A stretch of 39,489 nt of DNA, from assembly GCA_947444925.1 (NCBI GenBank), contig CANFBW010000028.1:1-39489 (forward strand), written 5' to 3'. Within the stretch, counting starts at the first letter, position 1, and every line of letters starts with the position of its first letter. The position numbers were made by a program, and so were the translations under genes. The notes under the pieces are model-generated. The model did no database searches. It was not told the origin of the DNA and saw nothing but the letters and a program-made list of their open reading frames with translations. Shown here piece after piece: positions 1 through 39,489 of this stretch. Origin of the DNA: Flavobacteriales bacterium (GTDB taxonomy: Bacteria; Bacteroidota; Bacteroidia; Flavobacteriales_C; GCA-002722245).

Positions 1-245
1 AAATCAACACCCAGCATCTTGCACGCCGAGAAGGTCGCGTTTTTCAATGCGGTATCGTTGAACTTCACCATGCTGAAATCGCAATCTTTAAAAGTACAGT
101 CCACAAAATCAATATACGACAAATCACTTTTTGAAAAATTGCAGTTGACAAACAAACAGTTGTCGTAAACACCTGCAGGCACTTTCTTTTCTGAATAGTC
201 TATGCGCGTGTATGTTCTGTTCTCTTGTGCGGCGTTGTCCATCAT
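1..245 (-). CDS. Pentapeptide-repeat protein, C-terminal part cut off by window edge
   Basis: Reading the minus strand from an ATG at 245 (a second in-frame ATG follows at 242) gives an open frame of 81 codons to the left edge with no stop. After about 25 residues it becomes a pentapeptide-repeat pattern with a Phe, Leu or Cys at every fifth position, for example CNFSKSDLSYIDFVDCTFKD, then FSMVKFNDTALKNATF. Such repeats fold as a right-handed quadrilateral beta-helix. The family includes Qnr-type gyrase protectors, but most bacterial members have no known function and nothing here selects one. There is no signal peptide, so it is probably cytosolic. It is transcribed divergently from the next gene. 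The remainder lies outside the window. Confidence 0.8.
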   Translation of the reverse strand, partial: MMDNAAQENRTYTRIDYSEKKVPAGVYDNCLFVNCNFSKSDLSYIDFVDCTFKDCDFSMVKFNDTALKNATFSACKMLGVD

Positions 246-276
246 AAATACCTTGCCTTTCTTAAAATCAACGGTT

Positions 277-284
277 CAAAGCTA
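277..284 (-). promoter_or_regulatory. Putative minus-7 element (TAGCTTTG) for the pentapeptide gene
   Basis: On the minus strand the octamer matches the Bacteroidota sigma-A minus-7 consensus TAnnTTTG. The expected transcription start lies about 25 nt before the ATG at 245. No convincing minus-33 TTG is present at the right distance, so the call rests on the minus-7 match and position only. Confidence 0.4.
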
Positions 285-376
285 ACAAAAAAGAGTCAGC
301 GCCGGCGTGCTTTGCCGCAAATCCAAAATTGAGTTAGTACTGTGTAATAATATCCCCATCTAAAGGAAGTTTTTTT

Positions 377-384
377 TACATTTG
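377..384 (+). promoter_or_regulatory. Putative minus-7 element (TACATTTG) for the 409 operon
   Basis: This is an exact match to TAnnTTTG, 24 nt before the ATG at 409. The in-frame TTG at 382-384 lies inside the element, which argues against that TTG as a start codon. No clear minus-33 TTG is seen about 20 nt upstream. Confidence 0.4.
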
Positions 385-408
385 AACATCAAAAAAACAA
401 ATGCGAAC

Positions 409-987
409 ATGCGTTCACCGATAACAGCCATTTTAATTCTCCTTTGTTTTACAGCAAGTCGCGCTCAGGTATACAAATATGTAGAAAAAATTCCCAGCTT
501 CTCACTGTCAACCGGAGCGACCTTTTTGGTCAACAGCGGAGATTTCGGTTCATTTTTAAAATACTACTTGCCCACCAACAATGGTTTTGCATTCTACTTG
601 GAAGGAACAACGCTCTATCCCACAAGCTCGGACTATCGCGAATACCGCTGTGAATATGGCATGGAGATCGTGTTTTTTAAAATCGGAGGATTTTCAACCC
701 ATGCTTTGGCTGGATTCAATTATGGTTGGTGGCAGCGCAAAAATGAAGTCTCCCCCTTTTACAATCCAAGCGCAGGAAATCATTTCATCAAAGACAACTC
801 GCATTTCTTTGGTGGCGGAATGGACTTTGAATTTAACAAAAACACGAGTTTGTATGCCTCATGGAAAACCTACCCCGTGATATACAGCGACTACGTTGAA
901 ATGGGCTTTCGCTACAACATTTACCCCAGAGAAAAACGCAGAAGAGCTCCTGGAAAAAGGTACAAGATCAAATTCAACAAAGCCTGA
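409..987 (+). CDS. Exported outer-membrane-like protein of unknown function
   Basis: This 192-residue protein begins with a signal peptide (MRSPITAILILLCFTASRAQ, cleavage likely before the Gln). The mature part has alternating polar and aromatic residues and many Gly, Tyr and Phe, with strand-like stretches such as YLEGTTLYP and SLYASWKTYP, ending in a basic tail (YPREKRRRAPGKRYKIK). This suits a small outer-membrane beta-barrel, but I recognise no named family. ATG 409 is chosen over an in-frame TTG at 382, because the TTG overlaps a promoter-like TACATTTG and the shorter form starts with a compact signal peptide. Only 20 nt separate its stop from bioA, so the two are probably co-transcribed. 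Function unknown. Confidence 0.72.
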   Translation: MRSPITAILILLCFTASRAQVYKYVEKIPSFSLSTGATFLVNSGDFGSFLKYYLPTNNGFAFYLEGTTLYPTSSDYREYRCEYGMEIVFFKIGGFSTHALAGFNYGWWQRKNEVSPFYNPSAGNHFIKDNSHFFGGGMDFEFNKNTSLYASWKTYPVIYSDYVEMGFRYNIYPREKRRRAPGKRYKIKFNKA

Positions 988-1007
988 TTTTGCCGAGCAT
1001 ACGCAAC

Positions 1008-2288
1008 ATGTCACTACTTCAAAAAGACATACAAAACATTTGGCATCCTTTCACGCAAACCTATGGAAGCGAGGCTCCTGTTGCAATCGTAAAAGGAGAA
1101 GGACTTTACCTGATCGACGAAGAAGGCAACCGAATTGTTGACGCAGTATCGTCATGGTGGACCAGCATTCACGGACACTGCCACCCCTATATTGCCCAAA
1201 AAATTGCCGAACAAGCAAGCACGCTTGACCATGTGATTTTTGCAGGATTCACACATCCAAAGGCCGTAGACTTATCTCAACACTTGTTGCGACTGTTGCC
1301 GGCAAATTTCTCTAAAATATTTTTCTCCGACGATGGTTCTACCGCCGTTGAAGTAGCCATTAAAATGGCGGTGCAATACTGGCATAACCAAGGCCAAACA
1401 AAAAACCGAATCATCGCCTTTAAAGAAGCCTACCACGGCGATACCTTTGGCGCAATGGCCATCGGCGAACGCGGTGCATTTACGAAGGCTTTTGAATCCT
1501 TATTTTTTGAAGTAGATTTTATCGACGCTCCACTGCCAGGCAGCGAGGACCGTTGTTTACAGCAGTTGCAAGCAGCCATGCGACCCGATACCGCCGCTTT
1601 TATTTTTGAACCCTTGCTGCTGGGAACAGCAGGTATGCAAATGTACTCTGCAGAAGTGCTGCAAAAAATGGTGGACCTCTGCAAAGCATCGGGTGTACTG
1701 ACGATCGCCGACGAAGTTCTGACAGGTTTTTACCGCACTGGAAAATGTTTTGCCACCAATAATTTAAAAAGTGGCAGTGACATCATTTGTCTTTCAAAAG
1801 GAATCACTGGTGGCACTATGGCTTTGGGCGTCACAGCTTGTGCGCAACATATTTACGACGCCTTTGTTTCTGAAGATAAATTCAAAACTTTTTTCCACGG
1901 ACATTCTTATACCGGAAACCCTATTGCTTGTGCTGCTGCTTGTGCAAATTTAGAATTGCTTGCCACAGCGGAAAGTCTGCAAAAAATCAGCGAACTCTGC
2001 CGCCTACAAGCGCAGTGGGCGCATCACTTCGCTGCACATCCTGCTCTGCACATCGCCAGAAATTTGGGCACCATTACCGCTTTGGAAATCAAAACAGGAG
2101 ACAATACTTCCTATTTCAATACATTGCGCGATACCATTTACCAACATTTTATGCGCAAAAACATTTTACTGCGCCCACTTGGCAACATTATTTATGTGTT
2201 GCCGCCCTACTGCATCACAGCCGATGAACTCAAACACATTTATAGTGAAATCGAGCTCTTTTTAAATCAACTCCATACAAAGGCATGA
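1008..2288 (+). CDS. bioA: Adenosylmethionine-8-amino-7-oxononanoate aminotransferase
   Basis: BioA transfers the amino group of S-adenosylmethionine to 7-keto-8-aminopelargonate, giving 7,8-diaminopelargonate, the antepenultimate step of biotin synthesis. It is a cytosolic, PLP-dependent class III aminotransferase. The 426 residues match the usual length. Visible signatures are IWHPFTQ near residue 11, SSWW at 48-51 (a BioA-specific substrate-pocket motif) followed by IHGHCHP, YHGDTFGAM, the IADEVLTGFYRTGK segment containing the PLP-ring Asp, and CLSKGITGGT with the Schiff-base Lys at about residue 264. ATG 1008 is preferred to an in-frame TTG at 990, which lies 3 nt after the previous stop. 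The stop overlaps the next start as ATGA, implying translational coupling. No other biotin genes are in the window. Confidence 0.95.
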   Translation: MSLLQKDIQNIWHPFTQTYGSEAPVAIVKGEGLYLIDEEGNRIVDAVSSWWTSIHGHCHPYIAQKIAEQASTLDHVIFAGFTHPKAVDLSQHLLRLLPANFSKIFFSDDGSTAVEVAIKMAVQYWHNQGQTKNRIIAFKEAYHGDTFGAMAIGERGAFTKAFESLFFEVDFIDAPLPGSEDRCLQQLQAAMRPDTAAFIFEPLLLGTAGMQMYSAEVLQKMVDLCKASGVLTIADEVLTGFYRTGKCFATNNLKSGSDIICLSKGITGGTMALGVTACAQHIYDAFVSEDKFKTFFHGHSYTGNPIACAAACANLELLATAESLQKISELCRLQAQWAHHFAAHPALHIARNLGTITALEIKTGDNTSYFNTLRDTIYQHFMRKNILLRPLGNIIYVLPPYCITADELKHIYSEIELFLNQLHTKA

Positions 2289-2839
2289 AAAATATCGGCA
2301 AAAACATTTCTTACAAAGAAGAAAAAGGTGAATTGTATTTAGAAATAAAACCCAGCTACGACAAACAAAAATACCAACTCGCGCTGGTGTGGTTCATTGC
2401 CTGGAGCGCCTGCGGAATAGCGGTGTTGTCTCAATTTTTTTTCGATCTCGACCGCAATCAAAAATTATTCCTCATCATCTTCATGGTTTTTTGGCTTTAC
2501 TTTGAATACCAGGTAATGCAAGCACTCCGCTGGCGCAAGTCGGGAAAAGAAATAGTGAAAATTGCCGATGGAAAAATGCACTATGTCAAAGAAATCAGTG
2601 GGCGTGGACTCGAAAAAATTTACGACAGCGAAACCCTCACTCCACTGCAATACGTAGCCTCAGCCAACGAAGGATTTTTCAATGTGCTCAACCAATCCAG
2701 CTGGATGCCTGGCAATGAAGTGCTCGAATTCAAAGCCAGCGATCGTTTGCGCCGACTCGGCATTCAGCTAAATAAAAATGATGCAGAACAGTTGGCAAAA
2801 AAAATAAATCACTATATTCATAAAAATGCTTCTCTGTGA
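2285..2839 (+). CDS. Two-helix membrane protein of unknown function
   Basis: A 184-residue protein with no recognised family. Residues 1-31 are hydrophilic. Two hydrophobic helices follow at about 32-53 and 61-78, separated by a short DLDRNQK turn, so both ends should face the cytoplasm. The remaining 105 residues are soluble, mixed alpha/beta, and end in a Lys-rich helix. The layout resembles small bacterial PH-like membrane proteins, but I cannot show homology. Its start overlaps the bioA stop (ATGA) and its stop overlaps the GTG start of the next gene (GTGA), so it sits tightly inside an operon between bioA and a phosphopantetheinyl transferase. That conserved-looking packing is the main clue to its role. 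Confidence 0.75.
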   Translation: MKNIGKNISYKEEKGELYLEIKPSYDKQKYQLALVWFIAWSACGIAVLSQFFFDLDRNQKLFLIIFMVFWLYFEYQVMQALRWRKSGKEIVKIADGKMHYVKEISGRGLEKIYDSETLTPLQYVASANEGFFNVLNQSSWMPGNEVLEFKASDRLRRLGIQLNKNDAEQLAKKINHYIHKNASL

Positions 2840-3486
2840 AAAGATTTATCTATTGGTGCAACATTGATCAATTCCCCAACGAAGTCCAGTGCAGCGCAAT
2901 GATGGCTGAATTGCCTGAGTTTTTGCAGCACAGCATCAGAGAATACAGAAACGAGCGCGATTTCGCTCGAAGCTTGATTGGCAAAACATTGCTCAAAAGA
3001 GGATTGAAATCTTTGGGATTGCACACCACCATTGACACTATTGAACGCAATTCCTTTGGAAGATATGTGTGCACGCAAGGAGAAGTTGACTTCAACATAT
3101 CCCATTCGGGAAATGCCGTGGTGGTCGCCTTTGATCTCGAAGGTAAAGTAGGCATTGACATTCAAGAAAAAAGCAAGGGCTCTCTTTTGATTGCAGAGCG
3201 TTTTTTCGCCACAGAAGAAGTAAATTGGATGAAGGGACAAAAAGATTTCAATAATGCTTTCACGCACATCTGGACCCGCAAAGAAGCTGTAGTAAAAGCA
3301 ACCGGAACAGGCATACGCATTCCACTCAACTCCTTTCTCGTTGTAAAAGATGAAGTAGCAATGAACGGCCAAGCCTTTTACTTGCAAAGCAATTTACACG
3401 ACAGTAAAAACTACTTCTTAACGGTATGCAGCAATTTGAATTTACCCTACCACATTGAACTGTTTTCGTCAACCGATTTGTATTGA
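2836..3486 (+). CDS. 4'-phosphopantetheinyl transferase, Sfp type
   Basis: Transfers the phosphopantetheine arm of coenzyme A to a serine of acyl, peptidyl or aryl carrier proteins in the cytosol. The 216 residues carry the superfamily signatures in order: FNISHS at 86-91, VGIDIQ with the Mg-binding Asp at 108, and WTRKEAVVKATG at 146-157 with catalytic-site Glu150 and Lys154. The length fits the Sfp/AcpT type rather than the short AcpS type. The start is a GTG overlapping the upstream stop as GTGA. The first in-frame ATG is 21 codons later and would remove the conserved N-terminus. It ends the bioA operon. Whether its target is the fatty-acid carrier protein or a specialised carrier cannot be told, as no carrier gene is nearby. 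Confidence 0.9.
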   Translation: MKRFIYWCNIDQFPNEVQCSAMMAELPEFLQHSIREYRNERDFARSLIGKTLLKRGLKSLGLHTTIDTIERNSFGRYVCTQGEVDFNISHSGNAVVVAFDLEGKVGIDIQEKSKGSLLIAERFFATEEVNWMKGQKDFNNAFTHIWTRKEAVVKATGTGIRIPLNSFLVVKDEVAMNGQAFYLQSNLHDSKNYFLTVCSNLNLPYHIELFSSTDLY

Positions 3487-3546
3487 TCTTCTGCAAATAC
3501 AAAGAAGCATTTTCCATAAAAGCACAGCATAAAAACAGTGAAATAA

Positions 3547-3579
3547 ATTGACTACAATCAATTTAGTTTGTTATATTTG
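3547..3579 (+). promoter_or_regulatory. Bacteroidota-type promoter upstream of the first GH20 gene
   Basis: The minus-7 element TATATTTG (3572-3579) matches TAnnTTTG exactly. ATTG at 3547-3550 lies 21 nt upstream, a suitable distance for the minus-33 TTTG/TTG element. Transcription would start near 3586, giving a leader of about 17 nt before the ATG at 3603. This is the best-formed promoter in the window. Confidence 0.65.
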
Positions 3580-3602
3580 GTTTCTACACTACTACTACCA
3601 CT

Positions 3603-6242
3603 ATGATGATGAAAAAACTGTTTTTCACCCTTCTTGCTGCTGCTTTATTCACAGCATGCGCCGACAGCAAAGCCAAAGTAATCCAGCCTGCAAAAGCAGA
3701 AGACCTGTCTCTATATTATGAAATGCTCAACAATGGCAATCAGGGTAAAGACCAATCGCTCAACCAATTTACATTAAGCAACAATGGCGCAGGAGAACTG
3801 GCTGCCAACTGGGTTTTATACTTTAATCAAACCCGAACCATCGTTGACAATTCCGTAAAAGGCGATGTGCAAGTAACACGCATCAACGGCGATTTTTACA
3901 AAGTGGAACCGTCCAAAAACTACAAAGCACTCGCTGCCAAAGGCAAACTTACTTTTACTTTTGAGACCAATGCATGGATCATCAAAAATGCCGACTTCCC
4001 TTGTGGTTTCTATCTTGTATTTAAAGACAGTTTAGGAAAAGAACTGCCTCCCGTTGTGTTGTCAAACGTAAGCTATGCGCCCTTAACCAAAGCCACTCAA
4101 ACCAACAGAGTCGCTGACGACGGAACGCCCATACCAACTGCTGAAAGCAGATACGAAAGCAACAAAATAATTTCTGAATTGGCAGAAGGAGAATACTGCC
4201 CTATTATCCCCACTCCTGCCTCGTATAAAAAAGGTAACGGAGAATTTAAAATTGATGCAAACACCGTAATATACTGCAACAAGGAGGCTATCAATGAAGC
4301 CAAATACCTTCAATCCACTTTAAAAAAATTATTACGATCGGAGCTCGCCATTCGGGAAGGAAAAGGAACAGGAACAGGTATCTTTTTAAATATTGGAACA
4401 TTTAAAATAGGATTTCCAAAAATAGGTGGATATGAATTAGGAATTTCCAATAATGGCGTTGAAATAAAATCAGGTTGTAGAGAAGGAATTTTTAACGGCA
4501 TTCAAAGTTTACGTGCTTTAATTCCGATTGAAGCTTATAAAAAAAATTTAGGCTCGGTTAAAGTTGGAGCAGTGCAAATCACCGACGCGCCACGTTTTGA
4601 ATACCGAGGTATGTTTTTAGATGTGGCCCGAAATTTTCAATCGAAGGAAAGCGTGATGAAACTGCTCGACTTGATGTCGTTTTACAAACTCAATAAATTT
4701 CATTTTCATTTGATGGATGACGAAGGATGGCGTTTGCAAATAGCAGCACTGCCTGAACTTACCGACGTTGGCTCAAAACGAGGCCACAGCAAAGACGAAG
4801 CAGAAATGCTAAATCCTACCTGCGGATCGGGTCCCTTTGCCGACGCTAAACAAAGCAGTGGAACTGGATTTTACAGCAAAACCGATTTTATTGAAATATT
4901 AAAATACGCCACCGACCGCCACATCGAAGTGATTCCTGAACTCGACTTCCCCGGCCATGCCCGCGCTGCCATCGTTTCAATGAAAGCCCGCTACAACAAA
5001 TACATCAAAAGCGATGCGAAAAAAGCCAATGAATATCTTTTGCACGACCCCAACGATGCGTCAAAATACCACACCGAACAACATTACAACGACAACGTCA
5101 TTTGCATTGCCCAAGAGTCGACCTACCACTTTTTAGACACCCTTGTAGGCGCCATCAGTCAAATGTACCAAGAGGCTGGAATCACTTTAAAAATGGTGCA
5201 CACCGGTGGCGACGAAGTACCTCACCCAACACTCAGCGACCCTGAAAGTGGGGCTTGGGTAAAGTCACCCATTTGTGTTGAATTCATGAAGAATTCGGCA
5301 ACTTACAAAAATCCCCGCGACCTCTTTTATTACTACGTCAATCGATTCAACAAAATACTAACCGCGCGCAATATCACCACTGGTGGCTGGGAAGAAATTG
5401 GTTTGCGCAAACAAATTGTTGACAGTGTAGAAGTCATTGCACCCAACCTCGAATTTAGCAACGCACACATAGTCCCTTACATATGGAATACCGTGTGGGG
5501 CTGGGGAAATGAAGACAGAGGCTACAAACTCGCCAATGCAAATTTTAAAATCGTTTTGTCAAACGTGAGCAACCTTTATTTCGATCTCGCCAACGACAAA
5601 GATCCTTTGGAAAACGGCTATTATTGGGGCGGATTTGTTGACCTTAGAAAAGTGTGGTCTTTCGTTCCATTGAACATTGGCAAGGGCATCAATAGCGACC
5701 GAATGGGACACGCACTTGCTGCCGATTACATGAAAAACCTGACACCTCTTACCGCCAAAGGAAAAAACAATGTACTTGGAATTCAAGGTCAGCTGTGGAG
5801 TGAAACCGTGAAAAACAAGGAGACGATGGAATACATGATTTTTCCACGTTTGATCGCATTGGCGGAAAGAGCGTGGGCTGCCGACCCAGCTTGGACAGCC
5901 GCAAAAAATGACGACGAACTTAAAAAACAAAGCGACGTACACTGGAACAGATTCGTTAATACGCTGGGCAAAAGAGATTTACCGCGTTTAGAGTACTTGT
6001 GCAGCGACAATGCGCTCAACTACCGAATTCCGCTGCCAGGTGCAAAAATTGAACACGACAGCTTGTACGCCAACATCGAAATTCCTGGCTTCGAAATACT
6101 TTATACTACTGAACCAAACAAAGCAGAAAGCTGGAAAAAATATAGTGGACCCGTACTCCTATCAAAAGGCAGCAGCGTTGCGCTCAAGGCAAGAAATGCA
6201 AAAGGACGAGAAAGCCGACAATGCGTCGTAAAAAGCAACTAA
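3603..6242 (+). CDS. GH20 beta-N-acetylhexosaminidase lipoprotein (paralogue 1)
   Basis: Removes terminal N-acetylglucosamine or N-acetylgalactosamine from glycans such as chitobiose or peptidoglycan fragments, using substrate-assisted catalysis. The 879 residues begin with a lipoprotein signal ending LFTAC (Cys19). The layout follows Serratia chitobiase: carbohydrate-binding-like domain about 35-170, GH20 domain 2 about 200-320, catalytic barrel about 330-770, small C-terminal beta domain about 800-879. The barrel holds HFHLMDDEGWR, IPELDFPGHARA and the catalytic pair Asp537-Glu538 in HTGGDE. Three consecutive ATG codons occur, and the first is used here. It is followed by a terminator-like hairpin and by a full-length paralogue. 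A patch at about 4320-4560 is much more AT-rich than the rest. Natural substrate unknown. Confidence 0.93.
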   Translation: MMMKKLFFTLLAAALFTACADSKAKVIQPAKAEDLSLYYEMLNNGNQGKDQSLNQFTLSNNGAGELAANWVLYFNQTRTIVDNSVKGDVQVTRINGDFYKVEPSKNYKALAAKGKLTFTFETNAWIIKNADFPCGFYLVFKDSLGKELPPVVLSNVSYAPLTKATQTNRVADDGTPIPTAESRYESNKIISELAEGEYCPIIPTPASYKKGNGEFKIDANTVIYCNKEAINEAKYLQSTLKKLLRSELAIREGKGTGTGIFLNIGTFKIGFPKIGGYELGISNNGVEIKSGCREGIFNGIQSLRALIPIEAYKKNLGSVKVGAVQITDAPRFEYRGMFLDVARNFQSKESVMKLLDLMSFYKLNKFHFHLMDDEGWRLQIAALPELTDVGSKRGHSKDEAEMLNPTCGSGPFADAKQSSGTGFYSKTDFIEILKYATDRHIEVIPELDFPGHARAAIVSMKARYNKYIKSDAKKANEYLLHDPNDASKYHTEQHYNDNVICIAQESTYHFLDTLVGAISQMYQEAGITLKMVHTGGDEVPHPTLSDPESGAWVKSPICVEFMKNSATYKNPRDLFYYYVNRFNKILTARNITTGGWEEIGLRKQIVDSVEVIAPNLEFSNAHIVPYIWNTVWGWGNEDRGYKLANANFKIVLSNVSNLYFDLANDKDPLENGYYWGGFVDLRKVWSFVPLNIGKGINSDRMGHALAADYMKNLTPLTAKGKNNVLGIQGQLWSETVKNKETMEYMIFPRLIALAERAWAADPAWTAAKNDDELKKQSDVHWNRFVNTLGKRDLPRLEYLCSDNALNYRIPLPGAKIEHDSLYANIEIPGFEILYTTEPNKAESWKKYSGPVLLSKGSSVALKARNAKGRESRQCVVKSN

Positions 6243-6250
6243 ACAAAAAC

Positions 6251-6286
6251 AAAAGCAAAGGCAAAACACCATTGCTTTTTGCTTTT
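6251..6286 (+). terminator. Imperfect hairpin after the first GH20 gene
   Basis: AAAAGCAAAGGCAA (6251-6264) can pair with TTGCTTTTTGCTTTT (6272-6286), leaving a short loop and a bulge. The right arm is itself T-rich. It begins 8 nt after the stop codon of the upstream gene. It probably terminates or attenuates transcription between the two GH20 genes; the second gene has its own promoter-like element downstream. Confidence 0.55.
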
Positions 6287-6351
6287 AAAGACCCGACTGC
6301 ACTTCACTTTTCGCAAGCACAAAGCACTGTTCATTTATTCCTTAATATTGT

Positions 6352-6359
6352 TAAATTTG
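6352..6359 (+). promoter_or_regulatory. Putative minus-7 element (TAAATTTG) for the second GH20 gene
   Basis: An exact TAnnTTTG match, 28 nt before the ATG at 6388. An ACTG at 6326-6329 is the only weak minus-33 candidate, with a 22-nt spacer. Together with the preceding hairpin it suggests that the second GH20 gene can be transcribed separately from the first. Confidence 0.5.
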
Positions 6360-6387
6360 TGCTTCCATCATTGTAAATAAAAAAAGC

Positions 6388-9006
6388 ATGAAAAAATTAC
6401 TGTTTGCTCTTTTGACCATCGGCTTATTCGCTGCTTGCTCAGGAGAAGAAGAAGTGATCGCAACACGCACAACAGGTGCTGACCTTGAGGTTCTTTATGA
6501 ATTGATCTCCAACAATTACCAAAACAAAGACCAGTACCTCAACGAATTTGTGCTGCAAAACCACAGTAAATTCGATTTGAACGACAAATGGACCATCTAC
6601 TTCCACCAACCTCTTCCGCTAATCGAAGAGTCGATAGAAGGCCCTGTGAACGTGCAACACATCAATGGAGACTACTACAAAATAACGCCATCTGACGATT
6701 ATGCGCCCATCAAGCCCGAAGGTGAAATTACATTCACTTTTTGCAATGCTGCAGCGATCATCAAAAATGCTGACTTCCCTGTTGGATTTTATATAGTGTT
6801 CAAAGACAGTCTTGGCGTAGAATCGACCCCCGAGCTAATTACTGAAATAACCTATGCGCCGCTGACCAAGGCGAGTCAATTGTCGAGAAGTCCCAGCGAC
6901 AGCATTGCAGTGCCTACTGCCGAAAGCCGTTTCGCCGAGAATCAAATTATTTTCAGCCTCCCTGAAAATGATATAAGTCCAATTATACCAACACCTGTTG
7001 CTTTCAAAAAATCTGAGGGAGAATTCACCATCAACGAAGACAGCAAAATCTATTACCAAAAAGGCTTGGCAAACGAAGCCAACTATTTGCAAACCGCACT
7101 CAACAAATTGCTCAATATAGAATTGGAGAGCGAGGAAGGAAGTGGCACAGGAATCAATCTTATTCTTGGCTCAGCAATCAGCAACCGTGAAGGATACCAA
7201 CTCAACATCAAGCCTTCAAATATTTCAATTGTGGGTTCCGATAAAGCTGGCGTTTTTTACGGCATTCAAAGTTTACGCGCCTTGCTTCCTATAGCGGCCT
7301 ACGCTGCAAACGATGGCTCGGTAAAAGTAGCTGCCGCAGCTGTGAGCGACTACCCGCGCTTTGCATACAGAGGTACGCATTTAGATGTAGTGCGCAACTT
7401 TCACAAAAAAGAAAGTGTGTTGAAATTGCTCGACCTAATGTCGTTTTATAAACTCAATAAATTTCAATTTCACCTGACCGACGACGAAGGATGGAGGGTA
7501 GAAATTCCTGGTATTCCTGAACTCACAGAAGTGGGATCGCGCCGCGGACACACCAAAGATGAAAGCGATATGCTGATGCCTGCCTACGGCTCAGGGCCTT
7601 TTGCCGACGCAAACCAAAGTTTTGGCAATGGTTATTACAGCAAAGCCGATTTTGTTGAAATATTGAAATACGCTGCAGCGCGCCACATTGAAGTCATTCC
7701 TGAAATCGACTTTCCGGGACATGCCCGTGCGGCAATTGTATCGATGAATGCGCGTTACAAAAAATACATCAAAAGCGATGTGAAAAAAGCAAACGAATAT
7801 TTATTGGTCGATCTAAAAGACCAATCGCGCTACCATTCAGTGCAATACTATGATGACAACATCACCAACGTTTGTCAGGAATCCACCTACAAATTTCTTG
7901 AGAAAGTAGTTGATGAATTAAGTAAAATGTACCAAGAAGCAGGCGTGCAACTGAAGATGCTCCATACTGGTGGCGACGAAGTGCCACATCCTTCTAAAGA
8001 CGAGCCAGGCAAAGGCGCTTGGGTGCAATCTCCACTGTGTATTGCTTTTCTTGCGAAATCCGACAAATACAAAAAACCTGAAGACCTTTTTTACTACTTT
8101 GTAGAACGATTCAGTAAAATACTTGCAGCAAAAAAAATAAGCACCGCAGGCTGGGAAGAAATCGGTCTTGAAAAACAAATAGTAGAAGGCAGAGACGAAG
8201 TGGCACCCAACATGGAATTTGTCAAAAGCAATTTCACACCTTACGTGTGGAATACCGTTTGGGGCTGGGGCGGTGAAGACAGGGCTTACCAACTCGCAAA
8301 CTTCGGCTACAAAGTCGTACTGTCAAATGTAAACAATCTGTATTTCGACCTTGCAGTTGACAAAGATCCTTTGGAAAATGGTTACTACTGGGGCGGATTT
8401 GTTGACATTCGCAAACCTTGGGACTTTGTTCCTTTAGACGTCACCAAAGGCACACCACGTGACAGAATGGGCAGAGTGATTTTAGAAGAAGACATGATAG
8501 GCCTTGAAAACCTATCGAAACAAGGCAAAGAAAACGTTTTAGGTATACAGGGACAGCTGTGGAGTGAAACCGTAAAAGGCGCTCAAATGATGGAGTACAT
8601 GATGTTTCCAAAATTAATCAGCTTGGCAGAAAGAGCGTGGGCGCAAGATCCCGCATGGGCAGCTGTTGAAGGTCGCGAGCAATTTAAAAAAGCCAGTGAC
8701 ATCGCCTGGAACAAGTTCGCAAATACACTTGGCCGACGTGATTTACAGCGCATAGAATATCTTGCCAACGACAGCAGCGTAAATTACCGCATTCCTATGC
8801 CGGGTGGCAAAATTGAAAACAACACTTTGGTGGCCAACGCTGAACTTCCTGGATTCAGTATCATGTATAGTTTCGACAAATCAAAAGGCAACTCGTGGAA
8901 AAAATACAGCGCTGCAGTACCTGTTCAATCAGGTGCCACAGTTTATTTAAAATGCGTGAACCGAAAAAATAGAGAAAGTAGAACCATCACAGTGAGTGCA
9001 AAATAA
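6388..9006 (+). CDS. GH20 beta-N-acetylhexosaminidase lipoprotein (paralogue 2)
   Basis: An 872-residue relative of the preceding gene, alignable along its whole length, with the same four-domain chitobiase-like layout. The lipoprotein signal ends LFAAC (Cys17), followed by Ser-Gly then acidic residues. The catalytic pair is Asp530-Glu531 in HTGGDE, with HFHL replaced by FQFHLTDDEGWR and IPEIDFPGHARA conserved. Active-site motifs of both copies are intact, so both are probably working enzymes that may differ in substrate or membrane location. The acidic residues after Cys17 (SGEEE) resemble Bacteroidota surface-export signals, whereas paralogue 1 has ADSKA; this is suggestive only. An NlpC/P60 gene follows after 11 nt, probably in the same transcript. 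Confidence 0.93.
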   Translation: MKKLLFALLTIGLFAACSGEEEVIATRTTGADLEVLYELISNNYQNKDQYLNEFVLQNHSKFDLNDKWTIYFHQPLPLIEESIEGPVNVQHINGDYYKITPSDDYAPIKPEGEITFTFCNAAAIIKNADFPVGFYIVFKDSLGVESTPELITEITYAPLTKASQLSRSPSDSIAVPTAESRFAENQIIFSLPENDISPIIPTPVAFKKSEGEFTINEDSKIYYQKGLANEANYLQTALNKLLNIELESEEGSGTGINLILGSAISNREGYQLNIKPSNISIVGSDKAGVFYGIQSLRALLPIAAYAANDGSVKVAAAAVSDYPRFAYRGTHLDVVRNFHKKESVLKLLDLMSFYKLNKFQFHLTDDEGWRVEIPGIPELTEVGSRRGHTKDESDMLMPAYGSGPFADANQSFGNGYYSKADFVEILKYAAARHIEVIPEIDFPGHARAAIVSMNARYKKYIKSDVKKANEYLLVDLKDQSRYHSVQYYDDNITNVCQESTYKFLEKVVDELSKMYQEAGVQLKMLHTGGDEVPHPSKDEPGKGAWVQSPLCIAFLAKSDKYKKPEDLFYYFVERFSKILAAKKISTAGWEEIGLEKQIVEGRDEVAPNMEFVKSNFTPYVWNTVWGWGGEDRAYQLANFGYKVVLSNVNNLYFDLAVDKDPLENGYYWGGFVDIRKPWDFVPLDVTKGTPRDRMGRVILEEDMIGLENLSKQGKENVLGIQGQLWSETVKGAQMMEYMMFPKLISLAERAWAQDPAWAAVEGREQFKKASDIAWNKFANTLGRRDLQRIEYLANDSSVNYRIPMPGGKIENNTLVANAELPGFSIMYSFDKSKGNSWKKYSAAVPVQSGATVYLKCVNRKNRESRTITVSAK

Positions 9007-9017
9007 TATTTATAACG

Positions 9018-9785
9018 ATGTACGGCATTTGTTTACTCAGTCAAATCCCTTGCAGAAGCGATGCTTCTGACAAAAGTGAAATGGTCACACAACTTCTTTT
9101 TGGAGAAGTGTACAGCGTTGTTGAACTCACTGAAAAGTGGGCGAAAATACTAACGCAAGCCGACAATTACGAATGCTGGATTTGCATCAAACAACACAAC
9201 ACTTTAAGCGAAAAAGAGTTCAATGAAATCATCGCCGCACCTTCTCCACTGTCCAGCGAAATGGTGCAGGTGCTCGAAGAAAACAAGGTTTTTATTCCCA
9301 TCGTTTTAGGCGCTTCACTTCCACTGTTGAAAAACGGCGAAATGAAAATTGGCGACCGCTGCTTCTCCTTTGATGGCGCTGCACTTCAAAACAATGCGCC
9401 CGACAAAAGCAAAATATTGGAGTACGCTTTTATGTACCTCAACAGCCCCTACTTGTGGGGAGGTCGCTCGCCATTTGGCATCGACTGTTCAGGCTTTACG
9501 CAAATGGTTTACAAACTCAGTCATTTTCAATTGCCACGCGATGCCTACCAGCAAGCTGAGTTTGGCACTGCCTGCAGTTTTGTAGAAGAAGCACAAGCTG
9601 GTGACCTCGCATTTTTCGACAACGAAGCTGGAAAAATAGTACACGTTGGTATTGTCATTGGACAAGGTGAAATCATTCATGCATCAGGCCAAGTGCGCAT
9701 TGACACACTTGACCACCAAGGCATTTTCAACAAAGACCTCAACCAATATACGCACCGACTGCGCATCATCAAGAACATACTTTAA
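9018..9785 (+). CDS. NlpC/P60 peptidase with N-terminal SH3-like domain
   Basis: A 255-residue C40-family cysteine peptidase expected to cut peptidoglycan-derived peptides, probably gamma-D-glutamyl-diamino-acid bonds, as dipeptidyl-peptidase VI relatives do. An SH3-like region spans about 1-75 (GEVYSVVELTEKWAKI, then ECWI), with a linker, then the catalytic domain at about 135-250. The catalytic Cys157 is in DCSGF, His209 is in HVGIVIG, and a third His follows in IIHASG. There is no signal peptide, so it should act in the cytosol on imported muropeptides, unlike secreted NlpC enzymes. Position 11 nt after a hexosaminidase and 2 nt before pdxH suggests co-transcription and, for the hexosaminidase, a shared glycan/peptide salvage role. 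Confidence 0.9.
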   Translation: MYGICLLSQIPCRSDASDKSEMVTQLLFGEVYSVVELTEKWAKILTQADNYECWICIKQHNTLSEKEFNEIIAAPSPLSSEMVQVLEENKVFIPIVLGASLPLLKNGEMKIGDRCFSFDGAALQNNAPDKSKILEYAFMYLNSPYLWGGRSPFGIDCSGFTQMVYKLSHFQLPRDAYQQAEFGTACSFVEEAQAGDLAFFDNEAGKIVHVGIVIGQGEIIHASGQVRIDTLDHQGIFNKDLNQYTHRLRIIKNIL

Positions 9786-9787
9786 TT

Positions 9788-10417
9788 ATGCTGAACGCCG
9801 AACGCTTAGATTATCAAAAAAACGAAGGATTGGAATTGAACAATCTAATCGCTCATCCCTTTGAGCAATTCAAGCATTGGTTTGCCTTCGCGGTGCACGC
9901 CGATGCCTTTCATGCCAATGTAATGGCACTGTCAACGGTGCACAACAACCGTCCTTCGTCGCGCATCGTTTTGCTTAAAGAATTAGACGATAGCGGCTTC
10001 ACCTTTTACACCAATTACCAAAGTCATAAAGCACAGGAAATTGCAGAAAACAAATATGCCTCCCTCCTCTTTTTTTGGAAAGAAATAGAGCGGCAAATTC
10101 GTATTGAAGGTGTGCTCGAAAAAGTGTCGGAAGAAAGTTCCAACGAATATTTTAAAACGCGACCGCGCGAAAGTCAAATTGGCGCATGGGCCTCTCCGCA
10201 AAGTGAAGACATCAGTCGCGCCGAATTAGAACAACGTGTTGCAGCGCTCAACGAAAAGTACGCCGGACAAGAAATACCGCGTCCTCCGCATTGGGGCGGC
10301 TACCGATTGATTGCCGATAAATTTGAATTTTGGCAAGGACGTGCTGGCCGTTTGCACGATCGCTTCGTGTATACTCCGCACAACCAAAATTGGGAAATTC
10401 GCAGAATAGCGCCGTAA
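9788..10417 (+). CDS. pdxH: Pyridoxamine/pyridoxine 5'-phosphate oxidase
   Basis: Oxidises pyridoxamine or pyridoxine 5'-phosphate to pyridoxal 5'-phosphate, using FMN and oxygen, in the last step of vitamin B6 synthesis and salvage. The 209 residues match the family closely: RPSSRIVLLK (FMN phosphate contacts), FYTNYQSHKAQ, RPRESQIGAWAS, PRPPHWGGYRL and EFWQGRAGRLHDR (substrate site), ending in the typical RRIAP. Length and both ends are normal. The ATG is 2 nt after the preceding stop. It is the last gene of normal base composition before the AT-rich flavoprotein. PLP is the cofactor of BioA upstream, but the two are in separate operons and I infer no direct link. Confidence 0.96.
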   Translation: MLNAERLDYQKNEGLELNNLIAHPFEQFKHWFAFAVHADAFHANVMALSTVHNNRPSSRIVLLKELDDSGFTFYTNYQSHKAQEIAENKYASLLFFWKEIERQIRIEGVLEKVSEESSNEYFKTRPRESQIGAWASPQSEDISRAELEQRVAALNEKYAGQEIPRPPHWGGYRLIADKFEFWQGRAGRLHDRFVYTPHNQNWEIRRIAP

Positions 10418-10450
10418 TAAAAGTTTTTTAGAATTAACTGAATACATTTT

Positions 10451-11707
10451 ATGGTGCAAAATATTACAAGTAAAATAACAATAATTGGTGCGGGTCCTGC
10501 AGGAGCAACTTTGGCTTTGTTTTTAGCCAAATATAAAATACCTCATTTACTGATTGACCAAGCATCATTTCCTCGTGATAAAATATGTGGAGACGGCTTA
10601 ACTTGTGAAGTCCCAAGAATTTTACGAGAATTAGACGAAAGCATTTATCAGGAGTTTATCAATGCTGATTGGGTTAAACCATCAAATGGAGCATATATCG
10701 AATTAAAGAATGGTCAAAAAACAAGTTTTGAATCCGACAATTTTTCAAGAAACACATCAGCTGTATTTGTTGCAAAAAGAGAAATATTTGACAATTGGTT
10801 AATTTCTAAATTAAACACAGAATATACCCAAAAAATATTTTCGTTTAAAGCAGAATCAATCACAAGAATAGGAGATTTAGTTGAAATAACAGGGAATCAA
10901 AATGGTGAAACGATCACCATAATAAGTAATTTAATTATCGGAGCTGACGGTGAAAGGTCAATAGTTCGTAAAACGTTTCATCCAGAAGGGATAAAAAAAA
11001 ACAGAGAACATTGCGCTGCTGCTATTAGATGTTATTACAAAGGAATAGAAAAACTAAGCGACGGGAATCCTTTAGAAATGTATCAACCTAAGTTGATCCC
11101 AAAAGGATATTTGTGGATTTTCCATTTGCCTAACGGTGAAGCAAATGTTGGTTTTGGAGGATTATCGTCTGATATTTCTGAAAACAAAATCAATTTAGTG
11201 AAAGAAATGAATTTGTATATTCAGTCCAACCCCGACTTAAAAAATAGATTTAAAAACGCAGAGGCTCTTGAGACTCCAAAAGGTTGGGGGCTTCCTCAAA
11301 ATTCAGACGCTTATAACTATGTTGGTGATAATTATTTATTAATAGGTGATTCCGCAAAATTTATTGAACCATTAACAGGAAAAGGTATTGGAGTAGCCAT
11401 GTTTGCTGCAATGTTAGCCGTTCCAACTATTAAAAATGCAATTTCAAAAAACACATTCAATAAAAACCAATTGATTAGTTTTGAAAATGTAATTGAAAAT
11501 AAATATAGAGCAGAGTGGGATAAACTTTATAAATTGCAAAACAAAGTTATTAACGCATGGTACGTACCATTATTCGTTACATTATTGAATATTACGTTTA
11601 TCAAAAACTATTTAATAAAAAAACAAAAAACAAAAACTCGTAAATTTTTGAATAAACCTTTAAATAAAAAAGTGCTGGATGATTACAATTTATTTGAAAA
11701 TCAATAG
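10451..11707 (+). CDS. Geranylgeranyl-reductase-family FAD oxidoreductase, atypical composition
   Basis: A 418-residue flavoprotein. Its N-terminus has the Rossmann dinucleotide motif GAGPAGA (residues 13-19), then FPRDKICGDGL, the hallmark of the geranylgeranyl reductase group, in which the Cys lies near the flavin. GADGERSIVRKTF and GDSAKFIEPLTGKGIG complete the FAD-binding set. Members saturate isoprenoid chains of chlorophyll, archaeal lipids or menaquinone, and others are halogenases or hydroxylases, so substrate is uncertain. The coding sequence is far more AT-rich than its neighbours (13 G+C of 60 at 10801-10860, against 28 of 60 at 10201-10260) and favours AAA, AAT, TTA and ATT codons, suggesting transfer from an AT-rich donor. 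It converges with the bestrophin gene 28 nt downstream. Confidence 0.85.
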   Translation: MVQNITSKITIIGAGPAGATLALFLAKYKIPHLLIDQASFPRDKICGDGLTCEVPRILRELDESIYQEFINADWVKPSNGAYIELKNGQKTSFESDNFSRNTSAVFVAKREIFDNWLISKLNTEYTQKIFSFKAESITRIGDLVEITGNQNGETITIISNLIIGADGERSIVRKTFHPEGIKKNREHCAAAIRCYYKGIEKLSDGNPLEMYQPKLIPKGYLWIFHLPNGEANVGFGGLSSDISENKINLVKEMNLYIQSNPDLKNRFKNAEALETPKGWGLPQNSDAYNYVGDNYLLIGDSAKFIEPLTGKGIGVAMFAAMLAVPTIKNAISKNTFNKNQLISFENVIENKYRAEWDKLYKLQNKVINAWYVPLFVTLLNITFIKNYLIKKQKTKTRKFLNKPLNKKVLDDYNLFENQ

Positions 11708-11735
11708 CGTCTGCTCATGTGAGAAAAATTAAGCC

Positions 11736-12590
11736 TCAACTGTTTTTGATCTCCTCTATATTTGCTCTGATCTTTCCTTCGAGTTCATCAAAAGGCAGGT
11801 CATTTACGTCTGTTCCAAAAGGATCTTCTATTTCCTCGGCTATCAGTTCAATACCTATCATTGTGTAAAAAACCACCATCACCACAGGTATCGACCACCA
11901 GTTCAAACTATCAATAAAACCAAAAGGCAGCGTAAGCATATATATCAGCAAAATCCGTTTCAAATGCAAAGCGTAACCAAAAGGAATTGGTGTGCTGTGA
12001 ATTCTCTCGCAGGCACCCAAAATATCGGCCAACTCATTGAGTTTGGTTTCTACAATAATCAATTGCTCACCAGATATTGTTCCCAACTTATACAGCTGAT
12101 GTGTTTTCAGCGACAGCTCCATCAATATGAATAAAGGTTTGTGGTCAGCCTTTTCAAATTTTTGGAGCATTGATAAAGGCAGATGCGTTTTCACCTCCTC
12201 AAAATTCTTGTCGCGAAGATGCACCTTCATCGCCCACGGAAAAGCTGCAAGTAAAGTGTAAATTTCAACATCATTGGTATCGTAAGTTTTGAATTTGAAA
12301 GCACAAATACGAGAGGTATTTACGAGCGCACCCAATTGTTTTCTTCCCTCCCACCAGCGTTCGTAGGCAGTGTTCGTCCTGAAAACCAAAAGCAAGCCAA
12401 TCACCAAACCCAATACCGTATGAAATGAAGTTGGCATATGAAATATTCCCAAATCAAAACGCCGGTGAACAGCTGTCAACCCAGCAGCAATCAATCCATA
12501 TACCACTAAACTTGCAAATACACCTTCGTAATGGTATCCACTTCTTTTGATTAAAAAATTAAACCAGTTTTTATTGTCGTATTCAATCAT
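11736..12590 (-). CDS. Bestrophin-family anion channel
   Basis: A 284-residue inner-membrane protein of the bestrophin (formerly UPF0187) family, whose members form pentameric anion or, in some bacteria, cation channels. Typical segments are RTNTAYERWWEGRKQLG after the second membrane helix, ERIHSTPIPFGYALHLKR in the middle, and the nearly invariant ELIAEEIEDPFGTDVNDLP near the C-terminus. About four hydrophobic helices are visible (around 22-43, 53-70, 210-226 and 231-250). It lies 34 nt after the dehydrogenase gene in the same direction and may share its transcript. Ion selectivity cannot be deduced from the sequence. Confidence 0.93.
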   Translation of the reverse strand: MIEYDNKNWFNFLIKRSGYHYEGVFASLVVYGLIAAGLTAVHRRFDLGIFHMPTSFHTVLGLVIGLLLVFRTNTAYERWWEGRKQLGALVNTSRICAFKFKTYDTNDVEIYTLLAAFPWAMKVHLRDKNFEEVKTHLPLSMLQKFEKADHKPLFILMELSLKTHQLYKLGTISGEQLIIVETKLNELADILGACERIHSTPIPFGYALHLKRILLIYMLTLPFGFIDSLNWWSIPVVMVVFYTMIGIELIAEEIEDPFGTDVNDLPFDELEGKIRANIEEIKNS

Positions 12591-12624
12591 AAAGGATTAT
12601 TCTATTAAGGTTTAAAAACATCTA

Positions 12625-14619
12625 TCAATACGCCTGCAAAGCCTTCAGCTTTTCAACCAGGCGTGATTGCGCCAAAAACTGTTTCTCTAAGTCGGCTTGA
12701 AATGGAACAGGGCTATCGAGGCTCGCCACGCGCATGACTGGTGCGTCTAAACTTTCAAAACAATTTTCAGTAATCAGCGCGCTGATTTCCGCACCAATTC
12801 CACCCATCAGGGTATCTTCGTGCAACACCAAAACTTTAGCACATTTTCTAGCACTTGCAAAAATGGCCGCTGTATCCAAAGGCATTAAGGTGCGCAAATC
12901 CAGTACGTCTGCAGAAATACCAGTTTCTGCAACAGCCTGCAAAGCCCAATGCACGCCCAATCCATAAGTAATGATGGCAATTTCATTTCCTTCTTGCACC
13001 AAAGCAGCTTTGCCGATGGGCAAAGTATAGTAACCATCGGGCACTTGTTGTACACTGCTTCTGTATAGCGCTTTGTGTTCAAAATACAACACTGGATTTG
13101 GATCTTCGATCGCCGCCAACAATAAGCCTTTCGCGTCATATGGAAATGCTGGATATACAATTTTAAGTCCGGGCACATGAAAAAACCAAGCCTCATTGCT
13201 TTGGCTGTGAAAAGGTCCGGCCGCAACACCTGCGCCCGTAGGCATGCGAATCACCACATCGGCATTTTGACTCCAACGGTAATTGCTTTTCGCCAAATTA
13301 TTCACGATTTGATTGAAGCCACAAGTGACAAAATCAGCAAACTGCATCTCCACCACCGACTTCCAACCTTTAATGCTCAAACCCATAGCAGCGCCAATAA
13401 TTGCTGATTCACAAAGAGGCGTATTTCTGATTTTTTCTTTGCCGAATTCAGCCAAAAAACCTTCTGTTACTTTAAACGCGCCGCCATACTCGGCGATATC
13501 TTGGCCCATCAACAGCAAGTTGCTGTGCCTGCGCAAAGCTTGTCGCAACGCATCACTCACCGCATCAATATAACGCAATTCCGAGCTATTGCTTTCGGGC
13601 ATTGAAATCACTGCATTGTGCGCCGCGTAAACATCGGCCAATTCGTTAGCACAGTCGGGCACAATATCTGCTTCGTCCATCACCTCTTGCACAGCAGCGG
13701 CAATTTCTTCTTTTATTTGCTGGTGCATGGCAGCGTTGTCTGCAGCGCTAATGATACCTTCTTTCAATAAAAATGCTTCGTAATTGAGAATGGGATCTTT
13801 GGTCGCCCATTCGTCAAACAAGGCTTGCGGAATGTACTTGGTACCCGATGCTTCTTCGTGTCCACGCATGCGAAAAGTGCGACATTCCACCAAAATCGGT
13901 TGCGGATTCTTGCGCACTTTCTCTGCAATTTGCACAAAAGTGTGGTATACCTCTAAAACATTGTTGCCGTCTATAGATATGCCTTCAATGCCGTACCCTT
14001 GCGCTTTGTCAACAAAACTGGCATTCAAAAACTGCTCTTTCGAAGGCGTTGACAAGGCATATCCATTGCTTTCAACCACAAATATTACCGGCAATTGCCA
14101 CACGGCTGCAACATTCAATGCCTCATGAAATTCACCTTGACTGGCACCGCCATCGCCCGTAAATACAAGCGTTGCTTTTTTTTCTTTATTGAGTTTACAA
14201 GCCAATGCAACACCGTCGGCCAGCGACAACTGAGGCCCCAAATGCGAAATCATGCCCACAATGTGAAATTCATTGGTGCCAAAATGAAAGGAGCGCTCAC
14301 GCCCTTTGCTAAAGCCAGAAGCCTTGCCTTGAAATTGTGCGAAAAGTCGATTGAAAGGAATGTCTCTTCCTGTAAAAACACCTAAATTGCGGTGCATTGG
14401 AAAAATATATTCATCGCTGCGCAAAGCTTTTGTTGCGCCAACTGAAATGGCCTCTTGACCGATGCCCGAAAACCATTTTGAAATTTTACCCTGACGCAAG
14501 AGCACTAACATTTTCTCTTCAAAAAGTCGCGGAGTAAGCAAACGTCGGTAAAGGTTCAGCAACTCTTCGTTAGAGCTGTTGAGGCGCTTAAAATCCAACA
14601 CCGGAAGTGCGGCATTCAT
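12625..14619 (-). CDS. Fused alpha/beta 2-oxoisovalerate dehydrogenase E1
   Basis: Thiamine-diphosphate-dependent E1 of the branched-chain 2-oxoacid dehydrogenase complex, which decarboxylates 2-oxo acids from Val, Leu and Ile and loads the acyl group on the E2 lipoyl domain. In 664 residues it joins an alpha subunit (about 1-325) and a beta subunit (about 345-664) that are separate in many bacteria. The ThDP motif runs from GDG at 155-157 to Asn185 in VVESNGYAL. The alpha loop has FRMRGHEEAS, and the beta half shows GQDIAEYGGAFKVTEG, FADFVTCGFNQIVN and VLHEDTLMGGIGAE. Such fusions are common in Bacteroidota. The start overlaps the preceding stop by one base (TAATG). No E2 or E3 gene is in the window. 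Pyruvate as the substrate is less likely but not excluded. Confidence 0.93.
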   Translation of the reverse strand: MNAALPVLDFKRLNSSNEELLNLYRRLLTPRLFEEKMLVLLRQGKISKWFSGIGQEAISVGATKALRSDEYIFPMHRNLGVFTGRDIPFNRLFAQFQGKASGFSKGRERSFHFGTNEFHIVGMISHLGPQLSLADGVALACKLNKEKKATLVFTGDGGASQGEFHEALNVAAVWQLPVIFVVESNGYALSTPSKEQFLNASFVDKAQGYGIEGISIDGNNVLEVYHTFVQIAEKVRKNPQPILVECRTFRMRGHEEASGTKYIPQALFDEWATKDPILNYEAFLLKEGIISAADNAAMHQQIKEEIAAAVQEVMDEADIVPDCANELADVYAAHNAVISMPESNSSELRYIDAVSDALRQALRRHSNLLLMGQDIAEYGGAFKVTEGFLAEFGKEKIRNTPLCESAIIGAAMGLSIKGWKSVVEMQFADFVTCGFNQIVNNLAKSNYRWSQNADVVIRMPTGAGVAAGPFHSQSNEAWFFHVPGLKIVYPAFPYDAKGLLLAAIEDPNPVLYFEHKALYRSSVQQVPDGYYTLPIGKAALVQEGNEIAIITYGLGVHWALQAVAETGISADVLDLRTLMPLDTAAIFASARKCAKVLVLHEDTLMGGIGAEISALITENCFESLDAPVMRVASLDSPVPFQADLEKQFLAQSRLVEKLKALQAY

Positions 14620-14813
14620 TATTTTTGTATTGAATCGGCAGCAAGAGTATCACCTGCTTCGGCAGCCATTCCCTCTAACTCCTTTTCAAAATCATCATCG
14701 AGCTTAATTGTTTCGCTTTCTACTTTTTTCTCGTGTTGCTCTAGCTCTTCAGCCGATGGACCACAAGCAAAAAAAAGAGTTGCCAAAATGGAAGTGTAGA
14801 ATATTTTTTTCAT
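14619..14813 (-). CDS. Tiny acidic lipoprotein of unknown function
   Basis: This 64-residue product begins MKKIFYTSILATLFFACGPS, a lipoprotein signal with Cys17 as the lipidation site. The remainder (about 47 residues) is strongly acidic and Glu-rich, helix-prone and without Gly-rich or aromatic patches. A longer reading from an ATG at 14837 would add MYFKISVC, but it would begin within the last codon of the upstream gene and weaken the signal peptide, so 14813 is preferred. Its TAA overlaps the ATG of the E1 gene. I recognise no family. Small size and the acidic tail suggest an envelope accessory peptide, with no evidence for a specific role. Confidence 0.68.
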   Translation of the reverse strand: MKKIFYTSILATLFFACGPSAEELEQHEKKVESETIKLDDDFEKELEGMAAEAGDTLAADSIQK

Positions 14814-14836
14814 ACAAACAGATATTTTAAAATACA

Positions 14837-15766
14837 TTATTGTGCAATGGCCTGACCAATCACTTTAAATTCACCTTCCATGGAACGAGCCCACATGCGG
14901 CCAGATTTGTCAACGCCATAGCGCTGATTGTTTTTTTCAAAAAACCAATCGAAACCCAATTTGTTTGACAGAAGTTTGTAGCCTACAATGGTGGCTCTGC
15001 CCTTCACATCAATAAATATTTGATCAGCAGCATCTACCTTGTAGATCAATGAATCACCAGCGATAATCACCTTGTACACCACGCGTTGAGAGCCGTGAAA
15101 CTCCACCATATTTATTTTTGATTTTTTGTTGCCCATTGTTTTTTTAGCCGTCGCAGCAACCTTATCAGGCGTTTTCACCAATGGCGCATGCAGCGTTTTG
15201 GCCTCCTGCCACCCTTCGGTTAGTGCTGCTTTACGCACCGCAAACAAAGGCGCTTGGGTAACACTGTCCTCTTTTGAACTCTCTTCTAAGGCCGACACTG
15301 CATCTTGAAGCGAAGCGCCCATTTTGTACAAAACAAATCCTGCATTTTTATCGGCATCTAAATTTTCTTCGTCACTCGCCACTCCACCTTGCAATTTATG
15401 CTTCGCAAGGTGATGACTGATTTCTCTTGCCAAAATACTAATGCCAGTCCAATTGGTATCATTTAGCGCTTGCTTTTGTAATTTTTCAATGAAATCAGGA
15501 TTGTAGGCAAGCAGTCTTTCATTATTGGCAATGTAAGCCTTGGCCTTTTCAACATCGCCTGGAACAAAGGTAAAGTTAGGCATCAACTCCGATTCACGCA
15601 CTACATTGAGCACCGTTTTATAGGCAACAATGTCTTGCGACAAAGTGCTGTCTTGTTCCCCAGTCGATGCAGAAACAACTGTATTTTCGCTAGCGACAGC
15701 ATCGTCATTGGCGCAAGAAAAAAGCGTCAAAGAAAACGCTGCAAAATAGAGAATAGGTTTTACCAT
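14837..15766 (-). CDS. Lipoprotein with degenerate M48-like metallopeptidase motif
   Basis: A 309-residue predicted lipoprotein, whose signal ends LTLFSC with Cys18. Residues about 85-155 resemble the M48-type metallopeptidase core found in Bacteroidota lipoproteins: a helix ISILAREISHHLAKH at 109-123, where HExxH would be expected, then ENLDADKNAGFVLYKMGAS, matching the usual ELEADKFAGF segment. Here the first zinc His is Arg114, and the third-ligand Glu position is Asn135; Glu115 and His118 remain. Proteolysis is therefore doubtful. The C-terminal 100 residues form an unrecognised beta-rich domain with Tyr- and Lys-rich strands. ATG 15766 is used because the ORF extending to 15880 lacks a sensible N-terminus and overlaps the divergent yqgE. 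The small lipoprotein gene follows after 23 nt. Confidence 0.7.
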   Translation of the reverse strand: MVKPILYFAAFSLTLFSCANDDAVASENTVVSASTGEQDSTLSQDIVAYKTVLNVVRESELMPNFTFVPGDVEKAKAYIANNERLLAYNPDFIEKLQKQALNDTNWTGISILAREISHHLAKHKLQGGVASDEENLDADKNAGFVLYKMGASLQDAVSALEESSKEDSVTQAPLFAVRKAALTEGWQEAKTLHAPLVKTPDKVAATAKKTMGNKKSKINMVEFHGSQRVVYKVIIAGDSLIYKVDAADQIFIDVKGRATIVGYKLLSNKLGFDWFFEKNNQRYGVDKSGRMWARSMEGEFKVIGQAIAQ

Positions 15767-15845
15767 ATAACCTATAAAAATATGTAATTCCATCAAAAAG
15801 AAAAAACATTGTAAAAACTGTAGTATATTCATTCTCTGAATTGTT

Positions 15846-16403
15846 ATGAAGCCGTCAAGAATAGAACAAGGAAAAATCATCGTCGCCGAACCATTTTTGC
15901 ACGATCCCTACTTTAAAAGGGCGGTTGTTCTTTTTGTGGAACACTCCAAACAAGGCACCATGGGCTTCGTGATTAATGCACCGTCCAACATTAAAGTGTG
16001 CGATGCCATTCAAGATTTTCCAAAGGTTGATTTACCTGTTTTTGTGGGCGGCCCAGTTGATTCTGACATTATTTTTTATGTTCACAACTTAGAAAAACAA
16101 ATACCCAACAGCACCAAAATACGAAGTGGCATTTTTTGGGGTGGTGATTTCGCGGCAGTGCAACAACTGGCAAGAGAAAACAAGCTCAACAACGACAACA
16201 TTCGATTTTACATGGGCTATGCAGGTTGGGGGCCTGCACAAATTCGTGATGAAATGAAAAAACAATCGTGGTTTTGCTACTCCTGCAAGAAAGATTATGT
16301 ATTTCACAAAGCACCGCGCCGACTGTGGGGCCAAATATTGAAAGACAACAATTCTCCATTTTCGGTTTTGAGTAACTTCTCCGACACTCCTTCGTTGAAT
16401 TGA
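15846..16403 (+). CDS. YqgE/AlgH family protein
   Basis: A 185-residue cytosolic protein of the YqgE/AlgH family. Conserved features are GKIIVAEPFLHDPYFKRAVV near the N-terminus, EHSKQGTMGFVIN, FVGGPVDSD, and GYAGWGPAQIRDEMKKQSW. Members are widespread, have a solved fold and are linked loosely to transcription or alginate regulation in Pseudomonas, but no biochemical activity is established. Length and ends are normal. It is divergent from the M48-like gene (79-nt gap, where I see no good TAnnTTTG element on either strand) and precedes the PKD adhesin by 58 nt, so it might be read through into that gene. Confidence 0.93.
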   Translation: MKPSRIEQGKIIVAEPFLHDPYFKRAVVLFVEHSKQGTMGFVINAPSNIKVCDAIQDFPKVDLPVFVGGPVDSDIIFYVHNLEKQIPNSTKIRSGIFWGGDFAAVQQLARENKLNNDNIRFYMGYAGWGPAQIRDEMKKQSWFCYSCKKDYVFHKAPRRLWGQILKDNNSPFSVLSNFSDTPSLN

Positions 16404-16461
16404 TCTATACATAAATCAACTAGAAAGCAGAGCTTTCCAATGGTTTTTGTGCAGCAATAAA

Positions 16462-19400
16462 ATGACTTTTAAAAAGCCATATCTATTTCTTTTTTTCGCA
16501 CTGAACATCAGTGTGTTAACACTATTTTCACAACCCACCTGTGATTTTAGTGCCGACAAATCAAAGGGTTGCGCTCCCGTTTTAGTAAAGTTCACCAACC
16601 TTTCAAGCGCAAATGCAACGAGCTATTCGTGGAGCTTTGGCAACGCCGGAACCTCCACTGCAAAAAACCCCTCTTTTCTTTTTGCAAGTCCTGGCATTTA
16701 CAACGTAACACTAACCGCTACCAACAATCAAGGCAGCGCTAGCAAGAGTTTCATCGTGCCAATATACGCAGCGCCCAATGTTGATTTTGCAGCCAACAAA
16801 ACCGATATTTGCGGCTTTACGCCCATTACCTTCAGCGATCTATCGACACCGCAATCGGCCAACATCAACAAGTGGTTGTGGAGCTTTGGCGATGGTCTTT
16901 TCTCCAATGAGCAACACCCTGTTCATCAATATGCAAAAGAGGGAAAGTTCAGTGTTTACTTGCAAATTGAAGATGACAATCAATGCGCCAATACCTACAC
17001 CCTACAAGACCTTATTACGATCAACCAACCTGCAGCGCGTTTTGACGCAGACACTTTCGTATGTGCGCTCCCTGCTGCGCTTCAATTCAACAATCGATCA
17101 ACAGGAACAAAGCTGAGCTACAAATGGAATTTTGGGGACGGCGGCACCTCCACCAGCGAATCACCCAAACGCTATTACAACAATTACGATACTGTACAGG
17201 TATCTTTAGTGGTGCAAAGTGAGGGCTCAACATGCATTGACTCAATTAGCAAAACATTGCGCATCACCAACTACAAAACCGATTTTGACTACACGGTGCA
17301 GTGCAACGGACAAAAAGACTTCAACATTGATTTCACTAATAAAGCCATGCCCAGTGCGGCATCCAATATTTGGGATTTTGGCGATGGCGACACTGCAATG
17401 AGCATCAACCCTACCCACAAATTCGCTACCAAGGGCAACTACAACATTCGACTCATTAGCCGATACAACAACACGTGTATTGACACCGTAATTCAAAATT
17501 ACACCAGCCCCAATGCACAATTCAGCTACCCTGACCTTGCCTGCAAAGCGCCCTTTACCGTCAATTTCATCAACCAAAGTTCGGGCAGTCAATTGACACA
17601 CCATTGGTCTTTCTCCAATGGACAAAATTCAACGCAAACCAATCCTGTACAAACTTTTGTGGTGCCTCCAGCAAAAGCCAATGTAATATTAACAGAGAGC
17701 AATCCATGGGGCTGCAGTCACAGCGACACCACCGACATCTACTTTCCAGTTCCCGTCGCTGGCATCCGCATCGATACACCAAGCAGCGGCTGTGCGCCCC
17801 TGGGCGTAACATTCAAAGACGAAAGCACCTCTTACGGCTCACCCATTGTCAAGTGGAATTGGAATTTCAGCGATCCTTCGTCGGGTGCACTCAACACCTC
17901 ATCGATTCAAAACCCTGCGCACAATTTTCTCAACACGGGCCAGTACAACATTAGCTTAACGGTTGAAAATGCTAAAGGCTGCACCCACACGAAAACTTTG
18001 ATAAAAGCGGTGCGCATTGGTGAAAAACCCAGCTCTGCGAACTTTAGTACAGATGCCGACAGTGTGTGCTTTCATTCCACCCATCAGTACAACGATTTAA
18101 CGACATACAGCCATCCTTCTACCAAGTCGAATTACTGGTGCTGGGCAATGTATCAAAATGGCAATAACTTACTCGACGGCAGCGGCCATTTGCCAGAAAG
18201 CTGTCCCGACTCTGGCTTTTACCGCAGCTACAGCGATTGGGTTGCCATACCCAACCCTTCTCACAATTACGAAAAATGGAACAGACATACCAACACCTAC
18301 AAGAACGACACCCTTTGGGCGCATAGCGCGCAGCCAGTAAGCGGTGCTTTTTACGTGCACATGATCGTAGGCAACAACGGCTGTTATGCCGAAGTAAAAA
18401 AACCAGTATTTGTCAAAGGAAACATGGCCATGCCCAACTACATCTTTCCCAGCGGCGAAGTGAGTTTAGGTGCTTGCAAACCTCCCTTCACCATTGGCCT
18501 ATACAACGGTTCGTACGATTGGAACAAGCTCAATTATTTTAATGTAACCAAAGTAGGAACCAACGACACCATTGCCAAAATAAAAAGCAAAGACACCACC
18601 TATGTCACCATTACACATTCGGGCATCTACGACATCAACATAAGTACCACAAACAGTGCCGAAGGCTGCACCGACAATACAAAGCGCATCATTAGGGTTG
18701 ATTCCATTATACCTCAAAAAAGTGTTCCAGCATCGGTTTGCGCAGGCGTGAAAGCAGAAATGATCAACTTCACCAAAAGCACCCTGGGCTACATGAACAA
18801 TTACATGTGGGACTATGGAGATTTAACCACACTGGGAGGGCCTGGCGCAGACAGCACTAACAAAATTTACCCTGATACTGGCCGCTACGTTCTCACTATT
18901 TCAGCTACTGCACAAGTGCCATACAACTACATTAGCACCTCAGTGACTACTTTTAAAAGTTGTGAAACATCGCAACGCGACACCATTTATGTGCAAGGCC
19001 TCAAAGCAAAATTTGGAAGCACAAAAAACGATTTCTGTGTTGGTGATTTAGTGCCTTTTCTTGACTCTACAAATAGTACTTCTGCAATCACAAATAGACT
19101 GTGGCGCTTTGGTGACAAAAGCACTGCCAGCGCTAAACAAAGCAGTCACCTTTACAAAACTCCCGGCACCTACGATGTGCAACTGTTGCTTCAAAACAGC
19201 TACGGCTGCAAAGACTCTATATTGAAGAGCAATTACATCAGCATTAGTAAACCCAACGCGAATTTCAGCAGCACTAAAAACATCGGTTGTATTGGCGAAA
19301 GTGTAAAATTTATCAATCAATCTTCGCCCACTGGTGCACTGACGTACAAATGGAAATTTGGCCTAGGCGACAGCTCTACGCTCAGTAATCCTTCCATAAT

Positions 19401-21027
19401 TTTCAACACGGCAGGACTGCACGACGTAACGCTATACACCTTTAACAATAAAGGATGCAGCGACACCATCGTCAAAAAAAAGGAAATAGATATCGCTAAT
19501 TTACCTATTGTAAATTTTAGTGCCGATGCACTCAGCGCCAACTGCTCTCCCTTTTTAGTGTCCTTTTCCGACTCTTCAAAAAGTGACATACAATCGTGGG
19601 AGTGGGACTTTGGCGATGGCAATACCAGCAATGAAAAAAATGCCATCAACAACTTTACACATCCCGGAAAATTCGATGTTTCTCTGCGTGTGCGCAATGG
19701 CAACGGCTGCTACAACACCGACAGCAAAGCAAAATACATAGCTGTAAAAGGACCTTACGGTGAATTTGCGCTCAGCACCGATTCGGGTTGCGTGCCGCTT
19801 AATGTGCGCTTTGATCAAAACTTTTCTGGTACCAATTTTTATGTTTGGTACTTTGGAGATGGCAGCATTCAGAATTACAATTTCGCCCTCAAAAAAGATT
19901 CAGTTTACCACAACTTCGCGAAGCGCGGACTGTTCGCTTCCTTTGTTGAATTAATTGATTCAAACAATTGCTCTAGCAAACTGATCGCACAAAATATTCA
20001 TGCAGAAAAAGTAGAAAGCGATTTCAGTATTAGCGATTCTTTGCTTTGCCATGTAGGCAATGAGCAGTTCATCAATACTACCAAAAGTGCATTTACGTTG
20101 ACCCATCATTGGACTTTTGGAGACGATAATTTCAGTAACAATGAAAGTCAGCTGCACGCATACACCAAACAAGGAAAGTACAACATCACGCTTGTGAGCA
20201 ACAGCAGCATAGGTTGCAGCAACAGCATTACAAAAAAAATAAAAATATACAAGGCCCCATTCTTAAAAATAGACACCCTCAACAAATCCTTTTGTGTGCC
20301 CTTTGCGCTACAACTCAAAGCCATCAACATTGATCCATCAGTGCATATTGACAAACTCTATTGGCAGCACAACAACAGCAAAAAGGACTCCACCTTTGCT
20401 GCTTTTGCAATCAATTCTGCTGGACCACAAAATTTTCACTTGATGGTCAACTATGGCGAAACTCTCTGCAACATCGACTCCCTGATTGCATTGCAAACCT
20501 ATGATGCTCCACGCGCAAACTTCAACATCACACCTGAACACCCTTCGGTAAACAGCGCCGTTTATTTCGACGATCAATCAGACAACAGCACGGCATGGTA
20601 TTGGAAAATTGGCGACGGAAGCAGCTCTGACAAGTCCCACCCTGTTGTCAACTATGACAAGAATGGCGAATACAACGTAACTCTATATGCCTCGAATGCT
20701 GGAAATTGCGTGGATTCCATCAGCAAATCCTTAACCATCTCCACAGAAAATTTCGTGAAAGTAGTTTCGGGATTTACGCCCAATGGAGACGGCATCAACG
20801 ATGTGGTTAAAATTTTGAATGCAGGAGAAATGAAGTTGGTCGACTTTAGCATTTACAACAGATGGGGACAAATGATTTTTCAAACATCCGACTTGCAACA
20901 ATTTTGGGATGGCACCTACAACGGCAGTTTGCAAAGTGAAAGCACTTTTGTTTATTACGTGAAAGCCATCAATAAAAAAACAGGTATGGAAATTTCACAA
21001 AAAGGAAACATAACATTGATCAAATGA
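16462..21027 (+). CDS. Large PKD-repeat surface adhesin with type B T9SS sorting domain
   Basis: This 1521-residue protein starts with a signal peptide (about 1-24, ending LTLFSQ). Most of its length is a string of PKD-type beta-sandwich repeats, each with a WxFGDG-like core and a following GxYxVxL strand. I count about 13 clear copies (for example WLWSFGDG, WEWDFGDG, WYFGDG) and two or three divergent ones, with a Cys-rich non-canonical insert at 18040-18420. The last 80 residues (GFTPNGDGINDVVKI, then IYNRWGQMIF and WDGTYNG) are the gliding-motility-associated C-terminal domain (type B sorting signal), which directs export through the type IX system. ATG 16462 is preferred to an in-frame TTG at 16447. 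PorP/SprF and OmpA genes follow. Binding partner unknown; SprB-like roles in adhesion or gliding are possible. Confidence 0.92.
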   Translation: MTFKKPYLFLFFALNISVLTLFSQPTCDFSADKSKGCAPVLVKFTNLSSANATSYSWSFGNAGTSTAKNPSFLFASPGIYNVTLTATNNQGSASKSFIVPIYAAPNVDFAANKTDICGFTPITFSDLSTPQSANINKWLWSFGDGLFSNEQHPVHQYAKEGKFSVYLQIEDDNQCANTYTLQDLITINQPAARFDADTFVCALPAALQFNNRSTGTKLSYKWNFGDGGTSTSESPKRYYNNYDTVQVSLVVQSEGSTCIDSISKTLRITNYKTDFDYTVQCNGQKDFNIDFTNKAMPSAASNIWDFGDGDTAMSINPTHKFATKGNYNIRLISRYNNTCIDTVIQNYTSPNAQFSYPDLACKAPFTVNFINQSSGSQLTHHWSFSNGQNSTQTNPVQTFVVPPAKANVILTESNPWGCSHSDTTDIYFPVPVAGIRIDTPSSGCAPLGVTFKDESTSYGSPIVKWNWNFSDPSSGALNTSSIQNPAHNFLNTGQYNISLTVENAKGCTHTKTLIKAVRIGEKPSSANFSTDADSVCFHSTHQYNDLTTYSHPSTKSNYWCWAMYQNGNNLLDGSGHLPESCPDSGFYRSYSDWVAIPNPSHNYEKWNRHTNTYKNDTLWAHSAQPVSGAFYVHMIVGNNGCYAEVKKPVFVKGNMAMPNYIFPSGEVSLGACKPPFTIGLYNGSYDWNKLNYFNVTKVGTNDTIAKIKSKDTTYVTITHSGIYDINISTTNSAEGCTDNTKRIIRVDSIIPQKSVPASVCAGVKAEMINFTKSTLGYMNNYMWDYGDLTTLGGPGADSTNKIYPDTGRYVLTISATAQVPYNYISTSVTTFKSCETSQRDTIYVQGLKAKFGSTKNDFCVGDLVPFLDSTNSTSAITNRLWRFGDKSTASAKQSSHLYKTPGTYDVQLLLQNSYGCKDSILKSNYISISKPNANFSSTKNIGCIGESVKFINQSSPTGALTYKWKFGLGDSSTLSNPSIIFNTAGLHDVTLYTFNNKGCSDTIVKKKEIDIANLPIVNFSADALSANCSPFLVSFSDSSKSDIQSWEWDFGDGNTSNEKNAINNFTHPGKFDVSLRVRNGNGCYNTDSKAKYIAVKGPYGEFALSTDSGCVPLNVRFDQNFSGTNFYVWYFGDGSIQNYNFALKKDSVYHNFAKRGLFASFVELIDSNNCSSKLIAQNIHAEKVESDFSISDSLLCHVGNEQFINTTKSAFTLTHHWTFGDDNFSNNESQLHAYTKQGKYNITLVSNSSIGCSNSITKKIKIYKAPFLKIDTLNKSFCVPFALQLKAINIDPSVHIDKLYWQHNNSKKDSTFAAFAINSAGPQNFHLMVNYGETLCNIDSLIALQTYDAPRANFNITPEHPSVNSAVYFDDQSDNSTAWYWKIGDGSSSDKSHPVVNYDKNGEYNVTLYASNAGNCVDSISKSLTISTENFVKVVSGFTPNGDGINDVVKILNAGEMKLVDFSIYNRWGQMIFQTSDLQQFWDGTYNGSLQSESTFVYYVKAINKKTGMEISQKGNITLIK

Positions 21028-21053
21028 GTGCAAAAATTAAAGTTTTAAGAACG

Positions 21054-21078
21054 AAGCGTGGTGTCCCTGGCCACGCTT
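21054..21078 (+). terminator. Perfect 8-bp hairpin between adhesin and PorP/SprF genes
   Basis: AAGCGTGG (21054-21061) and CCACGCTT (21071-21078) form a perfect stem with a 9-nt loop, followed by a T-rich stretch TGTCTTTC. It begins 26 nt after the adhesin stop codon. It looks like an intrinsic terminator or attenuator that would lower expression of the downstream genes relative to the adhesin. Its location also supports ATG 21093, rather than 21024, as the start of the next gene. Confidence 0.6.
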
Positions 21079-21092
21079 TGTCTTTCACTTTA

Positions 21093-22112
21093 ATGGCGCT
21101 ATGCAAACAGCAACTATTGCTGCTGCTGATGACCGCATCAGCATTTGGCCAAGACCTTCATTTTTCTCAGTTCAGCACTGCTCCATTGAGCTTAAATCCC
21201 GCACTTACAGGTGACTTCAACGGCGAGTTTCGCGTAGGTTATCTGTACCGAAATCAATGGAATTCGGTGGCATCGCCCTTTTTGTCGTCATCGCTTTTCG
21301 GCGACAAAAAAATTTTACAAGACAAATTGAACGGTGACTATATGGGAGGTGGTATCGCCATGCTTTCTGACAATACGGGGGCTGGCGCCTTAACCATGAT
21401 GCACTTCTCTGTTAACGCCGCATACCACCATTTTCTCAATAAAGCACAAACGCAAAAAATTTCAGGAGGCATTCAAATTGCAGCCTTTCAAAAATCAATC
21501 AATCCTAATTTGTTGGTATTTGAAAATCAGTTCAACTATGCCGATGCCAATTTTAGCGGACCAACAAATGGCGAAAACTTAAACGCAAGCACGATCGTGC
21601 GCCCCGACGTGCAACTGGGCGCCACCTACTGGTACAGCACTCAAAAATATTACATCACCAGTGGTTTGTCGGTTGCCCATCTCAACATGCCCAATCAGTC
21701 GTTCACTGGCGCACGAGAACTATTGGCGCCCAAGTTTATTGCGCATGCTGAGGGACAATACTTCATTTCGAAAAAGCTGAGCTTAGCGCCATCAATAATG
21801 ATTTTATATCAAAATAAAGCTGCACAAATGAACATTGGCGCCATGATCAATCGTGGCTTCGGCAAAACTTTTAAAGAAAACATTTACCTCAAAGCTGGCA
21901 TCTGGTATCGCCTTGGTGATGCTGTTAATTTTTTAGTTGGTATGAACCACAACAACTGGCAATTGAATTTTAGCTACGACCTCAACGCTTCTCGTTTGTA
22001 TGTTGCCAGCAACTACACCGGCGCTCTTGAATTGTCAATCGTATACACGCACAATCTGTTCAACACCCAAAAAAGCAAAATCAACATTGTCCCTTGCAAC
22101 CGTCACTTTTAA
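21093..22112 (+). CDS. PorP/SprF family type IX secretion outer-membrane protein
   Basis: A 339-residue outer-membrane barrel of the PorP/SprF family. After a signal peptide starting MALCKQQLLLLL it has the family hallmark QDLHFSQFSTAPLSLNPALTG, then repeated amphipathic strands (YLYRNQWNSV, GGIQIAAF, LGATYWYSTQKYYITSGLSVAH). SprF-like proteins are encoded next to type B sorting-domain adhesins and are required for their surface localisation in Flavobacterium, so this one probably serves the adhesin just upstream. An ATG at 21024 overlaps the adhesin stop as ATGA and would add 23 residues, but that region encodes the hairpin at 21054-21078 and precedes a better signal peptide, so 21093 is chosen. 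Its stop directly abuts the next ATG. Confidence 0.9.
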   Translation: MALCKQQLLLLLMTASAFGQDLHFSQFSTAPLSLNPALTGDFNGEFRVGYLYRNQWNSVASPFLSSSLFGDKKILQDKLNGDYMGGGIAMLSDNTGAGALTMMHFSVNAAYHHFLNKAQTQKISGGIQIAAFQKSINPNLLVFENQFNYADANFSGPTNGENLNASTIVRPDVQLGATYWYSTQKYYITSGLSVAHLNMPNQSFTGARELLAPKFIAHAEGQYFISKKLSLAPSIMILYQNKAAQMNIGAMINRGFGKTFKENIYLKAGIWYRLGDAVNFLVGMNHNNWQLNFSYDLNASRLYVASNYTGALELSIVYTHNLFNTQKSKINIVPCNRHF

Positions 22113-24065
22113 ATGAGAAAAATAATATGCACATATTGTTTCTTAGTCCTGCTAGCTGCCAATCAATTGTTGGCGCAGCACAAAAGCACTTTGGTTAAAA
22201 TCGCCGAAATCGCCTATAGCGATGGCAATTTCTACCATTCGATTGATTTGTACAATGAGGAATTGAAAAAAAATAAAAGCAATGCCTATGCCTTGCAACA
22301 ACTTGGACTTTGCTACCAAAAAATTGGCGATTTTACAGCAGCAAATACTTGCTTTAAAAAATTGTACGCAAGCAATGACAAAGATTGTCCGCTTGCAGAA
22401 TACTATCTGGCAATGTCGCAAAAAACCCTTGGCGAATACGCTGTCGCAAAAGAACATTTTGACAATGTGAAGAAAACATACAAAGGCAACAACCAATCGT
22501 ATTATACAGCAAAGGCCAAAGACGAAAGTAAAATTTGCACCATCGCCCTAAGCGCAACCGAAAGAGCAAATGTGTTCATCAATTTGCTCCCCCCCTCCGT
22601 GAACAAACGCTACAGCGAACTGTCGCCCACTGTGTTCAACAATATGCTGGTGTTTTCAGCGCTATCTTCCGACACCTTGTTGTCTATAGATGAAGAAGCA
22701 CCAACACCAAAAAGTAAATTTTACTATATTGAATTGAACGACAGTTCTGCCTCGCCAAAATTATTTTTGCCTCAGTTTTTCAACGAATACAAACATGATT
22801 TGGTAGACATTGACTTTTCTACCGACGCGCAACGCATGTATTTTACCTTGTGTCAAAAAAATAGCGATGGCAAAGAAATTGCGCAAATTTACGGCAGTGC
22901 GAAAGAGGGCGTGAACTGGGGAAAAGCAGTAAAAATGGGAGATTTAATAAACGATCCTTCGGGACTCTACACTGCCATTCATCCCGCCTTGGGATGGGAC
23001 AGCAAGAGCAAACAAGACATTTTGTACTTCAGCTCCGATCGTCCGGGCGGCAGTGGCGCCCTGGATCTATGGTACGCCGAAATTGATGCGCAATTCAGCG
23101 TTGATGGAGTATACAATATGGGCCGAAAATTCAACAGCGTTGAAAATGAAATCACGCCCTTCATCGACAGCCAAACTGGTCATTTGTATTTTTCATCCAA
23201 TGGACTCGACGGCCTTGGCGGTTACGACATATTTATCGCATCAGACAAAGGGAAAAACTTCGACAAACCCAAAAACATGGGCAAACCTTACAACAGTTCT
23301 TACGACGATTTTTACTTCAGACATTCGGCTAAACAAAACGGATATTTTGTTTCCAATCGCATCAACGTTCAAAAATCAAATTGCTGCGACGATATATTTT
23401 CATTTCGAAAAGAAGACAAAAAGCACTTCAACTTCAGTGCAATAAAAAAAGTAAACGACAGCACCGAGCAAAACATCAACGGCGTTTCCTTTGTGTTTTT
23501 TCATGACAAAGACACGGTGATGGCGCAGTACGGAAAAACTTACAGCTTGCCCACCACCGACAGCATCACAGTGCTTGCATTGAAAAATGGCTACATTCAA
23601 AACTACCGCAGTATTGCCCTGCGTTCGCTCAAAAATGACACCTCACTATTGGTGATGAAGATGGAAGAAATTAAACTAAATCAAGAATACCGTCTCAACA
23701 ACATTTTTTTTGATTACGACAAAGCGACGCTCACTTCCGCCTGCATTGGCGAACTAGAGCGCTTGCGAAATTTCATATCAGAAAACCCCGATGTTTTGAT
23801 TGAAATCGCTGCTCACTCCGACAACAAAGGTGCTGCCGACTACAACCTCAAGCTTTCGCAAGCGCGCGCAAAAAGTGTAGTCGATTACCTCGTGCAAAAA
23901 GGAATTCCGCAAGAACAATTGGTGGCAAAAGGTTATGGTATGACCGTGCCAATAGCCTTTAATACAACACCCACCGGCGAAGACAATCCTGAAGGACGAC
24001 AACTCAACCGACGCATTGTGTTTAAAATAATTGGTCCATTCAAAACAGAACAAGATGAAAAATAA
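22113..24065 (+). CDS. TPR/PD40/OmpA-domain protein (PorE-like)
   Basis: A 650-residue exported protein. A signal peptide (about 1-21, ending NQLLAQ) is followed by TPR-like helices at about 25-135 (NFYHSIDLYNEELKK, ALQQLGLCYQKIGDF), then a PD40/WD40-like propeller region at about 160-430 with the repeats YFSSDRPGGSGALDLWYAE and YFSSNGLDGLGGYDIFIA, a carboxypeptidase-regulatory-like stretch at about 440-530, and a C-terminal OmpA domain at about 535-640. The OmpA domain has the peptidoglycan-binding GRQLNRRIVF signature. This domain order matches PorE of the type IX system. It likely anchors the PorP/SprF partner to the cell wall. It starts immediately after the stop of that gene and overlaps the following gene by 11 nt. 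Confidence 0.92.
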   Translation: MRKIICTYCFLVLLAANQLLAQHKSTLVKIAEIAYSDGNFYHSIDLYNEELKKNKSNAYALQQLGLCYQKIGDFTAANTCFKKLYASNDKDCPLAEYYLAMSQKTLGEYAVAKEHFDNVKKTYKGNNQSYYTAKAKDESKICTIALSATERANVFINLLPPSVNKRYSELSPTVFNNMLVFSALSSDTLLSIDEEAPTPKSKFYYIELNDSSASPKLFLPQFFNEYKHDLVDIDFSTDAQRMYFTLCQKNSDGKEIAQIYGSAKEGVNWGKAVKMGDLINDPSGLYTAIHPALGWDSKSKQDILYFSSDRPGGSGALDLWYAEIDAQFSVDGVYNMGRKFNSVENEITPFIDSQTGHLYFSSNGLDGLGGYDIFIASDKGKNFDKPKNMGKPYNSSYDDFYFRHSAKQNGYFVSNRINVQKSNCCDDIFSFRKEDKKHFNFSAIKKVNDSTEQNINGVSFVFFHDKDTVMAQYGKTYSLPTTDSITVLALKNGYIQNYRSIALRSLKNDTSLLVMKMEEIKLNQEYRLNNIFFDYDKATLTSACIGELERLRNFISENPDVLIEIAAHSDNKGAADYNLKLSQARAKSVVDYLVQKGIPQEQLVAKGYGMTVPIAFNTTPTGEDNPEGRQLNRRIVFKIIGPFKTEQDEK

Positions 24066-25227
24066 ATTGTTCTTCATAGCCTTCTTCTTGCCCTTCTGCC
24101 TGAGCAGTCAATGGGACAAAATAAGTGTGCCCACCAATCAAACACTCAATGCCATTGCCAGTCCATCTGCATCGTCGATCATCATTGTTGGTGATAGCGG
24201 AACCATTCTCAAAAGCACCAACAGCGGAAGTTCTTTCAATAAAATTTCGGCTCCCAATGTACTGCATTTGAAAGCAGTGACATTTAGCAGTAATAACATT
24301 GGATTTGCTGTGGGAAGTGCAGGAACCATCATCAAAAGCAACAATGGAGGATCGTCGTGGAGCAGCGTTAGTTCACCACGCGATGTGCAACTGAATGCCA
24401 TCACTTTTTACGATAATAGCAATGGCTTGATTGCCGGAAACAATGGCTGTATCTTGAAAACCACTGACGGTGGAGCACATTGGACGAACATCACATCGAC
24501 GACCGTTTACCTCTTAAATAAAATCCACTATCTATCAAACAACAGCGTCCTCATTTGCGGCGCCAACGGTGTACTGCTGCATTCAAGCAACGGAGGCAGC
24601 AACTGGACAAGCTACAACAGTGGCACAACACGCTACCTTAGCGATGTGCTGCGCTATCAGGACTCGTTGCTGGTATTGGGCGACAAAGGCATCGCCTTGC
24701 GCGCCAATGACGACTTCAGCACCATTACAAAAGATTCGCTTTGCATTGAACAACTCATAAGTATTTCTTGCAGCAATGAACGCTGTTTAAGCGTGGGGAA
24801 AAGCGGTCGAATACTGGCCTCTCTCGACACTAGAACATGGATTCCCGTTGCGCTTCCATATCAACAAGATTATAACGATGTGCAATACCTCAATGACACT
24901 GTTGCTATCATAGTAGGTACTGAAGGCCTTGTGCTTAAAACAACAAAAGGTGGATTTGGCAATGCTGTTGAGGAAATACAGAACATGCAAATAACAGTAT
25001 ATCCCAATCCTTCGCAAGGAACTTTCAACATCGAATGGCCGTCAGCATTTGGCGAAGAAGCCCCTAAAATAAGCATTAGCGACAACTACGGCAATGCACT
25101 GCCCTTCAGCCTTTCCGCAATTTCAAAGCAACACCTAATCATTTACGTTAATTTTGAACCGGGCATGTATTTGCTGCATTTTTCTTCGCGTTCCAAAGTC
25201 CACACCACAAAAATAATTGTTTATTAA
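24055..25227 (+). CDS. YCF48/BNR-type beta-propeller with type A T9SS sorting domain
   Basis: A 390-residue secreted protein. After a signal peptide (about 1-18, ending LPFCLSSQ) come seven repeats of about 40 residues with a GDSGTILKSTNSG-like core: IVGDSGTILKS, AVGSAGTIIKS, IAGNNGCILKT, ICGANGVLLHS, VLGDKGIALRA, SVGKSGRILAS and IVGTEGLVLKT. Seven copies suit a seven-bladed propeller. The last 70 residues (ITVYPNPSQGTFNI, ending VHTTKIIVY) are a type A T9SS sorting domain, so the protein is exported and probably attached to the surface. ATG 24055 overlaps the OmpA gene by 11 nt; an upstream TTG at 24031 is rejected as it spoils the signal peptide. The ligand is unknown. Confidence 0.88.
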   Translation: MKNKLFFIAFFLPFCLSSQWDKISVPTNQTLNAIASPSASSIIIVGDSGTILKSTNSGSSFNKISAPNVLHLKAVTFSSNNIGFAVGSAGTIIKSNNGGSSWSSVSSPRDVQLNAITFYDNSNGLIAGNNGCILKTTDGGAHWTNITSTTVYLLNKIHYLSNNSVLICGANGVLLHSSNGGSNWTSYNSGTTRYLSDVLRYQDSLLVLGDKGIALRANDDFSTITKDSLCIEQLISISCSNERCLSVGKSGRILASLDTRTWIPVALPYQQDYNDVQYLNDTVAIIVGTEGLVLKTTKGGFGNAVEEIQNMQITVYPNPSQGTFNIEWPSAFGEEAPKISISDNYGNALPFSLSAISKQHLIIYVNFEPGMYLLHFSSRSKVHTTKIIVY

Positions 25228-25310
25228 AGCACGTTCTATTGGCCTCGCATAAATCTTTGTGATTGTCTGAAGCCTGATAAAAAAGGATGAAATAAAAAAA
25301 CGTTTCCTTT

Positions 25311-25318
25311 TACCTTTG
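25311..25318 (+). promoter_or_regulatory. Putative minus-7 element (TACCTTTG) for the beta-helix gene
   Basis: An exact TAnnTTTG match in the 239-nt gap 25228-25466. It predicts a leader of about 140 nt before the ATG at 25467. Only a weak GATG (25286-25289) stands at minus-33 distance. The gap holds no other gene that I can support. Confidence 0.45.
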
Positions 25319-25466
25319 CGCAAAAAAGAACATAACACTCAAGTATATCTATCAAAATAAACTTTACAATCAGATGCTTCTCTTGCGTTATACTCGATTT
25401 TTTTATATTTTCGTTTACATAATGCAACAAATTAAAGTAAGTCAACTGGTTTTATCTGCAAAAAAA

Positions 25467-27251
25467 ATGACGCCTTTTAAACTATTTACAGCTTTCATTT
25501 TTACATTACTGAACTTCTCTGCACAGGCAACAAATTATTATGTAAATGACGCCAGCACCAGCGGTGACAAGTGGTGCTCAGCCATTGGAGACGATGCTAA
25601 TAATGGAACGGCTGTGGGCACTCCAAAACTCACCTTGTCAGATGTTATGGACGATTATGATTTGGGCGCGGGAGACATTGTATACATTGATCACGGCACT
25701 TACTCATGGGCAACCATTGCTTGGTGGAATGCCATTTACGAAAACAACGATTACGGAACAGGAACAGGAGCCAATGTACTGACCATTCAAGGGGCAGGAA
25801 CTGGCGCCAACAGTGCCTATTGCACCAACATCACCTGCACAACCAACGACTTATTCTACTTTCAAGACAATTCCAACAGCTTTGACTATATCACTTTTGA
25901 TGGCATGAAACTCAATGGCTCTTCAGGAAACAATGTGATCTATTTAGGTCAACCCGATTACATCACCATCTCAAACAACATTATTATAGCTACTGGTGCT
26001 TCGGCTTCTGGTGTATTGGTATTCAACGCTTGCACCAATATCACCATTACCACAAACGCCATCAGTAATACTTCTCCTTCAGGATCAACATACGGAGTAA
26101 ACATTCAACAAGGCAGTGTGGCGAGCGATGTTTTAATAGAAAAAAATAATTTCAACTGTGCTTCGGGATCTGAAGCTACCTATGCCATATGGGACGACCA
26201 AGGCACAACCAATTTGACCATACAAAATAACTTTATCGCAAATTATCTGCAAGGTGTTTATCGCGACCAAGATCGATCAGGATTTTACATATACAACAAC
26301 TCGTTCTACTGTAAAAATTACTGTTTGCAAATTTTAGGAAGTTGCACTTCGGGTACTTGGAAAAACAACATCATGTACTGCTACGGTGTAACCGCAAGTG
26401 ACTACCCAATGTATTTGAATTCAACCCTCAGTGCTTTCACTTCCAACTACAATTTATTTTACTCTGCAGGGTCCAACTACGTCAAGTGGTCGAATACTGA
26501 CTACGCCACCATGGCAGCATGGAATGCAGCCACACCCGGCGAAGACATTAATTCGGTGACAGGAAACCCCAACTACACAAGTGTAACAACAGGTAACTTA
26601 AAAATCACTGGCGGACCAGCATCGAACGTAGGTGTAAACGGCTTGGTTTCCAACGACTACACCAGCAGCGCTCGCAACAACCCCCCTGAAATTGGCGCTT
26701 TTGAGATAGGAAGTTTGCCCATTACCCTTATTTCTTTTGCAGCTGAATGCAAGCACAAACAGTTGGAATTTGATTGGTGGACGGCCAGCGAAATCAACAA
26801 CGACTTTTTCACTGTTGAACGCTCTGACGATGCAAAAAAATGGGAAACAGTACTTACGATTAAAGGCGCTGGAAACTCCAACAAAATATTGCATTACAAC
26901 GCTATCGAAGAAAAACCCATTGAAGGCAAAAATTATTACCGCTTAAAGCAAACTGACTACGACGCCCAATATTCATATTCAACGGTGATATCTGCTTTTG
27001 ACTGCAATTGGATCACCCCCGAAATAATAGTATATCCAAATCCATCTGAAGGAAATTTCACGCTTTTATTTTCAGGTAATAAAGATCAAGTACAAGCCAT
27101 CGAAATTAGTGATGCTATTGGCTCAAACGTATTCTCTTCATCGCTGTACGACAAAAACATTGATCTTTCTGAGTTTGCGGAAGGGATTTACTTTATCAAG
27201 GTAAGTTTGCGCAACATGGCGCTGTACAAAAAATTGGAAGTGCACAAATAG
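25467..27251 (+). CDS. Secreted right-handed beta-helix protein with type A T9SS sorting domain
   Basis: A 594-residue exported protein, signal peptide about 1-21 (MTPFKLFTAFIFTLLNFSAQ). Residues about 25-410 show the Asn/Thr/Ile-rich ladder of a parallel beta-helix (ITISNNIII, ITITTNAISN, LTIQNNFIAN, FYIYNNSFYC), related to polysaccharide lyase-like or choice-of-anchor proteins. I see no specific catalytic motif. Residues about 420-515 are the common Bacteroidota module LPITLISFAAECK, with DWWTASEINNDFFTVERS and NYYRLKQTDYDAQYSYS. The last 75 residues (IIVYPNPSEGNFTL) are a type A T9SS sorting domain. The open frame extends back to 25374 but ATG 25467 begins the signal peptide. It appears to be transcribed separately from the T9SS genes upstream. 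Substrate unknown. Confidence 0.86.
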   Translation: MTPFKLFTAFIFTLLNFSAQATNYYVNDASTSGDKWCSAIGDDANNGTAVGTPKLTLSDVMDDYDLGAGDIVYIDHGTYSWATIAWWNAIYENNDYGTGTGANVLTIQGAGTGANSAYCTNITCTTNDLFYFQDNSNSFDYITFDGMKLNGSSGNNVIYLGQPDYITISNNIIIATGASASGVLVFNACTNITITTNAISNTSPSGSTYGVNIQQGSVASDVLIEKNNFNCASGSEATYAIWDDQGTTNLTIQNNFIANYLQGVYRDQDRSGFYIYNNSFYCKNYCLQILGSCTSGTWKNNIMYCYGVTASDYPMYLNSTLSAFTSNYNLFYSAGSNYVKWSNTDYATMAAWNAATPGEDINSVTGNPNYTSVTTGNLKITGGPASNVGVNGLVSNDYTSSARNNPPEIGAFEIGSLPITLISFAAECKHKQLEFDWWTASEINNDFFTVERSDDAKKWETVLTIKGAGNSNKILHYNAIEEKPIEGKNYYRLKQTDYDAQYSYSTVISAFDCNWITPEIIVYPNPSEGNFTLLFSGNKDQVQAIEISDAIGSNVFSSSLYDKNIDLSEFAEGIYFIKVSLRNMALYKKLEVHK

Positions 27252-27360
27252 CGACCAATTTACAAGCACTTTTATTTTCACAAACAAGACGGCTATTTTA
27301 TTAGCACCTACTGAGCAGCGCACAAGACCTTTGCACAAAGCAACCAAATGGTGCACAGCA

Positions 27361-28011
27361 TCAAATCTTTTTTAGTAAAACTCTCGCTGGAGATCCATCG
27401 CTGCCTTTGATTTTGAGCGGCAAACAAATCATTTCATAAGCACCTGCGCCAATCTGCTCAAGATTCAATCCTTCAACGATACACATTTCAGCATTCAATA
27501 AAATGCGGTGCACATCAACACCATTGTCCATACCTGCGATCGATAAATAATCAATACCAACGGTAAGCACGCCTTTATCGCGTAAAAACGCTGCGGCATC
27601 AGTTGCCAGATACACAAAATCGGGAGAAAAATCCTTCTTGTACCAAGCGCTGTTTGAATTCTTGGTTTTAAAAATCAAGCGCTTGTCGTCATCGCCAACC
27701 TGATCTTTAATTTCCTGAAAAGAGATATCCGCGCCATTTTTCACCTCAATTACTTTTACTTTCCCCATCAGGCGATGCAACAGCATTTCAGTAATGTCTT
27801 TCCCTTGATCAATAAAGTGCAAAGGCGCGTCAACGTGCGTACCTGTATGTGCACTCAATTGCAAGTAGGTGACATTTGCAACGGCACCTTCTTCTATCGT
27901 AATGGATTGTGTAATTTGAATAGACTCGTCACCGGGCCAATGCAACATACCATGTTCTATCGCCACCGTAACGTCGATCCAGTCGGCAGCATTGATATTT
28001 TCTTGAGCCAC
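27361..28011 (-). CDS. Cyclase-family metal-dependent hydrolase (kynurenine-formamidase-like)
   Basis: A 216-residue cytosolic member of the cyclase family, which includes bacterial kynurenine formamidase and isatin hydrolase. The metal-binding signature HTGTHVDAPLHF lies at 55-66 (His55, His59, Asp61 as ligands), with MLHWPGDE at 22-29 upstream and GIDYLSIAG in the middle. The C-terminal half keeps the usual EGLNLEQIGAGAYEMICLPLKI segment. The start is a GTG 2 nt after the stop of the DUF4954 gene; no in-frame ATG precedes the conserved region. Whether it acts on N-formylkynurenine cannot be said, as no tryptophan-catabolism genes are nearby. Confidence 0.9.
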   Translation of the reverse strand: MAQENINAADWIDVTVAIEHGMLHWPGDESIQITQSITIEEGAVANVTYLQLSAHTGTHVDAPLHFIDQGKDITEMLLHRLMGKVKVIEVKNGADISFQEIKDQVGDDDKRLIFKTKNSNSAWYKKDFSPDFVYLATDAAAFLRDKGVLTVGIDYLSIAGMDNGVDVHRILLNAEMCIVEGLNLEQIGAGAYEMICLPLKIKGSDGSPARVLLKKI

Positions 28012-28013
28012 AA

Positions 28014-30131
28014 TTATATTTTTAAAAGTTGTAATTCTGCCGACAGCGATTTTATTTCCTGCGCAAAAAGATGCAAATTTTCCCTACTTTCGTTAACGAA
28101 AGAATTGTCTTCAATTCGACCAAAAACCGCGAGAAATTCCGCTTCCGTTTCACAGGTTATTTTTCTGAAAGATTGAGAGAAATCTTTTTCACGAGAGCTG
28201 TAAATATTGTCAACGTTTTTACTGCACACCGCAACAGCAGACGTCAGCAATTCAAGCAATGTCTCTGGATCCGTTGAACGAAACAAACCTAAATGATGAG
28301 CGCACGCTAAAGCATTTTGCAATTTATCTTGCGCATAGTCGGCGCCTATTGCGGCATACCGCAAATGCAATTCAGTCCAACTATTGATCTTTCCTTTTTT
28401 CACATCCTCAAGCATTGCTTTCACTTTGTATTCAGGCATCAATTGGCTCCCCAAGTTGATCCACGAGCCCAGGGTAGGGTTTGGCACCAATAAATTGCGC
28501 CAGCCCTCGCTGCCTTTTTCTTTGTGCACAGCAAGCAAGGCCTTTGCCAAGTACAACACCACTTGCTCTTTGTAAGTAGATATCGCCAAACCAACCTTAT
28601 TGATCTGCACACCTCTGCTGTAATTTTCAATATCGTTTTTGCCTTCTATGTTGATGTTGTCATCAACAATACCGTACTGTTTACCCAAATTCTCAAGGTA
28701 GGCTACAGCATTAACAATCTCAAGCGCTGTATCAGGTGCGAGGTACTCATATTCGAAGGGTTGTATTTTATCGGCTCTTTTGTCACGTGAACCAAACTTC
28801 CAAGAGTTGCGCTCCAAAGCGTACATGTTGTAGTTGAACCAGTAGGCCGGACGCAATACTAATTTTGATGAATCGGTATTGTTCGACACCAGTGTAAATG
28901 GAAAAGGAACATTCAATTCAGAAGGATAATTTCCCTTCACAATTATTGTAAACGATGCAAACTTGGAATGGTGTTTCAAAGTCACTGACAATCCTGGCCA
29001 AAATCCACGTCCCGCAACTATTTCACCATCGTTGATACGACTGTTGTGGTTGCTACCTATGGTGGCTCCAGCTGCTAAATTTGATTGGCCAAAACAGGTG
29101 CTCGCAATCAAAAATGAATTGTTGTGGTGTTGCTCGTGGTTGGGAAAAAGCAATGAATTCAGCACTTCACAGCAACTGATCGTTGAATTTTCGCCGAGTA
29201 CCGAGTTGATCAATCGCGCGCCATATTTCAATGCTGAATTTTGACCAAGCACAAAGCGCACGGCCTTAACGCCATAAAAAGCCTTCGACCCCTTGCCCAT
29301 GATACCATTGACCAACTCCACTCCTTCACCAACGTTGATCGGCGCATCAAGGGTAGAGTCGAGGTAAACATTTTTAATTTTATTGGCCCCTTTAATATAG
29401 CAGCCTGGACCAACGATACTGTTCATCAAAAAACTAACTCCTTTGATCACAGATTGTTCACCAATAACGCCATAGGCACCCCGACGCTCATCGCCTGCCA
29501 CCTGCGTAAAAGATTTGAATTTATCGAGTAAGCGTTGATCACCGCGGTACTTCGACCACAAATAAACATCGGCTGTTAAAATACCAGGAAACATCAATAC
29601 AGCGCGATTGCCGGTTTCATTGCCCACTTCTAACCAAATCCTGTCTTTTTCGGCTTCACCATCTTTGACAATGCCCTTGCCAAAACGCGCAACATCGGTG
29701 CACTGAATTTCGCTGATATTGTGCAAAATCACATCGTTTTCAATGATGTAATAAGACATGTACTTCACATCGTGTACAGCACAAAAATCACCAATATCGC
29801 TCGACACGATGGTAGAGTTGTAAATCCCTACCTGCAAGGTCAAGCGCTTGTGCTGCAAATAAACTTCGCTGATTTTCCCAATGCGCACCAGTCCGTAAAA
29901 CTTACTATTTCTAATGAACTCCGCGTTGAATTCGTCTGACACCAATACCTGCGACCAATCGCTGGAATAGTTGTTGTTGTTTTTCAGTGCTTGAATTTCT
30001 TCAGCACTCAAAGATCGGTAGTCGGTCTTGGGATTTTGAATGAAGCGCAGATAATGCGGATTGTTCTCTATCTGAAATTCCGTGGGTACAAAAGTGTATC
30101 CTACTTTCGATTCTTTGATTCTTTTTATCAT
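28014..30131 (-). CDS. DUF4954 family protein (left-handed beta-helix)
   Basis: A 705-residue protein that I recognise as DUF4954, mainly known from Bacteroidota and uncharacterised. The middle section (about 200-400) has hexapeptide-type repeats (VIGEQSVIKGVSFLMNSIVG, IGSNHNSRINDGEIVAG), which normally fold as a left-handed beta-helix, as in sugar-nucleotide acyltransferases and GlmU. RIWLEVGNETGNRAVLMFPG and GRGFWPGLSVTLKH are other conserved blocks. The C-terminal 250 residues are helical. It starts 1 nt after glmS stops, so the two should be expressed together, suggesting a role in amino-sugar or sugar-nucleotide metabolism. There is no signal peptide or membrane helix. Activity is not known. 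Confidence 0.85.
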   Translation of the reverse strand: MIKRIKESKVGYTFVPTEFQIENNPHYLRFIQNPKTDYRSLSAEEIQALKNNNNYSSDWSQVLVSDEFNAEFIRNSKFYGLVRIGKISEVYLQHKRLTLQVGIYNSTIVSSDIGDFCAVHDVKYMSYYIIENDVILHNISEIQCTDVARFGKGIVKDGEAEKDRIWLEVGNETGNRAVLMFPGILTADVYLWSKYRGDQRLLDKFKSFTQVAGDERRGAYGVIGEQSVIKGVSFLMNSIVGPGCYIKGANKIKNVYLDSTLDAPINVGEGVELVNGIMGKGSKAFYGVKAVRFVLGQNSALKYGARLINSVLGENSTISCCEVLNSLLFPNHEQHHNNSFLIASTCFGQSNLAAGATIGSNHNSRINDGEIVAGRGFWPGLSVTLKHHSKFASFTIIVKGNYPSELNVPFPFTLVSNNTDSSKLVLRPAYWFNYNMYALERNSWKFGSRDKRADKIQPFEYEYLAPDTALEIVNAVAYLENLGKQYGIVDDNINIEGKNDIENYSRGVQINKVGLAISTYKEQVVLYLAKALLAVHKEKGSEGWRNLLVPNPTLGSWINLGSQLMPEYKVKAMLEDVKKGKINSWTELHLRYAAIGADYAQDKLQNALACAHHLGLFRSTDPETLLELLTSAVAVCSKNVDNIYSSREKDFSQSFRKITCETEAEFLAVFGRIEDNSFVNESRENLHLFAQEIKSLSAELQLLKI

Positions 30132-30132
30132 T

Positions 30133-31971
30133 TTATTCTACAGTAACTGATTTCGCCAGGTTGCGAGGTTTGTCAATGTCGCAACCTCTCACATTCGCTG
30201 TGTGATAGGCTAATAATTGCAGGGGAATCGTCGTCAAAAGCGGCGCAAGCAACTCACTGGTTTCAGGAATTTCAATACAGAAATCCGCAATACCTTTAAT
30301 GTCGTCGTCGCCTTTATTGACAATGGCTATCACCTTGCCTTTTCGCGCTTTTATTTCTTTGATATTCGACAATACTTTGAGGTAATTGCTGTCTTTTATC
30401 GCAATGATCACAGTTGGCACAAACTCGTCAATAAGTGCAATCGGTCCATGTTTCATTTCACCCGCTGCATAGCCTTCGGCGTGAATGTAGGTGATTTCCT
30501 TCATTTTCAAAGCGCCTTCCAAGGCAATTGGAAACTGAACTCCTCTGCCCAAGAAAAGCATGCTGTGTATGTCTTTCAGCGATTTGCTGATTTCTAAGAT
30601 TTGTGGTGAGAGCGCCAGTATTTCCGACACTTGGTCGGGAATCGCATGCAATTCACTGCAGTATTGTTTTATTTGCGCAGGGGTCAATGTGCCTTTGCTT
30701 TGTGCTATTTTCAATGCAAACAAATACAACACCGTCAGCTGCGCGGTAAATGCTTTGGTACTTGCCACACCTATTTCAACTCCTGCATGCGTATATGCGC
30801 CTTCGTGTGAAACGCGGGAAATCGTTGATCCCACTACATTACAGATGCCAAAAATATTGGCGCCATGGTGTTTCGCTTCTTCAATAGCCACTATGGTATC
30901 CGCTGTTTCGCCCGATTGCGAAATCGCAAAGATGGCATCACCTGCATGTATTACCGGTTTTCTATATCTGAATTCACTCGCTACATCTACTTCACAAGAC
31001 ACACGGCACAATTGCTCAAAAACATATCTGGCCACCATTCCCGCATGGTAAGATGTGCCACAAGCTAAAAACAAATAACGGTTGGCGTTGTATAACTGCG
31101 GCGCATAATTATTGATACCCCCCAATTTAACCTCACTCATGTCTGCAGCTATTCTACCGCGCATGCTGTCGAGAATTGTTTTGGGTTGCTCATAAATTTC
31201 TTTGAGCATGAAATGCGCATAGCCGTCTTTCTCAATCATCGACATTTCCATTTCCAGCACACTTGTAGCGTGGGAAATTTCTTGTATATCGGAATTGTAA
31301 ATTTGAAAATCATTGGCCGATAAACGCAATATTTCACCATCTCCAATGTAAATCACACTTTTTGTATATTGCACCAATGGCGTACCATCACTGGCTAAGA
31401 AGTTTTCTCCTTTGCCAATACCCAACACCAAGGGCGTTCCTTTTTTAATGGCATAAATCAAATTGGGCTCATCCACGCTTAAAATCACCACCGCAAAAGC
31501 ACCCACGAGTGTGCGCTGCACTATTTGCAATGCGGCAATCATATCGCCGGCACTGTTCTCTAATACTTCTTCCAACAAATGAGCAATCACTTCTGAATCG
31601 GTTTCGCTTAAAAAAACTTTGCCTTTTTTTTGCAGTTCTTTTTTCAGCGAAAGATAGTTTTCAATAATGCCGTTGTGCACAATGGCTACCTTTCCTTTGT
31701 GAGAAATATGAGGGTGGGCATTGATGTCAGAAGGCTCGCCATGTGTTGCCCAACGTGTATGACCAATCCCTACATGACTGCTAAACTTAACATCTTCCAC
31801 GGTTTGACGCAGCACATCCACCCTTCCATTCTTCTTCACAATCTGTATTTTTCCGGCACTGATACCTGCCACACCTGCGCTGTCGTAACCTCTGTATTCC
31901 AAACGCTGCAGTCCTTTGACCACTATATCAATTCCGTTTTTGTCTCCTATATATCCTACAATTCCACACAT
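30133..31971 (-). CDS. glmS: Glutamine-fructose-6-phosphate aminotransferase (isomerizing)
   Basis: Converts fructose 6-phosphate and glutamine to glucosamine 6-phosphate and glutamate, committing carbon to UDP-N-acetylglucosamine for peptidoglycan and lipopolysaccharide. The 612 residues have the normal layout. Cys2 of MCGIVGYIG is the glutaminase nucleophile, with LEYRGYDSAG and GHTRWATHG close behind. Two SIS sugar-isomerase domains follow (SQSGETADT near 350 and FLGRGVQFPIALEGALKMKE near 480), and the C-terminus DKPRNLAKSVTVE is canonical. It leads a minus-strand operon with DUF4954 (1-nt gap) and the cyclase-family gene (2 nt). I see no glmS ribozyme in the leader, as expected outside Firmicutes. 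Confidence 0.97.
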   Translation of the reverse strand: MCGIVGYIGDKNGIDIVVKGLQRLEYRGYDSAGVAGISAGKIQIVKKNGRVDVLRQTVEDVKFSSHVGIGHTRWATHGEPSDINAHPHISHKGKVAIVHNGIIENYLSLKKELQKKGKVFLSETDSEVIAHLLEEVLENSAGDMIAALQIVQRTLVGAFAVVILSVDEPNLIYAIKKGTPLVLGIGKGENFLASDGTPLVQYTKSVIYIGDGEILRLSANDFQIYNSDIQEISHATSVLEMEMSMIEKDGYAHFMLKEIYEQPKTILDSMRGRIAADMSEVKLGGINNYAPQLYNANRYLFLACGTSYHAGMVARYVFEQLCRVSCEVDVASEFRYRKPVIHAGDAIFAISQSGETADTIVAIEEAKHHGANIFGICNVVGSTISRVSHEGAYTHAGVEIGVASTKAFTAQLTVLYLFALKIAQSKGTLTPAQIKQYCSELHAIPDQVSEILALSPQILEISKSLKDIHSMLFLGRGVQFPIALEGALKMKEITYIHAEGYAAGEMKHGPIALIDEFVPTVIIAIKDSNYLKVLSNIKEIKARKGKVIAIVNKGDDDIKGIADFCIEIPETSELLAPLLTTIPLQLLAYHTANVRGCDIDKPRNLAKSVTVE

Positions 31972-32270
31972 CTTTGTATTCTTTTTTGAAGTTTCTTTTG
32001 TTTCTTTTTGGCGACCACTTTGTCAATAATTCAGCAGTCATAACATGGATTCCGAAGCAAACACTGCTATCCATTAATCCTTGTTGGCAAAGCCCCCCTT
32101 GAACAGGGAGCAATATTAGCAAATATATGTTTAAATGCCAAGTCGAAAGACACGACGAAAATCAGCAAAAAAGGGGGTGTTGCACACTAAAACATGAGGG
32201 CAATAAAAACGTTGTGAACAAAATGAAGATGTCCCCCAAATTCTCTATCTTTCTTCACTATTTTCGCCCT
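31972..32270. other. Divergent intergenic region between glmS and rmuC
   Basis: No gene can be supported in these 299 bases. An open frame in phase with rmuC extends back to 32127, but the 48 extra codons lack coding character. A G-tract (AAGGGGG, 32171-32177) could pair with CCCCCTT at 32094-32100 or with CCCCC at 32233-32237. The minus strand holds a promoter-like element for glmS at 32120-32127. No clear element was found for rmuC. Confidence 0.6.
32120..32127 (-). promoter_or_regulatory. Putative minus-7 element (TATATTTG) for the glmS operon
   Basis: On the minus strand the octamer is an exact TAnnTTTG. The predicted transcript would start near 32113, giving a glmS leader of about 140 nt, longer than others here and long enough for regulation. 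A minus-33 TTG is not found at the expected distance. Confidence 0.45.
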
Positions 32271-33545
32271 ATGGATTTTATCTACCTTATTATTGGACTC
32301 ATCATTGGCGGCGTGATCGCCTATCTTTTTGCCAAAAGCAAAGGCGACAATAGCGCTGTACTGCAAAGTGAAAACGCACAATTACATTCACAATTGCTCA
32401 AAAGCGAAGCAGGAATTACAACGATAGAACAAAAGGCAGACCTGCTGCAAAACCAACTCAAAGACAAGGAAATTGAACTCACCCGCGTGCAAACAGAACT
32501 GCTTGGTTTTAAAAAACACGATGCTGTGCTGAATGAAGAAATTGGTAAAATTCACACCCAATACACCGATCAATTTAAAATTGTAGCGGGAGAAATACTG
32601 AAGGAAAACTCCAAAGAATTCTCCACCAACAGCAGCAAAATGTTGGAGCCTCTGCGAGAAAAACTACGGGACTTCGAAGAAACAGTGCGCAAAAAAATTC
32701 AAGAAGACAGCAAAACCAGCGAATTTTTAAAATATGAATTGAACAACTTAAAAAATCTTAACCAACAAATTAGCGAAGAAGCACACAACCTCACCAAAGC
32801 GCTAAAGGGAGAGGTGAAAACACAAGGCAATTGGGGCGAATTGATTTTAGAAAAAATAATGGAGCGCTCTGGACTTGTAAAAGACAGCGAATACAAAACA
32901 CAGGTTAGTTTAAGCAATATTGAGGGCGATAAAATTCAACCCGACGTGATCGTGTATTTACCCGACGATAAGCACTTGATCATTGACGCCAAAGTGTCGT
33001 TAACCGCTTACGAGTCGCACGTCAGCGAAAACGACGAAATCAAAAAGGCAGTGGCACTTAAAGAACATATTGCGTCTATCAAATCACACATCAAAAAACT
33101 GAGTGAAAAACAATACGAAACTTCAAAAGGTTTGCAAGCGCCAGATTTTGTATTGATGTTTCTTCCCATTGAATCGTCATTCAGTATTGCCATCAAAGAA
33201 GACGTCGACTTATTCAATTTTGCGTGGGACAGAAACATTGTAATAGTAAGTCCTTCCACTTTACTCGCCACTTTGCGCACCGTTGCTTCACTTTGGAAAC
33301 AAGAAAAACAATCGCGCAATGTCATTCAAATCGCCGACGAAGCAGGTAAACTGTATGACAAATTCGTGGGCTTTTTAGACGACTTTAAATCCATTGGCAA
33401 CAGCATCCACAAAACACAACAGCACTACGACGCAGCATTCACAAAACTTAGCGCGGGCAATGGAAATGTTATTGGTAAAATTGAAAAACTGAAAGAATTG
33501 GGTGCCAAATCAAGCAAGCAAATCGACAAAAACTTATTGGAATAA
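32271..33545 (+). CDS. rmuC: DNA recombination protein RmuC
   Basis: RmuC-family protein, 424 residues. It starts with one membrane helix (MDFIYLIIGLIIGGVIAYLF), followed by a long coiled coil at about 30-130 (NAQLHSQLLKS, QLKDKEIELTRVQTELLGF), and a predicted nuclease-like core at about 200-380 with the conserved QGNWGELILEKIMERSGL, PDVIVYLPDDKHLIIDAKVSLTAY and FLPIESSF blocks. In E. coli, loss of rmuC raises recombination at inverted repeats; a nuclease role is inferred from the PD-(D/E)XK-like IDAK motif. ATG 32271 puts the membrane anchor at the very N-terminus, as in relatives. The GWxTD lipoprotein follows after 1 nt. Confidence 0.94.
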   Translation: MDFIYLIIGLIIGGVIAYLFAKSKGDNSAVLQSENAQLHSQLLKSEAGITTIEQKADLLQNQLKDKEIELTRVQTELLGFKKHDAVLNEEIGKIHTQYTDQFKIVAGEILKENSKEFSTNSSKMLEPLREKLRDFEETVRKKIQEDSKTSEFLKYELNNLKNLNQQISEEAHNLTKALKGEVKTQGNWGELILEKIMERSGLVKDSEYKTQVSLSNIEGDKIQPDVIVYLPDDKHLIIDAKVSLTAYESHVSENDEIKKAVALKEHIASIKSHIKKLSEKQYETSKGLQAPDFVLMFLPIESSFSIAIKEDVDLFNFAWDRNIVIVSPSTLLATLRTVASLWKQEKQSRNVIQIADEAGKLYDKFVGFLDDFKSIGNSIHKTQQHYDAAFTKLSAGNGNVIGKIEKLKELGAKSSKQIDKNLLE

Positions 33546-33546
33546 A

Positions 33547-34806
33547 GTGAGAGTCCTTCTGCACATATTTTTCATAACACTACTTTTGTGGACTATCAGC
33601 GCATGTACCACTGGTAAAAAAAACAACGACAACCTCGCTGCTGTGTATGCCGAACACGACAATTATTTCGTCAAAGACATACAACTTTTAAATACCAGCG
33701 ACAGTCTAACACAACTATTGGTGCAATTGACCCCTGCCAAGCTTTTGTTTTTTAAATCGGCAACTGAAAATACGCCCGAAGCCTGTTACGAAATCAGATA
33801 TGTAGTGTATGAATCACTGAACAAAAAAACAATTACAGACAGCGCCCGAGTGCGCGTGTTCCTTCGCAAAGACAGCGCAAAAACAATTGAACAACTGCAC
33901 ATCAATATGAAGGCAGCAGTTGGCAAAAATTATTTTGTAGAAATCACCACCCGTGATATCCTGCGCAAATCTCAGTTCACAGTTATTTTAGACCTCTCCA
34001 AAAAAACGCGTGAAGGTCGAAATTACTTTAGCGCGCAACAAAACAATCAAAACATAGGCGAAAACGCGCTCATCACGGAAGACAGTCCTGTATTCGTGCA
34101 AAACAAAGCCTTGCCAAACACTGACCTGTATGTAAAATGTTATTTTCGCGCGCTCAAATTGCCGCTTGCCCCCTTCGACCTCAATACGCCAGAAGCCTTT
34201 AATCACAGCGCCGACAAAGTGCTGCGTTTTCGTAGCGACAGCAACGGCACATTTTCTTTTACCCCAATACAAAAAGGATTTTACCTAATTCAAGCCGATA
34301 CTACCGCATTGGATGGCTATGCACTGTTTCTCTTCAATAGCGAATTTCCATACATAGTGCACGCCCAGCAATTGATCGCTCCGCTCGCCTACATCAGTTC
34401 TCCCAATGAATTTAAAAATTTATTGGAAGCCCAAAACAGCAAGCAAGCCATTGACGATTTTTGGGAGAAAAACTGCGGAAATAAAGGCCGTGCCAAAGAA
34501 AGCATTCAGCTGTATTACGCAAGAATTGAATTGACCAATCGGCTTTTTACTTCCTACCGCGAAGGTTGGCGTACCGATCGTGGAATGATATTTCTTATAT
34601 TTGGTCCGCCTCAATTGGTATACCGCACCAACGAAGTCGAAAAATGGTTTTATGGCGCCGACAACAGCATGATGACCGAAGAGTTTACTTTTTACAAAGT
34701 AAACAACCCCTATTCAAGCAACGCTTATAATTTAGACCGTTTGACGACGTATAAAAATTTGTGGTATAAAATGATTGAAGCCTGGAGAGATGGAAGAATC
34801 TACTAA
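33547..34806 (+). CDS. GWxTD-domain lipoprotein
   Basis: A 419-residue predicted lipoprotein. A GTG start 1 nt after the rmuC stop gives a short basic N-terminus, a hydrophobic stretch and the lipobox ISAC (Cys20). An ORF beginning inside rmuC at 33502 is rejected because it would bury the signal peptide. The central part is beta-rich. The C-terminal domain has the defining sequence EGWRTDRGMIFLIFGPP at about 339-355, followed by EKWFYGA. GWxTD proteins are common in Bacteroidota and other diderms and have no assigned function. Its last 17 nt overlap the start of rlmB, so the two are probably translated in a coupled way. Confidence 0.88.
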   Translation: MRVLLHIFFITLLLWTISACTTGKKNNDNLAAVYAEHDNYFVKDIQLLNTSDSLTQLLVQLTPAKLLFFKSATENTPEACYEIRYVVYESLNKKTITDSARVRVFLRKDSAKTIEQLHINMKAAVGKNYFVEITTRDILRKSQFTVILDLSKKTREGRNYFSAQQNNQNIGENALITEDSPVFVQNKALPNTDLYVKCYFRALKLPLAPFDLNTPEAFNHSADKVLRFRSDSNGTFSFTPIQKGFYLIQADTTALDGYALFLFNSEFPYIVHAQQLIAPLAYISSPNEFKNLLEAQNSKQAIDDFWEKNCGNKGRAKESIQLYYARIELTNRLFTSYREGWRTDRGMIFLIFGPPQLVYRTNEVEKWFYGADNSMMTEEFTFYKVNNPYSSNAYNLDRLTTYKNLWYKMIEAWRDGRIY

Positions 34807-35545
34807 ATTGCCCAACCTTATGATTTTTGGTATCCACCCGGTACTAGAAGCAATTAAAGCCGAAAAAACTTTTGACAAAATTTTATTGCAAGAAAAAATT
34901 GATGCCGCCGTTACGCGCCAAATCAAGGATTACTGCAAAGAACACGTTATATCTCTATCAGAAGTACCCAAAGAAAAACTCAACCGCATCACTGGTAAAA
35001 ACCACCAAGGAATTATTGCCTTCCTTTCACCCATTGAGTTTTATGATGTGGACGATATTGTAGAACAAAAATTTTCGGAGGGTGTAGACCCCTTTATTTT
35101 AGTGCTTGACAAGATCACCGATGTACGCAACTTTGGCGCCATTTGTCGTACGGCAGAATGTGCAGGAGTTCATGCCATTGTGATACCAAAAAAGAGCGCC
35201 GCACAAATCAGCGAAGATTCTATTAAAACTAGTGCCGGAGCCTTGATGACGATGCCCATTTGCAAAGTGCGCATACTCACTGAAACAGTAAAACATTTGA
35301 AAGACCGCGGACTACGCATTGTATCCTGTACCGAAAAAACTGATGATTTGCATACTGCCGCTGATCTATCTGGTCCGATAGCCATTGTCATGGGCTCTGA
35401 AGAAATTGGTATTTCACGCGAAATTGTCAACATTTCCGACAACGCAGTAAAACTGCCAATGCTCGGCACCATTGAATCTCTCAATGTTTCAGTGGCCTGC
35501 GGCATTTTACTGTACGAAGTCATTCGCCAAAGAACGCTAGTTTAA
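34790..35545 (+). CDS. rlmB: 23S rRNA 2'-O-methyltransferase, SpoU family (RlmB-type)
   Basis: A 251-residue SpoU/TrmH methyltransferase, length and layout of RlmB, which methylates G2251 of 23S rRNA with S-adenosylmethionine. The N-terminal substrate-binding domain (about 10-85) begins IFGIHPVLEAI. The knotted catalytic domain has LDKITDVRNFGAICRTAE (motif 1 with the catalytic Arg and Asn), IVMGSEEIGISREI (motif 2), and LPMLGTIESLNVSVACGILLYE (motif 3). ATG 34790 overlaps the upstream gene by 17 nt; a TTG at 34775 is disfavoured. The GT4 gene follows 8 nt after the stop. TrmH-like tRNA targets are possible, but the N-terminal domain favours RlmB. Confidence 0.92.
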   Translation: MEESTKLPNLMIFGIHPVLEAIKAEKTFDKILLQEKIDAAVTRQIKDYCKEHVISLSEVPKEKLNRITGKNHQGIIAFLSPIEFYDVDDIVEQKFSEGVDPFILVLDKITDVRNFGAICRTAECAGVHAIVIPKKSAAQISEDSIKTSAGALMTMPICKVRILTETVKHLKDRGLRIVSCTEKTDDLHTAADLSGPIAIVMGSEEIGISREIVNISDNAVKLPMLGTIESLNVSVACGILLYEVIRQRTLV

Positions 35546-35553
35546 GCAAGGCC

Positions 35554-36540
35554 ATGCATATTTTAATCGTTAACGGTGGGGTAATTCCGGTTGCAAAATA
35601 CGGCGGAACCGAGCGCGTTATTTGGTATTTGGGAAAAGAGTTGGTGAAAATGGGCCATCAGATCACCTATTTGGTGCATGCAGGTTCGTACTGCGATTTC
35701 GCAAAAGTGTTGATTTTACAAGAAGGGAAATCGTATGCCGAACAAATTCCGGAGAACATCGATCTCGTACATTTTAATTTTCAGCCACAAGAAAAAATCA
35801 ATCACCCGCACGTTGTTACGATTCACGGCAACTGCAACGACCAACGCCTCTTTGATCTCAACAGCATTTTTGTGTCGCAAAATCATGCACAGAGATTTGG
35901 ATCGACATCATATGTGTACAATGGTTTGGACTGGACCGACTACGGCAAGGTAGATTTAAGAGCCAAAAGAACACACTTCCATTTCTTAGGCAATGCCGCC
36001 TGGCGCGTAAAAAACGTCAAAGGCGCCATAGCGCTCATTGACCGTGCAGAAAACGAAAAATTGGCAGTCATTGGCGGCACGCGGCTGAATATCAGCATGG
36101 GATTTCGATTTAGCACTTCCCTAAAAACACGCTTTTACGGAATGCTTGGGGGCGATAAAAAACTAAATCTTTTGCGCCACTCTAAAGGTTTGATTTTTCC
36201 GGTGCGCTGGCACGAACCCTTTGGCCTCGCACTGATCGAAAGTTTGTATTTCGGTTGTCCGGTTTTTGGCACCCCTTATGGCTCATTACCTGAATTGATC
36301 AACAAAGACCTCGGCTTTTTATCAAACAGCGCAGCAGCGCTTTCAGAGGCAATGACACAGTCAACTCATTTTTCACCAGAATTTTGTCACCGTTATGCGC
36401 TTGAAAATTTCAACGCAAAAAAAATGGCCGAAAAATACGTCGAAAAATACGAACTCGTGCGCAGTGGAAAAACATTAAACGCCACTGCACCGCAGCTTCA
36501 GAAAATTCAAAAAGAAAAATTTTTGGATTGGATCGCCTGA
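35554..36540 (+). CDS. GT4-type glycosyltransferase
   Basis: A 328-residue cytosolic GT-B glycosyltransferase. The N-terminus has the donor-family GGTER motif (VAKYGGTERVIWYLGKEL), and the C-terminal half has the E-x7-E pair Glu221 and Glu229 within EPFGLALIE, plus GSLPELI. It is somewhat shorter than typical GT4 enzymes (350-400 residues), and the acceptor domain seems compact. The donor is probably a UDP- or GDP-sugar, but nothing in the sequence identifies it. It closes the rmuC-rlmB operon and converges with the response regulator, their stops being 3 nt apart. Confidence 0.9.
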   Translation: MHILIVNGGVIPVAKYGGTERVIWYLGKELVKMGHQITYLVHAGSYCDFAKVLILQEGKSYAEQIPENIDLVHFNFQPQEKINHPHVVTIHGNCNDQRLFDLNSIFVSQNHAQRFGSTSYVYNGLDWTDYGKVDLRAKRTHFHFLGNAAWRVKNVKGAIALIDRAENEKLAVIGGTRLNISMGFRFSTSLKTRFYGMLGGDKKLNLLRHSKGLIFPVRWHEPFGLALIESLYFGCPVFGTPYGSLPELINKDLGFLSNSAAALSEAMTQSTHFSPEFCHRYALENFNAKKMAEKYVEKYELVRSGKTLNATAPQLQKIQKEKFLDWIA

Positions 36541-36543
36541 CAA

Positions 36544-37239
36544 CTATTCCGCAAACTTATACCCCACTCCTCTTACCGAGTGGAAATAACGGGGGGTTTT
36601 AGGATTTTGCTCAAAGTATTTTCTGAAATTCAACAAGTAATTGTCAATCGTTCTGGTAGAAGGATAAACATCTACACCCCAAATCATCTCCAATATCAAA
36701 TCTCGAGAAATCACTTCGTTTTTCTTTTCAATCAACAGCTTGAGAAGTTTCATTTCACGATTCGACAGAATGCCACTTTGATTGTTGATGCCCTTGAATT
36801 CAAAAGTTTCGAAATTCACCCAATTTTCACCAAAACTGTATTCACTAAGACCGATATTGCCTGAGCTCAAAGAGCGTTTCACCAAAATTTGAACGCGCAA
36901 CAACAGTTCCTCAAGGTTGAAAGGTTTCACCAAATAATCATCGGCACCAGCCTTTAAACCAGTAATTCGGTCTTGCCCCGTGTGTTTTGCCGACAACATT
37001 AAAATAGGAATTTGCGCATCGGTGAGACGTATGGTTTCGCACACCTGTATGCCGTCAATATAAGGCAACATAATGTCGAGAACCAATAAATTAAAGCGTT
37101 GTTCTTTAAATAGTTTCAGCGCTTGTTTGCCATCGCTAGCCACTTTCACTTTGTAGCCCTCGAGCTCAAGGTTCAACTGAATAAGCTCCACCAAATGCTC
37201 TTCGTCTTCTACCAATAATATTCTTACTTCATTTTCCAT
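36544..37239 (-). CDS. OmpR/PhoB-family response regulator
   Basis: A 231-residue two-component transcription factor. The receiver domain (about 5-120) has the acidic pair Glu11 and Asp12, phosphorylated Asp55 in LLVLDIMLP, Ser83 and Lys105 in YLVKPF. The winged-helix DNA-binding domain (about 140-231) ends RYFHSVRGVGYKFAE, the typical OmpR form. No histidine kinase gene is adjacent inside the window, so the cognate kinase is elsewhere. ATG 37239 is used; the ORF extending to 37269 is not supported. It is divergent from menF with only 45 nt between start codons, so the two promoters must overlap. Confidence 0.95.
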   Translation of the reverse strand: MENEVRILLVEDEEHLVELIQLNLELEGYKVKVASDGKQALKLFKEQRFNLLVLDIMLPYIDGIQVCETIRLTDAQIPILMLSAKHTGQDRITGLKAGADDYLVKPFNLEELLLRVQILVKRSLSSGNIGLSEYSFGENWVNFETFEFKGINNQSGILSNREMKLLKLLIEKKNEVISRDLILEMIWGVDVYPSTRTIDNYLLNFRKYFEQNPKTPRYFHSVRGVGYKFAE

Positions 37240-37269
37240 ATTCCTTCCTACAAATAAAAGCAAAAGCAC

Positions 37270-37277
37270 TAACTTTG
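37270..37277 (+). promoter_or_regulatory. Putative minus-7 element (TAACTTTG) just before menF
   Basis: An exact TAnnTTTG match, 7 nt before the ATG at 37285, so transcription would start at or beside the start codon, giving a leaderless or nearly leaderless mRNA. On the opposite strand, CAAATAAA at 37251-37258 (TTTATTTG when read on the minus strand) is a one-mismatch version serving the response regulator. No clear minus-33 TTG is present. Confidence 0.45.
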
Positions 37278-37284
37278 AAGCACA

Positions 37285-38346
37285 ATGTCGAAAAATAAAA
37301 CCATTGCTTCCCTAAATGATTTTTGCCGAAAGCGCATGCTGCTCGGTAAATCGTTTGCCTTTTATCGTTTGCCGCATGGCGCAGAGGTACTGGGACTGGA
37401 AGCAGATGCTTCTGCGGTGCTCAAAAATTTCGATCCCGAATTGAAAGGTTTTTTGTTTCACCCTTACGACACTAAAAAACAAAATATTGAATTTATTGCG
37501 GGCGCAATGCAGTCCTTTCACTTTGAAGAAAATCAGCATGACACGCCACTTTCATTGGGCGAAAGCAGCAGCGAAAAAGCTTCCTTCGTCACTAGCAGAG
37601 AAGAATATCAGGAACAGTTCAACCATTATCAGCAAGCATTTTCAAAAGGAGAAATTAAAAAGGCCATTCTATCACGAATTAAATTATTGGACTGTGACAG
37701 TATTGATGTGCACAGTACCTTTGTGAATCTTTTGAAAAATTATCCAGAGGCTTACATCTACTGCTACTACTCTATTTCAGCTGGTTTATGGGTGGGTGCG
37801 AGTCCGGAAAAATTTTTATATCTACACGACAACACGCTAGAAACCACTGCCCTTGCGGGAACCAAAACTGAAGAAGAAAGTTGGGGCAGTAAAGAAGAGG
37901 AAGAACAGGCCATTGTAACCCAATTTATTGAGGACAGTTTGTGTGATTTGCACAACGTTGAAGTATCGGCACCAGAAACAATAAAAGCAGGAAATTTATA
38001 CCACATCAAAGCCAATATCAAAGCGGAATACGACAGTACTACCGATTTATCTTCGCTCATACACAAACTACACCCCACTCCAGCCGTTGGCGGCTATCCC
38101 AAAGAAGCAGCCCTGCGATTGATTGCGTCAACAGAAAAACACGAACGGTCGTATTACAGCGGTTTTGCCGGACCAGTAAATGGCGACGATAGCACCCATC
38201 TTTTTGTGAATTTACGCTGCGCCAGAATTTTTAAAAATGGGGTTGGACTTTTTGTAGGTGGTGGACTCACCGCGGCATCCAACGCAGAGAAAGAATGGAA
38301 AGAAACCGAAAACAAAGCCAAAACGCTGATGGCGGTTTTAAGATGA
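37285..38346 (+). CDS. menF: Isochorismate synthase
   Basis: Converts chorismate to isochorismate, the first step of menaquinone synthesis, with Mg2+. The 353-residue protein is of the chorismate-binding family (MenF/EntC/DhbC/TrpE). The conserved C-terminal half has KAILSRIKLL, WVGASPEKFLYL, TTALAGTKT, LHPTPAVGGYPKEAAL, HERSYYSGFAGP and GVGLFVGGGLTAASNAEKEWKETENK. The adjacent menD supports a menaquinone rather than a siderophore role. The annotated ATG gives a 7-nt distance from a promoter-like element; an internal ATG at 37336 is an alternative start if the message has a leader. Confidence 0.93.
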   Translation: MSKNKTIASLNDFCRKRMLLGKSFAFYRLPHGAEVLGLEADASAVLKNFDPELKGFLFHPYDTKKQNIEFIAGAMQSFHFEENQHDTPLSLGESSSEKASFVTSREEYQEQFNHYQQAFSKGEIKKAILSRIKLLDCDSIDVHSTFVNLLKNYPEAYIYCYYSISAGLWVGASPEKFLYLHDNTLETTALAGTKTEEESWGSKEEEEQAIVTQFIEDSLCDLHNVEVSAPETIKAGNLYHIKANIKAEYDSTTDLSSLIHKLHPTPAVGGYPKEAALRLIASTEKHERSYYSGFAGPVNGDDSTHLFVNLRCARIFKNGVGLFVGGGLTAASNAEKEWKETENKAKTLMAVLR

Positions 38347-38354
38347 AGTTTCTA

Positions 38355-38362
38355 TATATTTG
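38355..38362 (+). promoter_or_regulatory. Putative minus-7 element (TATATTTG) between menF and menD
   Basis: An exact TAnnTTTG match in the 34-nt gap, with a predicted start about 12 nt before the TTG of menD. It would allow menD and any downstream men genes to be transcribed without menF. A minus-33 element is not seen. Confidence 0.4.
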
Positions 38363-38380
38363 TGCTCAAAATAAAGATTC

Positions 38381-39489
38381 TTGTCTACCTCCAAAGAACA
38401 TATAAAAAACCTTGTTGACATCTGCTATGAAAAGGGATTGCGCAACATCGTTATTTCGCCCGGCTCTCGCAATGCACCGCTGACGATAGCGTTCAACCGC
38501 CACGGCAAAATCAATTGCTTGTCTATCATTGACGAAAGATCAGCCGCTTTCTTTGCTCTTGGAATGGCGCAGCAACTTGGCGAACCAGTGGCCATAGTAT
38601 GCACCAGCGGAACTGCGGTGCTCAATTACGCACCGGCCATTGCCGAGGCTTTTTACCAAAAAATCCCTTTGATCGTGCTAACCGCAGACCGTCCGGCGGA
38701 ATGGGTAGATCAGGTAGATGGACAAACCATCCGCCAGCAAAATATATTCGGCAATTACATCAAAAAAAGTTTTCAATTGCCTCAAGAACCTTCACATGCC
38801 GATGATTTCTGGTTTTCTTCGCGCATTGTATCGGAAGCCATTGAAACGGCTAAATTTCCGGAATTCGGACCGGTGCACATCAATATTCCTTTGCGCGAAC
38901 CTTTGTACCAAATCAAGGAATATCCTGCAAAAACCTACAAAACTTTTGAAACAGTTACCACTCAGCTTTCGCTTCCCAGTGCTGCAATTAAACAATTGAC
39001 AGAAGAATGGAAAAAGGCAAAAAAAATATTGATCATTACCGGACTCTTAAAGCCCAACGACCAAATAAACACGAGCTTAAATAAAATTGCCGAACAAAAT
39101 AAAGTGGTGGTGCTCACTGAAACAACATCCAATCTTTTTGGCGAAAATTTCAACCGCAGCATCGATCGCCTGATTATTAGTATTGAAGATGAAGGTCCGG
39201 CTGAATTTATTCCCGACTTGTTGATCACCATCGGCGGCCCTATCGTGTCGGCAAAAGTGAAAACCTTTTTCAAAAAAAATCAACCCAAAAAACATTGGCA
39301 CATCAACGCTTCCAATGATTACGTAGATACTTTCAAATGTTTAACGAGGATTATTCCTGTCGCTCCTGAACAGATTTTGCCGCATTTTGAAAAGGCAACG
39401 GCAACAGCATCGACCTATAGAGAACTGTGGATCAGCAAAGACAAAAAACTCTTCGCTATTTTCAGGAAATTTCTCGACAAAATTCCCTT
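38381..39489 (+). CDS. menD: 2-succinyl-5-enolpyruvyl-6-hydroxy-3-cyclohexene-1-carboxylate synthase, 3' end cut off
   Basis: MenD joins isochorismate to succinic semialdehyde derived from 2-oxoglutarate, using thiamine diphosphate, in the second step of menaquinone synthesis. About 369 residues are visible before the window ends; the full protein is usually about 550-600. Seen are the SPGSRNAPL motif at 26-34, the cofactor-activating Glu52 in DERSAAFFALG, and TSGTAVLNYAPAIAEAFYQKIPLIVLTADRP. The thiamine-diphosphate pyrimidine-domain half is complete, while the diphosphate-binding half is outside. The reading frame is closed by an in-frame stop at 38372, and the only usable start is the TTG at 38381, an unusual codon. 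The gap to menF is 34 nt. Confidence 0.93.
   Translation, partial: MSTSKEHIKNLVDICYEKGLRNIVISPGSRNAPLTIAFNRHGKINCLSIIDERSAAFFALGMAQQLGEPVAIVCTSGTAVLNYAPAIAEAFYQKIPLIVLTADRPAEWVDQVDGQTIRQQNIFGNYIKKSFQLPQEPSHADDFWFSSRIVSEAIETAKFPEFGPVHINIPLREPLYQIKEYPAKTYKTFETVTTQLSLPSAAIKQLTEEWKKAKKILIITGLLKPNDQINTSLNKIAEQNKVVVLTETTSNLFGENFNRSIDRLIISIEDEGPAEFIPDLLITIGGPIVSAKVKTFFKKNQPKKHWHINASNDYVDTFKCLTRIIPVAPEQILPHFEKATATASTYRELWISKDKKLFAIFRKFLDKIP

Follow-up and report, generated by a model that had tools for sequence, protein, structure and literature searches.

An AT-rich gene of the geranylgeranyl reductase superfamily, probably acquired by transfer, at the pdxH-bestrophin junction of a Flavobacteriales bacterium

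Between the convergent pdxH and bestrophin genes of a Flavobacteriales bacterium lies a single intact gene of the geranylgeranyl reductase (GG-red) superfamily, here called P0001, and horizontal transfer from an unsampled member of the Bacteroidota is its probable origin. Judged by motifs and a structural model, it most likely encodes an acquired enzyme that uses FAD to reduce isoprenoid double bonds. The two parts together, a lone GG-red gene acquired from Bacteroidota and encoding a prenyl-chain reductase, are given a probability of about 0.6. The superfamily's reductases serve to tune membrane lipids, quinones and pigments; to our knowledge, a substrate is known for few of its bacterial members. 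The transfer event as such is fairly ordinary, and P0001 adds one more member to a known superfamily. Table 1 presents the coordinates of the gene, its motifs and its surroundings. The term window denotes the whole stretch of DNA that was analysed, 39,489 nucleotides in length.

Table 1. Features of the P0001 gene and its junction (window coordinates unless another locus is named)
Feature	Position	Strand	Remarks
P0001 gene, 418-aa GG-red superfamily FAD protein	10451-11707	+	GC 31.2%, GC3 0.23
Inserted stretch	10418-11735		all bases between the convergent pdxH and bestrophin stop codons
pdxH, left flank	9788-10417	+	native; 71-75% identity in four congeners
Bestrophin-family channel gene, right flank	11736-12590	-	native; 67-77% identity in three congeners
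GAGPAG, residues 13-18	10487-10504	+	GxGxxG dinucleotide-binding motif, as given in PMC10821996
CGDG, residues 46-49	10586-10597	+	reductase-type cysteine motif; aligns with CGEG of 3oz2
REIFD, residues 110-114	10778-10792	+	RxxFD, FAD contact motif
PKGYLWIFH, residues 217-225	11099-11125	+	catalytic PxxYxWxFP, last Pro replaced by His
LIGD, residues 297-300	11339-11350	+	LxGD, an FAD motif; IEPLTGKGIG follows
3' side of pdxH, window	10418-11735		
3' side of pdxH, locus L082 (G002)	4636-6127		
3' side of pdxH, locus L083	2132		
3' side of pdxH, locus L086	5822-6379		
3' side of pdxH, locus L084	below 1025		

The sequence-only reading had placed a sharply AT-rich gene at this junction, and the four G+C counts that it quoted are exact (13/60 at 10801-10860, 17/60 at 11521-11580, 23/60 at 11101-11160, and 28/60 at 10201-10260). 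A segmentation scan run without reference to genes returned positions 10415-11706 as the single low-GC segment of highest likelihood ratio (30.7% GC, LLR 39.0), which coincides with the P0001 open reading frame and its 33-nt leader and lands on the gene within the gap. The gap as a whole has a GC content of 31.0%, compared with 46.5% for pdxH, 39.5% for bestrophin and 42.4% for the full 39.5-kb window, and across 711 windows of 1318 nt lying clear of the gene the minimum is 0.385. At the level of the genome, sampled as 385 kb (20 stretches plus the window) with 243 ORFs of at least 150 aa, P0001 ranks lowest in both GC (z -3.7) and GC3 (0.227 against a mean of 0.426, z -3.6). GC at codon positions 1, 2 and 3 is 0.38, 0.33 and 0.23, as would be expected of coding sequence that stems from an AT-rich background. 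A foreign codon dialect was considered as a sign of foreignness and dropped, as the synonymous codon likelihood scored from the genome's own codon table is unremarkable (z +1.0, rank 210 of 243). P0001 favours the commoner codons of the genome, presumably because the common codons of the host already end in A or T. The anomaly is thus one of base composition and not of codon dialect; of the proposed check on GC and codon adaptation, the compositional half brought out the anomaly and the codon half did not.

The junction was compared in five genomes of the genus, consisting of the genome under study (G000) and four congeners (G001 to G004). In G000 the order is pdxH, the AT-rich P0001 gene and bestrophin. 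In G004, pdxH and bestrophin converge with overlapping stop codons and no gene between them, forming an empty site. G002 keeps the pair with an unrelated, secreted-looking gene of 424 aa in the gap, G003 has a 185-aa gene (YdcF-like by eye) after pdxH and no bestrophin match at E<=1e-20, and in G001 bestrophin and pdxH lie on separate contigs. From this comparison the pdxH-bestrophin pair is older than the insert, and the insertion would have taken place in the lineage of G000 after its split from G002 and G004. A look at this junction in close relatives had been proposed as a check on the acquisition, and the empty site in G004 and the different gene in G002 both speak for it. Neither a tRNA nor a flanking repeat was found at the insert ends, and neither is required for the gain of a single gene by recombination. 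The ends carry no excess of promoter-like or terminator-like sites, and there is no mobility gene among the scanned neighbours. Since P0001 begins 33 nt after the pdxH stop codon and shows no promoter excess, it may be transcribed by read-through from pdxH.

Two explanations of the junction dispense with transfer. The first, an assembly chimera or contamination that put a foreign 1.3-kb piece in this place, is highly improbable: the 3.24-Mb genome is indeed spread over 123 contigs with an estimated contamination of 1.9%, but the insert sits inside a 39.5-kb contig (C28), flanked left and right by native orthologous genes, and it fills the exact space between two stop codons. The second, an ancestral junction gene that drifted towards AT and was lost from all sampled relatives, is improbable as well. 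Losses are common, and some homologue exists in 32 of 60 relatives (G000 included) at E<=1e-3. Nevertheless, each of the other genomes of the order would have had to lose the gene separately, the gap in G004 would have had to close cleanly until the stop codons overlapped, and G002 would have had to acquire a new gene as well as lose this one. A clade of P0001 with the conserved paralogue of the genus is also rejected by the AU test presented below.

Several further features of the neighbourhood may be noted. The space 3' of pdxH differs in each of the five congeners (Table 1), and genes may have been gained at this junction repeatedly. The C-terminus of the gap gene in G002 (L082, 4732-6006) resembles, by eye, a type IX sorting domain. 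Elsewhere in the window, two adjacent genes of the GH20 beta-N-acetylhexosaminidase type (3603-9006; 879 and 872 aa) share the same four-domain order and both match one single gene in the G001 and G003 stretches (L084, L086). A single 664-aa ORF at 12625-14619 unites the alpha-type and the beta-type part of an enzyme resembling pyruvate dehydrogenase E1.

Close relatives of P0001 are absent from the surrounding lineage. At E<=1e-3, no homologue was found in G002 among the four other genus genomes, nor in any of five sister-genus genomes. At E<=1e-60, G000 is the only match among ten genomes of the order, the other nine being without a relative. Wider searches matched 57 of 395 genomes of the class at E<=1e-58 and 25 of 395 of the phylum at E<=1e-40, with G000 included in both counts; the top identity was 42% in the class (G707, G451, G533) and 40% in named genomes among the best 80 of 585 relatives. 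The class is taken to be Bacteroidia, of the Bacteroidota, because the same-class proteins L092, L093 and L106 have identical counterparts in the named Bacteroidetes loci L116, L120 and L139. Across these searches no relative exceeds about 42% identity, and no donor was found. Single-gene acquisition, as proposed by the sequence-only reading, is well supported and is the best explanation of the origin of P0001 because four lines converge: its composition, the empty site, its absence from the rest of the order, and its failure to group with the conserved paralogue.

A vehicle was sought as well. Phage records gave 0 matches in 50,697, and a scan of viral contigs with alignment A1 returned 26 stretches and 0 relatives. 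Plasmid records gave 44 matches in 72,556; with identities of just 20.0-27.4% among the 20 matches listed, no vehicle could be recognised. A scan of genome contigs with P0001 alone as the query returned 20 stretches and likewise 0 relatives. In a survey of gene neighbours, for which the homologue was extracted in 77 of 80 loci, no neighbour cluster appeared in more than five loci. Two homologues, on contigs labelled Azovibrio restrictus (L119) and Saccharibacteria (L188), nest among Bacteroidota, and these contigs are probably mis-binned or mislabelled.

To place P0001 among its relatives, one tree was built from 144 rows of extracted proteins filtered by length and score, and a second, more careful tree from 74 rows hand-picked from the 144 plus five genus proteins. 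In both trees P0001 pairs with L122, a locus of a Bacteroidia metagenome-assembled genome (support 98/90 in the careful tree). The pair falls inside a set of ten rows (96/89) that also holds seven loci of Chitinophagaceae or Saprospiraceae type and an accessory protein of G004, L216. P0001 stands apart from the paralogue common to G001, G003 and G004 (L217/L219/L220), and the AU test rejects a single clade of the two (p 0.009). Since its end branch is very long, at 2.1 changes per site in the careful tree, its exact place is unsure. The donor had been left open among Bacteroidota, Archaea and Actinobacteria; with a tree position that depends on that long branch, the donor looks like another Bacteroidota lineage rather than one of Archaea or Actinobacteria, and the most likely source would be a more AT-rich, unsampled one.

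The phylogeny that had been proposed as a test of transfer speaks against the conserved paralogue but not against L216. Holding P0001 with L216 is compatible with the data (AU p 0.63), with a likelihood slightly better than that of the free tree. In consequence, an older origin has to be considered, in which both proteins descend from one gene in the ancestor of the genus and P0001 evolved quickly, lost GC by drift and was relocated. The two share the ten-row set and are of similar length (416 aa for L216, 418 aa for P0001), yet we consider this origin unlikely. P0001 and L216 are only 29.7% identical, compared with 73% for pdxH and 77% for bestrophin between the same two genomes, so vertical descent from a shared L216-like gene would be hard to sustain. 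Moreover, L216 is on another contig (G004:C66), lacks the CGDG motif and has an ordinary composition (GC3 0.348 in a locus of 38.1% GC). Long-branch attraction is a likely cause of the affinity, as P0001 and L216 are the longest branches of the tree.

The relatives within the genus offer observations of their own. In L216 the cysteine motif is missing and the catalytic strand is altered, and from its sequence this accessory relative possibly performs a different chemistry. In G000 the conserved GG-red paralogue is split into two frames (L087, L212; contig C68, about 2070-3214), whose pieces are 96% and 87% identical to the G004 copy, above the 73-77% of pdxH and bestrophin. The split may reflect an error of assembly or the decay of the gene, which may have passed from one congener to another.

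Turning to the protein, P0001 passes the NCBIfam superfamily model TIGR02032 (GG-red-SF) with 164 bits against a cut-off of 158.8 and falls just below the cut-off of Pfam GGR_cat (26.2 against 27). It has the predicted fold and four of the five named motifs of the TIGR02032 family. It departs from that family in being at most 42% identical to anything found, in having no characterised orthologue, and in the last residue of the catalytic strand, which is Pro in at least 90% of 38 family rows and His in P0001. According to PMC10821996, archaeal enzymes of the family carry the cited motifs, with the cysteine of a CGGG-type motif located near the isoalloxazine ring, and the complete PxxYxWxFP motif is said there not to show high conservation across archaeal paralogues.

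An AlphaFold model was computed from P0001 and 37 homologues and has a pLDDT of 85.6; its C-terminal part, from residue 380 on, is poor. When compared by VIA with two archaeal geranylgeranyl reductases, the model gave Z 38.2 with 3oz2 (354 residues, 2.4 A) and Z 33.5 with 3atq. Because the FixC-like protein 7koe (Z 39.4) and the halogenases Mpy16, PltA and ChlB4 (Z 37) match equally well, the fold identifies the superfamily only. The Foldseek/VIA ranking was dropped as evidence of function, given that reductases, halogenases and FixC tie (Z 39.4 to 32). Between reductase and halogenase, the sequence motifs appear to be more decisive than the fold: Cys46 aligns with the cysteine of CGEG in 3oz2, while none occurs at this position in PltA and Mpy16, the halogenases of the alignment.

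Among known enzymes, the best PDB sequence match is 3oz2 itself, the digeranylgeranylglycerophospholipid reductase of Thermoplasma acidophilum (E 1.5e-23). CG(E/D)G, RxxFD, LxGD and PxxYxWxF all align, although identity is about 21%. P0001 stays below the equivalog models of archaeal reductases of this type (94.9 for NF041160, cut-off 780; 80.2 for NF041080, cut-off 580), and in view of the former it is not filed as a 3oz2-type enzyme. Nor is it filed as MenJ, the menaquinone reductase and a relative within the superfamily (NF045655, 89.4 bits against 700). A non-reductase function, as FAD monooxygenase, halogenase or quinocofactor maturase of the LodB or QhpG type, is possible but not favoured. 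The three halogenases fit the model almost as well as 3oz2 (Z 37 against 38), and there are scores of 72.4 bits with the LodB model and 52 bits with QhpG. However, those models need 400 and 240, the CmlS-type FADH2-dependent halogenase model yields 48.9 bits against 900, and TIGR02032 is both far higher and passed. In addition, no LodA-like partner is found among the scanned neighbours. The hydroxylase and halogenase roles that had been entertained earlier are therefore less likely, as the reductase-type cysteine is present and the aligned halogenases do not have it.

The substrate of a P0001 reductase may be sought among several candidates. Enzymes of the GG-red family are described as reducing isoprenoid double bonds in an FAD-dependent manner; among them are a sterol C-24 reductase from bacteria (PMC12004948) and a prenyl reductase specific for menaquinone (PMC10821996). 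For bacteria of the FCB group, GGGP and DGGGP synthases are reported together with reductases (PMC7852524). The genome of P0001 encodes a GGGP synthase that exceeds its equivalog cut-off (186.4 against 161.55), a UbiA enzyme that is closest to the DGGGP-synthase model but below its cut-off (206 against 278), and MenA above its cut-off, with at least part of MenB near it. It also encodes heme O synthase, CrtI and a CrtB-like protein. Judging from the genes for GGGP synthase, the DGGGP-synthase-like enzyme, MenA, CrtI and the CrtB-like protein, unsaturated prenyl substrates should be available. The GGGP synthase was dropped as a specific link to the substrate, since it is present in 53 of 60 relatives.

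As a mechanism, the product of P0001 would bind FAD, and the reduced flavin would give a hydride to an isoprenoid C=C bond held in a hydrophobic cavity that adjoins the CGDG cysteine and the PxxYxWxF strand. The outcome would be saturation of a prenyl chain, whether in a membrane lipid, a quinone or a pigment precursor. The isoprenoid, quinone or pigment role suggested from the sequence agrees with fold and motifs, whereas quinone, pigment, ether lipid and polyprenol are, individually, candidates only. Among distant members of the family, a hint of a menaquinone-linked role comes from what we take, by eye, to be a UbiE-like methyltransferase located one or two genes from the GG-red homologue (L157, L159, L167, L192); the hint applies to those four loci and does not extend to P0001.

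The nearest group to P0001 in the trees is a subgroup consisting of L122 with L123, L124, L125, L127, L136, L140 and L164. Its members are 31-34% identical to P0001, most have CGDG, and like P0001 they are without the C-terminal CMFEDLDLR element. L122 and P0001 also share IEP and TGKGIG, as IEP[LF]TGKGIG, where the other 12 aligned rows have GEGI or GHGI. The eight loci have no gene neighbour common to the group. A profile search with the subgroup matched 110 of 395 class genomes at E<=1e-70 and found no near orthologue of P0001, the best scores outside G000 belonging to families already met.

The lone gene, a congener with an empty site, and the GGGP and DGGGP-like synthases together would provide a natural gain-of-gene comparison, and lipids of the carrier set against those of a gene-free sister species could reveal the product of P0001. 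One speculative and improbable reading makes P0001 and L122 the first representatives to be seen of a Bacteroidota subgroup of reductases, uncharacterised so far, whose activity is to saturate an ether lipid of archaeal type. Such a subgroup would be marked by TGKGIG and a shortened C-terminus, with the His-ended catalytic strand as an additional mark of P0001, and the lipid would come from the genome's own GGGP synthase and DGGGP-synthase-like enzyme. If so, the transfer would have equipped this species with saturated isoprenoid ether lipids not present in its congeners.

Follow-up and report, generated by a model that had tools for sequence, protein, structure and literature searches.

The gene on the minus strand at 14837..15766 of the window (that is, the whole stretch of 39,489 nucleotides of Flavobacteriales DNA that was analysed) encodes a lipoprotein of 309 residues which has, in our estimate, about an even chance of being a pseudoprotease, one that would bind clients without cutting them. 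The lineage to which it belongs, in Bacteroidota, consists of secreted zinc proteases of the M48 type that have a beta domain at the C-terminus, and among these it would be a catalytically dead member anchored by a lipid. Given the ligands that have been lost, the protein probably does not hold a catalytic zinc and would not carry out proteolysis; as far as alignments can tell, the residues that determine the fold and the strand region preceding the catalytic helix are retained. Together with its orthologues, it forms a clade of eight proteins, three from the window's genus and five from a sister genus, within a single family of uncultivated Bacteroidota. The features of the locus are as follows:

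14837..15766, minus strand: pseudoprotease gene encoding the 309-residue lipoprotein (P0001), an open reading frame whose lipobox start (MVK...LFSC) is common to three genomes of the window's genus.
15713..15766, minus strand: lipoprotein signal peptide with the lipobox LFSC; its Cys18, the putative lipidation site, is present in 8/8 clade members.
15488..15547, minus strand: strand pair preceding the catalytic helix (residues 74-93), kept, as judged by profile alignment with M48.
15410..15427, minus strand: REISHH (residues 114-119), a degenerate HExxHH with Arg114 in place of the first zinc His.
15347..15364, minus strand: NLDADK (residues 135-140), a degenerate ExxAD with Asn135 in place of the third-ligand Glu.
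15233..15253, minus strand: position of the HPx4R plug (residues 172-178), its His lost and Arg178 kept.
14840..15082, minus strand: C-terminal all-beta domain (residues 229-309), common to many active relatives, with eight strands predicted at modest confidence.
14619..14813, minus strand: tiny acidic lipoprotein of 64 residues, a neighbour only, present in G006 and G009, both of which lack the pseudoprotease.
15846..16403, plus strand: divergent YqgE/AlgH-like gene (PF02622), a neighbour that is the same in G007 and G008.

The two motifs singled out by the initial annotation, REISHH at residues 114-119 and NLDADK at 135-140, occur exactly so in the translation of the 309-residue frame. An alternative start at 15880 (347 residues) was rejected because it overlaps into the divergent yqgE-like gene and is without the conserved lipobox start. 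The lipobox Cys is found in all eight clade members (some with non-ATG starts, judged by eye); of the active relatives, L038 and L096 alone resemble lipoproteins, the others having ordinary signal peptides where the start could be judged.

Descent from M48 peptidases does not emerge from standard domain searches: P0001 has no match in Pfam or NCBIfam and no M48 match at E-values up to 10, and none of the eight clade members matches Pfam M48 at E-values up to 1, all of them falling below the gathering cut-off. However, when 395 genomes across the class were searched with a profile of the clade, 31 that lie outside the family gave matches, and the relatives extracted in this way carry AHEIGHHLxGHT ... 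ELEADKFSGF ... THPxxxxR. The four active relatives that were scanned all exceeded the cut-off for Pfam Peptidase_M48 (23.5-37.5 bits versus 20.3), and the profiles of the clade and of the active relatives matched each other over both domains with 100% probability (E = 1e-48). Pairwise alignment of the clade profile with three ordinary M48 enzymes encoded in the window's genome gave an E-value of 3e-4 and placed Arg114 at the first His of HExxH, and Asn135 at the Glu of ExxAD. The M48 profile search that had initially been proposed as a check thus fails for the clade itself, but M48 descent, and with it the register of both motifs, is supported by the relatives above the cut-off, by the match between clade and relatives, and by the same-genome alignment. 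HExxH is also intact in 11 of 12 further open reading frames from a search of the phylum. Against the sequences of solved structures, the clade profile had no match and the active-relative profile only a chance-level ribosomal one, and no match to the clade profile was found among viral contigs. Three active two-domain members (L082, L083 and L085) are located on IMG/VR contigs filed as viral, possibly as host genes flanking prophages.

Structure prediction added little to the question of descent. Two AlphaFold2 models, built on few sequences, had pLDDT values of 57 and 50; in the former, based on a six-sequence alignment, 57 is the mean, the protease-domain helices lying at ~57-89 and the C-terminal domain of eight strands at ~65, and when this poor model was searched with Foldseek and VIA-align, the top matches included no M48 chain. 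Because the fold model is poor, M48 descent is supported by profiles and not by fold, and the geometry of Arg114 cannot be placed; nor does the model establish the lack of structural similarity to M48 that had initially been named as a ground for refutation.

In M48 enzymes, the zinc ligands are the two His of HExxH, a Glu of the next helix and a His of the active-site plug, whose HPx4R motif is conserved across PF01435 (PMC7950410). We read the corresponding columns from an alignment of 33 proteins, comprising the 8 clade members and 25 homologues from outside the clade. Position 114 is Arg in 8/8 clade members and His in 25/25 proteins outside, where HExxHH and the third-ligand Glu135 are likewise intact in 25/25 and His172 of HPx4R in 24/25. 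Within the clade, which represents all orthologues found among 10 genomes of the order, a usable HExxH occurs in 0/8, His172 is lost in 8/8 and the adjacent Pro in 7/8, while Arg178 is kept in 8/8. The initial annotation, which counted two lost zinc-ligand positions and had both of them in register, therefore saw only part of the loss, the plug His being gone throughout the clade as well.

What is left of the site differs between the two genera. All three members from the window's genus (the window included) read REISHH, with Glu115 kept and Asn at position 135, whereas all five from the sister genus read RQIGHH, with Gln115 and with Glu135 kept; as His118 is kept in 8/8, the window's genus retains one (His118) of the four zinc ligands of M48, and its sister two. 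Conservation of Arg114 and Asn135 among orthologues, an earlier suggestion for checking the assignment, is thus complete for Arg114 and extends for Asn135 only to the window's genus, and orthologues with intact HExxH and Glu ligands, the existence of which had been named as grounds against a pseudo-enzyme, are absent from the clade (0/8). Gly122, Thr124 and Ser142, which are (nearly) invariant in the active relatives, are also lost. Among the 30 protease-domain columns that are identical in at least 24 of the 25 active relatives, five of the six catalytic ones (His114, Glu115, His118, Glu135, His172 and Pro173) changed in at least three of the eight clade members, versus 5 of the 24 others (Fisher p = 0.009, a rough test in that clade members share ancestry).

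In a tree computed without the active-site columns, the eight proteins group on a single branch (support 100/100), the stem of which measures 1.1 changes per site. Reading frames are open in all eight, and the clade evolves under purifying selection, with dN/dS values (NG86) of 0.10-0.12 in the window's genus and 0.14-0.27 in the sister genus, synonymous sites being near saturation for most pairs. Taken together, the profiles, the ligand loss in 8/8 and the purifying selection support the original proposal of a conserved pseudo-enzyme of M48 descent, for which we, too, infer a binding or regulatory role. Columns that are invariant within the clade make up 10/15 of the catalytic helix, 10/18 of the third-ligand helix and 1/12 of the former plug loop, as would be expected if the cleft still had a job and the autoinhibitory plug did not.

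The protease family includes a further, separate lineage (L094, L098 in genome G570 and L099 in genome G736), from another taxonomic family, f89, that also consists of lipoproteins. L094 and L099 read AHMIAHH, the general-base Glu having been replaced by Met, and have YPx4R for HPx4R, and this form is kept in two species (84% identical). That a second lineage of lipoproteins lost both base and plug His hints that this fate recurs, but two independent events are too few to make the link between lipobox and loss a rule.

If the pseudoprotease binds clients without cutting them, its cleft and edge strand would continue to hold a segment of the client, extended or unfolded, at the membrane, the beta domain would set the choice of partner, and the mode may be like the non-cutting, chaperone-like one of BepA, such that an envelope client is held, delivered, or shielded from active M48 enzymes. 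Residues 74-93 are, by profile alignment, the counterpart of the M48 stretch VNAF.PGG.vvi.tGL, which comprises edge strand and substrate cleft, and Arg84 and Tyr88 of this strand pair are conserved also among the active relatives (at least 24/25). Besides being a protease, BepA acts in a chaperone-like way, and it binds its client LptD through the edge strand (PMC8423444). However, the protease-dead BepA variant E137Q is weakened in its chaperone-like function too (PMC8423444); a protein that has lost catalysis thus may not work as a chaperone, which counts against client binding as the best explanation. More speculatively, and with a low probability in our view, Arg114 might serve as a built-in cation replacing zinc, held by His118 and the one retained acid (Glu115 in the window's genus, Glu135 in its sister), such that a metal-free cleft would keep the shape and charge of the protease site as a permanent peptide-holding site. 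The losses are complementary in that Glu115 occurs with Asn135 and Gln115 with Glu135, Arg114 being present in 8/8, although with two genera this is possibly a coincidence.

The genomic surroundings do not point to a client: no conserved gene neighbour that would do so was found, and the locus differs between the two genera. In the window's genus, the order is yqgE, pseudoprotease, small acidic lipoprotein and then a two-part E1 dehydrogenase gene, and G006 and G009, which lack the pseudoprotease, keep the other three genes side by side. The small lipoprotein (CGPSAEELEQHEKK...) lies directly before the E1 gene in 5/5 genomes of this genus, pseudoprotease present or not. In the sister genus, the pseudoprotease is downstream of genes that we take, from reading sequences only, to be surE-, lpxB- and comEC-like, and yqgE is elsewhere in the three genomes in which it was found. 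The run with a tiny acidic lipoprotein that had been reported initially is real as far as adjacency goes (the two genes are 23 bp apart); functional pairing or coupling, in contrast, is not supported, the adjacency not being conserved, and since the small lipoprotein persists without the pseudoprotease, which in the sister genus sits elsewhere, we regard it as a neighbour and not a partner. Adjoining yqgE, at 16447-21027 on the plus strand, is a gene for a protein of 1526 residues, which contains numerous PKD domains and a type IX secretion domain (CHU_C); a homologue of this protein occupies the same place in G006, G007 and G008. Beside each pseudoprotease of the sister genus (loci L063-L067), two genes match parts of the window's 650-residue protein (22113-24065) at ~23-38% identity.

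The 10 genomes of the order contain no active member of the pseudoprotease lineage, which means that the protein does not act as decoy for a direct paralogue. It might nevertheless regulate a living M48 enzyme, with the dead copy pairing or competing with an ordinary envelope M48 and tuning it as inactive metallopeptidase subunits do, an explanation that we consider doubtful. The window's genome does have three other M48 genes with intact HExxH and THP motifs (four matches, two of which, at contig ends, are overlapping fragments of the same gene), one of them encoding a lipoprotein (contigs C105/C32) that would be a candidate partner, and inactive homologues that regulate active cousins are described in a review of pseudopeptidases (PMC11266112). 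However, no genomic link to these M48 enzymes was found, and the pseudoprotease's own lineage is without an active member there.

It is unlikely that the protease domain is a mere scaffold and that the C-terminal beta domain does the work, by binding or inhibition. This domain is kept in 8/8 clade members and in many active relatives, and its poor model weakly resembles small beta barrels, including the lysozyme/protease inhibitors PliC/MliC at Z scores of ~5, which offers a lead for its function in active and inactive members alike; but the Z scores of 3-5.6 lie within the tool's stated noise, and within the clade the helices of the protease domain are more conserved (invariant fraction 0.56-0.67) than the beta domain (0.28). 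The unusual metal chemistry raised initially is improbable. His118 and His119 would, together with Glu134, Asp139 or Glu115, have to bind a metal in a new geometry, and His118, His119, Glu134 and Asp139 are indeed invariant in 8/8; however, the fold accounts for the retention of His119 and Asp139, both of which are just as invariant among the active relatives (25/25), Gln has replaced the general base in 5/8, the plug His is gone, and the one or two M48 ligands that are left speak against the idea. Finally, the gene is dispensable, as two of the five genomes of the window's genus (G006 and G009) are without it, and within the genus it evolves faster than the neighbouring yqgE (~67% versus 83-85% identity), but that it is decaying on its way out is very improbable and already largely refuted by the open frames, the low dN/dS, Arg114 in 8/8 and its retention across two genera, and recent decay or a sequencing error is ruled out because three separate genomes of the window's genus carry identical substitutions and all five of the sister genus show the loss.

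Pseudoproteases as such are known, and are well described in eukaryotes; to our knowledge, they are little described among bacterial M48 enzymes. A literature search, which covered few subscription papers and is thus weak evidence, yielded no description of a bacterial M48 pseudoprotease, and the term M48 is absent from the pseudopeptidase review (PMC11266112). The clade shares its two-domain layout, ~28-38% identity and a 100% profile match with the active Bacteroidota homologues (e.g., L022-L031 and L082-L085), but these, unlike the clade, keep all M48 catalytic residues and, with few exceptions, start with an ordinary signal peptide instead of a lipobox. Compared with M48 enzymes (PF01435) and especially BepA, LoiP and YcaL of E. 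coli, the order of HExxH helix and ExxAD helix, the preceding strand stretch and the Arg of HPx4R all align, and the envelope location is alike; however, in the clade the first His, the plug His, and either the base or the third ligand are replaced, the scores stay below the Pfam cut-off, the spacing between HExxH and ExxAD is short (~16 residues), and there is a C-terminal beta domain and no TPR domain, which BepA has. With a whole clade that has probably lost catalysis, keeps its fold residues, carries a lipid anchor and has closely comparable active relatives, one can ask directly how the job of an M48 envelope protease divides between binding and cutting, a question that arises for BepA too. 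The proposed client-binding pseudoprotease would resemble the known metallopeptidase pseudoenzymes (ADAM, CPX, FtsHi and the M16 alpha subunits; PMC11266112), in which zinc ligands and base are lost, the fold is kept, and the role is one of binding or regulation.
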